A stretch of DNA of 64,000 bases from Methanofollis formosanus (GTDB taxonomy: Archaea > Halobacteriota > Methanomicrobia > Methanomicrobiales > Methanofollaceae). Positions 1-64,000 of the stretch are shown piece after piece; position 1 is the stretch's first letter, and the number at the start of each line of letters is the position of its first letter. Both the position numbers and the translations under genes were made by a program. The stretch is from contig NZ_CP037968.1 of assembly GCF_019633745.1 (NCBI RefSeq), forward strand, positions 1,494,789 to 1,558,788, read 5' to 3'. Under the pieces are notes generated by a model. The model ran no database searches. It was not told the DNA's origin and was given only the letters and a program-made list of their open reading frames with translations.

Positions 1-770
1 AGGTGTGGTATTCCCGCTGAAAAAGATCACCTCTTTTCCGTCCCGCCCCAATCTTCGGGGTCATGCCGACAGGGAGGCGTCGTGATCAAACCATGCCGTC
101 CCACTTCACATGATCTGTTCTGTCATTTCGCGAGAAGATAGGGCAGGGGACGGCGAGGGGCGGTGTGATCCCGCTGAAGAATGTTCGGCCCTCTTTTGTT
201 CTGGTTCTATCCTCGGGGTCATGAAAATAAGACATTGTGGTGATCTGAATGGCCGTCCCCTCATCATTGGATATGTTCTGCCGTTTTGCGAGAGGATAGG
301 ACGGGGGACGGCGATAAATATCGACCTTCTCCCGTCCATGGTCAATCTTCGGGGTCATGACAACAGGACGGCGTGATGATCAGAACGTGCCGTCCCTGAT
401 CACCGGATCTGTTCTGCCGTCTCACGAAAAGATAGGACGGGGGACGGCACGAGGCGCGTGATCCCGCTGAAAAAAGATCAACCATCTTCCGCCCAGGTCT
501 ATCTCCGAGGTCATGACAACAGGACGACATGCTGATCAAACATGCCGCCCCCTATCCCATGATCGTTCCTGCCATCTCGCGAGAAGATAGCCGGGGGGCG
601 GCGAAGATGGGTGTGCTCCTGCTGAAGATGGATCGGCCCTCTCACGTCCCGGGTCCATCCCCGGGGTCACGACGATGAGGAAGGTGTGGGGATCGACCGT
701 GCCGCCTCCCATTGCAGGATCTCTTCCGTCGTCTCGCAATAGGATAGTCAGGGAACGGCGGAAGAATGGA
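1..770 (-). repeat. Tandem ~157-bp repeat array, family A (reverse orientation)
   Basis: About five related units fill the gap before the first gene. The landmark GGTCATG-like block recurs near 61, 219, 355, 512 and 667, giving spacings of about 158, 136, 157 and 155 bp. Each unit carries a TCGCGAGAAGATAG block and a hairpin whose arms are GCCGTCCC-like and GGGACGGC-like. Relative to the array at 44.6-45.5 kb the units lie in the opposite orientation. Short open frames here have repeat-derived translations and no plausible start context, so I call no gene. Confidence 0.8.
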
Positions 771-860
771 GGAAGGCAGATCGATCAGAAGGACTGTCCA
801 TAATCAATACGATACTTCGAAAGAAGAGCGGATGATTGATCCCCGTCTGGGGGGCTGTAC

Positions 861-1307
861 CTACAGGTCGCCGTTCGAGGCCTGGATGTCGCAGGAGAGG
901 CAGGCATCGGCAGGCGCTTCCTCGTCCATCACCCGGTAGGCATCGGCGAGGACCGAGGCATTGGACGCGAGGCCGGCGATGAGGATCGTCTCCAGGACCT
1001 CGTCGCGAGTCGCACCCTTGGCCCTGGCCGCCTGGATGTGGTACTCCACGCAATGGCGGCACTTGAGAGCGGCGCCGACAGCAAGGCTGATCAGTTCGAT
1101 GCACTTGGGGTCCAGGTGGCTGGTCTCAAAGACCGAGTTCTTGTACAAAAGATGGGAGATCAGCACCTCAGGCCGCTCTCCCATCCTTTTCAGGATCAGA
1201 GGCGCCCGGCCGAACTCCCCCTCAATCTCAGAAAGCCAGCGTGCTGCAGTCTCCGCGGTGCCCTCCTCGAGGATGGCGGCGAGTTTCTCTTCGTAGTCCA
1301 TCGTCAC
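861..1307 (-). CDS. Carboxymuconolactone decarboxylase / AhpD-like protein
   Basis: A 148-residue protein of the AhpD/CMD fold. A CRHC (CxxC) pair in the motif LKCRHCVEYH matches the redox-active Cys-x2-Cys-x3-His signature of peroxidase-type family members, which suggests a thiol-disulfide or peroxide role rather than decarboxylation. The GTG start overlaps the stop of the marker-7 gene as GTGA; an ATG two codons later is the alternative. It is the last gene of the methanogenesis-marker run, so it is probably co-transcribed with it. Substrate is unknown. The fold is secure and the link to methanogenesis is inference from position. Confidence 0.8.
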   Translation of the reverse strand: MTMDYEEKLAAILEEGTAETAARWLSEIEGEFGRAPLILKRMGERPEVLISHLLYKNSVFETSHLDPKCIELISLAVGAALKCRHCVEYHIQAARAKGATRDEVLETILIAGLASNASVLADAYRVMDEEAPADACLSCDIQASNGDL

Positions 1308-2242
1308 ACCATGAGATTGGTCTCGGAGAAGGGTTTAATCCTGACCCATATGTAGTTGCGCATCCGTGACGGGAGCGCCTCGGCGACATCCCCGACGGTC
1401 ACGCCTCCTTCGATCTCAATCTCCTTGAGTGACTGTGCATATTCGTCATACGGGAGTTTCACCCGCAGCCCCGCGATCTGGACCGTGACCGGCGTCGGGT
1501 GGTGCACCATGTGAATCGCGGGCAGGTTCTCCATGATCACGTCCATCAGCCTCGCCGGCGAGACCGAGAGCGGATCCTTGGCGATCGCCTCACGCCGCTC
1601 GTCGAGCGCCCTGGAGACCTCCTCGACCATCGCGTCCAGGGTCGCGAGTTCCTCGGGCTTCTTGGTCCGGTGCATGCACCTTCCCAGGCCCCCGACATAT
1701 CCCTCCACCGGCGGGTCGATGATCGCCTTCAGCCTTTCTGCGTCTGGGGCGCCGGTCAGGACGATCGGGACCGTTATCCCCCGCCGCAGGGCCGGGAACT
1801 TCTCCTCGATGCAGGTCTCGAAGGAGCCGAGCACATAGACCGCCAGGTCGTGCTCGTTGATCACGTCCCGCTCCTCGACATTGAGGTTCGCAATCCGCTT
1901 GCCGAATCCGCGGGCCAGTCCGACCATGTTGGTCTTCGCCCCGGCCCGCCGGAGATACTCGGCCACATCGCAGGAGGCATGGGGGAGATGATGGATCTCC
2001 AGACTCGGCGAGACGACGGCGATCTCGGTGCCCACCAGCGGGGCGACGATCACCTCGCCGCCGAGGGGTTTGCCCACCTCGCGGATCAGGTCGACGTCCT
2101 CTCTCGGGACCAGACACTGGAGGACGACCTCCTGGGCGATCATGTGTTTCTGGACAATATATCCGCCCAGATCTTCGATGAGGTCGACGACCTCGTCATG
2201 GCGGTAGACGCCGCCCTTGTAGGTGATCGGAACAAAGATCAC
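1304..2242 (-). CDS. mmp7: Methanogenesis marker protein 7
   Basis: A 312-residue protein recognised as methanogenesis marker 7 (TIGR03274 family) by overall sequence and its place beside markers 17 and 15. It has no signal peptide or membrane segment. The molecular function is not established; the family is confined to methyl-coenzyme M reductase-containing archaea. A GTG start overlaps the stop of the preceding marker-17 gene as GTGA, a sign of translational coupling. The same GTGA junction recurs with the downstream AhpD-like gene. Confidence 0.88.
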   Translation of the reverse strand: MIFVPITYKGGVYRHDEVVDLIEDLGGYIVQKHMIAQEVVLQCLVPREDVDLIREVGKPLGGEVIVAPLVGTEIAVVSPSLEIHHLPHASCDVAEYLRRAGAKTNMVGLARGFGKRIANLNVEERDVINEHDLAVYVLGSFETCIEEKFPALRRGITVPIVLTGAPDAERLKAIIDPPVEGYVGGLGRCMHRTKKPEELATLDAMVEEVSRALDERREAIAKDPLSVSPARLMDVIMENLPAIHMVHHPTPVTVQIAGLRVKLPYDEYAQSLKEIEIEGGVTVGDVAEALPSRMRNYIWVRIKPFSETNLMV

Positions 2243-2826
2243 AGCACCACCCCGACCTTCTCAAATTTCTCGGCGACGATGGTCTCGACCACCTCCTCAG
2301 GGAGGGTGTCCTCGCTTGCCACATAATAGAAGACCCCGGCCCGGTGGTATTGCCGGCGGACCTTGAAGCCCTCGGGGGCGATGATCTGGAGGGCATAGAC
2401 CAGATCTTTGTACAGCCCGTCTTCGGGATCGGCGATGACGATCTCCTCGATCCCGCGCGGGTTCTCACCGGCGGGCACGGTGACCAGCACCGAGAACCGG
2501 TCGGGCTGATCGACATGTTCCTTGCCGTAGCGTGCCCAGAGGGCCTCGAGCATCGGCGCAAGATAGGTCTCGTTCCCGATCGAGAGGACCGCCCGGCCTT
2601 CCTCGTCCACGTTCACGTCGGCGGCGTCCCGTATCCTGACCAGGGCCCCGGCCGGATGGGTGGTCCCCACCGCCACGAAGAGCGGCACCCCGGGGTCGAC
2701 GAAGATGTGGATCTTCTGCACGATCCTGACCAGGTCAAGGTCGAGGAGGACGTCGTTGGCGACATCCTCGTAGGCCTTCTTCCCCCGTTCCTCGGGACAC
2801 TCGACCACGAAGTACTCGATTGGCAT
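2239..2826 (-). CDS. mmp17: Methanogenesis marker protein 17
   Basis: A 195-residue soluble protein beginning MPIEYFVVECPEERG, assigned to methanogenesis marker 17 from its sequence and its position between markers 15 and 7. The ATG abuts the TAG stop of marker 15 with no spacer, and its 3' end overlaps marker 7 by 4 bp. No catalytic motif is evident. The biochemical role is unknown, though the family always tracks with the methyl-CoM reductase system. Confidence 0.85.
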   Translation of the reverse strand: MPIEYFVVECPEERGKKAYEDVANDVLLDLDLVRIVQKIHIFVDPGVPLFVAVGTTHPAGALVRIRDAADVNVDEEGRAVLSIGNETYLAPMLEALWARYGKEHVDQPDRFSVLVTVPAGENPRGIEEIVIADPEDGLYKDLVYALQIIAPEGFKVRRQYHRAGVFYYVASEDTLPEEVVETIVAEKFEKVGVVL

Positions 2827-4065
2827 CTACTCTCCCCTGATATACCCGGAAGCGAGAAGCGCACTCCCGACCGACCCGATATACTGGGAATGCGGCGGGA
2901 CGACGATCTCGGTCTGGAGGAGGTCGCCCATCGCACGGACCAGCCCCTGGATGAGCGAGGTGCCGCCGACCATGATCACCGGCTCCTTGATATCCACCTC
3001 CTGGAGCTGCTGCTCAAAGACCTGCTCGGCCACTGAGTGGCAGGCCGCGGCGGCGACGTCCTCGCGGGCGCTCCCCTCGGCGAGGGCGTTGACCAGGCTC
3101 TGCGTCCCGAAGACGATACAGTACGAGTTCATCGGGACCGTGTCGCCCATTCCTTTCATCGCGAGGGGACCGAGTTCGGTGATGTCGACCCCGAGCCGCT
3201 TTGCGGTCATCTCCAGGAACCGGCCCGACGCCCCGGCGCAGATCCCGCCCATCGTGAAGGTGCCCGGGATCCCGTCCTGGACCGAGATGGCCTTGTTGTC
3301 CATCCCGCCGATGTCGATGACCGTCGCCGGCCCGTGCTGCCGGTCGGCAAGGTAGACCGCACCCTTCGAGTTGACAGTCAGTTCTTCCTGGACGAGTTGC
3401 GCATTGAACTTCTTCCCGATAAGATAGCGGCCGTACCCGGTGGTACCGATGGCCTCGATCTCGTCGAACCTGATCCCCGCCTCCTGGAGGGCGAGGTCGA
3501 CGACCCCCTCGGCGCTCTTCAGTACCTCGGTGGTAGGCAGCCACCCGGTCCCGACGATCTCGTTGTCCTTCATCACCACCGCCTTGGTGGTCGAGGACCC
3601 CGAGTCGATCCCGAGGGTGATCCCTTCCTGCTCCTCGCGGGCGAGGAGGGCCCGCCGCCTGGCGATGGTGGTGAGGGCCTCCATCCTGGTGAGCAGGGTG
3701 CCCGAGGTCGTCCGTTCGGTGAAGGAGTACGAGACCACCGGGAGGGCCGAGTTCTCGTGGATGTACCGGCGCAGTTCGTTTCTGACGATCGCCGCCTCCG
3801 CACACCTGAAACAGGTGGCGATGAAGACGGCGTCGGCGTCGATCCGTCCCTCGACCAGGGCCTTTGCCCGTGCGATCGCGAGTTTGAGGTCAGGACTTCT
3901 CACGTCGAGCCCGAACCCGGAGAAGCCCTGCTGCACGTCGACGAGGGCGATGTCGGGGAAGAAGACCTCGGCGTCCACCATCTCGGCCGCATCATAGATC
4001 TCCTTCTGGACCCCCGAGTACTCCGGACCACAGGAGAGTTGCGCGATCCGCACCTTCTCGGTCAC
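2827..4065 (-). CDS. mmp15: Methanogenesis marker protein 15, BcrAD/BadFG-type ATPase
   Basis: About 412 residues. The C-terminal two thirds is an ASKHA-fold activase related to 2-hydroxyacyl-CoA dehydratase activators. The phosphate-binding segments [13 protein letters not shown] and [12 protein letters not shown] are visible. [13 protein letters not shown] and [11 protein letters not shown] sit where the activator family carries its Fe-S cysteines. The N-terminal ~120 residues contain further cysteines. An ATP-dependent, low-potential electron role for the methyl-CoM reductase system is a family-based inference. I start at the GTG at 4065, which overlaps the marker-5 stop as GTGA; the frame stays open upstream, but that part overlaps marker 5. 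Confidence 0.88.
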
Positions 4066-4514
4066 GCCGACCCCTCCGTTTCCAGTCCGGTCAGGAACTC
4101 CTTGAGCGCCGCGACAAACCCGACGCCCTCCTCGTCGCTCGTCGGGTAGGCGACATCGAGGACCGGGATCCCCTTGTTCCTGAGATGGAACTGGATCAAC
4201 TCGTTCGTCCTCGCACACCCCATGCACCCGAAGGCATAGTCGGGGTCTTTGATGATGATCGCCGCCTCGGCCTCCTCAATGAGAGGACCGTACACCGCCA
4301 TGCGGCCGCGCACTCCCGACGGCACCTCGACCGCCGCCCATTTCAACCCCTTCTTCGGTTCTTCCGGGGTGATCTGGAGCGGGGGGCTCTCAAACCCGGG
4401 GGTCTGGATGCGTTCACGTATGCCGATCGCCGATCCCAGGGGCTCGTGCCCGAACCTGGCGACCATGTCGGAGAGGATGAGGCTTGTCGCCGGATAGATA
4501 AACACCTTCACCAT
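4062..4514 (-). CDS. mmp5: Methanogenesis marker protein 5
   Basis: A 150-residue protein of the methanogenesis marker 5 family (TIGR03271). A CMGC (CxxC) motif lies in the segment [13 protein letters not shown], and the order mmp6-mmp5-mmp15 matches other methanogens. It is soluble with no transmembrane stretch. Its stop overlaps the GTG of marker 15. Function is unknown. Confidence 0.85.
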
Positions 4515-4516
4515 TC

Positions 4517-4987
4517 TTAGGGCTCCTCAGCTTCGATCAATTCCTTCAGTTTCTTCAGGTCGAGCGGATGCGCCCGCTCTTCATCCGGCCGTCTGGCAGC
4601 GGCCTCCTCAATCTCCCCGGTGTCCATCCCGGCCACGCGCGCAAGCCCGTGCGAGATGTACCTCACCCGCTGCATCTCGAACTCGTGCCCGAGATACCCG
4701 GGCCGCGCTCCGCCCAGGTTGGCCCGACACCGGCGCTCGTCGCCGGGCGGAAATCCCCGGTCTTTGATGAAAATATGCGTCGGGTCGAACGCCCGGATCG
4801 CCTCGACAAGGGACTCGACCTCTTCGGGTTTCCCGGTCACCTGGAGACCGAAACAGGTCTCCTTGATCATGACACCGGCAGAGATCTCGTAGGCTTTCAC
4901 CGCGAGATCCTTCGCGGTGAGGAGCGGCGACTCAACGAAGACGTACTTCGTGACCGTCCCCTGATATTTCGGGACGTACTCAGCCAT
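4517..4987 (-). CDS. mmp6: Methanogenesis marker protein 6
   Basis: A 156-residue protein starting MAEYVPKYQGTVTKY, assigned to methanogenesis marker 6 (TIGR03272). I use the ATG at 4987; the frame stays open upstream, but that part only antisense-overlaps or out-of-frame-overlaps marker 3 and is not family-like. The start overlaps the marker-3 stop by 8 bp. The C-terminal third is charged. Function is unknown. Confidence 0.85.
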   Translation of the reverse strand: MAEYVPKYQGTVTKYVFVESPLLTAKDLAVKAYEISAGVMIKETCFGLQVTGKPEEVESLVEAIRAFDPTHIFIKDRGFPPGDERRCRANLGGARPGYLGHEFEMQRVRYISHGLARVAGMDTGEIEEAAARRPDEERAHPLDLKKLKELIEAEEP

Positions 4988-6518
4988 GTTTCCGCACCTC
5001 CCTGATATAGACCTTCTCTCCCTCGGTAAACGCAGCCAGTTTCTCCATATCGAGCACGCTCCCGATGATGTTCGTGCCGTCGAAGGGTTCTGAGGTCGGC
5101 CCGAACTCCGAGTTGTCGGTCGCCCGGGCCCCGACCATCCCCGCACCCCGGCGGGACTCGTTGGTCATTGCAAGCAGACCGGCGGGCACGAGATCGTGCG
5201 GCGTGTTCTCGGGGATGATGTTGACCTTCTTTTTGATCTTCGGCTTGAAGAGGACGACGTCCTCGAAGGTGAAGAGGACCGGCATCGAACCGACAAAATG
5301 GGTCTTCAGACCGGTGGCGCGCCTGAAGATGTCGCAGGTCAGAGGAGCGGCCTCGTCGTCGAGGGTGATGGAGACGACCTTTTCTGCTGGCAGGACCGAG
5401 AGGGTCACCGCCCCGGCGGCCAGGGCCTCCAGGGTGGTCCCCGGTTTCTGCCCGACGACCACCAGGTCGTCGCCCTCGCCGTCCAGCGTCACCTCGATCC
5501 CGCGCTCCTCCGCGATGGCCAACGCATCGGCAAGGGAGAGCCCCACCAGGTCGAAACGCGGCGGGTCGACCGAGACCGCAAACCGTTGCCCCTTCCCTGC
5601 AAGTTTGACCAGTTCGATCCCGTGAACGACCTGGCCGACGAGGGTGTGGCCAGGGTGACTCGGGATCTCCTCGCGGTAGATATACACCGCACCGCGGGAA
5701 CCTCCGGCCGTCCGCACCGTCACCGCACCTTCATGCCGCGGCATTTTGCGGTCCATCAGGACATCCATCGGAGCCATCGTCTCGTCCCTGATATGGGTGC
5801 TCGCCGCCCGGCCGACCGAGAAGGAACCCCCTTCAAGGGAGAGGAGAAGATGTTCGACGCTTCCGGCGGTCTTGGTGTCGGAACGACCGTCGGCAAACCC
5901 TTCGGCGCTGATCTCGACCCTGGTGACGACCTCGGCCCCCTCCTCCAGGGGTGTTGCCGGGTCGAGGGTCACAAACGAGGTGGTGCGGTCGGCCCAGGAG
6001 ACGATCCGTTCGATCCCGGTGATCTCGTCGCCCTGAGTCCAGCGATCGATGACGCCCCGGCCCGAGACGACGCGGCCGATCACCCCGCCGTCGGCACCGG
6101 CCCCGAAGTCGGCCCGGTGATCGGCGCGGCAGAAGAGAAGAAGCGACTTTGCCGGGTCGTAGCCGGCACACCCGAGCACCACGTCGCCGCGGGCGTACCG
6201 GTGCGGGGTGCGATCGGGAACCACGCCGGAGACCAGCGGCCCGAACGCCGCGGCGTATCGGTCGCTCCACCGCAGGGCCCGCGGCCCTGCCTCGCGCAGG
6301 GCCGCACCGTCGCCGAAATATTCGGTATAGAGTGAGGTGATCTCGATCACGACCTCGCCGGCCGTGGTCATAAAGCGGATATGCTCGGTCCGGGCGGCCT
6401 CACGGGTCGCCGGCCTGATCACCGCGACGACGAACTCCCACTCATGGTCAGGGAGGAGGTCGCCAAGCGTCGCTCCTTCGGGGAGGGCCACCTGCCTGCC
6501 GTCGAGCAGGACCTGCAT
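4980..6518 (-). CDS. mmp3: Methanogenesis marker protein 3
   Basis: A 512-residue protein of the methanogenesis marker 3 family (TIGR03268), a large protein with a peptidyl-prolyl isomerase/cyclophilin-like region. The first ~30 residues (MQVLLDGRQVALPEGATLGD) look like a beta-grasp segment. It follows atwA after 14 bp, with a GGAG-type ribosome site in the gap. The family co-occurs with atwA in methanogens, which suggests a role in assembling or activating methyl-CoM reductase; that role is not shown by the sequence. Confidence 0.87.
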   Translation of the reverse strand: MQVLLDGRQVALPEGATLGDLLPDHEWEFVVAVIRPATREAARTEHIRFMTTAGEVVIEITSLYTEYFGDGAALREAGPRALRWSDRYAAAFGPLVSGVVPDRTPHRYARGDVVLGCAGYDPAKSLLLFCRADHRADFGAGADGGVIGRVVSGRGVIDRWTQGDEITGIERIVSWADRTTSFVTLDPATPLEEGAEVVTRVEISAEGFADGRSDTKTAGSVEHLLLSLEGGSFSVGRAASTHIRDETMAPMDVLMDRKMPRHEGAVTVRTAGGSRGAVYIYREEIPSHPGHTLVGQVVHGIELVKLAGKGQRFAVSVDPPRFDLVGLSLADALAIAEERGIEVTLDGEGDDLVVVGQKPGTTLEALAAGAVTLSVLPAEKVVSITLDDEAAPLTCDIFRRATGLKTHFVGSMPVLFTFEDVVLFKPKIKKKVNIIPENTPHDLVPAGLLAMTNESRRGAGMVGARATDNSEFGPTSEPFDGTNIIGSVLDMEKLAAFTEGEKVYIREVRKHG

Positions 6519-6532
6519 GATCTTCTCCTCCT

Positions 6533-8143
6533 CTACGCCGTGGGCTTCCCCATGATCTCGCGTTCTTCGTCGGTCAGCCTGGCGAGCACTTCCTCGGGGT
6601 CGCCGAGAGCGATGATCTTGCCGCCCCGCATCAGGGCGATCCGGTCACAGATGTCGTGCACGAAGTCCATGTCGTGCGAGACCACAATAAAGGTCTCGTC
6701 CATCTCCTCGCGGGCATGCATGATCGAGTGCTTCACGTCGACCTTGGTGATCGGGTCCATTGTCCCGGTCGGTTCGTCAAGGATGACGATCCTGGGCTCC
6801 CTGATGAGCACCTGTGCCAGGGCGACGCGGTGGCGTTCGCCTTCCGAGAGTTCGCTCGGCCGGCGGTCCAGGATCTCCCTGCTCTTCTCCTCAGGGAACC
6901 CGGCCATCTTCAGGGTGATGATCGCCTTCCTGACCGCGAGTTCCTTGGGGAACTCAAGCCCGATGGCGTCGGTGAGGTTGTCGAGGACCGTCCGGTGAGG
7001 ATAAAGGTCGTACTCCTGGTGGAGAAGTCCAATATAGCCCTTGGCCCTGCCGCGGAACTCGATGCCGGGCTTGGTCATGTCCACCCACCCCTCGCCGATC
7101 CGCACGTTCATCTCGCCGCCGGTCGGTTCGATGATGCCTGAGATCATCCTGGAGAGCGTCGTCTTCCCGGCACCGCTCTTCCCGATGATCCCGAAGACCT
7201 CCTTCTCCTTCACCTCGAAGGTGACGCCGTCGACGGCCTTGACCATCCCGCGGTCGACCGAGAGATACCGCTTGATGACGTCGCGCGCCACCAGCACGTT
7301 CTCCCCGAGTTCGGCCTCCTCGTAGGTCTCGGTGTCGGAGTACCCCGCCATGAAGCGTGCGATAACCTCGTCCGGCTTGCCGAGGATCTCGATCTCGCCG
7401 TCTTTGAGCATAATCGCCCGGTCGGCGACGTCCTGGATGACCTGGGAGAAGTGGGAGGTGACCATCATCCCCATATCGTTCTTCTCGGCCGCTTCCTTGA
7501 GCATCCGGTGGACCAGGGTCGCGGTGCCGGGGTCGAGGGTGCCGGTCGGTTCGTCGGCAAAGAGGGTGAACGGTTCCTTGGCAAGCTGCCTGGCAAGCAC
7601 CACCCGCTGCTTCTCGCCGCCCGAGAGGTCACGGGCGATATGCATCATCCGGTGGGAGAGACGGACCTCGTCAAGGAGGTCGGCGGCGCGGTTGACCGCC
7701 TTTGATGGCGGGTATCTGATGTCCTCAAGGGCATGGAGGACATTCTCGATGACCCGGTCGTTCCCGTACAGGGCAAAGGTCCGCTGGAACATGATTGCGG
7801 TCCTTGCCATGACCCGCCTCTTCATCTGTTCGTTCTCAGGGTTCCAGAGGTCGACGTCGACCGGGGCCATCATCTGGCCACACTTCGGACATTTTTCTCC
7901 GGCCCTGCTCGGGACATCCACCCATCCGCACCCTTCGCAGGCGGCGACATGGTAGATCACCTTTCCTTCTGTCGGAGGTTGATCGACGCCCCTGATGAGG
8001 TGGAGAAGGACCGTCTTCCCCGACCCGCTGCGGCCGATGATCCCGACGATCTCTCCCTCCTCAACCTCAAAATTGATATTGTTGAGCGCCCTCTTCTCTC
8101 CAAAATCCATGCAGAGGTTCTCGACTGTGATCAACGCGGTCAT
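6533..8143 (-). CDS. atwA: Methyl-CoM reductase activation component A2 (ABC-type ATPase)
   Basis: A 536-residue tandem ABC ATPase without membrane segments. Walker A motifs are GRSGSGKT (residues 37-44) and GKSGAGKT in the second half. The signature motifs are LSGGEKQR and LSEGERHR, with Walker B DEPTG in both halves. The first domain carries an insertion with two CxxC pairs (CEGC and CPKC), a zinc-ribbon-like feature typical of A2. A2 supplies ATP for reductive activation of methyl-CoM reductase. A strong AAAGGAG ribosome site precedes the ATG, and a promoter-like TATA box and palindrome lie just upstream. Confidence 0.93.
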   Translation of the reverse strand: MTALITVENLCMDFGEKRALNNINFEVEEGEIVGIIGRSGSGKTVLLHLIRGVDQPPTEGKVIYHVAACEGCGWVDVPSRAGEKCPKCGQMMAPVDVDLWNPENEQMKRRVMARTAIMFQRTFALYGNDRVIENVLHALEDIRYPPSKAVNRAADLLDEVRLSHRMMHIARDLSGGEKQRVVLARQLAKEPFTLFADEPTGTLDPGTATLVHRMLKEAAEKNDMGMMVTSHFSQVIQDVADRAIMLKDGEIEILGKPDEVIARFMAGYSDTETYEEAELGENVLVARDVIKRYLSVDRGMVKAVDGVTFEVKEKEVFGIIGKSGAGKTTLSRMISGIIEPTGGEMNVRIGEGWVDMTKPGIEFRGRAKGYIGLLHQEYDLYPHRTVLDNLTDAIGLEFPKELAVRKAIITLKMAGFPEEKSREILDRRPSELSEGERHRVALAQVLIREPRIVILDEPTGTMDPITKVDVKHSIMHAREEMDETFIVVSHDMDFVHDICDRIALMRGGKIIALGDPEEVLARLTDEEREIMGKPTA

Positions 8144-8160
8144 GCTCTACTCCTTTGATT

Positions 8161-8180
8161 CCTCAAACGTACTCTTGAGG
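8161..8180 (-). promoter_or_regulatory. Imperfect 20-bp palindrome upstream of atwA
   Basis: Arms CCTCAA and TTGAGG flank an 8-bp centre, and the full 10+10 halves match at 8 of 10 positions. It lies 18 bp upstream of the atwA ATG, between the ribosome site and a TATA-like element. That is where a repressor would block the start of transcription. Repressor identity is unknown. Confidence 0.45.
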
Positions 8181-8195
8181 TCAGACCATATTATC

Positions 8196-8208
8196 CTTTA
8201 TATTGAGA
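8196..8208 (-). promoter_or_regulatory. TATA-like element for atwA
   Basis: Read on the minus strand the sequence is CTCAATATAAAGG, about 55-65 bp upstream of the atwA start and overlapping the end of the HAD gene. It suggests that the atwA-mmp operon can be transcribed on its own as well as from the HAD gene. Confidence 0.45.
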
Positions 8209-9025
8209 CAATACCATCATCAGAGAGTTCCCGCACAATTGGGACGACTTCCCTGACATTTTTGATGATATACCCGGCCGCCCGGGTCAACTGCTCGGGC
8301 TTCTCTCTCGACTGCTGTTCTGAGAGAATACTGATGTCGGCCCGCCTGAATGCTTTCAGGTCGTTGATCCCGTCCCCGACCATCACCACCGTCTCATAGT
8401 AGTCCTGGAGGTCCTCGACGATCTGGGCCTTGATGGAGGGCGTGGCGATCCCGTGGACCTGGTCACGCGGGATGCCGAGGTGATCGGCGATCTGTTCCAG
8501 TTTGGCGGCCCGATCGCCCGAGGCGATGTAGGTGGCGACGCCCATGGCATGAAGACTCTCGATCGTCTCTTTCGCCCCCTTGAACGGTCGGCCGCCGGCG
8601 GTGACCGTGAACTCGATCCCCCGCTTCGAAAGGTTGAGGATGGCCCCTGAGTCCATCACCACCAGTTCCTCCTCTTTCAAGATCCCCCAGACGTCCTTGA
8701 TGCAGGCCTGGAGATCCCCGACCAGGGCCTCGCGGTCCCCGTACAGGAGGTTCGCGAGTTCTTCGTGCGGCGTGACCTGCCTGAGACAGGACACCCCGAA
8801 ACCGACCTTCCGTTCACAGAGGTACTCGGAGAGGAACTGATCGTCGGGTGCCCCCATCACGTCCCTGCTGTGGGCGTTGAGCGCGATGAGCACCCGGGCG
8901 GGGTCGCGGCAGGTGAGCAGGGTCGTCTCGACGTCGGGGAGGATTTCCCCGGTCCCGACATCTCGTGCCGTCCGGTAACTCCTCAGAAGAGTTCCGGCGC
9001 TGTCAAATACCACTGCAATGCTCAT
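8198..9025 (-). CDS. HAD-superfamily phosphatase, P-type-ATPase-like, soluble
   Basis: A 275-residue HAD protein without transmembrane segments. Motif I is FDSAGTLL: the nucleophile Asp is present (residue 8), but the residue two places later is Ala rather than the usual Asp of phosphatases. Motif IV is GDGINDL, the P-type-ATPase form. This resembles the soluble P-type-ATPase-like phosphatases of methanogens; the substrate is unknown. I prefer the ATG at 9025; a GTG three codons upstream (9034) is also possible. It sits 54 bp ahead of atwA on the same strand and is divergent from the isomerase gene. Confidence 0.8.
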   Translation of the reverse strand: MSIAVVFDSAGTLLRSYRTARDVGTGEILPDVETTLLTCRDPARVLIALNAHSRDVMGAPDDQFLSEYLCERKVGFGVSCLRQVTPHEELANLLYGDREALVGDLQACIKDVWGILKEEELVVMDSGAILNLSKRGIEFTVTAGGRPFKGAKETIESLHAMGVATYIASGDRAAKLEQIADHLGIPRDQVHGIATPSIKAQIVEDLQDYYETVVMVGDGINDLKAFRRADISILSEQQSREKPEQLTRAAGYIIKNVREVVPIVRELSDDGIVSI

Positions 9026-9078
9026 GATACTCACAGGTTAACCTTATGTGATGGGATATTCATCTACTCCCATTAAGT

Positions 9079-10041
9079 ATGTTGCTCAACGAGACCGCCG
9101 AGCAGATCCGATCGATGGAGATCCGGGGTGCGGGGAGAATCGCCCGTGCCGCGGCCGCCGCCCTGAAAGACCATGCAGAGACCTTTGAAGGCTCCGACAT
9201 CAGGTCTTTCAGGCACTTTATGGGCGAAGCGGCCTGCACCCTGCTGGCCACCAGACCGACGGCGGTCTCTCTCCCGAATGCCGTCCGTTTTGTGATGAAG
9301 GCGATGGAAGGGGCCGGCAACGTCCCCGAGGCGCAGGCCGCGATCAGGCGGGCGGCCGACTCCTTTCTCCTCTCCTCGAAGCATGCAATCGAGTGGATCG
9401 GCGAGATCGGTGCCCGACACATCTCCGACGGCGACGTCGTGCTCACCCACTGCAACTCAGAGGCGGCCCTTGCCTGCATCCTCACCGCCCACCGGCAGGG
9501 CAAGGACCTGGAAGTTTTCGCGACCGAGGTGCGCCCGAGAAACCAGGGTATACTTACGATCAGGGCCCTCAACGATGCCGGGGTGAAGACGAACTACATC
9601 GTCGACTCGGCGGTCCGTTCCTTTATCAACGATGTCGACCTGGTCGTCACCGGGGCCGACGCGGTGACGGTGAATGGGGCGGTGGTGAACAAGATCGGCA
9701 CCTCCCAGATCGCCCTGGCCGCCCATGAGGCACGGACGACGATGCTGGTGGCGGCAGAGACCTACAAGTTCGCACCACGATCGATCCTGGGAGAGCGGAT
9801 CGAGATCGAGGAACGCCAGACCGACGAGGTGCTGGACCCGGCGGTGGCGGCGACGCTCCCGCACGTCCGGGTCAGAAACCCGGCCTTCGACGTCACCCCG
9901 GCGCGGTATGTGGACGAGATCGTGACCGAAATGGGGGCGATCCCGCCGACGATGGCCTATATTATCATCAGAGACCATCTGGGCTGGGGGATCGAGGAGT
10001 TCCACAAGAATTTTGAGTTCAACGAGAGAATGCAGGAGTGA
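9079..10041 (+). CDS. Ribose-1,5-bisphosphate isomerase
   Basis: A 320-residue eIF2B-alpha-like protein that converts ribose-1,5-bisphosphate to ribulose-1,5-bisphosphate, the RuBisCO substrate, in the archaeal AMP pathway. The RGAGRIARAAA segment near the N-terminus, Cys125 in THCNSEA and Asp194 in VTGADAV correspond to the phosphate site and the catalytic Cys/Asp pair of this family. The RuBisCO gene follows directly, which separates it from plain eIF2B or MtnA homologues. The AMP phosphorylase gene of the pathway is not in this window. Confidence 0.92.
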   Translation: MLLNETAEQIRSMEIRGAGRIARAAAAALKDHAETFEGSDIRSFRHFMGEAACTLLATRPTAVSLPNAVRFVMKAMEGAGNVPEAQAAIRRAADSFLLSSKHAIEWIGEIGARHISDGDVVLTHCNSEAALACILTAHRQGKDLEVFATEVRPRNQGILTIRALNDAGVKTNYIVDSAVRSFINDVDLVVTGADAVTVNGAVVNKIGTSQIALAAHEARTTMLVAAETYKFAPRSILGERIEIEERQTDEVLDPAVAATLPHVRVRNPAFDVTPARYVDEIVTEMGAIPPTMAYIIIRDHLGWGIEEFHKNFEFNERMQE

Positions 10042-10046
10042 GAAAG

Positions 10047-11246
10047 ATGAAGGACGTTACTGCAACCTACTATTTCCGCCCGCGGGCCGACACCACGCCC
10101 GAACAGGCGGCGCAGGCGATCGTCGAGGAGGAGACGACCGGCACCTGGACCGACATCACGACCACCACCGAGTACGTCCGCCGTCTCGACGGAGAGGTGC
10201 TCGCCCTCGAACCTTCGGGCAAGGGTTACGTGACGCAGGTTCGGTACCCGGCCGAGATCTTCGAGGCCGGCAATGTCCCGCAGTACCTCTCGGTGGTCGC
10301 GGGCAACCTCTTCGGTCTCGGACGTCTGGAGGCGGTCAGGCTCCTGGACGTCGACTTCCCGGAGTCGCTGGTTCCGTTCAAGGGCCCGAAGTTCGGGCTC
10401 GAAGGGGTGAGGCGACTCATCGGGACGACCGATCGGCCGCATGTGGGCACGATCATCAAGCCGAAGGTCGGCCTCAACCCGAAGGACACTGCGGAGGTGG
10501 CCTATCACGCGGCGGTCGGCGGGGTGGACCTGATCAAGGACGACGAGACCCTGACCGACCAGACTTTCTGCCCGCTCGACGAGCGTCTCCAGGCGGTGAT
10601 GGCGCGGCTCGACGAGGCGAAGGAGGAGACCGGGCGGCAGGTGCTGTATGCGGTGAACATCTCGGCAAGGGCCGACGAGATCGTGGGGCGGGCCGAGCAC
10701 GCCCTGGACCTCGGGGCGAACATGCTGATGATCGACGTGATCACCTGCGGGTTCACCGCCCTCCAGGCCCTGGCCGAGGCGCCGTCGGTGAAGGTGCCCA
10801 TCCATGTCCACCGGACGATGCACGGGGCGATCACCCGCAACCCGGAGCACGGGATCGCGATGCGCCCGATCGCACGGATCGTGCGGATGCTCGGCGGCGA
10901 CCAGCTCCATACCGGCACGGTCTCGGGCAAGATGAGCCACGATGTCTCCGAACTGAAGGGCGACAACCTCGCTCTCACCGAGCCGTTCTTCGGGCTCAAA
11001 CCCACTTTCCCGGTGGCGAGCGGCGGCCTCCACCCGGGCAAGGTGGCGGCAGAGATCGGAACCCTCGGCACCAACATCGTCCTCCAGGCGGGCGGTGGGA
11101 TCCACGGCCACCCGGACGGCACCGAGGCCGGAGCAAGGGCGATGCGCCAGGCGGTCGATGCGTTTATGGAGGGGGTGTCTGCGGAGGAGTACGCGAAGGA
11201 TCACTACGAACTCGCGAGGGCACTGGAGAAGTGGGGGAACCGGTGA
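10047..11246 (+). CDS. rbcL: Ribulose-bisphosphate carboxylase, form III (archaeal)
   Basis: About 399 residues, shorter than plant-type large subunits, as usual for archaeal form III. Catalytic landmarks are Lys138 in TIIKPKVGL, the carbamylated Lys164 with Asp166 and Glu167 in LIKDDE, HVHRTMHG, HTGTVSGKM (the loop-6 lysine) and GGLHPG. It completes the two-gene AMP-pathway unit with the isomerase. I prefer the ATG at 10047, 9 bp after GGAG; a GTG at 10038 overlaps the isomerase stop as GTGA but sits too close to the ribosome site. No small subunit is present or expected. Confidence 0.95.
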   Translation: MKDVTATYYFRPRADTTPEQAAQAIVEEETTGTWTDITTTTEYVRRLDGEVLALEPSGKGYVTQVRYPAEIFEAGNVPQYLSVVAGNLFGLGRLEAVRLLDVDFPESLVPFKGPKFGLEGVRRLIGTTDRPHVGTIIKPKVGLNPKDTAEVAYHAAVGGVDLIKDDETLTDQTFCPLDERLQAVMARLDEAKEETGRQVLYAVNISARADEIVGRAEHALDLGANMLMIDVITCGFTALQALAEAPSVKVPIHVHRTMHGAITRNPEHGIAMRPIARIVRMLGGDQLHTGTVSGKMSHDVSELKGDNLALTEPFFGLKPTFPVASGGLHPGKVAAEIGTLGTNIVLQAGGGIHGHPDGTEAGARAMRQAVDAFMEGVSAEEYAKDHYELARALEKWGNR

Positions 11247-11252
11247 ATCCGG

Positions 11253-11275
11253 GAATTTTTCATTTTTTTGGGGTT
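11253..11275 (+). terminator. T-rich terminator after rbcL
   Basis: Two T-runs (T5 and T7) start within 10 bp of the RuBisCO stop, the usual form of an archaeal intrinsic terminator. Confidence 0.5.
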
Positions 11276-11341
11276 CAGATCCCTTCTGTGTGACGGTGAG
11301 GGCGTGCAGTCCTCGTGACGCGTAGACGACCCGCACAGAAC

Positions 11342-11353
11342 GCATATATAAAA
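11342..11353 (+). promoter_or_regulatory. TATA box for the YcdB/ABC-permease unit
   Basis: CATATATAAAAC lies about 60 bp upstream of the ATG at 11412, after the RuBisCO terminator. Confidence 0.5.
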
Positions 11354-11411
11354 CGCTAGATATACTCAAGGGAGTGGATACCACAACCGGTGCCTCTCGG
11401 GAGACCATATC

Positions 11412-12323
11412 ATGAAAAAATTCTTTTTCGCTCTCATCGCCCTCCTCGCCTTTCTCGTCGTCATTTTCTGGAGCGGCCTTCTTCCGGCGCCGTCGGGAGG
11501 AGAGGCAGGCCCCACATCACCCACAGACGTCCCAACACCGAAAACGCAGATAGACGCACAGGAGGCGGAAAAAATCGCCCTCGCCCTCTTCCCGGAGGCG
11601 ATGGTCGACCGGACGACAGTCGAACTCATAACCAATGGAGACAGTCCCTACTACGAATGTGAGATCAGGACGCAGGACGAAAAAAAGATCCTGGCGTGGA
11701 TCGATCCCGCGACCGGTGACCTCATCGGATTTTCCACCGGATCGCAGATGATGGGTCGGCCTGCCGAACCCGTACTTTCGATGGACGAGGCGCGGGAGGT
11801 CGCGAGAGCGTACGTCGATGAAAAACGCGACGGTGCCGACCTGACACTGACCTCAGAACGATATAACACCTTCTCCAGCGGATCGGTCGGAACCGTGGCC
11901 GACAGGTATTCATTCAGTTATGCTCGCCTGATCAGGGGCGTCCCGTGCCTCAGCGATGGCTTTTCCATCTCTGTCGATGCGGTGACGGGCGAGATCTGTA
12001 AGTACTCGAAACGGTGGAAGACCGACGAGGACCTCTGCACCGCCGACACGGTCCCGTCGATTTCAGGTGAAGATGCAAAGGACGCCGTCAGGGCGTACCT
12101 GAAGGAGACCTGGGGCGACCTGCCCGGCCTTACCGTCCATACGGCCGACCTCTGGTGGCGCGACGGGAATAACGGGAGTACGGACGCGGTCCCGCTTGTA
12201 TGGGAGGTGCGTTTCGACGACGATCACTACCGCTCGCTTCAGTATCCACGTATGGCCAATGCATTTGTCGACGCCCACTCCGGCGAGGTGCTGGACGGTT
12301 TCTACCACCCCGATGCGACCTGA
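11412..12323 (+). CDS. Membrane-anchored PepSY/YcdB-like repeat protein
   Basis: A 303-residue protein with one N-terminal transmembrane anchor (residues ~4-24), a Pro/Thr-rich linker and two PepSY-like units. Segments such as AWIDPATGDLIGF and SVDAVTGEI are the typical beta-hairpins of YcdB/PepSY domains. The bulk should face outside the membrane. It is followed after 9 bp, with a GGTGAG site, by an ABC permease gene, so the two are probably one transcript. PepSY domains often act as inhibitors or accessory units of exported proteins; the role here is unknown. Confidence 0.7.
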   Translation: MKKFFFALIALLAFLVVIFWSGLLPAPSGGEAGPTSPTDVPTPKTQIDAQEAEKIALALFPEAMVDRTTVELITNGDSPYYECEIRTQDEKKILAWIDPATGDLIGFSTGSQMMGRPAEPVLSMDEAREVARAYVDEKRDGADLTLTSERYNTFSSGSVGTVADRYSFSYARLIRGVPCLSDGFSISVDAVTGEICKYSKRWKTDEDLCTADTVPSISGEDAKDAVRAYLKETWGDLPGLTVHTADLWWRDGNNGSTDAVPLVWEVRFDDDHYRSLQYPRMANAFVDAHSGEVLDGFYHPDAT

Positions 12324-12332
12324 GGTGAGAAG

Positions 12333-13355
12333 ATGGAGATCAGACGGATATGCACCATCGCGGAAAAGGAATTCTCCGAAAACATCAGGGGACGACGTTT
12401 CCTTCTCGTCCTCGCCCTCTTCCTCATCATCGCGGCCATCGGTGCATGGCAGGGCATCCAGGACTACACCGACGCCCTCGACCGCTACATGCAGACCCTC
12501 CAGGTCACCGGCATCGGCGTTGTTTCTTCGCTGGCGCATGTCCGCCCCTCGATCCTGGACGTCTTCATGCGAATGGGCGAGACGATGTCGATCCTCGGTG
12601 CGGTACTCGGCATCGCCGTCGGTTTCGACCTCATCTCCGGCGAGAAGGAGGACCACTCCCTGAAGATGCTCCTCTCCCACCCGGTGTACCGGGACGAGGT
12701 GATCACCGGCAAAGCCCTCGGCGGCATCGTCACGGTGGCGTTCGCCATGGCGGTCGCCCTCGGCATCGCGCTCGCCCTCCTTCTCATCTCCGGCCATGTG
12801 CCCTCGTCCGATGAGTCGGGTTTCATCCTGATCTTCGGACTTGTCTCCTTCCTCTACCTGACCTGTGGGTATGCGATCGCACTTGCCATGTCGGTCGTCG
12901 CCGACCGGAGCGGGAAGGCGCTGCTCTATGCACTGGTCGTCTTCTTCTTCCTCTCGTCCGTCGTCCCGGCGGCCTGAACCCTTGCCGCCGATGTAATCGC
13001 AGGCCCGGCGCCCACGGCCCCGACGGTCTTCGAGCACGAAGCCCGGGAGGAGTGGAACGCCTACCAGGAGGAACGTAGGGACCATGACCAGATGCGGAAC
13101 GCCGTGATCTCTGCCGCACAACTCTTCTCTCCCCGGGCCACCTACGGAGAGGTCTCCCGCGCCGTCACCCAGCCCCTGATGTACCTGAACATGCACGGCG
13201 CCCCCGACGAGGCATGGTCGCACTTCGACGAGGACGACCTGGACTATGCCGAGGTCCTTGGCCATCTCTGGAAGAACATCGTGGCTCTCCTCCTCATCCC
13301 TGTCGCGTTTTTCGGACTGGCATATGTCGCGTTCCTGAGACTGGATGTCAGATAA
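12333..13355 (+). pseudogene. ABC-2 type permease interrupted by an in-frame TGA
   Basis: The first part (214 codons) has a cytoplasmic start, a transmembrane helix at ~22-40 and several more helices. It stops at TGA (12975-12977). The same frame then stays open for a further 125 codons to TAA at 13355 and encodes an external charged segment plus a final hydrophobic helix (KNIVALLLIPVAFFGLAYV). Joined, it is about 340 residues, the normal length of NosY-like permeases. The nonsense codon removes the last membrane helix. It could be a true pseudogene, a sequencing error or readthrough. No partner ATPase gene is adjacent. Confidence 0.75.
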
Positions 13356-13398
13356 CACCGGTACGACGTTGGAGGATCAGTTCAAGAAAGAAATTTAA

Positions 13399-13452
13399 GG
13401 CTTTGTAGATTTGCTCATGAGGCGAGAGCACGTCTCATGCTCAATTCTACAG
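13399..13452 (+). repeat. Family C-like hairpin
   Basis: Starts GGCTTTGTAGAT as other family C copies do. The arms GTAGATTTGCTCATGAG and CTCATGCTCAATTCTAC pair at 14 of 17 positions around a 12-nt loop. Unlike the other copies it is not followed by a family B hairpin. Confidence 0.55.
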
Positions 13453-13475
13453 AACCAGAGAGCCAATTTTTTTCT

Positions 13476-13756
13476 TCGCGCCCGGTTTGCACCGGCTGAT
13501 ATCTCGCCGACAGCCTTCGATCGATGATCGGAGCATGCATGCGAGGTGCTCCATGTTGTTTACACTCGCGCCGGGATCACGGCCGGAGAGACCCACCTCG
13601 CGATCACCCGTGTCAGGTGTTCTCCGGATCGTGTGCAAATTATCCGGGGTAGCTGTACACACTTCTCTCTATGTACTCTGTACGCAGATCCAGGTAAGGA
13701 TCAGCTCTTTTCCTCGGCCGCCACGTTGCCACCACCTGGGTGCAAACCGGGCGCGA
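13476..13756. repeat. 18-bp perfect inverted repeat bounding ~280 bp
   Basis: TCGCGCCCGGTTTGCACC at 13476-13493 recurs as its exact reverse complement at 13739-13756. There is no coding sequence between the arms. It could be a remnant mobile element or MITE-like unit, or a long hairpin. Confidence 0.6.
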
Positions 13757-13898
13757 GGGTGGAAAGGTCTTCGCCGTCCACTCGCGATAGATCCAGTGAT
13801 CGAAGGAGAAATTTTGCCACACTCTCGCGCCCTGGGGAGACTCCCGGCGCAGAACTCCCCACAGCAGAACCCGAAACGTAGAGGGTCAAAATAGAAAC

Positions 13899-13910
13899 CG
13901 TATATAATAG
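13899..13910 (+). promoter_or_regulatory. TATA box for the Yip1-like gene
   Basis: CGTATATAATAG lies about 60-70 bp before the ATG at 13968, in an AT-rich patch. Confidence 0.45.
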
Positions 13911-13967
13911 GAAAATAATATTTCAAACCATCGAGATGCAATCGATCCCGCAGATGGAGCGTGAACC

Positions 13968-14534
13968 ATGTCAGAAGATCTGCCGATAAAAAATATCTTC
14001 ACCGGTCCGGGGCGCCTCTTCGATCAACTCCGAATAAAGTCACTCCAGGAGGATCTCCTCTTCTTTTTCACCGTCGTTCTTGCGGTATCGATCCTTTCCA
14101 CACTCAGGACTCTCCTGATGTATCCGGTTCACGAGCCCACCGCACCGTATCTTATCGGGGGCATGCTGTTCGGCGCATTCGGCCCACTCCAGAGTATGAT
14201 CACCTGGGCTGTCATACTCCTGAGTGTCAGTCTCATCGAGCACTTTTTCCTCCTTTTTGTCGACGAACACCAGGGTTTTGAGAGGACGATGAAGTCGGCG
14301 ATCTATGCCCTCTTCCCGACCGTCCTTTTCTGGTGGGCGGCGGTCATTCTAAAAATCCCCTATGCAGGTCTGCTGCTTCTCCTCTGTTTCACCCTGATCA
14401 CCTACTCTGGCATACGAAAATTTCATGAGAAGTCAAAAGACCGCGCTGCATTCGTCTCACTTGCAACGAGTGCAGTGCTGCTGATCCTCTTCTCAAGGTG
14501 GATCTCTGTTCCGGGGTTCGGATTGTGGCTGTGA
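13968..14534 (+). CDS. Yip1-family integral membrane protein
   Basis: A 188-residue protein whose ~40-residue cytoplasmic N-terminus leads into about five hydrophobic helices. The pattern resembles Yip1-domain proteins, which are common and mostly uncharacterised in methanogens. It ends 31 bp before the next gene on the same strand, so the two may be co-transcribed. Function is unknown. Confidence 0.65.
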   Translation: MSEDLPIKNIFTGPGRLFDQLRIKSLQEDLLFFFTVVLAVSILSTLRTLLMYPVHEPTAPYLIGGMLFGAFGPLQSMITWAVILLSVSLIEHFFLLFVDEHQGFERTMKSAIYALFPTVLFWWAAVILKIPYAGLLLLLCFTLITYSGIRKFHEKSKDRAAFVSLATSAVLLILFSRWISVPGFGLWL

Positions 14535-14565
14535 TGATTCGTGCTTGATGAAAGGAGGGAAAATT

Positions 14566-15057
14566 ATGGATAAACCACCCTTGAGAAGAGGGAAGATTTT
14601 CATTCTGGTTGCGGTGGTCCTTGTTGCGGTTGTCATCGTCAGTGTTCTTCTCATCGATCAGAACAGAGAGGCACAGATCGAGGAACAAAAAGAGGCCATC
14701 CGTCATGTCATCCCCGGGATCAGCGAGAATGACCTGGACTCGCTCCTCTCCAGGCAGGTCTATGCCGCCTACGGACAGATCCGGAAGGGCCAGAACCTCC
14801 CAGTCACGCTCAAGGCCGCAGACGCCGATCTCGAAGATCAACACTTCTTCTATCCTGACGGTCCGGTCTTCGGCTATGGTATCAATTATCTGGGTTGCAT
14901 CATGATATTTCTCGACGAAAATGCGTCGGCGGACCGGGAGACCATCGACGAGATCTATCAGATCATCGAATCACACGCCAATGCAACAGGGACCGGCAAC
15001 ACCCCGGTGCTCTTCGTCCGTGCCCCGCAGATCCAACCCGACATGGAAACAGCGTGA
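14566..15057 (+). CDS. Membrane-anchored small extracellular protein (YPDGP-type domain)
   Basis: About 163 residues: a basic start, one transmembrane anchor (residues ~10-30), then a soluble domain. The central YPDGPVFGYGINYLG and following segments resemble the protein at 19074-19592, which points to a shared extracellular domain. I use the ATG at 14566 because AAGGAGGG sits 6 bp upstream; a TTG/ATG further upstream lacks a site. No function can be assigned. Confidence 0.65.
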   Translation: MDKPPLRRGKIFILVAVVLVAVVIVSVLLIDQNREAQIEEQKEAIRHVIPGISENDLDSLLSRQVYAAYGQIRKGQNLPVTLKAADADLEDQHFFYPDGPVFGYGINYLGCIMIFLDENASADRETIDEIYQIIESHANATGTGNTPVLFVRAPQIQPDMETA

Positions 15058-15104
15058 ATGATCCCTGACGCCCGGCCATCACCCCGATGGCCGATACTTT
15101 TTTC

Positions 15105-15293
15105 GGCTTTGTTGAATCGGGCATGAACCCTTGGTTCAAGCATACAGGATGAAAATTTCTCGTCGCTTGATCTCTCTTTTCAAGACTGGAGAATCGGTGG
15201 AAACCTTGTTCAATCGTCGCCCCCACCTATCCTCGTCGTAGGGGGTTCCGGGGGGCACTCGCCCCCCGGCGCGAGGCAACAGTGAAGATCCTG
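15105..15293 (+). repeat. Composite repeat C+B, copy 1
   Basis: Family C (GGCTTTGTTGAATC, then TGAACC/GGTTCA self-complementary words and TCAAGCATAC) runs to ~15155. About 65 bp later comes a GC-rich family B hairpin with CCTCGTCGTAGGGGGTTCC and CCCCCCGGCGCGAG. It fills the 284-bp gap upstream of the acyltransferase gene. Confidence 0.7.
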
Positions 15294-15341
15294 TGATGAA
15301 GGTGGGAAAGCACATATCCCCCACCGGAGAGATTACACCCT

Positions 15342-16625
15342 ATGTCCTCTCAGCCGGCACCCGCCTTCGACCTCTTCAACGTCTACTTCGAACGCCTCTA
15401 CGACCCGACGATGCACCTCCTCCTCGCCTTCGACGGGGAGGTCGACGAAGCGGTGCTGAAGAAGGCCACTCTCCGTCTCCTCGGCTCCAACCCCTACCTC
15501 AGGTCGAGGTTCGCAGAGGAAGAGGAGGGCATGCCCTGCTGGGAAGAGATCGCAGAGGAGGAGTGGGAGCGGGCCTTTGTGATCCTCCCACCCGGAGAAC
15601 ACCTCAGACCGCCGGCCCCCCTCGACGTCCGCCGGGGACCGCAGGTGCGGGTGAGCCTCGCCCGGCAGGAGGACGGCGACCGGATCGTCGTCACCTGTCA
15701 TCACGGCTTCTGCGACGCGAAAGGGATCATCGACCTTGCACGCCGCCTCTTCGAGGTCTACCGGGAGATCAAAGAAGACCCCGACTTCAGGCCCGCACCT
15801 CTCGGGTGGTACGACCGGGGGACAGAGAGAGTTCTGGCGCAGTTCACCGCGGAGGAGATCAAACAGGCCCGCGACGAGGAAGAGCCCTTCGTCGACCGGT
15901 GGCGCTTCCCGATCGTGAGGCAGGGACGAGGCACACCCAGGATCGCACACCGGACGCTTTCTCCCGATCGGCTCAGGCAGGCAAAGGAGTTTGGCAGGCG
16001 GCACGGCGCCACCGTCAACGACATCATGATCGCCGCCTTCTTCCTCGCTCACCTGAAAATCAGAGACGACCCCTCAGACCTCGGCGCACCCCGTTCCATC
16101 CTCACCTCGGCAGACCTCCGCCGCCACCTCGACCACCCGGAAGCGTGCCCGCCCATGAACCTCTCGGTCGCCTACGAGGTCACCCTCACCGCCGGAGAAG
16201 GCACCGGCCTGGAGGACATCATCGACCAGGTCACCGCGGTGACGAAACGGCGCAAGGCAGACGGCCTCGGCATCGGGTGCATCCTCTTCTACGACGAGAT
16301 CTATGCCGGCGGCATGCCGGGGGTGAGGGCGTTCTTCGACGAGATGATCCGGCGGTACGAGGAGACCGGCCTCAAAAACCCGGTCTTCTCCAACATCGGC
16401 GTCCTCGACGCCGCAGAGTTTCTCCCGGTGGACGGGAAGGATGGTCATCCCCTCGACCTTCGGAACCTCTGCTTCCTCCCCTGTGTCTGCTGGCCGTACG
16501 GGTTTCTCATCTCCCTCTCCACCTTCCGCGAGTCCATGACGATCGTCACGGGTTATGAGAAGGGGCCGTACTCGGAGGATATGGTCGAGCGGTTCCTCGA
16601 CGCTGTGGTGGGGTACCTGCCCTGA
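15342..16625 (+). CDS. Condensation-domain / PapA-like acyltransferase
   Basis: A 427-residue stand-alone protein of the CoA-dependent acyltransferase/condensation superfamily. The active-site motif is CHHGFCDAKG, a match to HHxxxDxxG. The C-terminal half has the second lobe of the chloramphenicol-acetyltransferase-like fold. Members acylate alcohols or amines (alcohol acetyltransferase, PapA, wax-ester type). No carrier protein, NRPS or lipid gene lies next to it, so the substrate is unknown. It is flanked on both sides by C+B repeats and may have been acquired; codon use looks like its neighbours. Confidence 0.75.
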   Translation: MSSQPAPAFDLFNVYFERLYDPTMHLLLAFDGEVDEAVLKKATLRLLGSNPYLRSRFAEEEEGMPCWEEIAEEEWERAFVILPPGEHLRPPAPLDVRRGPQVRVSLARQEDGDRIVVTCHHGFCDAKGIIDLARRLFEVYREIKEDPDFRPAPLGWYDRGTERVLAQFTAEEIKQARDEEEPFVDRWRFPIVRQGRGTPRIAHRTLSPDRLRQAKEFGRRHGATVNDIMIAAFFLAHLKIRDDPSDLGAPRSILTSADLRRHLDHPEACPPMNLSVAYEVTLTAGEGTGLEDIIDQVTAVTKRRKADGLGIGCILFYDEIYAGGMPGVRAFFDEMIRRYEETGLKNPVFSNIGVLDAAEFLPVDGKDGHPLDLRNLCFLPCVCWPYGFLISLSTFRESMTIVTGYEKGPYSEDMVERFLDAVVGYLP

Positions 16626-17286
16626 CACCCTCGCACGGGAACAGAGAGTGCTGAGCATGAACCCCGCGTTCTGGGTAGTGCCCCGGACTAAAACTGAAAT
16701 TCTGGCTCTGTTGAATCAGGCATGAACCCCGGGCTCAAGCATACGGGCTGAAAATTGTTCACAGGCGATCTTGCCAAGTGTGGAAGAGTTCTTTATCACT
16801 CCCTTGCGACAGAACAACAGGGGGAACACAATATCTCGCCGCCCCTCGGCTATCGTCATCGTGGGGGTCCGGGGGGTCTCCCCCCGGCGCGAGACGGCGG
16901 GGAATATTCTACGATGAGGGCGGCACGCCTCATCGACGTGCCTTCCCGCAACCTCTCGCCGGGGGCGTTGCCCCCGGACCCCCAGGATTGCGATTGGGTC
17001 GGGAAGGCAACACTGGAGATCCCACTCACTCCCATCACAATAGGGCAGCAGGAGGATCACCTGGCCATCGCCGCCCCGCTACTTATGTTCTTGAATTGCC
17101 ATGAGGGAGAGCGTGTGCCTCCTCCGGAAATGATGATCTTCTCGGCCGCTGATGAAAAAAGATCACCCGAACAGCACCTGAAATGCAGAGAACCCACACA
17201 GAACCCAAATATAAAATAAAGAATATAGTCTGACCTGTGGAGACCGATTCTGTCCCGGAGTGCCTCCACCTACCCGGAGCATAACA
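16626..17286. other. 661-bp gene-free stretch with composite repeat
   Basis: Holds C+B repeat copy 2, then an AT-rich tail with the TATA-like sequence ATATAAAATA at ~17209-17218, about 70 bp before the next ATG. I see no gene; a short open frame here is the translated repeat. Confidence 0.6.
16704..17025 (+). repeat. Composite repeat C+B, copy 2
   Basis: Family C starts GGCTCTGTTGAATC with GCATGAACCCCGGG and TCAAGCATAC. Family B starts near 16839 with GGGGGTCCGGGGGG and CCCCCCGGCGCGAGACG. A second stem follows in the opposite sense, CGCCGGGGGCGTTGCCCCCGG, ending in CGGGAAGGC. Confidence 0.7.
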
Positions 17287-18078
17287 ATGACGAAATATTT
17301 GATCAGACCTGAAACCCCTCATGAGGTTTGTCCTAACCTTCCTCCCAAAAGAGGACTCTCAATATCCATCTCTCTCACCATCCTCCTCGCACTGATCGCG
17401 CTCCCCGCATCATGCTCGGCCCTCCTGTCAGAAGAGCAGGTAACCATCACCATAACCTCCCCCCATGACGGGGCGGAGGGCTGGATCGATGTCGTTCCGC
17501 CCCACGTTGCCGTCGTCGGCGAGGTCGACGCCCCTTCCGGCATACAGTCCGTGCGTGTCAGGAGTGGAGTGGGGGAAGTCTCGTGCGGGAACGGAACGGA
17601 GTTCGCATGCTCGGTGCCGGTCGCGACCGGTGAGAACACCCTCACCGTCATCGCCGTCGACACGCTCGGGAACCAGGCCGAGAAAAGCCTGAACGTGACT
17701 GTCCATATCGGTCTGCCCCCGCCTCCGGCGATCACCGTCTCGGGCAGGGTGAGCGATCCCGGCGGCACCCCGATCGCCGGCGCATCGGTGAGATTTGAGT
17801 CGGAATTTTCGCTCGATAATGATCCGCTCTCGGTGACGACCACGACAGACGATGACGGGCACTACCTGATCGAAGACGCGATCGGGTATCGGCAGAATAT
17901 CACCGTCAGGAAGGAGGGCTATCTCCCCCTCCAGCGCGATATCATCTTTGAAAACCTGACAGACGAACTCGACCTCGAACTGGAGCCACAGCGTCGAACA
18001 ACGCCGGGATTTGATCTCCTGACCGGCATCTTCGCACTCCTCGGGGCATCGTTGATCGCTCTGGTCAGGAGAAGGTGA
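17287..18078 (+). CDS. Exported PGF-CTERM surface protein with carboxypeptidase-regulatory-like domain
   Basis: About 263 residues. A hydrophobic signal segment (LSISISLTILLALIALPA) is followed by a bacterial-Ig-like first domain (~60-145) and a carboxypeptidase-regulatory-like domain (VSGRVSDPGGTPIAGASVRF, ~155-235). The end is the sorting tail TPGFDLLTGIFALLGASL plus a basic RRR cluster. That PGF-helix-Arg tripartite tail is the archaeosortase A substrate signature, so the protein should be cleaved and lipid-anchored outside the cell. I chose the ATG at 17287 over a GTG upstream because it puts the signal segment near the N-terminus. Confidence 0.78.
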   Translation: MTKYLIRPETPHEVCPNLPPKRGLSISISLTILLALIALPASCSALLSEEQVTITITSPHDGAEGWIDVVPPHVAVVGEVDAPSGIQSVRVRSGVGEVSCGNGTEFACSVPVATGENTLTVIAVDTLGNQAEKSLNVTVHIGLPPPPAITVSGRVSDPGGTPIAGASVRFESEFSLDNDPLSVTTTTDDDGHYLIEDAIGYRQNITVRKEGYLPLQRDIIFENLTDELDLELEPQRRTTPGFDLLTGIFALLGASLIALVRRR

Positions 18079-18148
18079 AGGCACGCAGGTCTCGGGAAAG
18101 AAGAGGACCGACCGGACGGAACCGCATACCCAACATGGAAGACACACA

Positions 18149-18913
18149 ATGATGGACGACATCCCGCAGCCCGTAAAGATCCTCGGACTCATCGCGGCAC
18201 TCTTCGCCCTCTGCATCCTCTCATTCGGCATAAGTCTCACCACCGGAGCACCGGTCGAGAGCGGCGATCCGCCGGCAGGAATCGTCGAAGATGGGGCGAG
18301 TTATCAGGTCGAATGGACGCCGGCGGCGGAACCTGACGTCACCGTCTCCCTGAACAGCACCTTCAACTGGGGATCGATATGGATGTCCGGCGAGTGGCGA
18401 CATACGTGCGGAATATACAGTGTCGCAACCTCTGCATCCCCGGACCGCCAGAAGTACCGGGCCATCACCGGACAGCACACAGAGGTCAGGGTCGATACCC
18501 CCGAGATAGATTTCATCATCTTCCCCCATCTAAAGAATCCAAAGTACTTCGGAGGCCGCTCAGACCCTGAGCGCGGGATGGTGATCAGGGAGACAGCCGA
18601 TGAATACTACAGGTGCGTGGCATGGGAGTGGGCCTTCACAAAACTCGGCGCCACCACCTCCACAATATCTCATTATGCTATATGGGATCTCCGCCTCCCG
18701 CCGGATCGTTCCTGCCAGAGCACCGTCACCGACGCAGTAGATATGATCCATGGTGAGGAGATCATGCAGAGATGGAACATGACCATCGACCCCCTCCCCA
18801 ACCCCGAAGAGTTGAGCGGCGAGGAACTGGCACGGCACGGGATCAGGCAGGAGAGCTGGGGCCAGTACTTTGCGACCGGGGCCGTTCACCTGACTCCAGA
18901 GAGGAAAAAATGA
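18149..18913 (+). CDS. Membrane-anchored exported protein, unknown
   Basis: A 254-residue protein with one N-terminal transmembrane helix (ILGLIAALFALCILSFGISL) and an extracellular remainder rich in Trp, Tyr and Asn-x-Ser/Thr sites. The motif WDLRLPP in its second half recalls TARWDLSI in the split gene at 51.4 kb, a weak hint of a shared domain. It lies 70 bp after the PGF-CTERM gene. No family recognised. Confidence 0.6.
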   Translation: MMDDIPQPVKILGLIAALFALCILSFGISLTTGAPVESGDPPAGIVEDGASYQVEWTPAAEPDVTVSLNSTFNWGSIWMSGEWRHTCGIYSVATSASPDRQKYRAITGQHTEVRVDTPEIDFIIFPHLKNPKYFGGRSDPERGMVIRETADEYYRCVAWEWAFTKLGATTSTISHYAIWDLRLPPDRSCQSTVTDAVDMIHGEEIMQRWNMTIDPLPNPEELSGEELARHGIRQESWGQYFATGAVHLTPERKK

Positions 18914-19073
18914 CGACCCATCTTCAAAATCAAGAATAGTGATCCAAAAAAACACAAAATCAGACCCGAAAAGATAAATCCCATCACCGTGAAGAAGAGG
19001 TCTGGGATATGTCTGACTCCCCCACCGATCCCTGTTCAGAAAATCCACATCCGCACCCACGAGGCAGAATGCT

Positions 19074-19592
19074 ATGAAAAAAGAATATGTCGCCCTCTTG
19101 CTGGTCTCATGTTTCCTGGCGGTCTCGGTCGGCCTGATCCTTGTCGGCCAGGATATCAGGAGTTCACACCAGATCAGGACCGGCAAGACCGACACCCTCA
19201 GTGACGAGACATGGTACGATGTGGTCGAAAAGATCCAGGAGCGAGAGGAGGTCGTCTGCACCTACGGCACCCTCCCCGACCTCACCGACGAGACGCACCG
19301 GCGGGCCTGGATCAGTCGTCTCCAGGCCTATACAACGGTCCAGAAAAAGGAGATGATGCCGTACCTCTACCCGGACGGCCCGATACTCAGCCTGGGGTAC
19401 GACGTCCAGGGTTATGTCAAGGTCATGGTCCGCGAAAACTACACCGCCAGCGAGAACGAGACCGGGGTCTGGTATCGGATCCTCAAACTCTACGGTGAAA
19501 AGCGGGGGATCAAAGACATCCCAGTGAAAATCGTGGTCACATCTGACCGCACTCCAGAGATCAACATACCGGTCACGCTCCAGACCCCGTGA
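19074..19592 (+). CDS. Membrane-anchored small extracellular protein (YPDGP-type domain)
   Basis: A 172-residue protein: N-terminal anchor (VALLLVSCFLAVSVGLILVG), then a ~140-residue outside domain. LYPDGPILSLGYDVQGYVKV followed by an acidic stretch and an IPVKIV strand parallels the 14566-15057 protein. No enzymatic motif is apparent. Its upstream region (19000-19070) is gene-free but holds no clear TATA. Confidence 0.62.
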   Translation: MKKEYVALLLVSCFLAVSVGLILVGQDIRSSHQIRTGKTDTLSDETWYDVVEKIQEREEVVCTYGTLPDLTDETHRRAWISRLQAYTTVQKKEMMPYLYPDGPILSLGYDVQGYVKVMVRENYTASENETGVWYRILKLYGEKRGIKDIPVKIVVTSDRTPEINIPVTLQTP

Positions 19593-20032
19593 CGAACCGC
19601 TCGTGAACCGAAGGTTCAGGGAGACTATGGAGAAATATCAGAGGGGCTTTGTAGAATCAGGCATGGACCCCGGGCGCAAGCATACGCGATGAACATGCTT
19701 GTGGCCCCTCCGTGTGAGGATGGATCGATCCTTGATCCTTCTTCTTGCGTTCGATGAGCGAACAGAAATCAAGCATTGTGCCGCCCCCGCCTATCCTCGT
19801 CGTAGGGGGTCCGGGGTGTTCCCCCCCGGCGCGAGACGAAGGGAAAGAGTCTGCGATGAGGGCGACACGCCTGATCATCACGCTCGCATCCGGAAAAAGT
19901 TCGGGGATCAACAGAGCCATCAGAGACATTTTTCATGGCAATGCCCTGATGAAGATCGATCGTTATACTCTCTTTTTTCCTCGCCCTACCCGAATGGTTA
20001 CAGACAAATCCCCCCGCACCCCAGTATATTCT
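19593..20032. other. 440-bp gap with composite repeat and dapF leader
   Basis: The first 280 bp is C+B repeat copy 3. The rest leads to dapF, with a TATA-like TCGTTATACTCTC near 19960 followed by a pyrimidine-rich stretch. The frame of dapF stays open upstream through the repeat, but that part is not DapF-like. Confidence 0.55.
19645..19880 (+). repeat. Composite repeat C+B, copy 3
   Basis: Family C GGCTTTGTAGAATC with CAAGCATACGCGATGAA, then a linker with TGCGTTCGATGAGCGAA, then family B TATCCTCGTCGTAGGGGG and CCCCCCGGCGCGAGACG from ~19782. The linker closely resembles that of copy 4 at 28.0 kb, so the linker belongs to the element. Confidence 0.7.
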
Positions 20033-20854
20033 ATGGAGATCACGTTCACCAAACTCCACGGCAACGGCAACGACTTCATCCTCATCGACGAAATGAACGG
20101 GCCGGTCATCCCCGACGAGATGAAGGCCCCCTTCGCCGCCCTGTACTGCGACCGCCGCTTCGGGATCGGCGGCGACGGGGTTCTCTTCATCTCACCCTCC
20201 GAGACCGCAGACGTGAAGATGCGCCTCTTCCAGCCTGACGAGAGCGAGGCCGAGATGTGCGGGAACGGGATCCGGTGCCTGGCAAAGTACGCCCATGACG
20301 CGGGATATGCCCGGGACACCTGCACCGTCGAGACCCTCGCCGGCGTCATGCCGGTGGAGATGGGCTACGACGAGGAAGGCGAGTTCTGGGCAACGATCGA
20401 GATGGTCGACCCGGCCTTCGAGCGTTCCACCATCCCGGCACTCGGGGAGGGCGAGTACACCGAGGAGATCGGCGGGTTCACCGTCCACGCCGCAAATACC
20501 GGCGTCCCCCACGCCGTGGTCTTCGTCGACGACCTCGAAGCAGTCGAGATCATGGCCGTCGCACCCTCCATCCGCCGGCACCCCACCTTCCCGAAGGGCG
20601 CGAACGTCAACTTCGTGCAGCTCAACGGCGGGGAATCGCTCAGGATCAGGACCTTCGAGCGGGGCGTCGAGGGCGAGACCGAGTCCTGCGGCACCGGTGC
20701 CACCGCATCGGCCGCCGTCGCCCACCACCTGGGGCTTGTCGGCCCCGAGGTGAGGGTCGAGACCCGCGGCGGCCCCCTGGTGATCGGGTGCGGCGAGAAG
20801 ACCACCATGACCGGCCCGGCGACCACGGTCTTCTCGGGCGTCATCGAAGGGTGA
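20033..20854 (+). CDS. dapF: Diaminopimelate epimerase
   Basis: A 273-residue cytosolic enzyme converting LL- to meso-diaminopimelate in lysine biosynthesis. The two catalytic cysteines are Cys76 in EMCGNGIRC and Cys219 in ESCGTGATA, and LHGNGNDFI marks the N-terminus. The start MEITFTKLHGNGND matches the family; the longer upstream reading is repeat sequence. A T8 run follows the stop. In a methanogen without murein this serves lysine synthesis, presumably by the DapL/DapF branch; the other genes are not here. Confidence 0.95.
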   Translation: MEITFTKLHGNGNDFILIDEMNGPVIPDEMKAPFAALYCDRRFGIGGDGVLFISPSETADVKMRLFQPDESEAEMCGNGIRCLAKYAHDAGYARDTCTVETLAGVMPVEMGYDEEGEFWATIEMVDPAFERSTIPALGEGEYTEEIGGFTVHAANTGVPHAVVFVDDLEAVEIMAVAPSIRRHPTFPKGANVNFVQLNGGESLRIRTFERGVEGETESCGTGATASAAVAHHLGLVGPEVRVETRGGPLVIGCGEKTTMTGPATTVFSGVIEG

Positions 20855-20861
20855 AGGGATC

Positions 20862-20884
20862 CAAAAACCCCTCTTTTTTTTCGG
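20862..20884 (+). terminator. T-rich terminator after dapF
   Basis: A T8 run at about 20873-20881, within 30 bp of the stop. Confidence 0.5.
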
Positions 20885-20979
20885 CGCGGCAGATTTCCCC
20901 GGAGCGGTTCGTCATCACTCAGATGGTGAACCAGTAGATATCCCCGGTCGCGCCTTCACGACAGAAGCGCAGACAGGAA

Positions 20980-21190
20980 CGGCACCCCTTGCCGCCCCCG
21001 CCTATCCTCGTCGTGAGGGGGCCCGGAGGGTGCAACCCCCCGGCGCGAGACGACAATGAAGATCCTGCAATGGGGCGGCCCCCGATACCAAGTCGCCCTT
21101 ATCCTTTTGCCGATCGATCTCATGCCTTCCCCCATCAATCGCGCCGGGGTTTGCGACCCCCGGACCCCCTCACCAGGATTGAGTGGAGAG
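20980..21190 (+). repeat. Family B hairpin repeat without family C
   Basis: TATCCTCGTCGTGAGGGGG and AACCCCCCGGCGCGAGACG followed by a GAAGATCCTGC block. A second GCGCCGGGGT stem lies near 21147. It occupies most of the 367-bp convergent gap between dapF and radB; nothing else is seen there. Confidence 0.65.
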
Positions 21191-21221
21191 GGCAGAGAGA
21201 TAACCGAGAAAAGGTTGGCGT

Positions 21222-21899
21222 CTACCGCTCGACCTTCCGGATCCCCTCGTCGGTGATCACGTAGTCGAAACAGATGTCGGCAGGACGTGAGCGGTGCTTC
21301 TCGAGCACCACCCGCCTGACTCCGTCCTTCCGCTTCTCGATGCGCAGGATCGCCTTGGAGAGATGGCCCAGCGCCGTCCCGCCCAGCCCGAAGTAGACAT
21401 CGGTGTCGATGTCCTGGTAGACCTGATTGGTGATCAGCACCGGCACCTCGTAGCGCTTTGCGTAGCCAAGGAGAAGCACCATATGCCGGGAAAGCGTCCT
21501 GAGGCCGTCCTTCTTTGTCCCGAGCTCTGAACGATACAGGGCGGTGGCGGAGTCCATCACGATCAGCCCCACCTTCCGCGCCCGCAGGAGGGCCTCGCAC
21601 TCGTTGATCATCACGCCTTCCTGGACAAAATCGACCGGTTCATAGAGGTACAGCCGGTCGGCCAGGGCCTCCGCCTCGCCGCCGGCGATCTGCTCGAAAC
21701 GGTCGGCCGAGAAGCCCTCGGTGTCGATGTAGACCACCGCCTCCCCGCCCCGCAGACAGGCGACCGCGGCCATCACCGCAATGGTCGACTTGCCCGAACC
21801 GGGTTCACCGTAGACCTGGGTGATCGTCCGGCGTTCCAGCCCGCCGCCGAGAAGGTCGTCGAGGGGTATCGAACCGGTGCTCATCTTCGCGGCCCTCAT
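21222..21899 (-). CDS. radB: DNA repair and recombination protein RadB
   Basis: A 225-residue RecA-family ATPase lacking the N-terminal helix-hairpin-helix domain of RadA, as expected of RadB. Walker A is GEPGSGKS, Walker B LIVMDSA, and LITNQVYQD matches the L2-side motif. RadB is a euryarchaeal RadA paralogue that assists homologous recombination. The start overlaps the larC stop as ATGA, so the two are translationally coupled. Confidence 0.93.
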   Translation of the reverse strand: MRAAKMSTGSIPLDDLLGGGLERRTITQVYGEPGSGKSTIAVMAAVACLRGGEAVVYIDTEGFSADRFEQIAGGEAEALADRLYLYEPVDFVQEGVMINECEALLRARKVGLIVMDSATALYRSELGTKKDGLRTLSRHMVLLLGYAKRYEVPVLITNQVYQDIDTDVYFGLGGTALGHLSKAILRIEKRKDGVRRVVLEKHRSRPADICFDYVITDEGIRKVER

Positions 21900-23080
21900 G
21901 CATCGCTCCCTTCAAACCGCTTCCAGGCCGCCTCCTCGACGAGACGGGCGACCGTCCTCACCGGGATGCCCAGGGACGAGGCCCAGGCCCGCACCTCGTC
22001 GGACTCGGCCTTCACCGAGGAGACCGCCCCGGCAAGATACCCGACCTTCACATGCACCGTCCGCCGCTCGCCCCCGACCTCGACCTCGACCGGCACCTCC
22101 CGGCGCTCCAGCACGCTCCGGTGGACCGAGGGGATGCACCGCACCCCGAGAGTACCGAGTTCGCGGGCAAGGATCCCGGTGAGTGCCGGGCCGTCGGCCG
22201 GACGGCAGACCACCCTGACCAGATGACCGGCCCGCCCCTTCTTCATCACCGCCGGGAGCACCGAGACGTCCCGCGCCCCGGCCGCGAAGAGGAGGTCCAT
22301 GCAGTGGCCGAGCACCTCGCCGGTCACGTCGTCCACGTTGGTCTCGAGCACGTCCACCTCGTCCGCGAGGGCCGGCGGCGCCACATTCAGGAGGACGGCC
22401 CTGAGCACATTGGGCGTCTCCTCGGGGTCACGAGTCCCGGCACCGTACCCGATCCCCGTCACGCTCGCCGGCCCGAGGTCGGCGGGCCGGAGCGTTGCGA
22501 ACTCGGCCAGGAGCGCCGCACCCGTCGGGGTGCAGAGTTCGCCGTCCCCGACGCCGAACCTGGTCTCCAGCGTCGACGCCGCCAGGACCGCCAGGGTCGC
22601 CGGGGCCGGGACCGGGATCAGGCCGTGGGCCGCCCTGACCTTCCCTGACCCCAGGGCGATCGGCATCACCGCGACGCCGTCGACCGCAAGACTCTCCAGG
22701 GCCGTGCACGCCCCGAGCACGTCGGCGATCGCATCGTCGGCCCCGACCTCGTGGAAGTGGGCATGTTCGCCGTGGATGCTCTCCTCGGCCTCCGCGATCC
22801 TCTGAAAAACCCTCTTTGCCCGTTCGATCGCCGGCCGCGGCGCGTCGGCACCCTCCACGATCTCAAGCACCTGGTGGAGGTGCCGGTGGGCCGGGCCGGC
22901 CCTGGTCTCCACCCGCACCGCCGAGATCCCACACCTTTTCACGCGGGAGAAGAGCGGGTCGGCCACCACCGAGGCCATCGCCCTCCTGACAACCGTCTCG
23001 TCCGCACCGACGGCAAGGAGCGCCCCGATGGTCATGTCGCCCGCCGCACCGTGAAAGGGATCAAAGAGAAGAATTCGCAT
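21896..23080 (-). CDS. larC: LarC-type nickel insertion protein
   Basis: A 394-residue LarC/UPF0272 protein starting MRILLFDPFHGAAGDM, the family hallmark. ELCTPTGAALL and the C-terminal VETNVDDVTGEV segment are also typical. In bacteria LarC is a CTP-dependent cyclometallase that inserts Ni into the lactate-racemase pincer cofactor and is often encoded as two frames. Here one frame covers both parts. No larA, larB or larE gene is nearby, so the Ni role is family inference. It is divergent from cdc48 across a 44-bp gap that contains TTATAAAT. Confidence 0.88.
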   Translation of the reverse strand: MRILLFDPFHGAAGDMTIGALLAVGADETVVRRAMASVVADPLFSRVKRCGISAVRVETRAGPAHRHLHQVLEIVEGADAPRPAIERAKRVFQRIAEAEESIHGEHAHFHEVGADDAIADVLGACTALESLAVDGVAVMPIALGSGKVRAAHGLIPVPAPATLAVLAASTLETRFGVGDGELCTPTGAALLAEFATLRPADLGPASVTGIGYGAGTRDPEETPNVLRAVLLNVAPPALADEVDVLETNVDDVTGEVLGHCMDLLFAAGARDVSVLPAVMKKGRAGHLVRVVCRPADGPALTGILARELGTLGVRCIPSVHRSVLERREVPVEVEVGGERRTVHVKVGYLAGAVSSVKAESDEVRAWASSLGIPVRTVARLVEEAAWKRFEGSDA

Positions 23081-23124
23081 ACTGTGGCAGTACTTATAAA
23101 TCAGGGCGTATATGATTGTAACGA

Positions 23125-25542
23125 ATGCCTGAAATGTATCTGAAAGTCGACAGGGCATATCCGGAGGACCAGGGCGGGGGGAAGGCACGCCTGGATCCTG
23201 ACACCATGCTCCAGCTGCGACTCTCGCCCGGCGACCTCGTCGAGGTCGTCGGGAAACGTCGGACCATCGCCAAGGTCTGGCGGGCGATGGTCTCCGACTG
23301 GCAGCAGGGAAAGATGCGGGTTGACAAGTTCACGCGGGAGAACGCGGAGGTCGCGGTCGGGGACAAAGTACTCGTGCGGAAGGCCGAGACCGAGGTCGAG
23401 GCAGAACGGGTCGTCCTCGCACCGCCCGAAGATCTGCCCCGCCAGGTCCCGATCAACTACCAGAGCGTCGTCAACCACCTCATCGACTTCCCGATCGCCA
23501 AGAACGACTCCGTCCCGATCCAGGCCGGGCTTCCCTTCATGCAGCCCCAGATCGTGGCCTTCAAGGCGGTCGTCGTCGAGCCCGAAGATGCGATCATCAT
23601 CACCAAGAACACCAAGGTCGAGTTCTCAGAGAAACCGGCGGCCGGGTTCGAAGGCGGCAAAAAACTCTCGTACGAGGACATCGGCGGGCTCAAAGACGAA
23701 CTGCAGCGGGTGCGGGAGACGATCGAACTGCCGATGCGTCACCCCGAACTTTTTAGAAAACTCGGGATCGACCCGCCGAAGGGCGTGCTCCTGTACGGGC
23801 CGCCGGGCACCGGCAAGACGCTCATCGCCAAGGCCGTCGCCTCCGAGAGCGGGGCGCACTTCATCTCCATCGCGGGCCCCGAGGTGATCTCCAAGTATTA
23901 CGGCGAGTCAGAACAGCGGCTGCGCGAGGTCTTCGACGACGCCCGACAGAACGCACCCTCGATCGTCTTCATCGACGAACTCGACTCCATCGCCCCGAAG
24001 CGCGAGGAGGTCACCGGCGAGGTCGAACGGCGGGTGGTCGCCCAGCTCCTCACCATGATGGACGGGCTCGAGGAGCGGGGGCAGGTCGTCGTGATCGGGG
24101 CGACGAACCGTCTCGACGCCATCGATGCGGCGCTCAGGCGGCCGGGACGTTTCGACCGGGAGATCGAGATCGCGGTCCCGAACGAACGCGACCGGACCGA
24201 GGTGCTCAAGATCCACACCCGCGGGATGCCCCTTGCCGAGGACGTCAGCCTCGAGGAGATGGCCAGACAGACCCACGGCTTTGTCGGCGCCGACCTTGCG
24301 GCACTGGCGCGTGAGGGAGCGATAAGGGCGCTGCGCCGGTACATGCCCCAGATCGATCTCGAAGAGGACGAGATCCCGCCCGAGGTCCTGGAGACGATGG
24401 AGGTGCAGGCCGGCGACTTCCGCGAGTCGCTCCGCGACGTCTCGCCCAGTGCCATGCGCGAGGTGCTGCTCGAGGTTTCTCATGTGACCTGGGAAGACGT
24501 CGGCGGCCTGGAGTCCGAGAAGGAGGAGGTGCGCGAGGCCGTCGAGTACCCACTCACCGACCGGACGCGTTTCGAAGACCTGGGGATCGAACCGCCGCGG
24601 GGCGTGCTCCTGTACGGCCCGCCCGGTACCGGCAAGACGCTCATCGCGAAGGCCGTCGCCTCGGAGAGCGGGGCGAACTTCATCCCGGTGAGGGGGCCGC
24701 AGCTCCTCTCCAAGTGGGTCGGCGAGTCCGAACGGGCGGTGCGCGAGGTCTTCAAGAAGGCCAGGCAGGTGGCGCCGTCCATCATCTTCTTCGACGAACT
24801 CGATGCCCTCGCCCCGGCCAGGGGAGCAGGGGCGGAGAGCCATGTGGTCGAGAGCGTGCTCAACCAGATCCTGACCGAGATGGACGGGCTCACCGAGAGA
24901 GGCGACGTGGTGGTGATGGGAGCGACGAACCGGCCCGACATCGTCGACCCCGCCCTGCTCAGGCCGGGCCGCTTCGACCGGCTCGTCTATATCGGGGCGC
25001 CTGACCGGAAAGGCCGGGCCAAGATCCTCGGGATCCACACGCGCCACATGCCACTCGAGGGCTCCACGATGAACGAAGCGGTGGCGATGACCGACGGGCT
25101 CGACACCTCGGCGATCGAGGAGAGCGTCGCCGCTCTGCCGACCGAGGGATCGCCCACCATTGCAAATCTCAGGGACGCCGTCGCGGGAGTCGAGAAAGGA
25201 GCGGGCGAGCCCCTCTCGGCCTGGGCGCGGCGGAGGCTCCTCACCGACCAGCTCGCCGCCCGCGGCACGCCGCTCGCCGACCCGGTGCGTGACGAGATCG
25301 TCTGGGCGATCGCCAAGATGACCGAGGGCTATGTCGGTTCAGACCTGGAGGCCCTCTGCCGCGAGGCCGGGATGCTTGCCATGCGGGAGAAACAACCCGT
25401 CGTCACGAAGGAACAGCTTGAACTGGCGGCCAAGAGGGTACATCCGACGATGAACGAGCGGATCAAAGACTACTACGGCCGGGTGCGGGAGCACTTCAAG
25501 GGCGGTCTGCCCGAACAGGTCCAGCCGCCGGAATATCAGTGA
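23125..25542 (+). CDS. CDC48/VAT-type AAA+ ATPase with a D2 insertion
   Basis: An 805-residue hexameric unfoldase of the VCP/CDC48 family: N-terminal double-psi barrel (1-~180), D1 with Walker A GPPGTGKT at 225-232 and Walker [10 protein letters not shown]2 with GPPGTGKT at 498-505 and IIFFDELD. It unfolds substrates for the proteasome and extracts proteins from complexes. D2 is odd: between HTRHMPLEG (~646) and [11 protein letters not shown] (~730) lie about 80 residues where homologues have ~10-15. The extra piece is Ala/Glu-rich and probably helical. Confidence 0.95.
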
Positions 25543-25591
25543 ACCGGGAACCCCCCGCCCCCTCTTCTTCCATCCTGCACCCGAAGGGGTA

Positions 25592-25603
25592 CAGTATATA
25601 ACA
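25592..25603 (+). promoter_or_regulatory. TATA box for the acyl-CoA synthetase gene
   Basis: CAGTATATAACA lies about 55-65 bp before the ATG. The 8-bp palindrome ATGTACAT follows within 10 bp and could be an operator half. Confidence 0.45.
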
Positions 25604-25655
25604 TGATGTACATACATATCCATTGAAGATAATATCTGGCTATCAGGAGTCGTCC

Positions 25656-27200
25656 ATGCAAAACATCACTACCTTCCTCGACGTCAACGCCAGGACCTGC
25701 GATGGTGCGGCGTTCGTCTTCGCAAAAGACGGGAGGGCTTATACCTATGCAGACCTGCGGGACGCCGCAGCCGCGATCGCCGGAGGTCTTACGGCCCGCG
25801 GCGTGACCAGAGGCGACCGGATCTGTATCTATCTCGACACCTCCCCCGAATACCTCCTCTCGTACCTGGGGATCTGGCGGATCGGGGCGGTCGCGGTCCC
25901 GACCAACGCCGTCTACCACGAAGACGAGGTGGCATATGCCCTCAACGATTCAGGGGCGGTGGCGGTGATCACCGACGAGGCGCACGTCCCCACGGTCAGG
26001 GCGGTGCAGGAGAGATGTCCGGCCCTCAGACATACCTGTGTTGTCGGGGTCGCCGCGGAGGGAGAGACCGCATGGGACGATCTCCTGAACGCCTCCCCCC
26101 TCGGGCAGGCGGCCGGGTGCCGGCCCGACGACCTCTGTCAGCTCCAGTATACCTCGGGGACCACCGGGCGGCCGAAGGGTGCGATGCTCACGCAGGGCAA
26201 CTGGATGAACGCCCTCGCCACGCAGGAGGAGGTGCTCGGTCTCAGCGGAGACGACGTCTACCTCGGGATCTATCCGATGGGGCATGTCGGTCTCTCATGG
26301 GGCCTGGCGACCCTGAAGGCCGGGGGCACCTGGGTCTGTATGGACCGTTTCGACCTGGATATGTATCTCGGTCTCGCCCGGGAATACAGGGCCACCGTGC
26401 TCGCGGCGATGCCGCCAGTGATCCACTCCCTGATCCGGGCCGGGCCCGAGACCGAAGATGCCCTGAAGAGTGCGAGGTCGGTCATATCAGGGGGCGGGCC
26501 GCTCCTCCCGGTGATCTGGGAAGAGTTCGACCGCCGGTTCGGGGTTCCGATCGTAAACTCATACGGGCTCTCCGAGACGATCGTCATCGGTTCAGGGACC
26601 GCGACCAGGCCCGACACCTACGATCTCCACAAGGGCTACCGTTCGGTCGGGGCGCCGGTCGGGTACGCCGAGGCGAAGGTGGTCGCCGAAGACGACCCCG
26701 ACCGCGAACTCCCGCCCGGCGAGGTGGGCGAGATCGCGCTGCGTGGCCCGTCCGTGGCACTGGGCTACTGGGGGATGCCCGAGGCGACCGAGGCGGCCTT
26801 CCGTCCCGACGGCTGGTTCCTGACCGGTGACCTCGGGTACCTGGACGAGGACGGCGTGCTCTTCGTCACCGACCGGAAGAAGGACATGATCATCATGTCC
26901 GGGTGGAAGATCTATCCGACCGAGGTCGAGAACGTGATCATCGACCACCCCGCCATTGCGGACGTCGCGATCTTCGCCTGTCCCGACGAACGCCGGGGCG
27001 AGGTGCCGGTGGCGGCCGTGGTGATGAACGCGGGGCAGTCGATCACCATGGACGAACTGAACCGGTACTGCAGGGAGCGGCTCGCCGGATACAAGGTGCC
27101 CCGCAGCATGGTCGTCCTCGACCACCTCCCCAGGGTAAGCGGATGGAAACTGCTCAGGCGGACGCTTCGAGAAGAGCATACCGCAAACCCGACAGAATAA
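25656..27200 (+). CDS. AMP-forming acyl-CoA synthetase (ANL family)
   Basis: About 514 residues. ATP-binding motif YTSGTTGRPKGAM, adenylate motif SYGLSETIV, hinge region TDRKKDMII and SGWKIYPTEVE are all present. The catalytic lysine near the C-terminus lies in PRVSGWKLLRR, where the residue before Lys is Trp instead of the near-universal Gly. It activates a carboxylic acid to acyl-CoA; closest in style to medium/long-chain fatty-acid ligases, but the acid is not known. The ATG at 25656 is preceded by AGGAG at 6 bp. Confidence 0.85.
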   Translation: MQNITTFLDVNARTCDGAAFVFAKDGRAYTYADLRDAAAAIAGGLTARGVTRGDRICIYLDTSPEYLLSYLGIWRIGAVAVPTNAVYHEDEVAYALNDSGAVAVITDEAHVPTVRAVQERCPALRHTCVVGVAAEGETAWDDLLNASPLGQAAGCRPDDLCQLQYTSGTTGRPKGAMLTQGNWMNALATQEEVLGLSGDDVYLGIYPMGHVGLSWGLATLKAGGTWVCMDRFDLDMYLGLAREYRATVLAAMPPVIHSLIRAGPETEDALKSARSVISGGGPLLPVIWEEFDRRFGVPIVNSYGLSETIVIGSGTATRPDTYDLHKGYRSVGAPVGYAEAKVVAEDDPDRELPPGEVGEIALRGPSVALGYWGMPEATEAAFRPDGWFLTGDLGYLDEDGVLFVTDRKKDMIIMSGWKIYPTEVENVIIDHPAIADVAIFACPDERRGEVPVAAVVMNAGQSITMDELNRYCRERLAGYKVPRSMVVLDHLPRVSGWKLLRRTLREEHTANPTE

Positions 27201-27323
27201 TCTCATTTTTAAGGGGGGCTGGAGGGCCCCACCCGGATCGTTCAGAAGGGTTCAAAAAGAGGCGTGCAAAATAACTGGTAAGGTTTATTGCTGCACATCG
27301 TTATGTGTAGTGCGGAGGAAAGC

Positions 27324-27923
27324 GTGGAAAAGGACAATTTACGGTCCACCGGGCTTGTAGGGCTTGATCTCGCCCTCGGCGGGGGCATTCCTAGAGGAAC
27401 GGTCATCATCGTCGCGGGCACCCCGACCGACGGCCTCGACCTCTTCGGCGCCCAGTTCTGGCGGGGTGAAGAAGAAGAAGAGAGCGAGCCGAACGGGTCG
27501 TACCTGATGATCGACGACGAACCGTCGGAAAAGATGTACGATGCACGAGCGGTCACGAACCAGAACCTCCCCTCACTCGTCCTAGGCGAGAGGGTCGTCC
27601 TCGACTCGCTCTCGACCATCATCCTCAGGGACGGCATCGATGCCGCTCTCGACCTGATCCGGGAACTGAAAAAGAAGACGCAAGCAGAGGACTCAAACGT
27701 TATCCTCCTCCTCTATAAGGGAATCCACACCAGAGAGGAAGAGATCAGGCTAACGAGAGCGGCCGACGGATATATCGAACTTCTCCAGCGGATCACCGGT
27801 TCGGAAGTTGAGCGGATGCTTGGCATCTTCAAAATGCATGGCCTTGACCTTCCCAACCAGCTCGTGCCATACAATATTCTGGCCGACGGCCTCGAACTCT
27901 CCACCACCAAGCGGGTGGTCTGA
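27324..27923 (+). CDS. KaiC/RecA-like protein with degenerate P-loop
   Basis: About 199 residues with the KaiC-type entry LRSTGLVGLDLALGGGIPRG. The Walker A position reads AGTPTDGLD, lacking the GK[ST] needed for ATP binding. A Walker B-like VVLDSLST remains. Archaeal KaiC-like paralogues of this type are often regulatory or pseudoenzyme partners. I start at GTG 27324, 5 bp after GGAGG; ATG 27303 is in frame but has no ribosome site. It stands alone between the acyl-CoA synthetase and metE. Confidence 0.7.
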   Translation: MEKDNLRSTGLVGLDLALGGGIPRGTVIIVAGTPTDGLDLFGAQFWRGEEEEESEPNGSYLMIDDEPSEKMYDARAVTNQNLPSLVLGERVVLDSLSTIILRDGIDAALDLIRELKKKTQAEDSNVILLLYKGIHTREEEIRLTRAADGYIELLQRITGSEVERMLGIFKMHGLDLPNQLVPYNILADGLELSTTKRVV

Positions 27924-28398
27924 GGCCGGAGGGTTCTATTTTTTGGGCCTTGTAGAATTCAGCATGAGGCGACCGCCCCACCTCAAGCATACGCGATGAA
28001 AATATCAGATCAGATCTGGATCGGTTCTTGACCCTCATCCGTGCGTTCGAGGAGCGAATCGAATTCGAGCATCGTGCCGCCCCCCGGCTATCTTCGTCGT
28101 GGGGGGTCCGAGGGGTTTCCCCCCGCGCGAGACAGCAGGGAAATCTCGACGATTGGGGGCGGCAGATCCGATCATCACGCCTTCCCACACCCTTGCGGCG
28201 GGGGCGCTGCCCCCTGACCCCCGGGACGAAGATAGGGGCAGGGATGGCATTTTTGATGCTCTGAAGAGGGAGTTAACGTCCTCCTTCCTATCTTCTGCGG
28301 GAGGAACAGGGGGCAGCAGTCCCCGGGCACGAGGAGAGGGAGATGATCAGAGGAACACTCTGACAAAAAAATATGAAGGTCCACCAGACCCCTTATGC
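27924..28398. other. 475-bp convergent gap with terminator and repeat
   Basis: A T6 run just after the KaiC-like stop (27940-27945) is followed by C+B repeat copy 4 and then ~120 bp, ending at the metE stop, in which I see nothing further. Confidence 0.55.
27946..28245 (+). repeat. Composite repeat C+B, copy 4
   Basis: Family C GGCCTTGTAGAATTC, CTCAAGCATACGCGATGAA; linker with GTGCGTTCGAGGAGCGAA as in copy 3; family B TATCTTCGTCGTGGGGGG, CCCCCCGCGCGAGACAG; then the opposite stem GCGGGGGCGCTGCCCCC. This is the most complete copy. Confidence 0.7.
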
Positions 28399-29295
28399 TC
28401 AATATTCAGGCCTGAGCCGATCGGCCGCCTTCGTCATGGTGGAAAGTTTCTGGAAGGCCACCTCGCGCTCGAGCATACGCAGCCCACAGTCGGGGTCGAC
28501 GAGCATGTTCTCCGCACCGAAGAGGTCGATCCCCTTCTGGAGACGCTTCTCGACGGTCTCCACGCTCTCCACACCGGGATCGGCCGAGGCGATGCACCCG
28601 TAGCCGATCGGACGCCCTCTGAGATCCTTTCCCGAGAGAACCTCAAGGTTCTCCTGGTTCTCAGAAAACTCGAAGTCGAAGACGGAGACCTGGATCTTGA
28701 GCACCTCGTCGACGACCTCGCCGAGGTTCCCGCAGACATGGAGACAGGAGGGGATCCTGAGCACCGAGGCGATGAGGTCGACGGCCTGCCGGCCGACCGC
28801 AAGGTCCGCAGCGCCGGTCGAGAGGATCGGTTCGTCGATCTGGACCATCGTCACTCCGGCGGCTTCCAGGGCTCTCGCCTCGGTTGCCAGGGCCTGGGCC
28901 AGGTCGAGGACCAGTTCCTCCCGGCCGCGGTAGTTCGGGGTCTCGATCCGCAGGCCATGCGCAAGGGTGGAGGGGCCGGTGATGATCCCCTTCACCCTGG
29001 AGTGCTGGGAGAGTGCATATTTCGTATCGGCAACGGTGAGGGGATTGGCTGGGGGCTGGACCCGCCCCACGACGCTCTGCCCCTTGATACCAGGCAGACG
29101 GGAGACGAAGGCGGTGATCATGTCGCCCCGCACCTGCCCGTCGGAGATGATGTCCACCCCGGCCCTGACCTGGTCGGCGACCGCTGTCTCGACCGCCCCC
29201 CTGAGCGGGTCGAGAAGCGAGCGCAGCCCCCCGGCCCTGACGACCGGGTAACTCCCGACGACGGTCGTCGGCAGGACCTTGGTGATAAAGTTCAT
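28399..29295 (-). CDS. metE: Archaeal core methionine synthase (MetE C-terminal-like)
   Basis: A 298-residue protein equal to the C-terminal catalytic half of cobalamin-independent methionine synthase. Zn ligands appear as LHVCGN (His and Cys) and DPDCGLR (Cys). Short archaeal MetE forms lack the N-terminal folate-binding half and are thought to take the methyl group from a corrinoid donor. The ATG overlaps the aspS stop (ATGA), so metE is downstream in an aspS-metE operon. Confidence 0.88.
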   Translation of the reverse strand: MNFITKVLPTTVVGSYPVVRAGGLRSLLDPLRGAVETAVADQVRAGVDIISDGQVRGDMITAFVSRLPGIKGQSVVGRVQPPANPLTVADTKYALSQHSRVKGIITGPSTLAHGLRIETPNYRGREELVLDLAQALATEARALEAAGVTMVQIDEPILSTGAADLAVGRQAVDLIASVLRIPSCLHVCGNLGEVVDEVLKIQVSVFDFEFSENQENLEVLSGKDLRGRPIGYGCIASADPGVESVETVEKRLQKGIDLFGAENMLVDPDCGLRMLEREVAFQKLSTMTKAADRLRPEY

Positions 29296-30581
29296 GGCAC
29301 TACTCTGTGTCGGTCACGCGGGAAGAGCACGGCCTCCCTGATGTTCTTGAGACCGAGCATCGTCATGATCAGCCGCTCCATACCCATACCCCAGCCCGCG
29401 TGCGGGGGCATCCCGTACTTGAAGGGTCTAAGGTAGAACTCGAAGCTCTCCGGGCTTAACCCCTTCGCTTTGATCTGCTCGACGAGGAGATCGTGCTGGT
29501 GGATACGTTGGGCACCGGAGGAGAGTTCCATTCTCGGGTGCATCATGTCGAAGGCCTTGCAGATGGATGGGTCGTCCTCGTACGGCATGGCATAGTACGG
29601 CTTGATGGCTGTCGGCCAGTCGGTGATGAAGTAGTGCTGACCCATCTCTTCGCCGATCGCCTTCTCGGCCGCGGTCGAGAGGTCGTCGCCGTACTTGATC
29701 GGCTCATCGATCCTGGCGGCGGCGATCTCGATCGCCTCGGCGTACGGGAGCCTCGGGAACGGAGTCTTCGGGACTTCAAGTTCGACGCCGAGGTCGGTGA
29801 GGGCGTCGGCGCACCGGTCGGCGACGGTGGCGTACATGTGGGCGACCAGGTCTTCGAGAAGAACCATCACGTCCCTGTCGTCGGCGAACGAGACCTCGAC
29901 GTCGATGGAGGTGGCCTCGTTGAGGTGCCGAACCGTGTTGTGCTCCTCGGCACGGAAGATCGGCCCGACCTCGAAGACCTTCTCGAACCCGCCGGCCATC
30001 ATCATCTGCTTGTAGAGCTGAGGGCTCTGGTTGAGGAAGGCCTCCTTCTCGAAGTAGGCGATCGGAAAGAGTTCGGTCCCGCCCTCGGTCGCAGCGGCGA
30101 CGACCTTGGGGGTGGCGATGTTGTAGAACCCGCGCTGGCTGAGGAATTCGTAGGTGGCGGTGGTGACAGTGCTGCGGATCTTGAAGATCGCGGCGACCCG
30201 CGGCTTTCTCACGTCGAGGAACCTGGCGTCGAGCCTGGTGTCCAGGTCGGCCGGCACCTTCTCCACGACGTCGAGGGGGAGGGGGGTGGCACAGGGCGAG
30301 ACGATCTCGAAGGTCTCGGGGGTGATCTCTCTGCCGCCCGGTGCCTTGGCGATGGCTTTGACCGGTCCGGCGACCCGGACCACCGATTCTCTGGAGACGT
30401 CCTTTGCGGCCTGGAGAACCGCTTCGGATGCCTTCTTCTTGACGACCGTCGTCTGAACGATCCCGGTCCTGTCGCGGATGAGGAAGAAGGTGAGGCCGCC
30501 GAGGTCACGGATCTCGTGGACCCAGCCCATGACCTCTGCACGCTCGGTTTCTGGTGTTACCTCGCTGATTGGGACGCGCAT
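29292..30581 (-). CDS. aspS: Aspartyl-tRNA synthetase (probably non-discriminating)
   Basis: A 429-residue class II synthetase with an OB-fold anticodon domain (1-~100) and catalytic core with motif 2 FEVGPIFRAEEHNT and motif 3 GWGMGMERLIM. His22 in GWVHEIRD sits where discriminating archaeal enzymes carry Trp, and a Pro lies at the second discriminator region (KAPGG). Both point to an enzyme that also charges tRNA-Asn, to be repaired by GatCAB. The start is the ATG at 30581; the frame is open upstream but not AspRS-like. Confidence 0.93.
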   Translation of the reverse strand: MRVPISEVTPETERAEVMGWVHEIRDLGGLTFFLIRDRTGIVQTTVVKKKASEAVLQAAKDVSRESVVRVAGPVKAIAKAPGGREITPETFEIVSPCATPLPLDVVEKVPADLDTRLDARFLDVRKPRVAAIFKIRSTVTTATYEFLSQRGFYNIATPKVVAAATEGGTELFPIAYFEKEAFLNQSPQLYKQMMMAGGFEKVFEVGPIFRAEEHNTVRHLNEATSIDVEVSFADDRDVMVLLEDLVAHMYATVADRCADALTDLGVELEVPKTPFPRLPYAEAIEIAAARIDEPIKYGDDLSTAAEKAIGEEMGQHYFITDWPTAIKPYYAMPYEDDPSICKAFDMMHPRMELSSGAQRIHQHDLLVEQIKAKGLSPESFEFYLRPFKYGMPPHAGWGMGMERLIMTMLGLKNIREAVLFPRDRHRVVP

Positions 30582-30673
30582 GTCTAATCCAGTATTTATT
30601 GGGTCAGGGGGGATATGGTCTTTATGATGCCGGCGGCCATCAGGAAACGGCTTAATAAAAGCGGAGATGATAG

Positions 30674-31342
30674 ATGCGTATGCAGAGAAGAGACCTTCTC
30701 GTCTGTTTCGTCCTGCTCGTGTCGCTTCTTGCCTGCGGGTGTACACTGCCGGGAGATGACGGCACACAGTCCGACACAACCCACGCACCGGCTCTCACCC
30801 CCGCATCCTCCTCTCAGACAGGGAACAAACCCCTCCAGCCGGTCCCGACTCCGCCCGGCCAATGGGATGGGAAAGAACCCTACGAAGTGAAACTCGTCGA
30901 CCCGGCCACCTATCACATCACCCCCACCGATACGCCGATCCCCACGATGAAGCAACCGGACGACCTGCATATCGATACCCGGGCGATGATGAACTACGCC
31001 ACGATCTCCTCTGAGAACTCCACCGGCGTGATGGCCACCGAGATCTATCGTGTCCCCACCCCGTACTGGGAACTCAACTACACGGTCGCCGCTTCCAACC
31101 CAGAATATGCACGCTTCAAGATAGAGATCAGGGATCCAAACGACCCGAACAGGTTTGTCGGCGAGGTCTCGCTCGACCGGGCCGACTTCAGTAAAGGAAC
31201 GAATAGTACAAAAACAGATACGTCCTGTTCAGGCTCACTGGCCCTGCGTGAAGGGTTCAGGGAGTATTACTTCGTGATCTATCCCGAGTACCTCAGATCC
31301 TTCTCGGTCGTGGTCCAGGTGCCGAAAAAATACCTGGTGTAG
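30674..31342 (+). CDS. Lipoprotein, unknown
   Basis: A 222-residue exported protein: basic start, hydrophobic core and the lipobox LLACGC (Cys ~22), then a Ser/Thr/Pro linker to ~residue 60 and a globular outside domain with several Asn-x-Ser/Thr sites. It should be lipid-anchored outside. No family recognised. It is divergent from aspS across 92 bp that contain a TTTATT-like TATA. Confidence 0.65.
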   Translation: MRMQRRDLLVCFVLLVSLLACGCTLPGDDGTQSDTTHAPALTPASSSQTGNKPLQPVPTPPGQWDGKEPYEVKLVDPATYHITPTDTPIPTMKQPDDLHIDTRAMMNYATISSENSTGVMATEIYRVPTPYWELNYTVAASNPEYARFKIEIRDPNDPNRFVGEVSLDRADFSKGTNSTKTDTSCSGSLALREGFREYYFVIYPEYLRSFSVVVQVPKKYLV

Positions 31343-31343
31343 A

Positions 31344-31958
31344 TCAGGGCATCTCTCCTTTTTGCTGCATCAGGACGATTTCCTGATTATATGCGGCGAT
31401 GGCCGCATCATAGGCCTGCCACTCACTGTCGGCCTCGTCAATACGTTCTTCCGCATCCCGATAACTGCCGCGGCCATAGGCTTCCGCCGAGGCGGACCAG
31501 AGGGTGTAGGCGCGGTTCAGGTGGTCCAGAGCCTGCAGATACCCTGTTCTGACACGTTCATAGGTTTCTGGAACGGCAATCGCCTCGATCGTCTTCCGGT
31601 GCCGCTCTGTGATATCGATGCCTCGCCCGGCCAGTGAGCGGAATGTAGCCATATAGGCATCCGACTCCTTGAGAGACGGATATTTTCCGACAGACGCAAT
31701 GAGAGCGGAGACCTCTCTATCAAGGCCGGCGAGATCGGTCTCTGATGAGGCGATGGCATCTCTGAGAGCCCCGATCTCGTGCTGCTCTTCCTGAGAATGA
31801 TACAGCGTCCACCCGACGAGACCAAGGCCGAGCAACCCGATGACGACACAGAGAGCCATCAAGATCTTTTTCAGGTTCCCCGAGAGTGAGGGAACCTTCA
31901 GGTCGGAGAGGTTCAGTTTCGAGAGGTCCAGGTCAGGCAGTTTCAGGTCCACCATCAT
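31344..31958 (-). CDS. Membrane-anchored coiled-coil protein
   Basis: A 204-residue protein with an unusual repetitive start (DLKLPDLDLSKLNLSDLKVP), one transmembrane helix (residues ~31-52) and a mostly helical, charged outside part with coiled-coil periodicity. Its ATG overlaps the stop of the transglutaminase-like gene as ATGA, so the two are made together. Function is unknown. Confidence 0.65.
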   Translation of the reverse strand: MMVDLKLPDLDLSKLNLSDLKVPSLSGNLKKILMALCVVIGLLGLGLVGWTLYHSQEEQHEIGALRDAIASSETDLAGLDREVSALIASVGKYPSLKESDAYMATFRSLAGRGIDITERHRKTIEAIAVPETYERVRTGYLQALDHLNRAYTLWSASAEAYGRGSYRDAEERIDEADSEWQAYDAAIAAYNQEIVLMQQKGEMP

Positions 31959-32929
31959 CCCTCACCCCCGGGGACCGGGTGTGCCGGACGGATCGTATGG
32001 TGCGCGGGGACGACGAGATAGTGGAGCGGGATGATCCGGGGTTTCTCTGATCCCACGCTCCCGATTCCGGTTTCTTGCGCGTCGCCGACGGGGAACGGTT
32101 TTCCCCAGCGTCCGCCGTCATATTGACCGGATATTGGATTCGGGATCGGCTTATAACCCGTCGTCTCGACGTAGTAGTAGCGTTTCCCCCGGTAATCATA
32201 ATATTTCGGGGTGTAGTTGACATAGTACGGATCGAAGTTTTGTATCTGCACCCCCACCGCCAGGTGATCTGAGTAGTGGAGCAGGACCACATCATAGTCC
32301 ATCTGGTTGAGGAGGGCGGCGGTGAGGATGGACGAGTCTTCGCAGTCTCCTTTCCCGTCGACGAGCGTCTCCACCGGGTACTTCGGGTACTCAACCTCCT
32401 CCCCGGCATATGTGCCGGTGGGTGGAACCCTGCCCTCGGTGTAACTCTCGGTGGCGTTGTCGAGGGCGTAGGGGAGTTGCTGGACAAAGAAGATGATGTC
32501 CATCACCTGATAATAGTCGTTTTCCGGGACGTTGAAGGGAGAGGAGGCGATTTTTTCGGCAAGTTCCCTGACATATGGACTATCGTCCTCCGAGAGAGCG
32601 TATCGTCCCCAGGCGGAGGGATCCTGGATCCGCGGGGTCTGCCGTTCCCTCTCAAAGAGCGACAAGGGTATTTTCAGGGTGGCGGTATGGACGCCGCCGT
32701 CGATGGCGGTCCACCTGAACTCTCTGACGAGGTCTTCCCCTCCGTCATGGGAGGGGGCAGGCGCCAGGGTGGGACGTGAGATCTCCGGGGCAGGGATCGG
32801 CGTCTGAATAGCGCAGGGCGTATCGGCACCGCCCCCTGACCCACCGTAAAGAGCGGGTTTCACGACAAGGGCGACGACGAGAACGATGACGACCCCAATA
32901 AGTACCGAGAGCATGTCCTGGCGATCCAT
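31955..32929 (-). CDS. Membrane-anchored transglutaminase-like protein
   Basis: A 324-residue protein: N-terminal anchor (residues 8-26), Pro-rich linker, then a transglutaminase/cysteine-protease fold with Cys196 in GKGDCEDSS, His222 in SDHLAVGV and an acidic Glu255 in VETTG as third residue. The active site should face outside. Such proteins are usually proteases, amidases or peptide cross-linkers. Start chosen at ATG 32929. It is the first gene of a two-gene unit with the coiled-coil protein. Confidence 0.75.
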   Translation of the reverse strand: MDRQDMLSVLIGVVIVLVVALVVKPALYGGSGGGADTPCAIQTPIPAPEISRPTLAPAPSHDGGEDLVREFRWTAIDGGVHTATLKIPLSLFERERQTPRIQDPSAWGRYALSEDDSPYVRELAEKIASSPFNVPENDYYQVMDIIFFVQQLPYALDNATESYTEGRVPPTGTYAGEEVEYPKYPVETLVDGKGDCEDSSILTAALLNQMDYDVVLLHYSDHLAVGVQIQNFDPYYVNYTPKYYDYRGKRYYYVETTGYKPIPNPISGQYDGGRWGKPFPVGDAQETGIGSVGSEKPRIIPLHYLVVPAHHTIRPAHPVPGGEG

Positions 32930-33053
32930 ATGCAATTATCCCCGAATTGTTCTTCGAGTATCGAATACACAGATATATTCCAATAAAATACTTAAATTAT
33001 GTCAATTTAGATGAAAACACTAATTCGCATAACTGATATAATAAGAAGATATT

Positions 33054-33536
33054 ATGGCAAAGACCCCGGTCTCGACACGCGCCCTTCTTCTCCCCCTTGC
33101 TCTTCTGGTCCTTGCACCTTTCATCGCCATCGCGGCCTCCCGCACTCCCCAGGAGCAGACCCTGCTCTGGACTGCCGCCGGGATCCTTGCCCTCCTGATC
33201 GTCCCGGCCGTCGGCACGCGCCTGATTGCCGGAGAAGAAGAGTTGAATCCGTTCGTCGCCGCTCTCTGTTCGGCGGGACTCCCGGGATTCGGTCAGGTCA
33301 CAAACGGTCAGCTGGGAAAAGGGTTTCTCGTCTGTGTCCTCTGTGCCTTCGGGCTGAAGGAAGCAACGGTTATCGGTGGCCTCATCGCCGGCGGGGCCTG
33401 GCTCTGCAGCGCCGCTGATGCCTTCGTCACCGCGCGCCGCATGCATACCGGCAGTGTCCCCCTGCTCCCGGTATCACGAGCGATCTTTATCGAGTACGTC
33501 GTTCTCGGGTTTGCGGCGGCCTATGCCCTGCCATGA
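33054..33536 (+). CDS. Small multi-pass membrane protein (TM2-like)
   Basis: A 160-residue protein with four to five hydrophobic segments. The motif PGFGQVTNGQLGKG resembles the turn of TM2-type proteins. The 3' end overlaps the convergent arsR gene by 16 bp. Upstream is an AT-rich divergent region with GATATAATAAG about 10-20 bp before the ATG, which suggests a short or absent leader. Function is unknown. Confidence 0.6.
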   Translation: MAKTPVSTRALLLPLALLVLAPFIAIAASRTPQEQTLLWTAAGILALLIVPAVGTRLIAGEEELNPFVAALCSAGLPGFGQVTNGQLGKGFLVCVLCAFGLKEATVIGGLIAGGAWLCSAADAFVTARRMHTGSVPLLPVSRAIFIEYVVLGFAAAYALP

Positions 33537-33877
33537 CCGGCACCGGCGAGGCGGGCGGCGAACTCCTCCCCCTCATCGGTGAGCGAGTAGATGATCCAGG
33601 TGCCCTGCTGTTCGCCGGCGATCAGGCCGGCTTTTTTGAGGACGTTGAGGTGATAGGAGAGGCGCGAGTCGGCGATCCCGAGCACTTCCCTGATCACGCA
33701 GACACAGAACGGTCCGGGAGCGAGGAGGAGGAGGATCTTCAGGCGCATCGGATCTGCAAGGGCCTTGAACCGAGCGGAGAGTGTTTCGAGCGCGCCATCG
33801 TCCGGGATCAGATCTTTGAGTCCCTCGATACCACCGATCTTTGCAAGGTCATCTTCAAGAGGTCCGGGAATTGCCAT
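33521..33877 (-). CDS. arsR: ArsR/SmtB-family metal(loid) repressor
   Basis: A 118-residue winged-helix regulator. FKALADPMRLKILLLL opens the DNA-binding domain. PFCVCVIREVLGI carries the Cys-Val-Cys pair of the classical ArsR alpha-3 sensor site, and SRLSYHLNVLKKAGLI is the recognition helix. It should bind As(III), Sb(III) or another soft metal and let go of DNA. An operator-like palindrome starts 6 bp upstream of its ATG, so it probably represses itself and the divergent permease operon. Confidence 0.88.
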   Translation of the reverse strand: MAIPGPLEDDLAKIGGIEGLKDLIPDDGALETLSARFKALADPMRLKILLLLAPGPFCVCVIREVLGIADSRLSYHLNVLKKAGLIAGEQQGTWIIYSLTDEGEEFAARLAGAGHGRA

Positions 33878-33882
33878 GATCT

Positions 33883-33902
33883 ATTTCAAAACGATATGAA
33901 AT
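33883..33902. promoter_or_regulatory. ArsR operator-like palindrome 1
   Basis: TTTCAA-N6-ATGAAA inside a 20-bp near-palindrome, just upstream of the arsR ATG. The same TTTCAA-N6-TTGAAA layout recurs at 33937-33954. Confidence 0.6.
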
Positions 33903-33910
33903 GGGTAACT

Positions 33911-33918
33911 CTATATAG
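33911..33918. promoter_or_regulatory. Shared palindromic TATA box for arsR and the permease operon
   Basis: CTATATAG reads the same on both strands and lies between the two operators, suited to serve both divergent genes. Confidence 0.5.
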
Positions 33919-33936
33919 GTTCGGGCCAGGACATTA

Positions 33937-33954
33937 TTTCAACAAATCTTGAAA
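33937..33954. promoter_or_regulatory. ArsR operator-like palindrome 2
   Basis: TTTCAA-N6-TTGAAA with perfect arms, about 25 bp downstream of the TATA box and 16 bp before the permease ATG, where bound repressor would block transcription start. Confidence 0.6.
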
Positions 33955-33970
33955 CACTCGGTGAGCCATC

Positions 33971-35038
33971 ATGACAGATCCCATCACCGGCGCCCTCCTT
34001 GCCGGCGCCGACACACTCATCAGTTATCTTGCAGAGCACGTCCTCACCTGTCTGGTCCCGGCCTTCTTCATCGCGGGGGCGATCGCCGCCTTCGTCAAGA
34101 AGGACGCGATCCTGAAGTATTTCAGCCCTGACGCGAAGAAAAGCGTCAGTTACGGGATCGCATCCATCTCGGGGACGGTGCTCGCCGTCTGCTCGTGTAC
34201 GATCCTCCCGATGTTCGCCGGGATCTATAAGAAAGGGAGCGGCATCGGCCCGGCGGTCACCTTCCTGTACGCCGGCCCGGCGATCAACGTGCTGGCGATC
34301 ATCTACACCGCAAAAGTGCTCGGCTTCGATCTCGGCCTTGCCAGGGCCGTCTCGGCCGTGCTCCTTGCCATCGTCATCGGCCTCATCATGGCGGCGGTCT
34401 TCAGGAAGCACGACGAGGCTCTCCGGGCAACCGCACCGGCACGGACCTACGGGAACGGCGAGGACGAGCGGCCGCGCTGGGCGACCCTCGGGTTCTTCGC
34501 CGCACTCGTCGGCATCCTCATCGTCGGGGCCTCGCAACTCCCCTGGACGATCAAGTTCCCGGTCGTGTATATCCTCACCCTCGCCGTCGCCGTCCTGCTC
34601 ATCTACTTCTTCGAGCGGGATGAGGTGACCGACTGGGGCTACGAGACCTGGGACCTGGCAAAGAAGATCTTTCCCATCCTGCTGATCGGCACCTTTGCCC
34701 TGGGGATGCTCGCCTCCTTCCTCCCGCCCGAGACCTTTGCCCCGTACTTCGGGGAGACTTCGATCGAGTCGACCCTGCTGGCGGCAGTGGTCGGCGGGAT
34801 CCTGTACATGCCCACCCTCCTGGAGGTGCCGATCATCGGCACGACCTTCGGCTACACCTCGGGCGTGATGGCCGGCGGTCCCGCGCTCGCGCTCCTCCTT
34901 GCCGGCCCGAGCGTGAGCCTGCCCTCGCTGATGGTCATCTACCGGGTGATGGGAGCGAAGAAGACGGCGGTGTACGCCGTGCTCGTCATCCTCTTCTCGG
35001 CGCTGGCCGGGTTGGTGTACGGGACCATCATGGGGTGA
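33971..35038 (+). CDS. ArsP/UPF0718-type permease
   Basis: A 355-residue membrane protein with about eight to ten helices. The first half holds the CSC motif in AVCSCTILPMFAGIYKKGSG, followed by FLYAGPAINV, the signature of the ArsP/DUF318 permease family. Family members export trivalent organo-arsenicals. A second repeat half contains GILYMPTLLEVPII. With ArsR upstream and a thioredoxin and arsenate-reductase-like protein downstream, efflux of a thiol-reactive metal(loid) is the likely job. Confidence 0.85.
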   Translation: MTDPITGALLAGADTLISYLAEHVLTCLVPAFFIAGAIAAFVKKDAILKYFSPDAKKSVSYGIASISGTVLAVCSCTILPMFAGIYKKGSGIGPAVTFLYAGPAINVLAIIYTAKVLGFDLGLARAVSAVLLAIVIGLIMAAVFRKHDEALRATAPARTYGNGEDERPRWATLGFFAALVGILIVGASQLPWTIKFPVVYILTLAVAVLLIYFFERDEVTDWGYETWDLAKKIFPILLIGTFALGMLASFLPPETFAPYFGETSIESTLLAAVVGGILYMPTLLEVPIIGTTFGYTSGVMAGGPALALLLAGPSVSLPSLMVIYRVMGAKKTAVYAVLVILFSALAGLVYGTIMG

Positions 35039-35045
35039 ACAGACC

Positions 35046-35315
35046 ATGAAAGAAGACAAGCCATGCTGTGCAGCAGAGGCCCTCAGACGTATCAGACAGG
35101 TGGACGTCGGGGGCATCGTCGTCGGGCTTTCGATGCTCGATAAGGTGATCGCAGACGTCGAAGCGCTCGAGATCACCTCGGAGTCTGGACTGACCGAAGA
35201 ACTGGTGAAGCGAACAAAGATCTACAACTATATCCCGAAGAGCGCGGAGACGATATACGGCGAAGCGCTCCTCAAAATCTATCAAAAAGAGGTGAACAAC
35301 CATGGTCACAATTGA
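35046..35315 (+). CDS. Small Cys-Cys protein of the ars locus, unknown
   Basis: An 89-residue soluble protein with a Cys-Cys pair near the N-terminus (DKPCCAAEALRRIRQ), then mostly helical sequence. It starts 7 bp after the permease stop and overlaps the thioredoxin gene by 14 bp. The adjacent cysteines would suit metal binding. I do not recognise a family with a known function. Confidence 0.6.
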   Translation: MKEDKPCCAAEALRRIRQVDVGGIVVGLSMLDKVIADVEALEITSESGLTEELVKRTKIYNYIPKSAETIYGEALLKIYQKEVNNHGHN

Positions 35316-35544
35316 AGTGTTTGGCACAGGCTGTGCAAAGTGCAAGCGGACGGCAAAGAATGTTGAGAAAGCGGTGGCCGAGATGGGGATCGAGGCAGAG
35401 GTCGTCAAGGTCGAGGAGATCAATGCGATCACCGACCGCGGCGTCTTCCTCACCCCGGCCCTCGCGGTCGACGGCGAGATGAAGGTCGAGGGCCGCGTCC
35501 CGACCGTCGACGAGGTCAAGGAGATCCTCTCGGAGGTGGCCTGA
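35302..35544 (+). CDS. Small thioredoxin-like protein (CxxC)
   Basis: An 80-residue redox-active thioredoxin/glutaredoxin-like protein. The active site is GCAKCKRT near residue 10, and the cis-Pro lies in FLTPAL. Very short thioredoxins of this kind are typical of methanogens. Placed between the Cys-Cys protein and the DGC proteins, it may reduce one of them or the arsenate reductase. Confidence 0.85.
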   Translation: MVTIEVFGTGCAKCKRTAKNVEKAVAEMGIEAEVVKVEEINAITDRGVFLTPALAVDGEMKVEGRVPTVDEVKEILSEVA

Positions 35545-35996
35545 TGGCGGAGTGTGGCTGTGGGTGCGGCGGCGGCGAGGGCGAGGGGCCGAAGCGGATC
35601 ATCTTCCCCTGCGCCGGTGCCGCCAATGTCGGGCAGATCACCAACCTCGCCGCGATCCAGCTCAGGGTGGAGGGCTTCGGCAGTCCGGCCTGCACGGCGC
35701 AGCTCGCCACCGGCGTGGGGCCGGTGATGAAAAAGTGCGGCGAGGCCGACGAGGTCGTCGTCCTCGACGGGTGCCCGACCGCCTGTGCCTCGAAGATCGC
35801 GGCGGCCCAGGGGATCGCACCTGACCAAGTGATCGTCGTCACCGAACAGGGGGTCGCCAAGTCCTCTGACCTCACCATCTCGGACGAGGAGATCGAGTGC
35901 GTCGTCTCCGCGGCCTGGGAAGGGAAAGGAAAGCCAGGGCAGCAGGAAAACTGTGGCTGTGGCGGCGGATGCGGATGCGGCTGTAACGATGAGTGA
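35544..35996 (+). CDS. DGC-domain putative zinc-binding protein with Cys-rich ends
   Basis: A 150-residue protein. The core has VVVLDGCPTACASK, the Asp-Gly-Cys motif that names the DGC domain (PF08859). Both termini are extra Cys/Gly-rich: MAECGCGCGGG at the start and CGCGGGCGCGC at the end, about 11 cysteines beyond the core. These look like metal- or arsenite-chelating tails. The start overlaps the thioredoxin stop (TGATG). Function of the family is not established. Confidence 0.8.
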   Translation: MAECGCGCGGGEGEGPKRIIFPCAGAANVGQITNLAAIQLRVEGFGSPACTAQLATGVGPVMKKCGEADEVVVLDGCPTACASKIAAAQGIAPDQVIVVTEQGVAKSSDLTISDEEIECVVSAAWEGKGKPGQQENCGCGGGCGCGCNDE

Positions 35997-36002
35997 ACCT
36001 CC

Positions 36003-36338
36003 ATGGACGGCGTGGTGCTGGTGACCTGTTCGGGCGTCTCAAACACCGGGACGTTGACGACGCAGGCAGCGGCGACCTTCAGACAGCGCCACCCTTCGGC
36101 CCTCGACGATGTCGTCCAGGCCAGAGACCTGGCACCGGGTGCGGTCCCTGCGGGCGGTCAGGTGATCGTCCTCGACGGTTGCACCGACGCCTGCGGACGA
36201 AAGAAACTCGAAGGTCTCGGGACCGTGCCTGACGTCCATATCGTGGCGACCGATCTCGGGGTCGTCAAGAACAGCATGGCAGAGGTGCGGTACGACGAGA
36301 TCGCACGGGTCGTTGCAGCGCTGCGAGAGGCGGTCTGA
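36003..36338 (+). CDS. DGC-domain putative zinc-binding protein, short form
   Basis: A 111-residue paralogue of the preceding protein, beginning VLVTCSGVSNTGTL and with VIVLDGCTDACGRKK as its DGC motif. It lacks the Cys-rich tails. It starts 6 bp after the previous stop. The pair suggests two subunits or two steps acting on the same metal(loid) or thiol substrate. Confidence 0.78.
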   Translation: MDGVVLVTCSGVSNTGTLTTQAAATFRQRHPSALDDVVQARDLAPGAVPAGGQVIVLDGCTDACGRKKLEGLGTVPDVHIVATDLGVVKNSMAEVRYDEIARVVAALREAV

Positions 36339-36415
36339 GAAGGGCCGCAGCCGTTCATCTCTCTTTTCTCGCAGGAGAGCGCGACCATTATAACAGACCG
36401 CGACAAGGAGGGTGC

Positions 36416-36820
36416 ATGAAAGAGAAAGTGCTCTTCATCTGCACCCACAATGCCGCCCGTTCCCAGATGGCCGAGGGGTATATGAGGGCGCGCTACGGCG
36501 AGCGGTACGAGGTCTATTCTGCCGGCACCGCCCCCGCCGTCGAGATCGACCCGAGGGCAGTGGCGGTGATGGCCGAGATCGGGGTGGACCTCGCCGGTCA
36601 GGAGACGAAGGCCCTCTCGGTCTATTTTCAGCAGGAGATGGACACCGTCGTGACTGTCTGCGAGGGCGGGATCTGCCCGATGTTCCCCTGGGCAAAGACC
36701 GTCATCCACGAGGAGTTCCCCGACCCGCGGGCCATCTCCGGGAGCGAGGGGGAGGTGCTCCAGGGGTTCAGGCGGGTGAGAGACGACATCATCAAATGGA
36801 TCGACGGCCGGTTTGGGTGA
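36416..36820 (+). CDS. arsC: Arsenate reductase, LMW-phosphatase type
   Basis: A 134-residue protein of the thioredoxin-coupled ArsC/low-molecular-weight phosphatase family. The P-loop is CTHNAARSQ (Cys9). Further cysteines lie in VCEGGICPMF, where ArsC has its resolving pair. It reduces arsenate to arsenite for export. It is separated from the DGC genes by 77 bp with CATTATAACA, so it may have its own promoter. Confidence 0.85.
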   Translation: MKEKVLFICTHNAARSQMAEGYMRARYGERYEVYSAGTAPAVEIDPRAVAVMAEIGVDLAGQETKALSVYFQQEMDTVVTVCEGGICPMFPWAKTVIHEEFPDPRAISGSEGEVLQGFRRVRDDIIKWIDGRFG

Positions 36821-36879
36821 ACTGGTGCGCCGGCAGAGGTGGCGGCACGCGGATCCCAGAACAAACAATCCTGAAGAAC

Positions 36880-37005
36880 ATGTTGCCGTCCACCGCCTCT
36901 CTTCGCGCGGGGGTCTGGGGGGTGCAACCCCCCGGCGGGAGACGACAGTAAAGATCCTGCAATGGGGGCGGCACTCTGATCCCGCGTCTTCCCGCCTCCA
37001 TCACC
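36880..37005 (+). repeat. Family B hairpin repeat
   Basis: GCGCGGGGGTCTGGGGGG, AACCCCCCGGCGGGAGACG and a GTAAAGATCCTGCAATGG block, in the convergent gap between arsC and the CDF gene. Confidence 0.6.
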
Positions 37006-37010
37006 ACTCC

Positions 37011-37904
37011 TCACTCCCCCTTCCCCTTCAACCTCCTGAGCAGCGCGGACTCGGGACAGGGCTCGGGTTCGAACTCGAGGATGCTGTACTGGACATCATA
37101 CCGCCTGAGTCTTCTTCTGATCTCCCTCTTTATCTCCTCGATTTTCACGATGTCATCGGTGCAGGCGACGACATGGGCGTCGAGGACGTTGATATGCGAG
37201 CAGAGGGCCCAGAGGTGGATGTTATGCACCTCCTCCACCCCTTCGACGGCCTCCATTGCGGTCACCACCTCGTCGAAATCAATCCCTGAGGGCACGAACT
37301 GGAGGAGGATCCCGACCGTCTCCCGGAGAAGCGAGACCGACCCGACGAGGATCAGGAGGGCGATCCCGATGCTGAGGAGAGGGTCGACGACGGTCTGGCC
37401 GGTGACGGCGATCCAGGCCGCGGCGACGACGACCGCCACCGAGGAGAGGGTGTCGCCGACGACGTGGAGATAGGCGCTACGGACATTGAGGTCTTCGCTC
37501 CCGTGCAGTCTCCAGGCGACATAGAGGTTCACGACAAGCCCGATCACCCCCACCGCGGCCATCAGGGGCCCGGCGACCGGCACCGGATCGGCGAGACGCC
37601 TGAACGCCTCCCAGACGACCGTGCCCGCAAGGACGATGAGGAGCAGTCCGTTGACGAAGGCGACGAAGACCTCCACCCGGTGATACCCCCAGGTCCGCGT
37701 CCTGGTGGGAAGGCGCTCGGCGATGACCACTGCACCCAGGGAGAGGAGGAGGGCGAGGACGTCCCTGAACATATGCCCCGCATCCCCGATGAGGGCAAGC
37801 GATCCCGAGAGCACCCCGGCCACCGCCTCGACCACCATATACACCAGGGTGAGGACGACGGCGACCTTCAGGGCCGCCCGCTCGCCGCCCTTCCTGAGTG
37901 GCAT
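37011..37904 (-). CDS. Cation diffusion facilitator (Zn/Cd/Co exporter)
   Basis: A 297-residue CDF transporter with six helices. HMFRD in helix 2 and HVVGD in helix 5 are the paired His/Asp Zn site, and the C-terminal cytoplasmic domain (from ~210) includes HNIHLWALCSH. It exports divalent metals in exchange for protons. I use the ATG at 37904 (MPLRKGGERAAL); the longer frame runs into repeat sequence. Its 5' region is a family B/A repeat block, so no classical promoter is evident. Confidence 0.9.
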   Translation of the reverse strand: MPLRKGGERAALKVAVVLTLVYMVVEAVAGVLSGSLALIGDAGHMFRDVLALLLSLGAVVIAERLPTRTRTWGYHRVEVFVAFVNGLLLIVLAGTVVWEAFRRLADPVPVAGPLMAAVGVIGLVVNLYVAWRLHGSEDLNVRSAYLHVVGDTLSSVAVVVAAAWIAVTGQTVVDPLLSIGIALLILVGSVSLLRETVGILLQFVPSGIDFDEVVTAMEAVEGVEEVHNIHLWALCSHINVLDAHVVACTDDIVKIEEIKREIRRRLRRYDVQYSILEFEPEPCPESALLRRLKGKGE

Positions 37905-38620
37905 GTGGGGTGTGTGGGCCGCCGGGGGTATGAACCTGTCCCCGGTGCGAGACGACGGTGAAGGTTCTGCGAAGAGGGGGGAGTTGATCATCACGCCTTC
38001 CCCCATGCTCTCAAGCCGGGGGCTCTGCCCCCGGACCCCCGGGATGGCGATAGGGCCGGGAAGGCAGAGCGATATTGATGAAGAGGTGAGTGCCGCCCCA
38101 CCCCTATCTTCATCCCGGGGGGTCCGGGTGGTCTCACACCGCCCCCCCTTCATGACCCCAGAGAGAGAATCCGGACGGGAAGAGGACGGCCATTATTCAG
38201 CAGGAGCACACCACCACGTGCCGTCCCCCGCACTATCTTCTCGCGAGACGGCGGAAAAGTCCTGCGATGAAGGGACGGCATGTTCTGCCCGCCACACCAG
38301 CCCCGTTGTCATGACCCCGAAGATAAAACCAGAACGGGGGAAGGGCACGCCTGCTCGCCGCCCCCGCCCTCATCTTCTCGCGAAATACCAGAACAAATTC
38401 AGTGATGAGGGGACGGCACGTTTGGATCATCACGCCATCCCACCGACATGACCCCAAAGATAGAACTCAGACGGGAGAGTGCTGATCAATTCTCAGTGGG
38501 ATCTCCGGTTCATGCCGTCCCACGTCCTATCCTCACGCGAGACGGCAGGAAAGACCTCGCTATGGGGGACGGCACCCCTGATCACCACACCTTTATCAAA
38601 CCGCCTTCCCCACCATCCCC
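37905..38620. other. 716-bp divergent gap filled with family B and A repeats
   Basis: One family B unit (~37920-38065, with CCGGGGGCTCTGCCCCCGG) is followed by a partial B (38095-38150) and then about three family A units to ~38600. No gene; open frames here are repeat translations. Confidence 0.65.
38150..38600 (+). repeat. Family A repeat units (about three)
   Basis: ATCTTCTCGCGAGACGG or close variants at ~38233, 38372 and 38530, each followed ~40 bp later by GGGACGGCA and preceded by CATGACCCC-AAGATA blocks. Same orientation as the 44.6-kb array. Confidence 0.7.
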
Positions 38621-39442
38621 ATGGACATCACCCCCCTCTGCGACAACACCGTCCTCACCGACCATTATTACCTCGGCGAGCCCGGCCTCTCCATCCACAT
38701 CAGGGACCGGGACACCGAGGTGCTCTTCGACCTCGGGTATTCCGACGTCTTCCTCAGGAACGCCCTGGCGATGGGGATCGCCCCCTGCGACGCCGACCAT
38801 GTCGTCTTCTCCCACTGCCACCTCGACCACACCTGGGGGCTTGGCCCCCTCCTCCGCCACCATGTCACCGGAGGGAACAAAAAGAGCCCTGAGTTCCTCG
38901 GCCACCCCGCACTCTTCAGGAGCGTGCGGTTCGACGGCGCCGAGATCGGGATGAACACCACCGCAGAGGGGCTTGCCCGGTACGGGGAGGTGCGCCTCTC
39001 GCAGGCACCCGTCGAGATCACCGAGGACATCATCTTCCTCGGCGAGATTCCGCGGTGCTTCGACTTCGAAGGGAAGACCGCCATCGGGACGTCGGAGGGC
39101 GCGCCCGACCTGGTTCCCGACGACACCGCCCTCGCCTGCCGGACCGATGAAGGACTGGTGATCGTTACGGGGTGCGCCCATGCCGGAATCTGCTCGACGG
39201 TCGAGTACGCAAAAGAGGTCTCAGGCGAAAAAAAGGTGGCGGACGTCATCGGGGGATTCCACCTCCTCGACGCACCGCCCGATCAGATCGAGGGAACCTG
39301 CCGGTTTTTCAAAAACCTCGGCGCCGACCGGATCCATCCCTGCCACTGCACCGGCCTCGCCGCGACCCTCGCCCTCGCCGGGGTGGCGAAGGTCCGCGAG
39401 ACCGGCGTCGGGCTCAGGCTCTCTTTTGAGCGGCGCTCCTGA
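38621..39442 (+). CDS. MBL-fold hydrolase, methanopterin-biosynthesis type
   Basis: A 273-residue metallo-beta-lactamase-fold protein. [10 protein letters not shown] is the HxHxDH metal site, and [19 protein letters not shown] and HPCHCTG supply the remaining ligands. The pattern matches archaeal proteins annotated as 7,8-dihydropterin-6-methyl-4-(ribofuranosyl)-aminobenzene-phosphate synthase, a methanopterin step; the assignment is by family. The 3' end overlaps the convergent cofD by 29 bp. Confidence 0.75.
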
Positions 39443-40331
39443 CCACCGCCATCAGTTCCCAGGCAAGGGCCTCGGCCTTCCCCTCGTTGGACATCAGAGT
39501 GTCGAGACGCATCGCACCCGGCACCTCGGTCTCGTCCCGCCTATCCTGGACAAAGACGTCCACGAAGTCTTTGTAGAGTTCGTACGTCCCTGCCGACGAG
39601 GGTTCCATCCCCCATGCCTCCATCAGGGCGGCGGCCGGGCCCGAGACCGGGCGGTCCCCGATGAACGGGGAGACCGCGATGACGAACTGGTCCCTGAGCA
39701 CCTCCCTGATCCCCGCACACTCCAGGATCGGCGAGATGCTCGTCACCGGGTTGGACGGTCCGAGGATCACGGCGTCGGCCTCGCGGATCGCGGTCAGGGC
39801 CTCGGGCGTCGCCTTTGGCGCGGCTTCTCCCTTCCTGACCACGCCCTGGATCGGCACCTCGCCGCGGTGCCCCACCCAGTACTGCTGGAAATGCATCGGC
39901 CCCTCGGGTGTCTCCACATAGGTCGTCACCTCGGCATCGGTCATCGGAAGGACGCGGGCCTGCACCCCCAGGGCCCGGGCCAGGCCCTCCGTCGCCTCGG
40001 TGAGCGTGGCGCCGTCCCAGAGCATCCGGGCCCTCGCTATATGGACCGCCCGGTCTTTGTCGCCGATCCCGATGAACTCGGCATCGGTGAACTGCTCCAG
40101 GAACTTGTGGGTCGAGAAAGTGTCGCCCCTGATCCCCCACCAGGTATCGGTGTTCAGGAGTCCGGCAAAGAGGTAGAGCACGGTGTCGATGTCAGGGGAC
40201 ATGTGGTTGCCAGAGACCCACATGTCCTCCGCCGTGTTGACGATGACCGCAATCTGATCGTCGTTGACGAGATTGCGCATCCCGCGCAGGAGTTTCGGGG
40301 TGCCGGTCCCGCCTGAAAGGAAGGTAATCAT
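39414..40331 (-). CDS. cofD: 2-phospho-L-lactate transferase
   Basis: A 305-residue CofD beginning [18 protein letters not shown], the family hallmark. [19 protein letters not shown] and [10 protein letters not shown] are further conserved blocks. It joins the phospholactyl group to Fo to form F420-0, the hydride carrier of methanogenesis. I use the ATG at 40331. It is divergent from the HD gene across 49 bp. Confidence 0.95.
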
Positions 40332-40380
40332 AGAGAATAGTTTAATTGTCCATACATGAAGATTTTTAACAGAACGCCTG

Positions 40381-41583
40381 ATGAAGATCGTCAAAGACCC
40401 GGTGCATGGAGACGTGGAAGTGGGAGAGACCGCGCTCACCCTCCTGGACTCGCCGGTGCTCCAGCGTCTCCGCCACATCAGGCAACTCGGCTTCGCCCAC
40501 CTCGTCTATCCCGGCGCCAACCACACGCGCTTCGAGCACTCGCTCGGGACGATGCACCTGGCGGCCACCCTCTCGCGCCACCTCGACCTCGCGCCTGACG
40601 AGACCGATCTCGTCACCGCCGCCGCACTCCTGCACGATATCGGGCACGGTCCCTTCTCCCATGTGAGCGAGGCCTTCATGGTCGAACTGCTCGGGTGGGG
40701 CCACGAGGAGGTGGAGCGGCTCCTGGCAACCGGGGCGACCGCCGCGCTCCTCGACACCTGCGGGCTCGACCCGGCCGAGGTGGCGGCGGTCATCAACGGC
40801 CGTCACCGGTACGCGGGACTGATCCACGGCGACCTGGACGTGGACCGGATGGACTATCTGCTGCGGGACGCCCACTATACCGGCGTCCCATACGGGCTCG
40901 TCGACGCGGGACGGCTCGTCCGCTCGACGGTGCTCACCGAGAACGGCGTGGGCCTCGACTTCAGCGGGATCAACGCCGCCGAGTCGCTGCTCATCGCCAG
41001 GACCCTGATGCGCCCGGTCGTCTACTATCACCATGTCTCCAGGATCGCCACCAGCATGTTCCACCTCGCCCTCCTCTCCCACCTGGAGGGGACCGGCGAG
41101 GACGTGGGCGCCCTGATGCGGATGGACGACGCCGCTCTCTTCACCCGTCTCCTCGGTTCGCCGGACGCCGTCGCCGCCGACCTTGCGGCGCGACTGTATA
41201 CGAGGAGGCTCTATAAGCGGGCGGCCTATGTGGGACGGGACCGGGTGAACGCCGCGGCCGTGCAGGGCCGGACCTCGATGAGAGACAGCCGGCAGATCGC
41301 GAGGGCGATCGCGGAGAGCGCCGGGGTCGAGCCCTGGACGGTGCTCGTCGACATCCCCTCCTTCCCGACCGACATGTCGATGGGGGTGCGGGTGCGCGAC
41401 CACCACGCCCTGGTTGGACTCGAGGAGGTCTCGCCCCTGCTCACCACCCTCAACGAGACGCGCCGGCAGCAGTGGCGGCTCGGGGTCTACACCGTGCCGG
41501 ACCAGCGGGAGGCGGTGGAGCAGGCGGCGACCGAGGTGCTCCATATCAAGCGGCCGACCCAGCAGGACCGGCTGCCGATCTGA
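40381..41583 (+). CDS. HD-domain phosphohydrolase (SAMHD1/dGTPase-like)
   Basis: A 400-residue HD protein: His53 in [10 protein letters not shown], His85-Asp86 in [12 protein letters not shown] and a later Asp in [11 protein letters not shown] form the metal site. The style is that of archaeal dNTPase/SAMHD1-like hydrolases; the nucleotide substrate is not known. It is followed after 14 bp by ubiX and may share that transcript. Confidence 0.82.
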
Positions 41584-41597
41584 GGAGAAGAAGAGCA

Positions 41598-42155
41598 ATG
41601 AAGAAGAAATATGTTGTCGGGGTGACCGGGGCAAGCGGGATCGTCTATGCCCGCCGCCTCCTCGAAGTGCTCAGCGAGCAGGCGACGGTCTACCTGGTGG
41701 TCTCCGAGATCGCCGAGGAGATCGCACGCCACGAAGGGATCGACCTCACCGACCTCCCGGTGATCAGGGAGGACAACCACAACCTCGCCGCCGAGATCGC
41801 CAGTGGGTCGTTCAGGTACGACGGGATGGTCGTCGTCCCGTGCTCGATGAAGACCCTGGCCTCGGTCAGCGCCGGGCTCTCGAGCACCCTCATCGCCCGG
41901 GCCGCCGACGTCTGTCTCAAGGAGCGGCGACGGTGCATCCTGGTCATGCGCGAGATGCCGCTCTCCAGGGTCCACCTCAAGAACATGCTCGCCGTCGACG
42001 AGGCCGGCGCAACGGTGATGGTGGCAAGCCCCCCATTCTATGGGAGACCAGAGACGATCGACGACCTGGTGGACATGGTGGTGGCGCGGATCCTCGACCA
42101 CCTGGGCGTCGAACACGATATCGGAACACGATGGAGCGGGTATGATGATGCGTAA
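41598..42155 (+). CDS. ubiX: Flavin prenyltransferase UbiX
   Basis: A 185-residue flavoprotein starting YVVGVTGASGIVYARRLL. It makes prenylated FMN, the cofactor of UbiD decarboxylases. VVVPCSMKTLASV and REMPLSRVHLKNM are the conserved blocks. GAGGAG lies 10 bp before the ATG at 41598. The end overlaps ubiD by 14 bp, which ties supply of cofactor to its user. Confidence 0.93.
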   Translation: MKKKYVVGVTGASGIVYARRLLEVLSEQATVYLVVSEIAEEIARHEGIDLTDLPVIREDNHNLAAEIASGSFRYDGMVVVPCSMKTLASVSAGLSSTLIARAADVCLKERRRCILVMREMPLSRVHLKNMLAVDEAGATVMVASPPFYGRPETIDDLVDMVVARILDHLGVEHDIGTRWSGYDDA

Positions 42156-43389
42156 GTTTATCGACGAGATGCGAGAGCAGGGACTGGTCGACGAGATCGA
42201 GCGGCCGGTCTCGACCAGGTTCGAGGCGGCGCAGATGGCGGTGAAGACCGACCGGGTCCTCTACTTCCACGACTGCGACGGGAAAGAGGCGGTGATGAAC
42301 CTCACCGCCGACCGCAGGGCCCTGGCCGCGGCCCTCGGCGCCGACGAGAAGGGGCTGATCCGGCGGCTGGCCGCGGCGAACTACGACGGAAACCTCAAAC
42401 CGATGGGCAAACTCGAGATGCGCCCGGCCGACTTCTCTGAGCTCCCGGTGATGACCTTTTACCCGAAGGACGGCGGCCCGTACATCACCGCGGGGATCGT
42501 CTTCTCCCGCCTCGACGGCGTGGAGAACGCCTCCATCCACCGGATGATGGTCACCGGCAAGGACCGGGTGGCCGCACGCCTGGTGGAAGGCCGGCACACC
42601 TACGTGATGCACCGGGAGGCCCTGGCGCGGGGCGAGCGCCTGCCGATCGCGATGGTGATCGGGGCGCACCCGGCGGTGACGTTTGCGAGCTGCACCCGCG
42701 TGCCCGAAGGCCGGGAACTCCAGTTTGCCGCAGAACTCCTCGGCGGCGAGCTCCCGGTCTGGGAGTGCCCCAACGGCGTCCTGGTCCCTGAGGCGGAGAT
42801 CGTCCTCGAAGGCTATATCGGGAACGAGACCGCCGAGGAAGGCCCATTCGTCGACATCACCGGCACCTACGACTTCGAACGGATTCAGCCGGTCATCGAG
42901 TTCACCGGGATGTGGACGAAGGAGAACCCGGTCTACCACTCCATCCTTCCCGGCGGGAGCGAGCACCGTCTCCTGATGGGAGTCCCGTACGAGCCCAAGA
43001 TCTACCGGGCGGTGGCGGGAGTGACGACGGTGAGGAACGTCGTCCTCACCACCGGCGGGTGCGGCTACCTCCACGGGATCGTGCAGGTCCGCAAGAACAC
43101 GCAGGGCGACGGGAAGAACGCGATCATGGCGGCCTTCGCGGCGCACACCTCCCTCAAGCATGTGGTGGTCGTGGACGAGGACATCGACCCCTTCGATCCC
43201 GAGGACGTGGAGTACGCCATCGCCACCAGGGTGCGGGGCGACCGCGACCTGATGGTGGTCACCGGGGTGCGGGGCTCCTCCCTCGACCCCTGCCGCGAGG
43301 GCGACGGGACGAACGTGAAGATCGGGGTCGACGCCACGATGACCCTGGGAGAAGAAGAGAAATTTGTACGTGCCGGATGGGATGAATGA
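42142..43389 (+). CDS. UbiD-family decarboxylase, probable anhydromevalonate phosphate decarboxylase
   Basis: About 415 residues of a UbiD enzyme that depends on prenylated FMN. The ATG run at 42142-42150 follows GGAG, so the exact first Met is uncertain. In archaea lacking classic mevalonate kinases the UbiD next to aconitase X decarboxylates trans-anhydromevalonate phosphate to isopentenyl phosphate. Here ubiX precedes and acnX follows with ATGA overlap, which supports that role. Other UbiD substrates cannot be excluded from sequence alone. Confidence 0.85.
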   Translation: MMMRKFIDEMREQGLVDEIERPVSTRFEAAQMAVKTDRVLYFHDCDGKEAVMNLTADRRALAAALGADEKGLIRRLAAANYDGNLKPMGKLEMRPADFSELPVMTFYPKDGGPYITAGIVFSRLDGVENASIHRMMVTGKDRVAARLVEGRHTYVMHREALARGERLPIAMVIGAHPAVTFASCTRVPEGRELQFAAELLGGELPVWECPNGVLVPEAEIVLEGYIGNETAEEGPFVDITGTYDFERIQPVIEFTGMWTKENPVYHSILPGGSEHRLLMGVPYEPKIYRAVAGVTTVRNVVLTTGGCGYLHGIVQVRKNTQGDGKNAIMAAFAAHTSLKHVVVVDEDIDPFDPEDVEYAIATRVRGDRDLMVVTGVRGSSLDPCREGDGTNVKIGVDATMTLGEEEKFVRAGWDE

Positions 43390-44552
43390 TGCAACTGGAA
43401 CCAGAAGATGAACAGATTCTGAATGGTGAATATGGCGAGACCCGTCAGAAGATGATGGAGCTCCTGGTCGGCCTCGGGAAGGTCTTCGGGGCCGACGAAC
43501 TCATCCCGATCACGAGCGCCCAGGTGAGCGGGGCCTCATACAAGACCATCGGGAAGTGGGGGCTCGAGTGGCTGCGCAAGATGGACGCAAAGGTCGTGGT
43601 CCCGACGGTCCTCAACCCGATCGGAATGGACCGTCTGCGCTGGAAGGAAATGGGGATCCCTGAGGACTTTGCGGCAAAGCAGAAAGAGGTGGTCGAGGCC
43701 TACGAACGACTCGGGATCGAACTCGAGTGCACCTGCACGCCGTACTATCTCTCCATCACGCAGTTCGGCGAGCACCTGGCATGGGCCGAGTCTTCGGCGG
43801 TCTGTTATGCCAACTCGGTCATCGGGGCGCGGACCAACCGCGAGGGCGGACCGGCGGCCCTGGCCGCGGCGATCATCGGGAAGACCCCCTTCTACGGGCT
43901 GCACATCTTCAAAAACCGTCTGCCCGACGTCGGGGTCGTCATCGACGAGCCTTCTGAACTGAAGGACGCCGCGGATTTCGGGGCGCTCGGGTACGTGGCC
44001 GGGAAGAGCATCGGGAACAGGATCCCGTTCTTCACCGGTATCAGGCCCAACCGCGACCAGCTCAAGGCGATGGGCGCAGCGATGGCGGCAAGCGGCGCGG
44101 TGGCCCTCTTCCATGTGGACACCATCACGCCCGAGACCCGCTTCCCGACCTTCAAAAAGGACGTCCCCGAGACGATCGAGGTGAGCATGGCCGAGGTGCG
44201 CGAGGTCTTCTCCGCGATGGACGTCGACGCCGTCGCCGTCGGGTGCCCGCACCTCTCCCCCGAGGAACTCGAAACGCTCGCCACGCTCCTCACCGGCAAG
44301 ACGGTGACAAAACCCTTCTTCGTCTTCGCGGCCCGCGGCGTCATCGCCGACCACCCGCAGGCGGTCACCGCGATCGAGCGGAGCGGGGCGAAGGTCTATG
44401 CCGACACCTGCGTCGTCGTCTCCCCGGCCCTCGACCGCTACGACCGGATCATGGTCAACTCCGGCAAGGCCCTCGCGTATGTCCCGACGATGTGCGGGGC
44501 GGTGGCAAGGATCGGCACCCTCGCAGAGTGCGTGACCGTCGCCACGTCGTGA
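43386..44552 (+). CDS. Aconitase X large subunit, probable phosphomevalonate dehydratase
   Basis: A 388-residue DUF521/aconitase X protein. Three conserved Cys positions are visible (LECTCTPYY, VGCPHLS and PTMCGAVA) and would bind the Fe-S cluster. In the archaeal mevalonate pathway the large subunit pairs with a small DUF126 subunit to dehydrate phosphomevalonate. No small-subunit gene is adjacent or seen in the window. Last gene of the ubiX-ubiD-acnX run. Confidence 0.88.
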   Translation: MMQLEPEDEQILNGEYGETRQKMMELLVGLGKVFGADELIPITSAQVSGASYKTIGKWGLEWLRKMDAKVVVPTVLNPIGMDRLRWKEMGIPEDFAAKQKEVVEAYERLGIELECTCTPYYLSITQFGEHLAWAESSAVCYANSVIGARTNREGGPAALAAAIIGKTPFYGLHIFKNRLPDVGVVIDEPSELKDAADFGALGYVAGKSIGNRIPFFTGIRPNRDQLKAMGAAMAASGAVALFHVDTITPETRFPTFKKDVPETIEVSMAEVREVFSAMDVDAVAVGCPHLSPEELETLATLLTGKTVTKPFFVFAARGVIADHPQAVTAIERSGAKVYADTCVVVSPALDRYDRIMVNSGKALAYVPTMCGAVARIGTLAECVTVATS

Positions 44553-44589
44553 GAGGATCCCAAAACAGCAGGGGGATCTCCCTCCCGGC
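44553..44589. other. Short spacer before the repeat array
   Basis: Contains GGATCCCAAAACAGC and no T-run; no feature recognised. Confidence 0.3.
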
Positions 44590-45530
44590 TCGAGGCGGGG
44601 GGAAAGATTCGGTGATGAAGGGGGGGGGCCGGACTGATCACCACACCTCCCCCGTCGTCGCGACTCCGAGGATTGAACCAGGAAGGACGGGGCTGATCTG
44701 TATTTCGGAGGGATCTCGCGACGTGCCGTCCCCCGTCCTATCTTTTCGCGAGATGGCAGAAAATAATTCGATGATGAGGGGACGGCGCGGTTGATCATCA
44801 TCCCTTTCCTGTCGCCGTGACCCCGAGGATTAAGGCGGGACGAGATAAGGTCGATCTGTTTTCAGCGGGGGCACACCACCCCTTGCCGTCCCCCGCTCTA
44901 TCTTCTCGCGAAAGAACAGAAAAGACTCAGGGATCGGGGACGGCATGGTCTGATCATCACGCCTTCCTGTCGGCATGACCCCGACGATTGAAGCGGGACG
45001 GGAGATAATTGATCTTTCTTCAGCGGGGGCACACCGCCCCTTGCCGTCCCCCGCCCTATCTTCTCGCGAGACGGCGGAACAGGTTCGGTGATGGCGGGAC
45101 GGCGAGTTCTGATCGTCACGCCGTCCCGTCGTCATGACCCCGAAGATAGAACCCGGAACGGAAGAGGGCGATCAATTTTCAGCGGGAGCACACGCTCCGT
45201 GCCGTCCCTCGTCCCATCTTCTCGCGAGACGGCAGAACAGATCCAATGATGGGGGACGGCACATCCGATCATCACACTTTTCCTGTCGTCATGACCCCGA
45301 AGATGGAACTGGACAGGAGAGAGTACACCAACCTGTGCCGTCCCCCGTCCTATCTTCTCGCGAAGTACCAGAAAAGTCCTGTGACTGCGGGACGGCACAC
45401 CCGATCACCACACACACCCCATCGTCATGACCCCGAAGATAGAACCGGGAGGGGGGAGAGGCGATCCTATTCAGCGGGATCACGCTCCCCGGGCGCGAGG
45501 GCGGCAGTGAAGAAATTCACCTCTCTTCTT
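44590..45530 (+). repeat. Tandem ~157-bp repeat array, family A (main block)
   Basis: Five to six units. TATCTTCTCGCGAGA-type landmarks lie at ~44739, 44899, 45057, 45215 and 45351, spacings 160, 158, 158 and 136 bp. Each unit has, in order, GACCCCGAAGATAGAAC, a TTCAGCGGGAGCACAC block, hairpin arm GCCGTCCCCCG, the TCGCGAGA block and hairpin arm GGGGACGGCA, then TGATCATCACG. The shorter 136-bp unit has lost ~21 bp from the TTCAGCGGG block. The last unit degrades into a family B-like CGGGCGCGAGGGCGGCAG. Confidence 0.85.
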
Positions 45531-47579
45531 TCACCCCATCCTTGACACCGAAGACACCGCCGTCTGCTCACGGGCGGCGATCTCCCTGAGGCCCTCGGGG
45601 GTGAGGTCGCCGATGCGGTAGTACCGTCCCCCCGCCTGCTCGGCGATCTCCCGGCAGTAACCGAGCCTGATCCCGAAGGGCGTCTTTCCAGTCGTCTCGG
45701 TGTCGATGACGACGGTGTGGATCCCGTTCGCCCTGATCTCCCCGGCGAGACCGAGAACCTCCTCCCGAACCTCGCTTCCCGCCGGACTGTTTGCCCGACC
45801 GTCCGAGATGAGCACCATCATCGGGATCATCTCCCCGTTCTTTCTCCGTTCGTTGAGGAGGGCCTCAAGCCCCCTGGAGAGCCCGGCCTGGAGCGGGGTT
45901 CTGCCCCCGGTCGGCAGGTCTTCGAGCCGTTTGCGTGCGAGGTCGACGCTCGAGCAGAGAGGGAGGAGGAGGTCGGCCTCCGTCCCCCTGAAGGCCACCA
46001 GCCCGATCCGGTCCCGGTGCTGGTATGAATCGAGGAGCATCGAGAGGACCGCCCCTTTCGCCGCTTCCATCCTCTTCTCGGCACCCATGGAACCGCTCGC
46101 ATCGACGACGAAAAGACACGACGTGGATACCCGGCCGACCCTGACCCGCTCTCTGAGATCGTCCTCCCGGATCGCGACGGCAAGCCCGTTGCGGTCCCGG
46201 CGGCGCTGGTAGGGGGCCGCCGCCCTGAGGGTGGCGTCGAGGGCGATGTCCCTCGTGCCGGTCGGGTACCGCGAGGAGAGCACCGTGCCCGCGCGGGTCG
46301 CGGAGAGGGTCTCCACCCGTCTCCCCCTCAGGTTCCGCCGCCTCACCCGGTCGCGCCGCCTCGACATCTCCACCCTGGACGGATCGATCGGAGTACCGAT
46401 ATCATAGACCTGCTCTTCGACCTCGCCGCCCTGCGGAGGAGGGGTGTCGGGCATCTCCCCCCTCTCACCGTCGCCGTCCTCCTCCTGCTCGGGCGGCCTC
46501 TCGTCCGCCTCCCCCCGGTCCTGGGACCGCTCCTCGCGCTGCTGCTCGGCGTGCTCCATCGCCTCGTCGAGACGGTCCTGGTCAAGTTTCGGTTCTTCGA
46601 AGGGTTTTCTCCGCATCCTGTGGGGGAGGGCCAGTTCCATCGCTTCCCTGACATCTTCGGCATCGACCTCGGTGCGTCCGTCGAAGGCGGCGATCGTCCT
46701 GGCCGTCCTGACGACGGTGATCTCGGCGCGGTGTGTCCTCACCCCCATCTGGACGCAGGTGCCCACCACGAGCTCGAGGATATCGTCCGAGATTGTGACC
46801 GAAGGCAGCAGCCGCTGCGCTTCGAGAACCCGCTCCCTGAGATCCTCCAGATCACGCTCGCAGGATCTACGAAACTCCCGGGGGTCTGCCTCGAATGCCT
46901 CGGCGACCTTCACGATTGTCATCCGCTCCGCAACGTCCTCGATCCCCTCGACGCTCACCTGAAGCCCGAAGCGGTCGAGGAGTTGGGGGCGGAGCTCCCC
47001 TTCCTCGGGGTTCATCGTCCCGATGAGGATGAAGCGCGCCGGGTGCGAGAGGGAGATCCCCTCGCGTTCGACGACATTCACTCCCATCGCGGCGGCGTCG
47101 AGGAGGACGTCGGCTACATGATCGTCGAGGAGATTGACCTCGTCGATGTACAGGACCCCGCGGTTCACCCCCGCGAGGATCCCCGGTTCGATCGCCTTGA
47201 CCCCCTCCTTGATCGCCCGCTCGATATCGATCGTCCCACAGAGCCGGTCTTCGGTCACCCCCAGCGGGAGGTCGACGACCCTGACCTGTCTCTTCTCTGC
47301 AGTGATCCCGCCGTTCTGCATTTTTTCCGCACAGGCCTCGCACATCTCCTGCAGAGAGGCCGGGTTGCAATTGAACGGGCACCCCTCCGAGACCTCGATT
47401 TGAGGAAGGAGTTCTGCAAGCGCCCTGACGGCAGTGGACTTTGCGGTCCCTTTCTCTCCTCGGATCAGAACCCCTCCGATCCTGGGATTGATCGCATTGA
47501 GAAGAAGGGCCTTTTTCATCTCTTCCTGGCCGATGATCGCAGTGAAGGGGAGGATGTTCCTCCGTGCATGGCAACTCAT
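45531..47579 (-). CDS. Magnesium/cobalt-chelatase-type BchI-BchD fusion
   Basis: A 682-residue fusion: AAA+ ChlI/BchI domain (1-~320, Walker A GEKGTAKS at 41-48, Walker [11 protein letters not shown]), an acidic Glu/Asp/Arg/Pro-rich linker (~340-400) and a VWA domain with MIDAS DASGSMG from Asp493. An inserted block with four cysteines (CPFNCN, CEACAEK) lies near 68-85. Such fusions drive metal insertion with CobN/ChlH-type subunits; none is in this window. Cobaltochelatase for cobamides is the likeliest role in a methanogen. Confidence 0.85.
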
Positions 47580-47878
47580 TCGGAGAAACGTCTTGTCCGC
47601 ATCGTAATAAACTTTTCATAATTGGTGTTATGAAAAAAGAACCCAATTTTTTTTAATAATATCATGTATCGACCCACTATGAGACCGTCGGCCCGCATAC
47701 CCCGAGGAGTTTCGCGGCGGGCACCGGGGAGAGGCCTGGAATAATCAGATTAATTCCGTCTGAGATCCATATAATGGCCAATAATAGCGACATACGATTA
47801 TCATACCTTCACGATACAGAAACCACGATCAAAATCAGAATATGTATCTTGTACAAGATATTATGAATTCATATTACA
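47580..47878. promoter_or_regulatory. Divergent intergenic region between chelatase and ABC exporter
   Basis: AT-rich, 299 bp. On the minus strand AAGTTTATTACG ~35 bp before the chelatase start is a TATA candidate. On the plus side a 16-bp palindrome and GATATTATG lie just before the ABC ATPase ATG, which itself lacks an upstream ribosome site and may be leaderless. No gene. Confidence 0.5.
47845..47860. promoter_or_regulatory. 16-bp perfect palindrome upstream of the ABC exporter
   Basis: TATCTTGTACAAGATA, exactly self-complementary, ends 18 bp before the ATPase ATG. Typical operator size for a dimeric winged-helix or TetR/PadR-type repressor; the regulator is not encoded beside it. Confidence 0.55.
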
Positions 47879-48868
47879 ATGGAGGCAACAATCCCGGACA
47901 TCATCGAAGTGGAAGCCTTTTCCCATCGGTTCAACACCTTCACGGCCGTCGACAGGATCACCTTCTCGGTCAGGCGCGGCGAGATCTTCTCCCTCCTCGG
48001 CCCGAACGGCGCGGGCAAGAGCACCACGATCAACGTCCTCACCACCCTCCTCCCCCTCCAGGATGGGAGGGTCAGGGTTGCCGGACATAACGTCGCCTCC
48101 GACCAGGCGGCCGTCAGGCGATCGATCGGCATCGTCTTCCAGAACGAGGTGCTCGACCGCGACCTCACCGTCCGGGAAACCCTCGAGTTTCACGGACGTC
48201 TGTACGCCATGCCCCGTGAAGAGAGGACAGCCAGAATCGAGGAACTGATGGACGTCGTCGATCTGACCGAGAAACGCGACGTCAGGACGAAATATCTCTC
48301 CGGCGGCATGCGCCGGCGGCTTGAGATCGCCAGGGGCCTCATGACACGGCCGGATGTCCTCTTCCTGGACGAACCCACCATCGGGCTCGATCCCCAGACC
48401 AGGATCCGGATCTGGGAGTATATCAGGCGCGTGAACGAAGAGGGGACGACCATCTTTCTCACGACCCACTACATGGACGAAGCCGACCGCCTGAGCGACC
48501 GGATCGGCATCATCGACCACGGCCGGATCATCGCCGGCGGGACGCCCGACGAGCTGAAGAACACCCTCGGAAACGATATGATCTACATGGAGACCGACAA
48601 CAATGACCGTGCCGCCGCTCTGCTCGGCGGTGTCGAGAACATTCATTCGATCCGGACGGTCGGGAACGGCATCACCGCCGTCACGAACGAGGACGGGACC
48701 AGGTGTCTCCCGAAGATCTTCGACACCCTCTCGACCGACGGGATCGGACTCGCCGCGGTCAACCTCAAGAAACCCTCGATGGACGACGTCTTCATCCACT
48801 ACACCGGCAGGGCGATCCGCGAGGAGGACACCGGCAAAGTCCATCCTCACCAGAGGAGACGGAGGTGA
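47879..48868 (+). CDS. ABC exporter ATP-binding protein (DrrA-like)
   Basis: A 329-residue ATPase: Walker A GPNGAGKST, signature LSGGMRRRLEIAR, Walker B VLFLDEPTIGLD and H-loop TTHYMDEADRL. The C-terminal ~80 residues are the extension typical of DrrA/daunorubicin-type ATPases. With the permease downstream it forms a two-gene exporter; substrate unknown. The ATG at 47879 has no upstream ribosome site, in line with leaderless translation. Confidence 0.92.
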   Translation: MEATIPDIIEVEAFSHRFNTFTAVDRITFSVRRGEIFSLLGPNGAGKSTTINVLTTLLPLQDGRVRVAGHNVASDQAAVRRSIGIVFQNEVLDRDLTVRETLEFHGRLYAMPREERTARIEELMDVVDLTEKRDVRTKYLSGGMRRRLEIARGLMTRPDVLFLDEPTIGLDPQTRIRIWEYIRRVNEEGTTIFLTTHYMDEADRLSDRIGIIDHGRIIAGGTPDELKNTLGNDMIYMETDNNDRAAALLGGVENIHSIRTVGNGITAVTNEDGTRCLPKIFDTLSTDGIGLAAVNLKKPSMDDVFIHYTGRAIREEDTGKVHPHQRRRR

Positions 48869-48873
48869 GGCGG

Positions 48874-49710
48874 ATGGCATGGGAGTTTTCAACCGTCTTC
48901 TGGCGCGACATGCTCAGGTTCGTCCGCTTCAGGTCGCTCCTCATCTCATCCCTCCTCCAGCCCGCGATCTGGATGGCGCTCTTCGGGATCGCGATGTCGA
49001 GCAACTTCAACCGGTTCGGCTCGTTCGCCCCTCCTCCCCCGGGGGTCACCGCGGTCGGGTACCTGACCTTCATGGCGGCCGGAGTGATCGCCATGACCTC
49101 GATGTTCACCAGTCTCTCCGGCGGGATGAGTCTGATCTTCGACAAGACCTTCGGGCTCATGCGGGAGATGCTCGCGAGTCCGATGCCGCGGAGTCACCTG
49201 CTTGCAGGGATCGGCCTCTCCGGCGTCACGAAGGCCTGCATCCAGTCGGTGATCATCATGGCGTTCGGCCTCCTCATCGGGGTCAGTTTCTTTCAGGATC
49301 AGTCGCTCCCCGAGGCGCTCGTCTCAGTCATGGGCATCCTCGTCTTCGTCGGCGTCTTCTCGCTGGGTTTCCTCTTCCTCTCCTCGGCCATCGCGCTCAA
49401 GCAGGAGAGCCACGAGGGGATGCAGGGGATCATCACGCTGCTCTCGATGCCGCTCTTCTTCACGTCCAATGCCCTCTATCCGGTCGAGAACTTCCCGACC
49501 GTGCTCAAGGCCATCGCGGTCGTCAACCCCCTCACCTACCTCGTCACCGGGATCCGGTCCTTCGCCATCGGCGACCACTTCTTTGCATTCGGGCACGAGT
49601 ACTGCTACACCTCGGGCGACATCCTCCTCGCCTTCGGTGCGCTCTGCCTCTTCACGCTGGTCACCTTCACGCTGGCCTGGCATGCGGTGAAGCATGTGGT
49701 GCTGACATGA
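48874..49710 (+). CDS. ABC-2 exporter permease (DrrB-like)
   Basis: A 278-residue membrane protein with six helices and the ABC-2 family signature region (FGLMREMLASPMPRSHLLAG; later PLFFTSNALYPVE and NPLTYLVTGIRS). It pairs with the preceding ATPase. GGAGG sits 8 bp before the ATG at 48874; a GTG at 48865 overlaps the ATPase stop. Confidence 0.9.
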   Translation: MAWEFSTVFWRDMLRFVRFRSLLISSLLQPAIWMALFGIAMSSNFNRFGSFAPPPPGVTAVGYLTFMAAGVIAMTSMFTSLSGGMSLIFDKTFGLMREMLASPMPRSHLLAGIGLSGVTKACIQSVIIMAFGLLIGVSFFQDQSLPEALVSVMGILVFVGVFSLGFLFLSSAIALKQESHEGMQGIITLLSMPLFFTSNALYPVENFPTVLKAIAVVNPLTYLVTGIRSFAIGDHFFAFGHEYCYTSGDILLAFGALCLFTLVTFTLAWHAVKHVVLT

Positions 49711-50141
49711 TACCGCCGGTGGGGATCACCGAGCACCGGATCGTTCATCACGGATCAAAACGATCTCATCTCATGTCTCTTCGACGGAATTCAACCGCAC
49801 AAATCGCAGAACCCGACCTCACACCGGGCGACACCGTCGACCTCGCCGCCCTCAGGGCGATGAAAGAGACCGACGATATCGAGGTCTGGGTCTACTTCGA
49901 CGAAGACCTCGCCCGCTCCTCCTCCATCGAGGCAGACCTGGAGGCCTTCGAGTTCGTCGCCGAACCGGCCCGCCCCTTCCTCGAACTCCGCCGTTTCCTC
50001 CAGTACATGGAGAGCAGGGAACCGGGGTTCACGGCAACTATCAAGAACCTGAAGACTGAAGTCGTCGCCGTCGGCGAACGCAAAGCCTTCTGCGCCTGCG
50101 TCCTCTGCCCCAGGCCGTACGTGAAGGTGCTGCTGAGGTAG
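49707..50141 (+). CDS. Small protein of unknown function linked to the ABC exporter
   Basis: 144 residues from an ATG that overlaps the permease stop (ATGA); a second in-frame ATG at 49773 gives a 122-residue form and may be the real start, since the first 22 residues look unlike the rest. The body is acidic and helical (MKETDDIEVWVYFDEDLARS) and ends in CACVLCPRPYVKVLLR with three cysteines. No family recognised. Co-expression with the exporter is likely from the overlap. Confidence 0.6.
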   Translation: MIPPVGITEHRIVHHGSKRSHLMSLRRNSTAQIAEPDLTPGDTVDLAALRAMKETDDIEVWVYFDEDLARSSSIEADLEAFEFVAEPARPFLELRRFLQYMESREPGFTATIKNLKTEVVAVGERKAFCACVLCPRPYVKVLLR

Positions 50142-50207
50142 AGACAGCGGCGCCGTTCACCTCCCCGGCACCCATACAACTATCATACCTCCGACGATCC
50201 CCCCGCC

Positions 50208-50855
50208 ATGGACAGGAAGACGATCCTCATCGCGCTCCTCATCATAGCAGCCCTCTTTTCAGCCGGGTGCACCGGAGGAGGAGGCGAGCGGCAGGGGAAC
50301 GGTCCGGGAGACGGCCCGCAGATCACCGCGGGGATCTCCGGCGGCCTGAACGCCACCGAAGAGGCCGACATCCTCTATCTCAGGGAAGAAGAAAAACTGG
50401 CCCGCGATGCCTACACCTCTTTCTACGACCTCTTCGGCATGCAGATCTTTGAAAACATCGCACAATCCGAACAGACGCATATGGACGCCTTCAAAACCCT
50501 CATCGACCGCTATGGCCTCGACGATCCGGCACAGGCGGAGGCGGGACGATTCACCAACGAGAGCCTCCAGGAGATGTACGATACACTGACGACCGAGGGG
50601 GCGGCCTCGGAGACCGCGGCCCTCAGGATCGCCGCAACGATCGAGGAGACCGACATCGTCGACCTGCAGGAGGCGCTGGGTCGCACGGACAACGCCGATA
50701 TCACGCAGGTGTACACCTCGCTGATGCAGGGTTCGGAGAACCATCTCCGGGCATTCGTGAGAAACCTCGGACAATCGGGGATCGAGTACGTGCCGGTCGT
50801 GCTCGCCGAGGAGGAGTTTGAGACGATCATCGGCGGAGGGACGCTCGTCCTCTGA
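50208..50855 (+). CDS. DUF2202 ferritin-like lipoprotein
   Basis: A 215-residue exported protein: signal with lipobox FSAGC, a Gly-rich linker, then a DUF2202 helical domain. LREEEKLARDAYTSFYDLFG and SEQTHMDAFKTLIDRYG are the two Glu/His-bearing helices of this ferritin-like family, followed by a second similar pair (GSENHLRAFVRNL). It may bind a di-metal centre outside the cell. Role unknown. Confidence 0.85.
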   Translation: MDRKTILIALLIIAALFSAGCTGGGGERQGNGPGDGPQITAGISGGLNATEEADILYLREEEKLARDAYTSFYDLFGMQIFENIAQSEQTHMDAFKTLIDRYGLDDPAQAEAGRFTNESLQEMYDTLTTEGAASETAALRIAATIEETDIVDLQEALGRTDNADITQVYTSLMQGSENHLRAFVRNLGQSGIEYVPVVLAEEEFETIIGGGTLVL

Positions 50856-51419
50856 GAGGGGCAGGACACACCGACGATCCTCACGCAAGACAGCAGAATA
50901 GACCAGGTGAAGGAAGACGGTGCGTTCCTGATCGTCACGCCGTCCCCGATCCAAAACCCTGAAGAGAGGAGCAGGACGGCCAGGACAGAAAAACCGATCC
51001 TTCCTCTCATGACAGAATAGCGGAGGAGCACACCACTTCATGCTGTCCCCCGCCAATCTTCGTCGTGGGGGGTCCGGGGGGGTGCAACCCCCCGGTGGGA
51101 GACGACAGAATAGATTCGACAAGAAAGGGACGGCACATTTCGATCATACGCCTTCCCGCACCACCGTACCGGGGGCGCTGCCCCCGGACCCCCGGGATGA
51201 AGATAGGGCCGGGAAGGCGAAGTCAATGAACATGAAGAGGATATTGCCGTCCCACGCCCATCGATCGCGCGGGGGTCCGAGAGACACGCTGTTCCATCGG
51301 GAGATGCATAGACCCGGATTAATAACTTTATATATCGACGGACGAATCTCCTGGTCAGACGCGCCGTCGCAATCCGTGGCGACGGTGTCGATGTTCTCGA
51401 ACCGGAAAGGCGAGGCCAT
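50856..51419. other. 564-bp gap with A and B repeats and a promoter region
   Basis: A degenerate family A unit lies at ~50870-51035, then a family B unit at ~51036-51220. The final 200 bp is less repetitive and contains TTTATATATCG (about 51328), a TATA candidate ~90 bp before the next ATG. Confidence 0.6.
51036..51220 (+). repeat. Family B hairpin repeat
   Basis: ATCTTCGTCGTGGGGGGTCC, AACCCCCCGGTGGGAGACG, then the opposite stem CCGGGGGCGCTGCCCCCGG and GGGCCGGGAAGGC. Confidence 0.7.
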
Positions 51420-52312
51420 ATGAAATTCAGGAATTTGAGAGGAAATAATCATCTCATACTCTTCTCACTCGTGCTTCTGAGCATCACGGGAGTAATGGGT
51501 GTCGATGCGATGCAGACGGATCGGCCGTACGTCTATGAACTCCGTGACCTGGACAACCCGATGACAGAAGCCGAGATCATGGATCTCCAAGAGAACCTCA
51601 CCGCAAACCTGAGCCGCCACATCGGTCCGGGCACCGGGAACCAACCGATCTTCGCCTCCGCATATCCGATGATCCCGGAGAACGGGACGATCGTGGCCTA
51701 CGGGTTTTCCATCGATGAAGAGGGTACGACCCACCAGATGATGGGCGTCGTCGATGACGAGAGCGACATCGAGGCCGTCCACGAGAAAGCCGGTCAATGG
51801 CTCGAAGAGATCAGAAACGAGCCCGACCCTCTTTCATTCCCGGATGTCCCGGACGGGTGGATCACCCTCTCTGAAGGCGACTATTATTATGAAGCCAGGC
51901 CGTACGGGGCTGTCGAGAACAATTTCGAACTCTATTACCATACCGTCGAAGCCGATCCCGATCACGAATGGTACGCCGTACAACAAACATTCTCGATGGA
52001 CCCAGGATTCCATAGATGGAGAGAGGATTCCTGGAGCAAATGGGCAGGTGAATCAGGCCGATGCTGGAACAACTGGTCATATGCCGCCCCCACCCTTCAT
52101 CCCTCGTTACATGACCACGAACCTCTCGGAACGCGGGTCGGACTGGAAAATCTCCTGTCCGTCTACATCGAGGACAACAGCGATCCGGTCACCAGAACGG
52201 CACGATGGGATCTGTCCATCACCTCCCCTGAAGCGAAAAAAACAGAACAGAGATGGAATTTCAGAAGCTCGATGGTGACACACATCTCTGATGCCGCCGG
52301 CGAATACTGTCT
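51420..52312 (+). pseudogene. Exported protein gene, 5' part, split by an IS element
   Basis: Encodes a signal-like start (NHLILFSLVLLSITGVMGVDA) and an outside protein with Trp/Tyr-rich segments and TARWDLSITSPEAKK. Coding continues to ...AGEYCL, where the IS enters; as it stands translation runs ~21 codons into the IS and stops at 52376. Removing 52313-53185 rejoins the frame with 53186-53369, giving a 358-residue protein. The segment NGTIVAYGFSIDEEG resembles the YPDGP-type domain of the 14.6- and 19.1-kb proteins. Function unknown. Confidence 0.75.
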
Positions 52313-53182
52313 GAGGTCATCCCAAAACTCTCCAGATCATGATTCCACATGCGAACGTGATCAATCCGAGGAATGATTCTTCTTTTCTTTCATGCCTTGG
52401 AGCAATCTTCTTAAATGCTTCAATCCAACTAAAAAATCGTTCGATGGCCCCTCTTTTCTTGTAAAGTTCTGGATCAAAGGTTACGGTTCTTTTTTTCTTT
52501 GGATCTTTCGTGTTTCTTGTATTTATTGGAATATTGCTCTTTATTCTGTTTTGGTCATTGTATGCTCTTATTTTTATTGAATCGTACGCTGGATCTGCGG
52601 ATATGAATGTTGGTTTGAATTTATTCCCAAAAGACGTGAATCCTTCAAGGGTTTGCATATAAAGTGTTGAATCGTGGATATTTGCAGGGGATATAACACA
52701 AGAAAGTGGTCTACCGTTTCGATCGACCAATACGCTTAGTTTATTCCCTTTTATTCTCTTATGGCCATCAAATCCGATGATACCCCTTTTTTTGCGGGAA
52801 TAGACTTCGTATCAATCGAACAATGGGAAAGATCAACGATTTTGAGATCGTATCCTCGCTGAAGAAGATCAAAAAATATGCCCTGATAGGCCCTGTTCTC
52901 GCAGAGATATTGATGAAATCGATGTACCGTCGATTTTGTTCCATATTTTTCGGGAACATCGCTCCATGTACATCCAGTAGTAAGAACAAAGAGAATTCCA
53001 TTCATTAAAAGACGAAGATCAGAACGCGGTCGTCCAGTGTGAGGCTTCTGAGGGGGAAGGTAATCGCTGATGATTGACCAGAGGTTATCATCGATCTCGC
53101 TGAATGCCACGATATGGAGTTTTAATCACATGTGATTTATAATTCAGCAATGTGACTATGGGATCACTTTTGGGATATGCTC
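52313..53182 (-). mobile_element. IS5-family element, ~870 bp, inserted in an exported-protein gene
   Basis: AT-rich against its GC-rich surroundings. Imperfect 15-bp ends: GAGGTCATCCCAAAA at 52313 and, as reverse complement, GAGCATATCCCAAAA at 53182, matching at 12 of 15. TCT flanks both sides (52310-52312 and 53183-53185) as a likely 3-bp target duplication. It carries one transposase made of two frames. Exact ends are my reading. Confidence 0.8.
52317..53110 (-). CDS. IS5-family transposase made by -1 frameshift
   Basis: The first frame (53110 to 52751) encodes the N-terminal part and the first catalytic Asp near DLSHCSIDTKS. The second (ending 52317) holds ISADPAYDS (second Asp) and the Glu region KRGAIERFFSWIE. 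At the sequence GCAAAAAAAGGGG (A7G4, ~52781-52794) a -1 slip joins them into KKRGIIGFDGHKRIKGNK, the family-typical bridge. The DDE triad is complete, so the element may be active. This two-frame layout is usual in the IS427/IS1031 groups of IS5. Confidence 0.85.
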
Positions 53183-53185
53183 TCT

Positions 53186-53369
53186 AACACGCCTCTGGGC
53201 TCAGGGAAGATTCGTCGATCCCACGTCCCCGTGGTATGATCGTCGGTATCGTGACCTCGGGATCGGATGGGATCTGCGGGTCGAGTACGAGCAGATCTCA
53301 GACCTCGCTTCACCCGTTCCCGTCATCCGCGCCGGGGGTACCCCCGGCGGCTCCTCGGGGCGGGGATGA
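53186..53369 (+). pseudogene. Exported protein gene, 3' part beyond the IS
   Basis: In frame with the 5' part once the IS and one TCT are removed. It reads LTRLWAQGRFVDPTSPWYDR and continues with normal composition to a TGA at 53367-53369. The last ~18 codons coincide with a strong GC palindrome (53331-53348), so the natural C-terminus could be slightly different. Confidence 0.65.
53331..53348. repeat. 18-bp perfect GC palindrome
   Basis: GCCGGGGGTACCCCCGGC with flanking complementary stretches (CCCGTCATCC left, GGGGATGAAGACGGG right), a compact form of the family B hairpin. It may end transcription of the split gene. Confidence 0.6.
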
Positions 53370-53902
53370 AGACGGGAGGGGTTCGAAATTTTGAGCGTTG
53401 CTTGTCCCCCCATCAGAACAGAAAAATCATGATCCGAGAACAGGACTCAAGACAAAACCGATCGACGTCAAACGAGGAGACGCACGACGCCGCACCCACC
53501 TTACCTCATCGCGGGGGGTCCGGGGGGCACGGCAGAAAAATCTCTCCTGATGGGGACGGCCGGCCCGATCGTCACGCTGTCCCGCCCTCGCGACCACGAA
53601 GATAGAACACAGACAGAAGAGAGTCAGAACTATTTTCAGAGGGAACGCGCACCCGCACCGCCCCTCACGCGAGACGGCGGAACGATTCCACGATCAGGGA
53701 CGGCACACCTGATCAGATCACGCCTCGTGCCTGCTCACACCGAAGAAAAAAACCACCCGGAAAATACACGCCGTCGCCCGGCATCCTCTTCAAAAACAGC
53801 ACGGCACAGAGTCAGCGACGCCCCTCCTGCCTGCAGCCAGGAGAGACAGAAGGGACTCCGCCACTGTCCACATCGAAAAAAATTATTCTGGAGAGAGGGA
53901 AT
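53370..53902. other. 533-bp gap with A/B repeats
   Basis: A B-type fragment (CGCGGGGGGTCCGGGGGGC at ~53514) runs straight into a family A unit (~53540-53725: CCGTCC/GGGACGGCA arms, ACGCGAGACGGCGGAAC). The remaining ~170 bp up to the EF-2 stop shows no feature. Confidence 0.55.
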
Positions 53903-56095
53903 TCACGCCAGATAGTCGTCAGGCTTCGGGATCTGTTCCTTCAGACCCTTACGCTTCCTGATGCTCATCACGACCTCGTTGAGGAGGCCGGCAGGCACCG
54001 TCTCGAACCCGGCGAACTCGGTGGACCACATCGCACGACCCTCGGTCGCCGACCTGATGTCGCCCGCGAACCCGAAGAGTTCGGCCACCGGCGCCTTACC
54101 GACGACGGTGATCGTGTCGCCGATGCTCTGCATGTCGAAGACCTGCCCGCGCCGGCCCTGGATCTGGCCCGTTGCGGCACCCATCTGTTCCATCGGAACG
54201 GTGACCTGGATCTTCTGCATCGGCTCAAGGAGCGTGTCGCCTGCCATGAGGATACCGGCCTTGACCGCCGACCTGACCGCAGGGATGACCTGGGCCGGAC
54301 CACGGTGGATGGCGTCCTCGTGGAGTTTCACATCCATGAGGCGGATCTTGAGGTTCTGAACCTCTTCCTCGGCGAGCGGACCGCCGGCGAGTGCCTCGCG
54401 CCAGCCCTCGAGCACCAGTTCCATCGTCTCGTTGAGGTACTGGATACCCTTGGTCATGTCGAAGAAGGCGTTCGTGCCCTGGATGGCCTTGATGTTCTTG
54501 GCCTCGTCCTTGTCGATGCCTGCGTTCATCAGGAGCTCACGCCGCTCCAGTTCGGGCAGGTTCATCGAGAGATCGCCGCTCTTGATCAGCTCGACGACCT
54601 CAGGGGCCATCGGTTCGAGTTCGATGTAGAACCTGTTGTGGCGGTTCGGGGACTTGCCCTCCACCGGACCGGCCTTCTGGGAAGCGGTCTCACGGTAGAC
54701 GACGATCGGCGGGGAGGTGACGATCTCGACACCCTTGTCCCTCGCGATCCTCCCGGTGATGATCTCGAGGTGGAGCTCGCCCATCCCTGAGATGAGGTGC
54801 TCGCCGGTCTCCTCGTTGATGGTGACCTTGACGGTCGGGTCTTCCTTGGCGACCTGCCTGAGCACGGTGACGAGCTTCGGGAGGTCCTTCATGTTCTTCG
54901 CCTCGACGGCGACGGTCATGACCGGCTCGGAGTAGTGCTGGAGAGACTCGAACGGGGTCATGTCCATCATCGAGGTGACGGTGGAACCGACGATGGCGTC
55001 CTTGAGACCGGTGACGGCGGCGATGTTGCCGGCACAGAGGGTCTCGACCTCGATCCTCTCGGGGCCCATGAAGATACCGACCTGCTGGAGACGGTTCGCC
55101 TTGCCGGCGGTGCCTGAGATGAAGACCTCGTCACCGCGCTTGAGGGTGCCGGAGAAGAGACGACCGGTCGCGACCTCGCCCGCGTGGGGGTCGAAGGAGA
55201 TGTCGGTGACCATCATGGCGATCGGGCCCTTCGGGTCGCAGTCGATCATGGCCTTGCCGACCGGGGATTCGTAGTCGCCGTGCCAGATGATATGGACACG
55301 GCGGTCCTGTGCCTCGATCGGGTTGGGCAGGTGCTTGACCACCATATCGAGAAGGACTTCCGCGAGCGGGCTCTTCTTCGCGAGGGTCTTCATGTCCTCG
55401 GCGCGGCAGCGGTCAAAGACCTCGCCGAAGTTCACGCCCGACTTCTTCATGAACGGGACCGAGACGGCCCAGTTGTACAGCGCCGAACCGAAGGCGACGG
55501 TGCCGAGTGCAGCGTCGAGCTTCCAGCCGTCGTTGTACATCTTCTCGTTCATGCCCTTGATGAGCTTGTTCACCTTGTCGATGACGCGGCCGAGACGGAT
55601 CTGCATCTCAGTGGCATCGACCTGGAGCTCGTTGATCAGGCGGTCGACCTTGTTGATGAAGAGAACCGGCTTGACACCCTCCTTGAGGGCCTGCCGCAGC
55701 ACCGTCTCGGTCTGGGGCATGGTACCCTCGACGGCGTCCACGACGACGACCGCACCGTCCACCGCACGCATCGCACGGGTGACGTCGCCGCCGAAGTCGA
55801 CGTGACCGGGGGTGTCGATCATGTTGATGAGATACTCGTCGCCGGAGTACTCGTGGACCATCGAGACGTTGGAGGAGTCGATGGTGATCCCACGGGCCTG
55901 CTCCTCCTCGTCGGAGTCCATGAAGAGCTGACGACCGGCGAGTTCCTCGGAGATCATGCCGGCACCTGCAAGCAGGTTGTCAGAGAGGGTGGTCTTTCCG
56001 TGGTCGATGTGTGCTACGATACCAATGTTACGGATCCGCTCCGGCTTGTCCATCAGCTCGGTGACCCGCTCTACCATCTTTTTTCTTCTAGTCAT
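53903..56095 (-). CDS. fusA: Elongation factor 2
   Basis: A 730-residue translocation GTPase. G1 [10 protein letters not shown]3 DTPGHVDF, G4 [15 protein letters not shown] is the switch I region. The diphthamide loop DAIHRGPAQ shows the His that is modified in archaeal EF-2. It catalyses tRNA/mRNA movement on the ribosome. It lies 30 bp downstream of rps7 in the str-type order S12-S7-EF2, though the EF-1 alpha and S10 genes that often follow are absent here. Confidence 0.97.
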
Positions 56096-56125
56096 GGGAG
56101 TGCCTCAGAACTCAAAAAAAAGTAT

Positions 56126-56743
56126 TTACCGTGCAGCCTTGGCAACACGCTCGCGTTCCTCTTTCTTGGAGACCGAGAAACACTTGGCGTCGGCCTTGGC
56201 CGCGGCAATCAACTCGTCGGCAAGGACGTCGGAGGCCGAGCGCTTGCTCTTGTGCGAGCCGTTGTAGGTCGCGGTGGCGATGAACCCGATCGCGGCGTCC
56301 ACCCGGCGCTGCGGGGCGGTGTCGACCGACTTGGGGACGTTGATACCACCGTATTTCAGCCGGACGGTCTCCTCGCGGGGGCCCGCATTGCCGACGGCAT
56401 CGACGAGCACCTGGACCGGGTTCTTCTTCGTCTTCTGGTAGATCCGCTCGAAGGCCTGCTCGACGATCCCGATGGCCAGCTGCTTCTTGCCGGTGTTGTG
56501 TTCGGTCTGCATGATCTTGTTGATCAGCCGCTCGACGATGAGCATCTCGCTCTTTGCGAACTGCTGCTGCGAGAGCTTCCCGCAGGAGTGCGGCACGATC
56601 ATGGAGGTGAGGTTGACGTACCTGACAAGACCGGGGTCGTTGATCTGCACCTCAGAGAGGTCCCACTTGTTGAAGAGGAGCCTCTTCACGCCGCTTTCCT
56701 GCGGCTGCTCTTCTGCCTGGACAGGAACTTCTACATCAGTCAT
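56126..56743 (-). CDS. rps7: Small ribosomal subunit protein S7
   Basis: About 205 residues with the archaeal S7 hallmarks: [48 protein letters not shown] and [11 protein letters not shown]. It binds the 3' domain of 16S rRNA and organises the head. I prefer ATG 56743 with AGGTGA at 5 bp; a GTG at 56752 overlaps the S12 stop as GTGA. Confidence 0.96.
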
Positions 56744-56748
56744 CACAA

Positions 56749-57177
56749 TCACCTGCGCGGCTTCTCCTTACGGCCAAGAACCATCTCAGGGAGCGAGACG
56801 TCGTTGACCTTGGTCACTGCAAAACGGACACCAGGGATATCACCCTTGGAACGGCCGAGACGGCCGCCGATACCCTCGATCGTCACTTCGTCGTGCTCGT
56901 CGATGAAGTTGATCGCACCGTCGCCGACGGCGAATGCCGTGACCTGACGACCGTTCTTGATCAGTTGTACGCGCACGCACTTCCTGATCGCGGAGTTCGG
57001 CTGTTTTGCTTCGACACCGATCTTCTCGAGCACGATGCCGCGGGCCTGCGGGGCGCCCTCGAGCGGGTCGGACTTGATGTCGAGCATTAATTCACGACGT
57101 GCGTAGTTCACGTCGTTCCAACGAGTCTTGTTGGCCTCACGCTTCAGCTTTCTGGCTGCAAATTTTCCCTTTCCCAT
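56749..57177 (-). CDS. rps12: Small ribosomal subunit protein S12
   Basis: 142 residues, basic; [18 protein letters not shown] and [10 protein letters not shown] are the conserved decoding-centre loops. First gene of the S12-S7-EF2 operon. Confidence 0.97.
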
Positions 57178-57227
57178 TGAATACCCTCTCTGGAGTCGAA
57201 TTCCTGGATGTGGATACTCCTCACTGT

Positions 57228-57237
57228 GGTATATACC
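57228..57237 (-). promoter_or_regulatory. TATA box for the rps12 operon
   Basis: GGTATATACC, palindromic, ~55 bp upstream of the S12 ATG in the divergent region. Confidence 0.5.
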
Positions 57238-57301
57238 AAAGCGCGGATTGAATTTATGTATTGTCCATCATCCTGAAATCTGGTAGTATTCATGGGACGT
57301 A

Positions 57302-57321
57302 CTCTATAATAATCTTATATC
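57302..57321 (+). promoter_or_regulatory. AT-rich promoter element for the que operon
   Basis: CTCTATAATAATCTTATATC, 25-40 bp upstream of the queD ATG at 57344, contains two TATA-like words. Confidence 0.4.
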
Positions 57322-57343
57322 CCTACCCGTCGAATGATACGTA

Positions 57344-57757
57344 ATGGTCACCTGTATCTACAAGGTCACGCACTTTGACGCGAGCCACCGTTTGCTCCAT
57401 TATCAGGGCAAATGCAACCGGCTCCACGGCCACCGCTGGCAGGTGGAGGTCTGGGTGAAGGGGACGCCCGACCCGCAGACCGGGATCCTCATCGACTTCA
57501 ATACCATGAAGGATGTGGTGGACCGCTTCGACCACCAGGTCGTCCTCAATGAGGACGACCCCATGGTCGAGTGCCTGGGGCATTTCCAGGAGGTCGTGAC
57601 CACGAGAGGCGACCCGACGAGCGAGGTGCTCGCGGAGGTCATCGCCGCCCTCATCAACGAGGCGTGTGCCGACGAGGGGAGCGATGCGAAGGTGACCAAG
57701 ATCAGGGTCTGGGAGGCCGAGACCTGTTACGCGGAGATCGAGTATGCGGGTCTGTGA
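57344..57757 (+). CDS. queD: 6-carboxytetrahydropterin synthase (QueD/PTPS family)
   Basis: A 137-residue enzyme. Zn ligands are His in DASHRL and the pair in RLHGHRW, with a catalytic Cys in GKCNRLHGH, the CxxxHGH pattern of QueD. It makes 6-carboxytetrahydropterin from dihydroneopterin triphosphate on the way to preQ0. The end overlaps queE by 14 bp. Confidence 0.93.
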   Translation: MVTCIYKVTHFDASHRLLHYQGKCNRLHGHRWQVEVWVKGTPDPQTGILIDFNTMKDVVDRFDHQVVLNEDDPMVECLGHFQEVVTTRGDPTSEVLAEVIAALINEACADEGSDAKVTKIRVWEAETCYAEIEYAGL

Positions 57758-58358
57758 GATCTTCGGTTCTCTCCAGGGGGAGGGGAGGCACCAGGGCCGT
57801 CCCACCACCTTCGTCCGTCTTGCCGGGTGCAACCTGCGGTGCCGGTGGTGCGACACGCCGGGGGCACAGGACCCGCGCCACGGTGAGGAGGCGAGTGTCG
57901 ACGTCGTCCTCGACCAGGTCTGGCGGATGCGTCGGCGGCACGTCTGCATCACGGGCGGCGAACCCCTGCTCCAGGTCGAGGAGGTGGCCGAGATGTGCCG
58001 CCGCCTTCACCGGATGGACTACACCGTCGAGATCGAGACGAACGGGACCGTCGACTTCAGGCCGGTGCAGCCGTTTGCGTCGGTCTGCATGGACGTGAAG
58101 TGTCCGTCGTCAGGGGAGAAGAGCGACATCGCTCTTCTCCAGCATATCAGGCCGTCCGACTCGGTGAAGTTCGTCGTCGGCGATGCCCGCGACCTGGAGT
58201 ATGCCGAGCAGGTCATCACCCGCTGCCCGGTCCGCGGCGAGATCTTCGTCTCGCCGGTCTACGGGTCGGACGAGCGGGGGATCGCCGCCTGGGTGCTCGA
58301 GTCGGGCCTGCCGGTGCGGTTCCAGATCCAGCTCCACAAACACCTGGAGATGAGATAA
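57744..58358 (+). CDS. queE: 7-carboxy-7-deazaguanine synthase
   Basis: A 204-residue radical SAM enzyme with CNLRCRWC (Cys29, Cys33, Cys36) holding the 4Fe-4S cluster, FGSLQGEG at the start and ITGGEPLLQ. It rearranges carboxytetrahydropterin into CDG. It sits between queD and queC in a tight operon. Confidence 0.95.
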
Positions 58359-58360
58359 CA

Positions 58361-59035
58361 ATGCGAGCGGTATGCCTGCTGTCAGGCGGGATGGACTCGA
58401 CCACCCTCAGCTATGTCGCAGCCGATATGGGCTACGAGATCCTGGCCCTCCACCTCACCTACGGCCAGTTGACCGAGGAGAAGGAACGGGCCTGTGCAAA
58501 AAAGATCGCCGGGCTTCTCGGTGCCGAGGAGTTCTGCGAGGTGGACGTGGGATACTTCAGCCAGTTCGGGGCGAGCGCCCTGGTTGACCCCTCGATCCCT
58601 GTCAAGGACTTCAGGGACGAGGAGGAAGAGGGTGTCCCCAGGACCTATGTCCCGTTCAGGAACGGGAACCTTCTCGCGATGGCGGTCAGTTATGCCGAGT
58701 CGCGGGACGCCGACGCCGTCTTTATCGGGGTCCAGTCCTCCGACTACTCCGGGTACCCGGACTGCAGGCCCGAGTTCATCGAGGCGTTCCAGCGTGCGGT
58801 GGACCTGGGGACCGCCCGGGAAAAGCCGATCACCCTGATGACGCCCTTCGTCAGGATGAACAAGACCGAGATCCTGAGGAAGGGCGTGGCCCTCGGCGTG
58901 CCGTACGAGCACACCTGGTCCTGCTACCAGAGTTCGGACGCCGCCTGCGGGGTCTGCGAGTCCTGTCACTTCAGGCTCGAAGCCTTCAGGGCCCTGGGGA
59001 TCGAGGACCCGATACCATACAGGGAGAGAGCATGA
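58361..59035 (+). CDS. queC: 7-cyano-7-deazaguanine synthase
   Basis: A 224-residue ATP-pyrophosphatase with P-loop [10 protein letters not shown] and a C-terminal Zn site [16 protein letters not shown]. It converts CDG to preQ0, the base that arcTGT puts into tRNA for archaeosine. It starts 2 bp after queE; the stop overlaps the Nudix gene (ATGA). Confidence 0.95.
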
Positions 59036-59529
59036 CAGAGATCTATTCAGGAAAACGTCTGAAAGTCGAGTTGAACCGGTTCACCCTACCGGACGGACGG
59101 GAGAAGGAGCGGGTCGTGGTGAGGCCGGGGAACGCCGCGGTGATGCTCCCGATCGAGGATGACCACTGCTATCTGATCCGGCAGTACCGGTTTGCGATCG
59201 GGGAATACATCTACGAGGCCCCGGCCGGCACCCTCGATCCCGGCGAAGAACCGGTCGAGACAGCGCACCGGGAGTTGATCGAGGAGTGCGGACTTGCGGC
59301 GGCGGAGATGATCCCCCACGGGTTCATCTATACCACGCCGGGGTTCTCGGACGAGCAGATCTACCTCTTCGAGGCTCGGGGGCTGACGCCGTCGCACGAG
59401 TACGAGCCCGACGACGACGAGATGATCGAGGTGGTCCGGGTGCCGCTCGCCGAGGTGAAGGCGATGTGCCGGGACGGCCGGATCGCCGACGCCAAGACGA
59501 TCGCGATCATCTGCCGGTGCCTCAGATGA
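59032..59529 (+). CDS. Nudix hydrolase (ADP-ribose pyrophosphatase-like)
   Basis: 165 residues with a full Nudix box: [20 protein letters not shown] followed by CG. The N-terminal half matches ADP-sugar pyrophosphatases ([27 protein letters not shown]). It hydrolyses a nucleoside-diphosphate sugar; ADP-ribose is the likeliest. Confidence 0.88.
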
Positions 59530-59611
59530 GGGCCCGGACGCCGGAAACGCGCGTAATTTATCTGACATTGAAGAGAATACATAGTAGCTTTGAAGATTGG
59601 TGAGCGAAGAG

Positions 59612-60883
59612 ATGACCGAGAATGTGGAGATGGACAGTGCGAGGCAGCGCTACGAGTTCAAAAAGATGCTCGAGCGACTGGAAGCAAAGCAGGGAAGCGG
59701 GACCGAACTGATCTCGCTCTATATCCCGCCCGACAAACAGATCTATGACGTGACGGCCCAGCTGCGAGACGAGTTCGGGCAGTGCTCGAACATCAAGAGC
59801 AAGCAGACCAGAACCAACGTTCAGAGCGCCATCTCTTCCATCCTCTCCAGGCTCAAGTACTTCAAGACCCCGCCGGAAAACGGCATGGCCATCTTCTGCG
59901 GGACGGTCAGCACGGTCGGCGACCGGACCGATCTCCAGTGCGATATCGTCCAACCGCCCGAGCCGCTGAACCTCTATATGTACCGGTGCTCGTCCTCCTT
60001 CGAACTCGAGCCTCTCAAGGAGATGCTCGAGGAGAAGTATGTCTACGGGCTCCTGGTCATCGACCGGCGAGAGGCCTACTGGGGCTTCCTGCGGGGCAAC
60101 CGGATCGAACCGATCGGCGGAGCGACCTCGACGGTCCCGGGCAAGCAGCGAAAGGGCGGTCAGTCTTCGGCTCGTTTCCAGCGACTGCGGCTCATCGCCA
60201 TCAACGAGTTCTACAAGAAGGTCGGCGACCATTCGAGCGAGATTTTCATGGCCGAGAAGGACTTCTTCGAGCGGTTCAAGGGCCTGCTCATCGGCGGTCC
60301 GTCCCCGACGAAGGAGGAGTTCAACGAGGGGGGGTACCTTCACCACGAGGTCCAGAAACGGGTGCTCGGGCTCTTCGATGTGGCCTACACCAACGAGAGC
60401 GGCCTCTCCGAACTGGTCGACAGCGCCCAGGACGCCCTCAAGGGCATGGAGGTCGTGCAGGAGAAGCAGGTGATGGACCGCTTCCTGAAAGAACTCGTCA
60501 AGGACGACGGGGCCGCCGCCTACGGCGAGGAGAGCGTGCGGCGCAACCTGGAGATGGGGTCGGTCGATACCCTCATTCTTTCCGAACGCCTGCGGGAGAC
60601 CCGCCTGAAGATCACCTGCGGCAACTGCGGCCACTCGAGAGAAGAGACGATCAGGAACGAGCCAGGCAAGACGGTCAGGAACCTCGACCTCGGGATCTGC
60701 CCGAAGTGCAGCGCACCGCTCCAGATCGAGGAGGAGACCGACATCATCGACGAACTGACGGCTCTGGCCGACCAGAGCGGGACGAACGTCGAGATCATAT
60801 CAGACGAATTTGAAGAGGGGTCGATGCTCTTCTCCGCCTTCGGCGGGATCGCAGCGATTCTCAGATACAGGACGGGATACTGA
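59612..60883 (+). CDS. prf1: Peptide chain release factor aRF1
   Basis: About 423 residues. NIKS at 60-63 reads stop codons, GGQ at 182-184 triggers peptide release, and a C-terminal CGNCGH...CPKC minidomain is present. It ends translation at all three stop codons. Start chosen at ATG 59612; TTG/GTG codons 12-15 bp upstream are alternatives. A 1-bp overlap (TGATG) leads into argS. Confidence 0.95.
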   Translation: MTENVEMDSARQRYEFKKMLERLEAKQGSGTELISLYIPPDKQIYDVTAQLRDEFGQCSNIKSKQTRTNVQSAISSILSRLKYFKTPPENGMAIFCGTVSTVGDRTDLQCDIVQPPEPLNLYMYRCSSSFELEPLKEMLEEKYVYGLLVIDRREAYWGFLRGNRIEPIGGATSTVPGKQRKGGQSSARFQRLRLIAINEFYKKVGDHSSEIFMAEKDFFERFKGLLIGGPSPTKEEFNEGGYLHHEVQKRVLGLFDVAYTNESGLSELVDSAQDALKGMEVVQEKQVMDRFLKELVKDDGAAAYGEESVRRNLEMGSVDTLILSERLRETRLKITCGNCGHSREETIRNEPGKTVRNLDLGICPKCSAPLQIEEETDIIDELTALADQSGTNVEIISDEFEEGSMLFSAFGGIAAILRYRTGY

Positions 60884-62547
60884 TGTTCCTCGAAACACGC
60901 AAGCAGATTGAGGAAGCGCTCCGGGCATGCACCGGAGAAGAAGAGGTCGACGTCGTCGATGGGGGGGAACACGCCGACTTTGCAACGACGATCGCTTTTG
61001 CCCTGGCAAAGACGCGGCGCAAGTCGCCGGTGGTCATTGCAGGCGAACTGGCTGCCGAACTGAAAGAGCGGCTTGCGCCGGCCGGGGTCGATGTCGAGTC
61101 GAAGGGACCGTACATCAACTTCACGGTGGGTGGGACGTACGTCCAGGAGGCGTTGAAGGCCGCGCTGGAGCCCGGGTTCGGGAAACTCCCGGCACACCCC
61201 GAGCGGGTGCTCCTCGAACACACGAGCGCCAACCCCAACGGTCCGCTCCATGTCGGGCATATCAGGAACTCGATCCTGGGCGACACCCTGGCGCGGGTCT
61301 TCAGGAAGGCGGGCTACCCCCTTGAGGTCCAGTATTATGTGAACGACATGGGTCGCCAGATCGCCATCGTCTCGTGGGGGTTCGACAACCTCGATATCCC
61401 GGCTGACGAGGAGGAGAAGGAAGACCACCACATCGCCAGGGTCTATGTGGCCGCCAACCGGGCGATCGAGGCGAAGCCCGAGATCAAGGCGGAGATCGAC
61501 CGCCGGATGAAACTCATCGAAGAGGGCGACCCCGAGACCGAGAGGATGTTCAGGGAGGTCGTCTCCCACTGTCTCGACGGGTTCAAGACGACGATGAGGA
61601 GGCTCAATGTCGTGCACGACCGGTTTGTCTGGGAGTCCGACTTTGTCCGCAATGGCGACATGGACCGGATCATCGAGCGGATCGACCGGATGCCCCAGGC
61701 GAAGCACGAGGACACGCTTGCCCTCGACCTGACCGAGTGTGGGTTCGAGAAGGACTACGTGATCAGGCGGTCGGACGGGACGTCGGTCTACGCGGCCCGC
61801 GACCTTGCCTACCATACCTGGAAGGGTCGGAACTTCGACCGGATCATCGACGTGCTGGGCGCGGACCACAAGCTCATCGGGGCGCAGCTCCAGTGCACCC
61901 TGAAGCTCCTCGGCGAGAAGGCGCCCGAGATCGTCAACTTCGAGTTCGTCTCCCTGCCCGAGGGTTCGATGTCGACGCGGGCCGGGAAGTTCATCTCGGC
62001 CGACGAACTCATCGCCGAGGTGACGAACAAGGCCTTCCTCGAGGTCTCGGAACGCCGGCCCGAACTTCCCGAGTGCGACCGCGAGCGGATCGCGCGGTCG
62101 GTCGCCCTCGCGGCGGTCAGGTACGATATCGTCAAGATCTCGCCTGAGAAGTCCACGGTCTTCGACTGGGAGCAGGCCCTCGACTTCGAGCGGCAGAGCG
62201 GCCCGTACGTCCAGTACTCGCATGCACGCGCCTGTTCGATCCTGGAGAAGGCCGGGGAGTTTGAACCGGCCTATGTCTTCACCGAGGAGCACGAGGTGGC
62301 CCTGGCCAAAGAGATCGCCCGGTTCCCGGCGGTCATCGACCAGGTGGTCCGCGATCTCCGCCCGCACCTGCTGGCGGCGTACGCCCGCGACCTCGCCGAC
62401 CTTTTCAACTCCTTCTACCGGTACGTCCCGGTGCTGAAGAGCGAGGGGGTGACCAGGCAGAGCAGGCTTACCCTTGTGAAGGCGGCGCAGAACACCCTCA
62501 AGGAAGCCCTGGAGACGCTTGGTATCGATGCGATCACGACGATGTGA
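60883..62547 (+). CDS. argS: Arginyl-tRNA synthetase
   Basis: 554 residues, class I. HVGH (123-126) inside TSANPNGPLHVGHIRN is the HIGH motif; SMSTRAGK stands in place of KMSKS. An N-terminal Arg-tRNA D-loop domain (1-~85) and a C-terminal DALR-type anticodon helix bundle (QYSHARACSIL onward) complete the enzyme. Its end overlaps taw1 by 20 bp. Confidence 0.96.
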   Translation: MFLETRKQIEEALRACTGEEEVDVVDGGEHADFATTIAFALAKTRRKSPVVIAGELAAELKERLAPAGVDVESKGPYINFTVGGTYVQEALKAALEPGFGKLPAHPERVLLEHTSANPNGPLHVGHIRNSILGDTLARVFRKAGYPLEVQYYVNDMGRQIAIVSWGFDNLDIPADEEEKEDHHIARVYVAANRAIEAKPEIKAEIDRRMKLIEEGDPETERMFREVVSHCLDGFKTTMRRLNVVHDRFVWESDFVRNGDMDRIIERIDRMPQAKHEDTLALDLTECGFEKDYVIRRSDGTSVYAARDLAYHTWKGRNFDRIIDVLGADHKLIGAQLQCTLKLLGEKAPEIVNFEFVSLPEGSMSTRAGKFISADELIAEVTNKAFLEVSERRPELPECDRERIARSVALAAVRYDIVKISPEKSTVFDWEQALDFERQSGPYVQYSHARACSILEKAGEFEPAYVFTEEHEVALAKEIARFPAVIDQVVRDLRPHLLAAYARDLADLFNSFYRYVPVLKSEGVTRQSRLTLVKAAQNTLKEALETLGIDAITTM

Positions 62548-63439
62548 GGACGAAAGCCCACGAGGGGCCCTGCAAAAGCAGGGCTATCAGTTTTTTTCCC
62601 CCGAGTCCACGGCGGCGGTCAAGCCGTGCATGTGGAACAAGCGCTCCCTGAAGGGGGGCGAGATGTGTTACAAGCACCAGTTCTACGGGATCACCAGCCA
62701 CCGGTGCGTGCAGATGACCCCGACGCTCACGTGCAACCAGCGCTGTCTTTTCTGCTGGCGGTCGTTCGAGTACGAGGTGGAGAAGGCGGAGGAGTGTCCG
62801 CCCGAAGAGATCTTTGCGAACCTCAGGAGGCTCCAGAAGCGGGCGCTCTCGGGCTACAAGGTCTCGCCGTACGTGACGCAGGAGCGGTTCAAGGAGGCGC
62901 TCGAGCCCGACATGGTGGCGATCTCACTCTCGGGCGAGCCGACCTGCTACTCGCGTCTGCCCGAACTGATCGACCTCCTCAACGACGACGGCTACACCAC
63001 CTTCCTGGTCTCGAACGGCACGCACCCGGAGATGATCGAACGGTGCCACCCGTACCAGACCTATATCTCCCTGGACGCTCCCGACCGCGAGACCTATCTC
63101 GAGCTCTGCAACCCCATCGAGGACTTCTGGGACAAAATCCAGGAGAGCCTGGGGCTGCTTGCGTCCAGGCGGTCGGCGGTCCGCACGACGATCGTCAAGG
63201 GGATGAACGATTTCGACCCGGCCGGGTATGCGGCGATGTACGACGCGGCGAGGCCGAAGTATATCGAGATCAAGGGATATATGTATCTTGGATACAGTCG
63301 TAACCGTCTGTCACGGGAGAACATGCCCGAGCACGCCGAGGTCCGCCGGTTTGCCGAGGCGGTCGCCGAACATTGCGAATACGAGATCACCGACGAGTCC
63401 CCGATTTCGCGGGTCGTCTTGATGGAGAGAGGAGAATGA
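62528..63439 (+). CDS. taw1: tRNA 4-demethylwyosine synthase Taw1
   Basis: About 303 residues. The radical SAM triplet is CNQRCLFC (Cys69, Cys73, Cys76), and upstream cysteines (PCMW, EMCYKH, HRCVQ) would hold the second cluster of Taw1/TYW1. [11 protein letters not shown] and MSLG-like VSNGTHP follow the family. It condenses pyruvate onto m1G37 of tRNA-Phe. No Met lies close to the conserved start, so I use ATG 62528; the first ~15 residues are uncertain. Confidence 0.9.
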
Positions 63440-64000
63440 GGTTTGATCCGGAAGAATGGAAGGAACGTGCACGCAAAGATTTCGAGGCGGCGTGGCACGA
63501 GGGACCGCAGGTCCTGGACCAGCCAGGGATAGCCGGGACGTACCCGCGGAAGTTTTACCCGCGGGCGCGCCCACACCCGATCGCGGAGACGATCCAGCGG
63601 CTCCGTGAGGTGTACCTGGAGATGGGCTTTGCGGAGGCGCGGGTCCCGCTCTTCATCGAGGAGCAGGACGTGTACAAGCAGTTCGGGCCTGAGGCCAGCG
63701 CCGTCCTGGACCGGGTCTTCTACCTGGGCGGTCTGCCGCGTCCGAACGTGGGGATCGGCAAGAAGCGCCTGGAGGAGATCGGAACGATCCTGGGCCGCGA
63801 GGTCACGGACGAGGAGGAAGAAAAACTCCGCGAGACGCTCCACGGCTACAAGAAGGGAACGGTCGACGGGGACGAACTGACCCACGAACTCGCGGCGGTC
63901 CTCTCCTGCGACGACGCCCTGGTGGTCAGGATCATGGACGAGGTCTTCCCCGAGTTCAGGGAACTCGCGCCCGAGTCCTCGAGGACGACGCTGCGCTCGC
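63436..64000 (+). CDS. sepS: O-phosphoserine--tRNA(Cys) ligase SepRS, 5' part
   Basis: The first 188 codons of SepRS, cut by the window end. [41 protein letters not shown] and [10 protein letters not shown] match the family. It charges tRNA-Cys with phosphoserine, which SepCysS then turns to Cys; this is the main cysteine route in most methanogens. ATGA overlap with taw1. Confidence 0.93.

Follow-up and report, generated by a model that had tools for sequence, protein, structure and literature searches.

The question raised by this locus is whether six closely packed genes form a metal(loid)-handling unit and, if so, what its proteins of unsettled function would do there. The window, by which we mean the whole 64,000-nucleotide stretch of the Methanofollis formosanus genome (Methanomicrobiales) that was analysed, encodes at positions 33971–36820 an ArsP permease, a CC protein, a thioredoxin (Trx3), two DGC-domain proteins (DGC1 and DGC2) and an ArsC-like protein; all six genes named in the original prediction were recovered from open reading frame translations and Pfam and NCBIfam profiles (Table 1). 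That prediction described five genes spaced by no more than 7 bp of gap or overlap, followed by arsC. The spacing agrees overall, at a 7-bp gap, a 14-bp overlap, a 1-bp overlap, a 6-bp gap and 77 bp before arsC, with the one 14-bp overlap falling outside the description. A divergent arsR gene and two operator-like palindromes, which the prediction did not include, are also part of the unit. Neither ArsA nor ArsD is encoded among the operon's genes, the operon in the window has no DUF2703 gene, and a search for anti-phage defence families returned no match. The next gene downstream of the cassette, in convergent orientation, encodes a CDF cation exporter, and orphan DGC genes adjoin CDF genes in L045 and L091.

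Table 1. Features of the cassette and its control region, in window coordinates.
Feature	Position	Strand	Description
arsR	33521..33877	-	Divergent ArsR/SmtB repressor, 118 aa; C58-V-C60; NF033788 85.8 bits (cut-off 55)
Operator-like palindrome TTTCA-N8-TGAAA	33884..33901	.	Upstream of arsR; exact match
TATA-box-like stretch (around CTATATAG)	33911..33918	+	Between the two operators; candidate, read from sequence
Operator-like palindrome TTTCA-N8-TGAAA (TTTCAACAAATCTTGAAA)	33937..33954	.	Upstream of arsP
arsP, cluster-1 ArsP-type permease	33971..35038	+	355 aa; PF03773 242.7 bits (gathering score 32.3); HVLTCLVPAFFIAG and LAVCSCT
CC protein	35046..35315	+	89 aa; N-terminal PCCAAEAL, C-terminal NYxP; proposed permease partner
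MTH895/ArsE-family thioredoxin-like protein (Trx3)	35302..35544	+	80 aa; CAKC; PF13192; TIGR00412 103 bits (cut-off 62)
DGC1	35544..35996	+	150 aa; PF08859 102 bits (gathering score 27); CxCxC N-tail, CGCGGGCGCGC C-tail
DGC2	36003..36338	+	111 aa; PF08859 71.1 bits (gathering score 27); 3 Cys (9, 60, 64)
arsC-like, LMWP-fold arsenate-reductase-like protein	36416..36820	+	134 aa; PF01451 66.9 bits; CTHNAARS; CEGGIC

The arrangement of the cassette is conserved far beyond chance. All 46 Methanomicrobiales genomes that carry DGC have a copy at most 5 kb from ArsP, where about 0.7% per locus would be expected, and 44 of 47 high-scoring ArsP genes adjoin DGC at a median start-to-start distance of 1.6 kb. 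ArsP and Trx3 together stand beside DGC in 42 of 45 genomes of the order; the conservation of DGC beside ArsP, on which the original prediction hinged, thus holds throughout the order and extends to other families of the phylum (23 of 43 other genomes with both ArsP and Trx3 beside DGC). Of the 30 genomes encoding both ACR3 and DGC, 28 have the two no more than 5 kb apart; ACR3 is missing from 16 of the 46 DGC-bearing genomes of the order. Across 143 loci with ArsP, Trx3 and DGC, ACR3 is present in 81 and DUF2703 in 59, and DGC is fused to DUF2703 in 16 loci, as in Methanoculleus; DUF2703 proteins are thioredoxin-fold proteins that are induced by arsenate in the ars clusters of Rhodococcus aetherivorans BCP1 (PMC6514093). 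The recurring companions, ACR3, arsC, DUF2703 and an ArsR with a CVC motif, bear out the idea of a metal(loid) module and point to arsenic in particular. We consider the cassette to be, with high probability, an ArsR-controlled arsenic-detoxification operon.

The control region is consistent with this assignment. In As(III)-sensing ArsR proteins of the R773 type, the sensor cysteines lie in the α3 helix within a CVCxxC motif; the ArsR/SmtB metalloregulator encoded here, assigned with the HTH metalloregulator model NF033788, has the CVC without the third cysteine of that motif, and among 84 divergent ArsR proteins from related cassettes, 83 retain the CVC. C58-V-C60 is likely to be an As(III)/Sb(III) sensor. 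The two palindromes occupy the 93-bp gap between arsR and the operon; TTCA-N8-TGAA occurs in the corresponding gap of 79 of 84 related cassettes, against a mean of 2.4 after shuffling, and of only five sites with the 5+5 form in the 2.97-Mb genome, two are in this gap. The TATA-box-like stretch is identical in sister species L103; sigma-70 promoter predictions were set aside as uninformative, the host being an archaeon. The divergent ArsR would repress the operon at the two TTTCA-N8-TGAAA operators, and binding of As(III) at its CVC would induce it.

The permease belongs to cluster 1 of the ArsP family. Cluster-1 proteins possess a universal C(S/T)C motif preceded by LAV and an N-terminal Hv(L/I)xClvPAfFIAG motif with an extra cysteine (PMC4435449), and the translation carries both, as LAVCSCT and HVLTCLVPAFFIAG. 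SaoE and the SO_0444 Cu/Zn transporter share the PF03773 superfamily with it, and identification as either was rejected, the scores of 104.4 of 325 and 94.1 of 300, about a third of the respective NCBIfam equivalog cut-offs, placing the permease outside both. A general soft-metal operon, or one for antimony, mercury or copper thiol stress in which the arsC-like gene is incidental, would draw on these relatives, on the neighbouring CDF gene and the CDF-linked orphan DGC genes, and on an ArsC-like score below cut-off; with the permease so far below both equivalog cut-offs and with ACR3, arsC, CVC-bearing ArsR and DUF2703 recurring alongside the module, we regard such a function as quite improbable.

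As to the cargo of the permease, the original prediction suggested methylated arsenic. With the known ArsP permeases (Campylobacter jejuni ArsP; cluster 1 of Yang et al. 2015) the permease shares C(S/T)C and the cluster-1 motifs. The characterised ArsP of C. jejuni exports MAs(III) and trivalent roxarsone and not inorganic arsenite, and in methanogens the methane-forming pathway can methylate arsenic as a side reaction (PMC6205960); both observations would suit an ArsP that exports methylated or other organic trivalent arsenicals, with DGC and CC delivering MAs(III). In contrast to those permeases, arsP is here flanked by genes for CC, Trx3 and DGC, and the literature searched held no substrate data for cluster-1 ArsP as such. 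The genome, however, encodes no ArsM above cut-off, and the recurring companions ArsC and ACR3 handle inorganic arsenic. In addition, sister species L102 and L103 carry in the same operon a second, cluster-2 ArsP, which the window lacks, and this pairing suggests a split of substrates between the two clusters. Neither ACR3 nor an ArsB above cut-off is encoded in the genome; PF02040 ‘ArsB’ matches of 48–73 bits all fall short of the ArsB equivalog cut-off (best 100 of 415) and were therefore discounted as probably being relatives of ion transporters. ArsP is therefore the only dedicated arsenic exporter found in this genome for the ArsC product, and it may export inorganic As(III), which would exit through the permease with its conserved N-terminal cysteine and CSC motif. 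Methylated arsenic is accordingly not favoured, and we hold it to be an improbable cargo.

The ArsC-like enzyme would supply this As(III) by reduction of As(V). It possesses the CX5R P-loop of the LMWP fold (CTHNAARS) and a cysteine pair, C-EGGI-C, with four residues in between, as a candidate for the two additional catalytic cysteines of thioredoxin-coupled ArsC; its best NCBIfam match, the thioredoxin-type ArsC model TIGR02691, scores 102.2 bits, below the equivalog cut-off of 174.3, hence the designation ‘ArsC-like’. Trx3, with its CAKC redox motif and TIGR00412 score, is a member of the MTH895/ArsE family, and it matches PDB 1ilo (E=2e-20). The family, also termed redox-active disulfide protein 2, was noted in 2010 in ars operons alongside arsC and CcdA, and a role as the ArsC reductant was proposed for it (PMC2963123). 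In the cassette, the MTH895-type thioredoxin would keep the thiols of DGC, CC and/or ArsC reduced.

DGC2 represents an old lineage separate from DGC1, as judged from alignment and tree. DGC1 has 14 cysteines (4, 6, 8, 23, 50, 65, 77, 81, 119, 137, 139, 143, 145 and 147); Cys23, Cys50, Cys77 and Cys81 occupy conserved columns in an alignment of 48 sequences and provide the four potential chelating residues ascribed to the DGC domain, and DGC2 has three, without an equivalent of Cys50. The figure of about 11 extra cysteines originally given for the DGC1 tails is right as the excess over DGC2 (14 versus 3), the tails themselves holding eight, three N-terminal and five C-terminal. At least two cysteines are present in the N-tail of 130 of 139 DGC1 proteins. 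The AF2 model of DGC1 has a pLDDT of 85, a fold search with a DGC model gave only weak Rossmann-like matches (best E 0.012, TM ~0.35), and no solved DGC (PF08859) structure was found; PDB searches by sequence returned no credible relative for DGC, CC or ArsP. DGC1 adjoins Trx3 in 136 of 177 cases, and where the locus includes arsC, DGC2 is no more than 120 bp from it in 29 of 42 cases, as against 15 of 66 for DGC1. The DGC thiols would hold As(III), in DGC1 with the four-cysteine core and the CxC and CGCGC tails, and in DGC2, which travels with arsC, with a three-cysteine core. DGC1 most likely carries or buffers As(III) through its many thiols and is kept reduced by the thioredoxin, and DGC2 most likely works with ArsC.

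That DGC proteins have no settled function is broadly correct, with the exception that AnvM (PA3880) of Pseudomonas aeruginosa has a published phenotype as a regulator acting through Anr and MvfR, with reported protein partners; its Cys44 is reported to be more sensitive to oxidants than any other cysteine found in the proteome of P. aeruginosa, and the single metal-binding attempt reported, on protein from inclusion bodies, detected no significant binding (PMC6650552). AnvM falls on the DGC1 side of the tree and shares with DGC1 the DGC domain and this reactive cysteine, which aligns with DGC1 Cys50; its gene, however, adjoins narL, and it lacks the CxC and CGCGC tails. By analogy, the DGC proteins might tune ArsR or other regulators from outside the transport path, a role that we consider very unlikely: the unit is already under the control of its own ArsR, with conserved operators, and DGC adjoins genes for the permease and the thioredoxin and occurs as a fusion with DUF2703. 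In plasmid searches, bacterial plasmid-borne DGC genes were found to adjoin nitrate/NO or unrelated genes and not arsenic genes; the DGC fold as such is therefore not specific to arsenic. No viral carriage of DGC was confirmed in IMG/VR.

The reactive cysteine also bears on whether the DGC proteins bind arsenic at all, or whether Trx3 and DGC serve solely in electron transfer, regenerating ArsC and the thiols associated with ArsP, the DGC cysteines forming disulfides and not As–S bonds. Such a relay would be in keeping with Cys50 as the counterpart of the hyper-reactive AnvM Cys44, with a CxxC protein whose family occurs in ars operons as a proposed ArsC reductant (PMC2963123), with the position of DGC2 next to arsC, and with the fusion of DGC to a thioredoxin-fold domain. 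Outside the order, however, ArsP-Trx3-DGC loci are mostly without arsC (present in 1 of 50), and four core cysteines plus CGCGC tails exceed the needs of a redox pair; we therefore judge a purely redox role unlikely.

The CC protein has no sequence relative in Pfam, NCBIfam or the PDB. Residues C7, C8, N61, Y62 and P64 are invariant in the family alignment; the AF2 model (pLDDT 82) consists of a β hairpin and helices, and a fold search with it against the PDB found no match (best E 2.1). Of 125 CC genes, 89 have ArsP directly upstream and Trx3 directly downstream, with many of the others cut by contig ends. The same four-gene order recurs in a Methanomassiliicoccales MAG. CC is most likely a permease partner, which would act on the membrane side. 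A hand-off of As(III) to ArsP, with CC as that partner, is a tentative proposal that we rate as conceivable and short of probable.

The model that emerges is of an ArsR-repressed operon in which the ArsC-like enzyme reduces arsenate, DGC proteins hold the As(III), ArsP exports it with CC as partner, and the thioredoxin serves as reductant; with arsenic inferred as both inducer and cargo, we give this full scheme a slight preference, and it is consistent with the originally proposed route to the exporter by thiol relay or chaperone. With canonical ars operons (arsR-acr3/arsB-arsC, with arsP, arsD/arsA or redox genes) the cassette shares the divergent ArsR, the permease, the arsenate-reductase-like enzyme and the thioredoxin-like protein. 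It differs in the absence of ArsA and ArsD, in a genome with no ACR3 and no ArsB above cut-off, and in the addition of DGC1, DGC2 and CC, of which no description in ars operons was found in the literature searched, though papers beyond that set may exist. The role proposed for CC and DGC would match that of the ArsD metallochaperone, which hands As(III) to an exporter system; CC, DGC1 and DGC2 have no ArsD match in Pfam or NCBIfam. In a more speculative extension, which we think rather unlikely in its entirety, DGC proteins would represent a novel class of carriers for As(III), with no relation to ArsD, CC-motif proteins would be adaptors dedicated to ArsP types (CC for cluster 1, CCCCG microproteins or proteins resembling CC for cluster 2), and cluster-1 ArsP would export inorganic arsenite.

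Two families without assigned function thereby become testable parts of an arsenic operon: DGC (PF08859), for which one published phenotype was found and which is here tied to ArsP, arsC, ACR3 and DUF2703 across a methanogen order, and CC, which is in neither of the family libraries searched (Pfam and NCBIfam). The methanogens of paddy soils and sediments are directly exposed to arsenite and, with an ArsC-like gene in a genome lacking ACR3 and ArsB, cluster-1 ArsP would be the first candidate for an unrecognised arsenite exporter.

The operon genes follow one another at spacings of, in order, +7, -14, -1, +6 and +77 bp within the single-contig 2.97 Mb genome, of which the window covers positions 1,494,789-1,558,788. 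The gap between the operon and the divergent arsR carries two operator-like palindromes that flank the TATA-like CTATATAG. TTCA-N8-TGAA-like palindromes were present in this gap in 79 of 84 related cassettes, with two or more copies in 54, compared to a mean of 2.4 regions for shuffled gaps; the longer TTTCA-N8-TGAAA is confined to five sites in the entire genome, two of which lie in the arsR-operon gap. The divergent ArsR proteins retain C-V-C in 83 of 84 cases, at the position of CVCDLC in R773 ArsR, with the third cysteine absent; as this motif is kept, ArsR likely senses arsenite or antimonite. The operon is very probably an ArsR-controlled arsenic-detoxification unit.

Features of the operon and its surroundings (window coordinates)
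Feature	Coordinates	Strand	Remarks
arsR	33521-33877		divergent from operon; 93-bp gap between
Operator-like palindrome	33884-33901		arsR-operon gap
Operator-like palindrome	33937-33954		arsR-operon gap
Operon: ArsP, CC, Trx3, DGC1, DGC2, ArsC-like	33971-36820	+	genes in this order
CDF cation exporter	37011-38153	-	convergent with arsC
Direct-repeat region	38134-38557		between CDF gene and metallo-beta-lactamase-fold gene at 38621

The original prediction tentatively placed the DGC proteins in a thiol-relay or chaperone route toward ArsP, and the adjacency that it presupposes was conserved in a survey of every PF08859 gene across the phylum, for which 295 genomes were taken and 112 proved to possess DGC. 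All 46 Methanomicrobiales genomes with DGC that were compared have an ArsP_1 gene no more than 5 kb from a DGC gene, against a random expectation of about 0.7% per locus. The genomes share ancestry, which keeps the neighborhood counts from being independent of one another, but the 46 span many genera. Viewed from the permease side, 44 of 47 high-scoring ArsP genes are at most 5 kb from DGC (median start-to-start distance 1.6 kb). Among 100 DGC-centered loci, same-strand Trx3 and ArsP within 3 kb of DGC were detected in 42/45 genomes of the order and 23/43 others.

Further companions point to arsenic. ACR3 (TIGR00832) lies within 5 kb of DGC in 28 of the 30 Methanomicrobiales genomes possessing both, and 143 loci with ArsP, Trx3 and DGC include ACR3 in 81, DUF2703 in 59 and arsC in 52 cases. 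DGC1 and DUF2703 form one open frame at 16 loci, mostly in Methanoculleus; DUF2703 genes sit in ars clusters, and in Rhodococcus they are induced by As(V) (PMC6514093). With DGC types assigned by a motif rule, DGC2 prefers arsC as neighbor (within 120 bp in 29/42 cases vs 15/66 for DGC1, where the locus has arsC) and DGC1 prefers Trx3 (136/177). Trx3 is a CxxC protein of the MTH895 family; work from 2010 pointed out such proteins in ars operons and suggested that they serve ArsC (PMC2963123). The main rival reading would confine DGC and Trx3 to a purely redox role, recycling ArsC; however, ArsP-Trx3-DGC loci outside the order mostly lack arsC (present in 1 of 50), and the cysteine-rich DGC tails exceed the needs of a redox pair, both of which speak against redox as the full explanation.

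DGC1 possesses 14 cysteines (three in the N-tail, six in the core, five in the C-tail), with core residues C23, C50, C77 and C81 invariant or nearly so across 48 aligned relatives; DGC2 has three (C9, C60, C64). N-tails with at least two cysteines, usually CxC, occur in 130 of 139 DGC1 proteins, and C-tails with at least three in 72. The AF2 model of DGC1 (pLDDT 85) shows a small alpha/beta core with disordered tails, C23 following the first strand and C77/C81 the second. A tree of 41 proteins split the DGC1 and DGC2 types with strong support, except that two Methanosarcina-type proteins labeled DGC1 group with DGC2. AnvM of Pseudomonas aeruginosa shares the DGC domain and falls on the DGC1 side; its Cys44, according to a published study the most sensitive to oxidants of the cysteines found in that bacterium (PMC6650552), aligns with DGC1 Cys50, a site that is, by this analogy, chemically reactive. 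Bacterial DGC genes on two plasmid records (L214, L238) adjoin NnrS, hemerythrin, norR/ytfE or narL, a nitrate/NO rather than arsenic context, and other plasmid copies have unrelated neighbors; the DGC fold therefore has other uses too, as seen from plasmid copies in unevenly sampled bacteria.

In the CC family a pair of neighboring cysteines is invariant, and the C-terminus carries NYxP; the family has no database entry, and the AF2 model of CC (pLDDT 82) returned no match in a fold search. ArsP lies immediately upstream and Trx3 immediately downstream of 89/125 CC genes, many of the remainder lying where a contig stops or in loci with a changed gene order. Homologs outside the window come nearly all from Methanomicrobiales, which points to a host among the methanogens of that order, probably in the Methanomicrobiaceae; the identical ArsP-CC-Trx3-DGC gene order recurs beyond the Methanomicrobiales in a Methanomassiliicoccales MAG (L204), where mis-binning may be the source. 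In Methanosarcina/Methanothrix-type genomes, CC domains with CC to CCCC motifs lie directly beside cluster-2 ArsP, outside the DGC cassette (L230 5409-6691, L233, L234). A paralog elsewhere in the organism's own genome (L226:8898-9314, at about 1,879.5 kb), next to a C_GCAxxG_C_C protein, begins with zinc-ribbon-like YCTICGG in place of PCC; this type, found in most Methanomicrobiales searched, has no Pfam or NCBIfam family.

The sister species locus L103, 92% identical over the operon, has the same two operators followed by a 48-aa ORF with GGCCCCGTKIMPK, a cluster-2 ArsP gene and the cluster-1 ArsP. Alignment to L103 stops at its position 3731 and restarts at 4876, and the roughly 1.1-kb block in between, comprising ORF and cluster-2 ArsP, is absent from the window. 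Because relatives L101, L102 and L075 possess the block, the comparison favors loss from the window over gain in L103, which would make the window operon a cut-down version of a cassette with two permeases. The ORF is one of a family of microproteins, some 36-60 aa long and with the approximate consensus C-x-CCCG-x-KIVPK-EKK, that are encoded immediately before cluster-2 arsP (L103:3750-3900, L102, L101, L075, L073, L212, L037, L113, L177, L148, L125, L076, L087) and are probably below the length that standard gene callers accept. Of 56 cases examined with a strict pattern, at least 14 have the microprotein upstream of cluster-2 arsP and none has it downstream; random stretches matched 7 times in 3000. 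The window lacks both this microprotein and arsP2.

Downstream of the operon, the intergenic direct repeats are imperfect, about 45-47 nt long, with two to three copies each that are 60-82% alike. An orphan DGC gene adjoins a CDF gene in two relatives, L045 (57% identical to DGC1) and L091.

Drawing on sequence, context and published work for every functional claim, we propose that As(III) would be bound by the DGC proteins and handed on to ArsP, with CC acting as partner and Trx3 keeping thiols reduced. Both steps fit the operon anatomy; we infer As(III) binding by the DGC proteins at about an even chance, and the hand-off more tentatively still. The window ArsP is of the cluster-1 form by the motifs of Yang et al. 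(PMC4435449), and the characterized C. jejuni ArsP exports trivalent organoarsenicals, not arsenite (PMC6205960). The genome carries the ArsC-like gene, but a search for ACR3 gave no hit in it, and neither ArsB, judged by the equivalog cut-off, nor ArsM scored high enough to be called. If ArsC yields arsenite here, the cluster-1 ArsP would be the sole dedicated exporter found for it.
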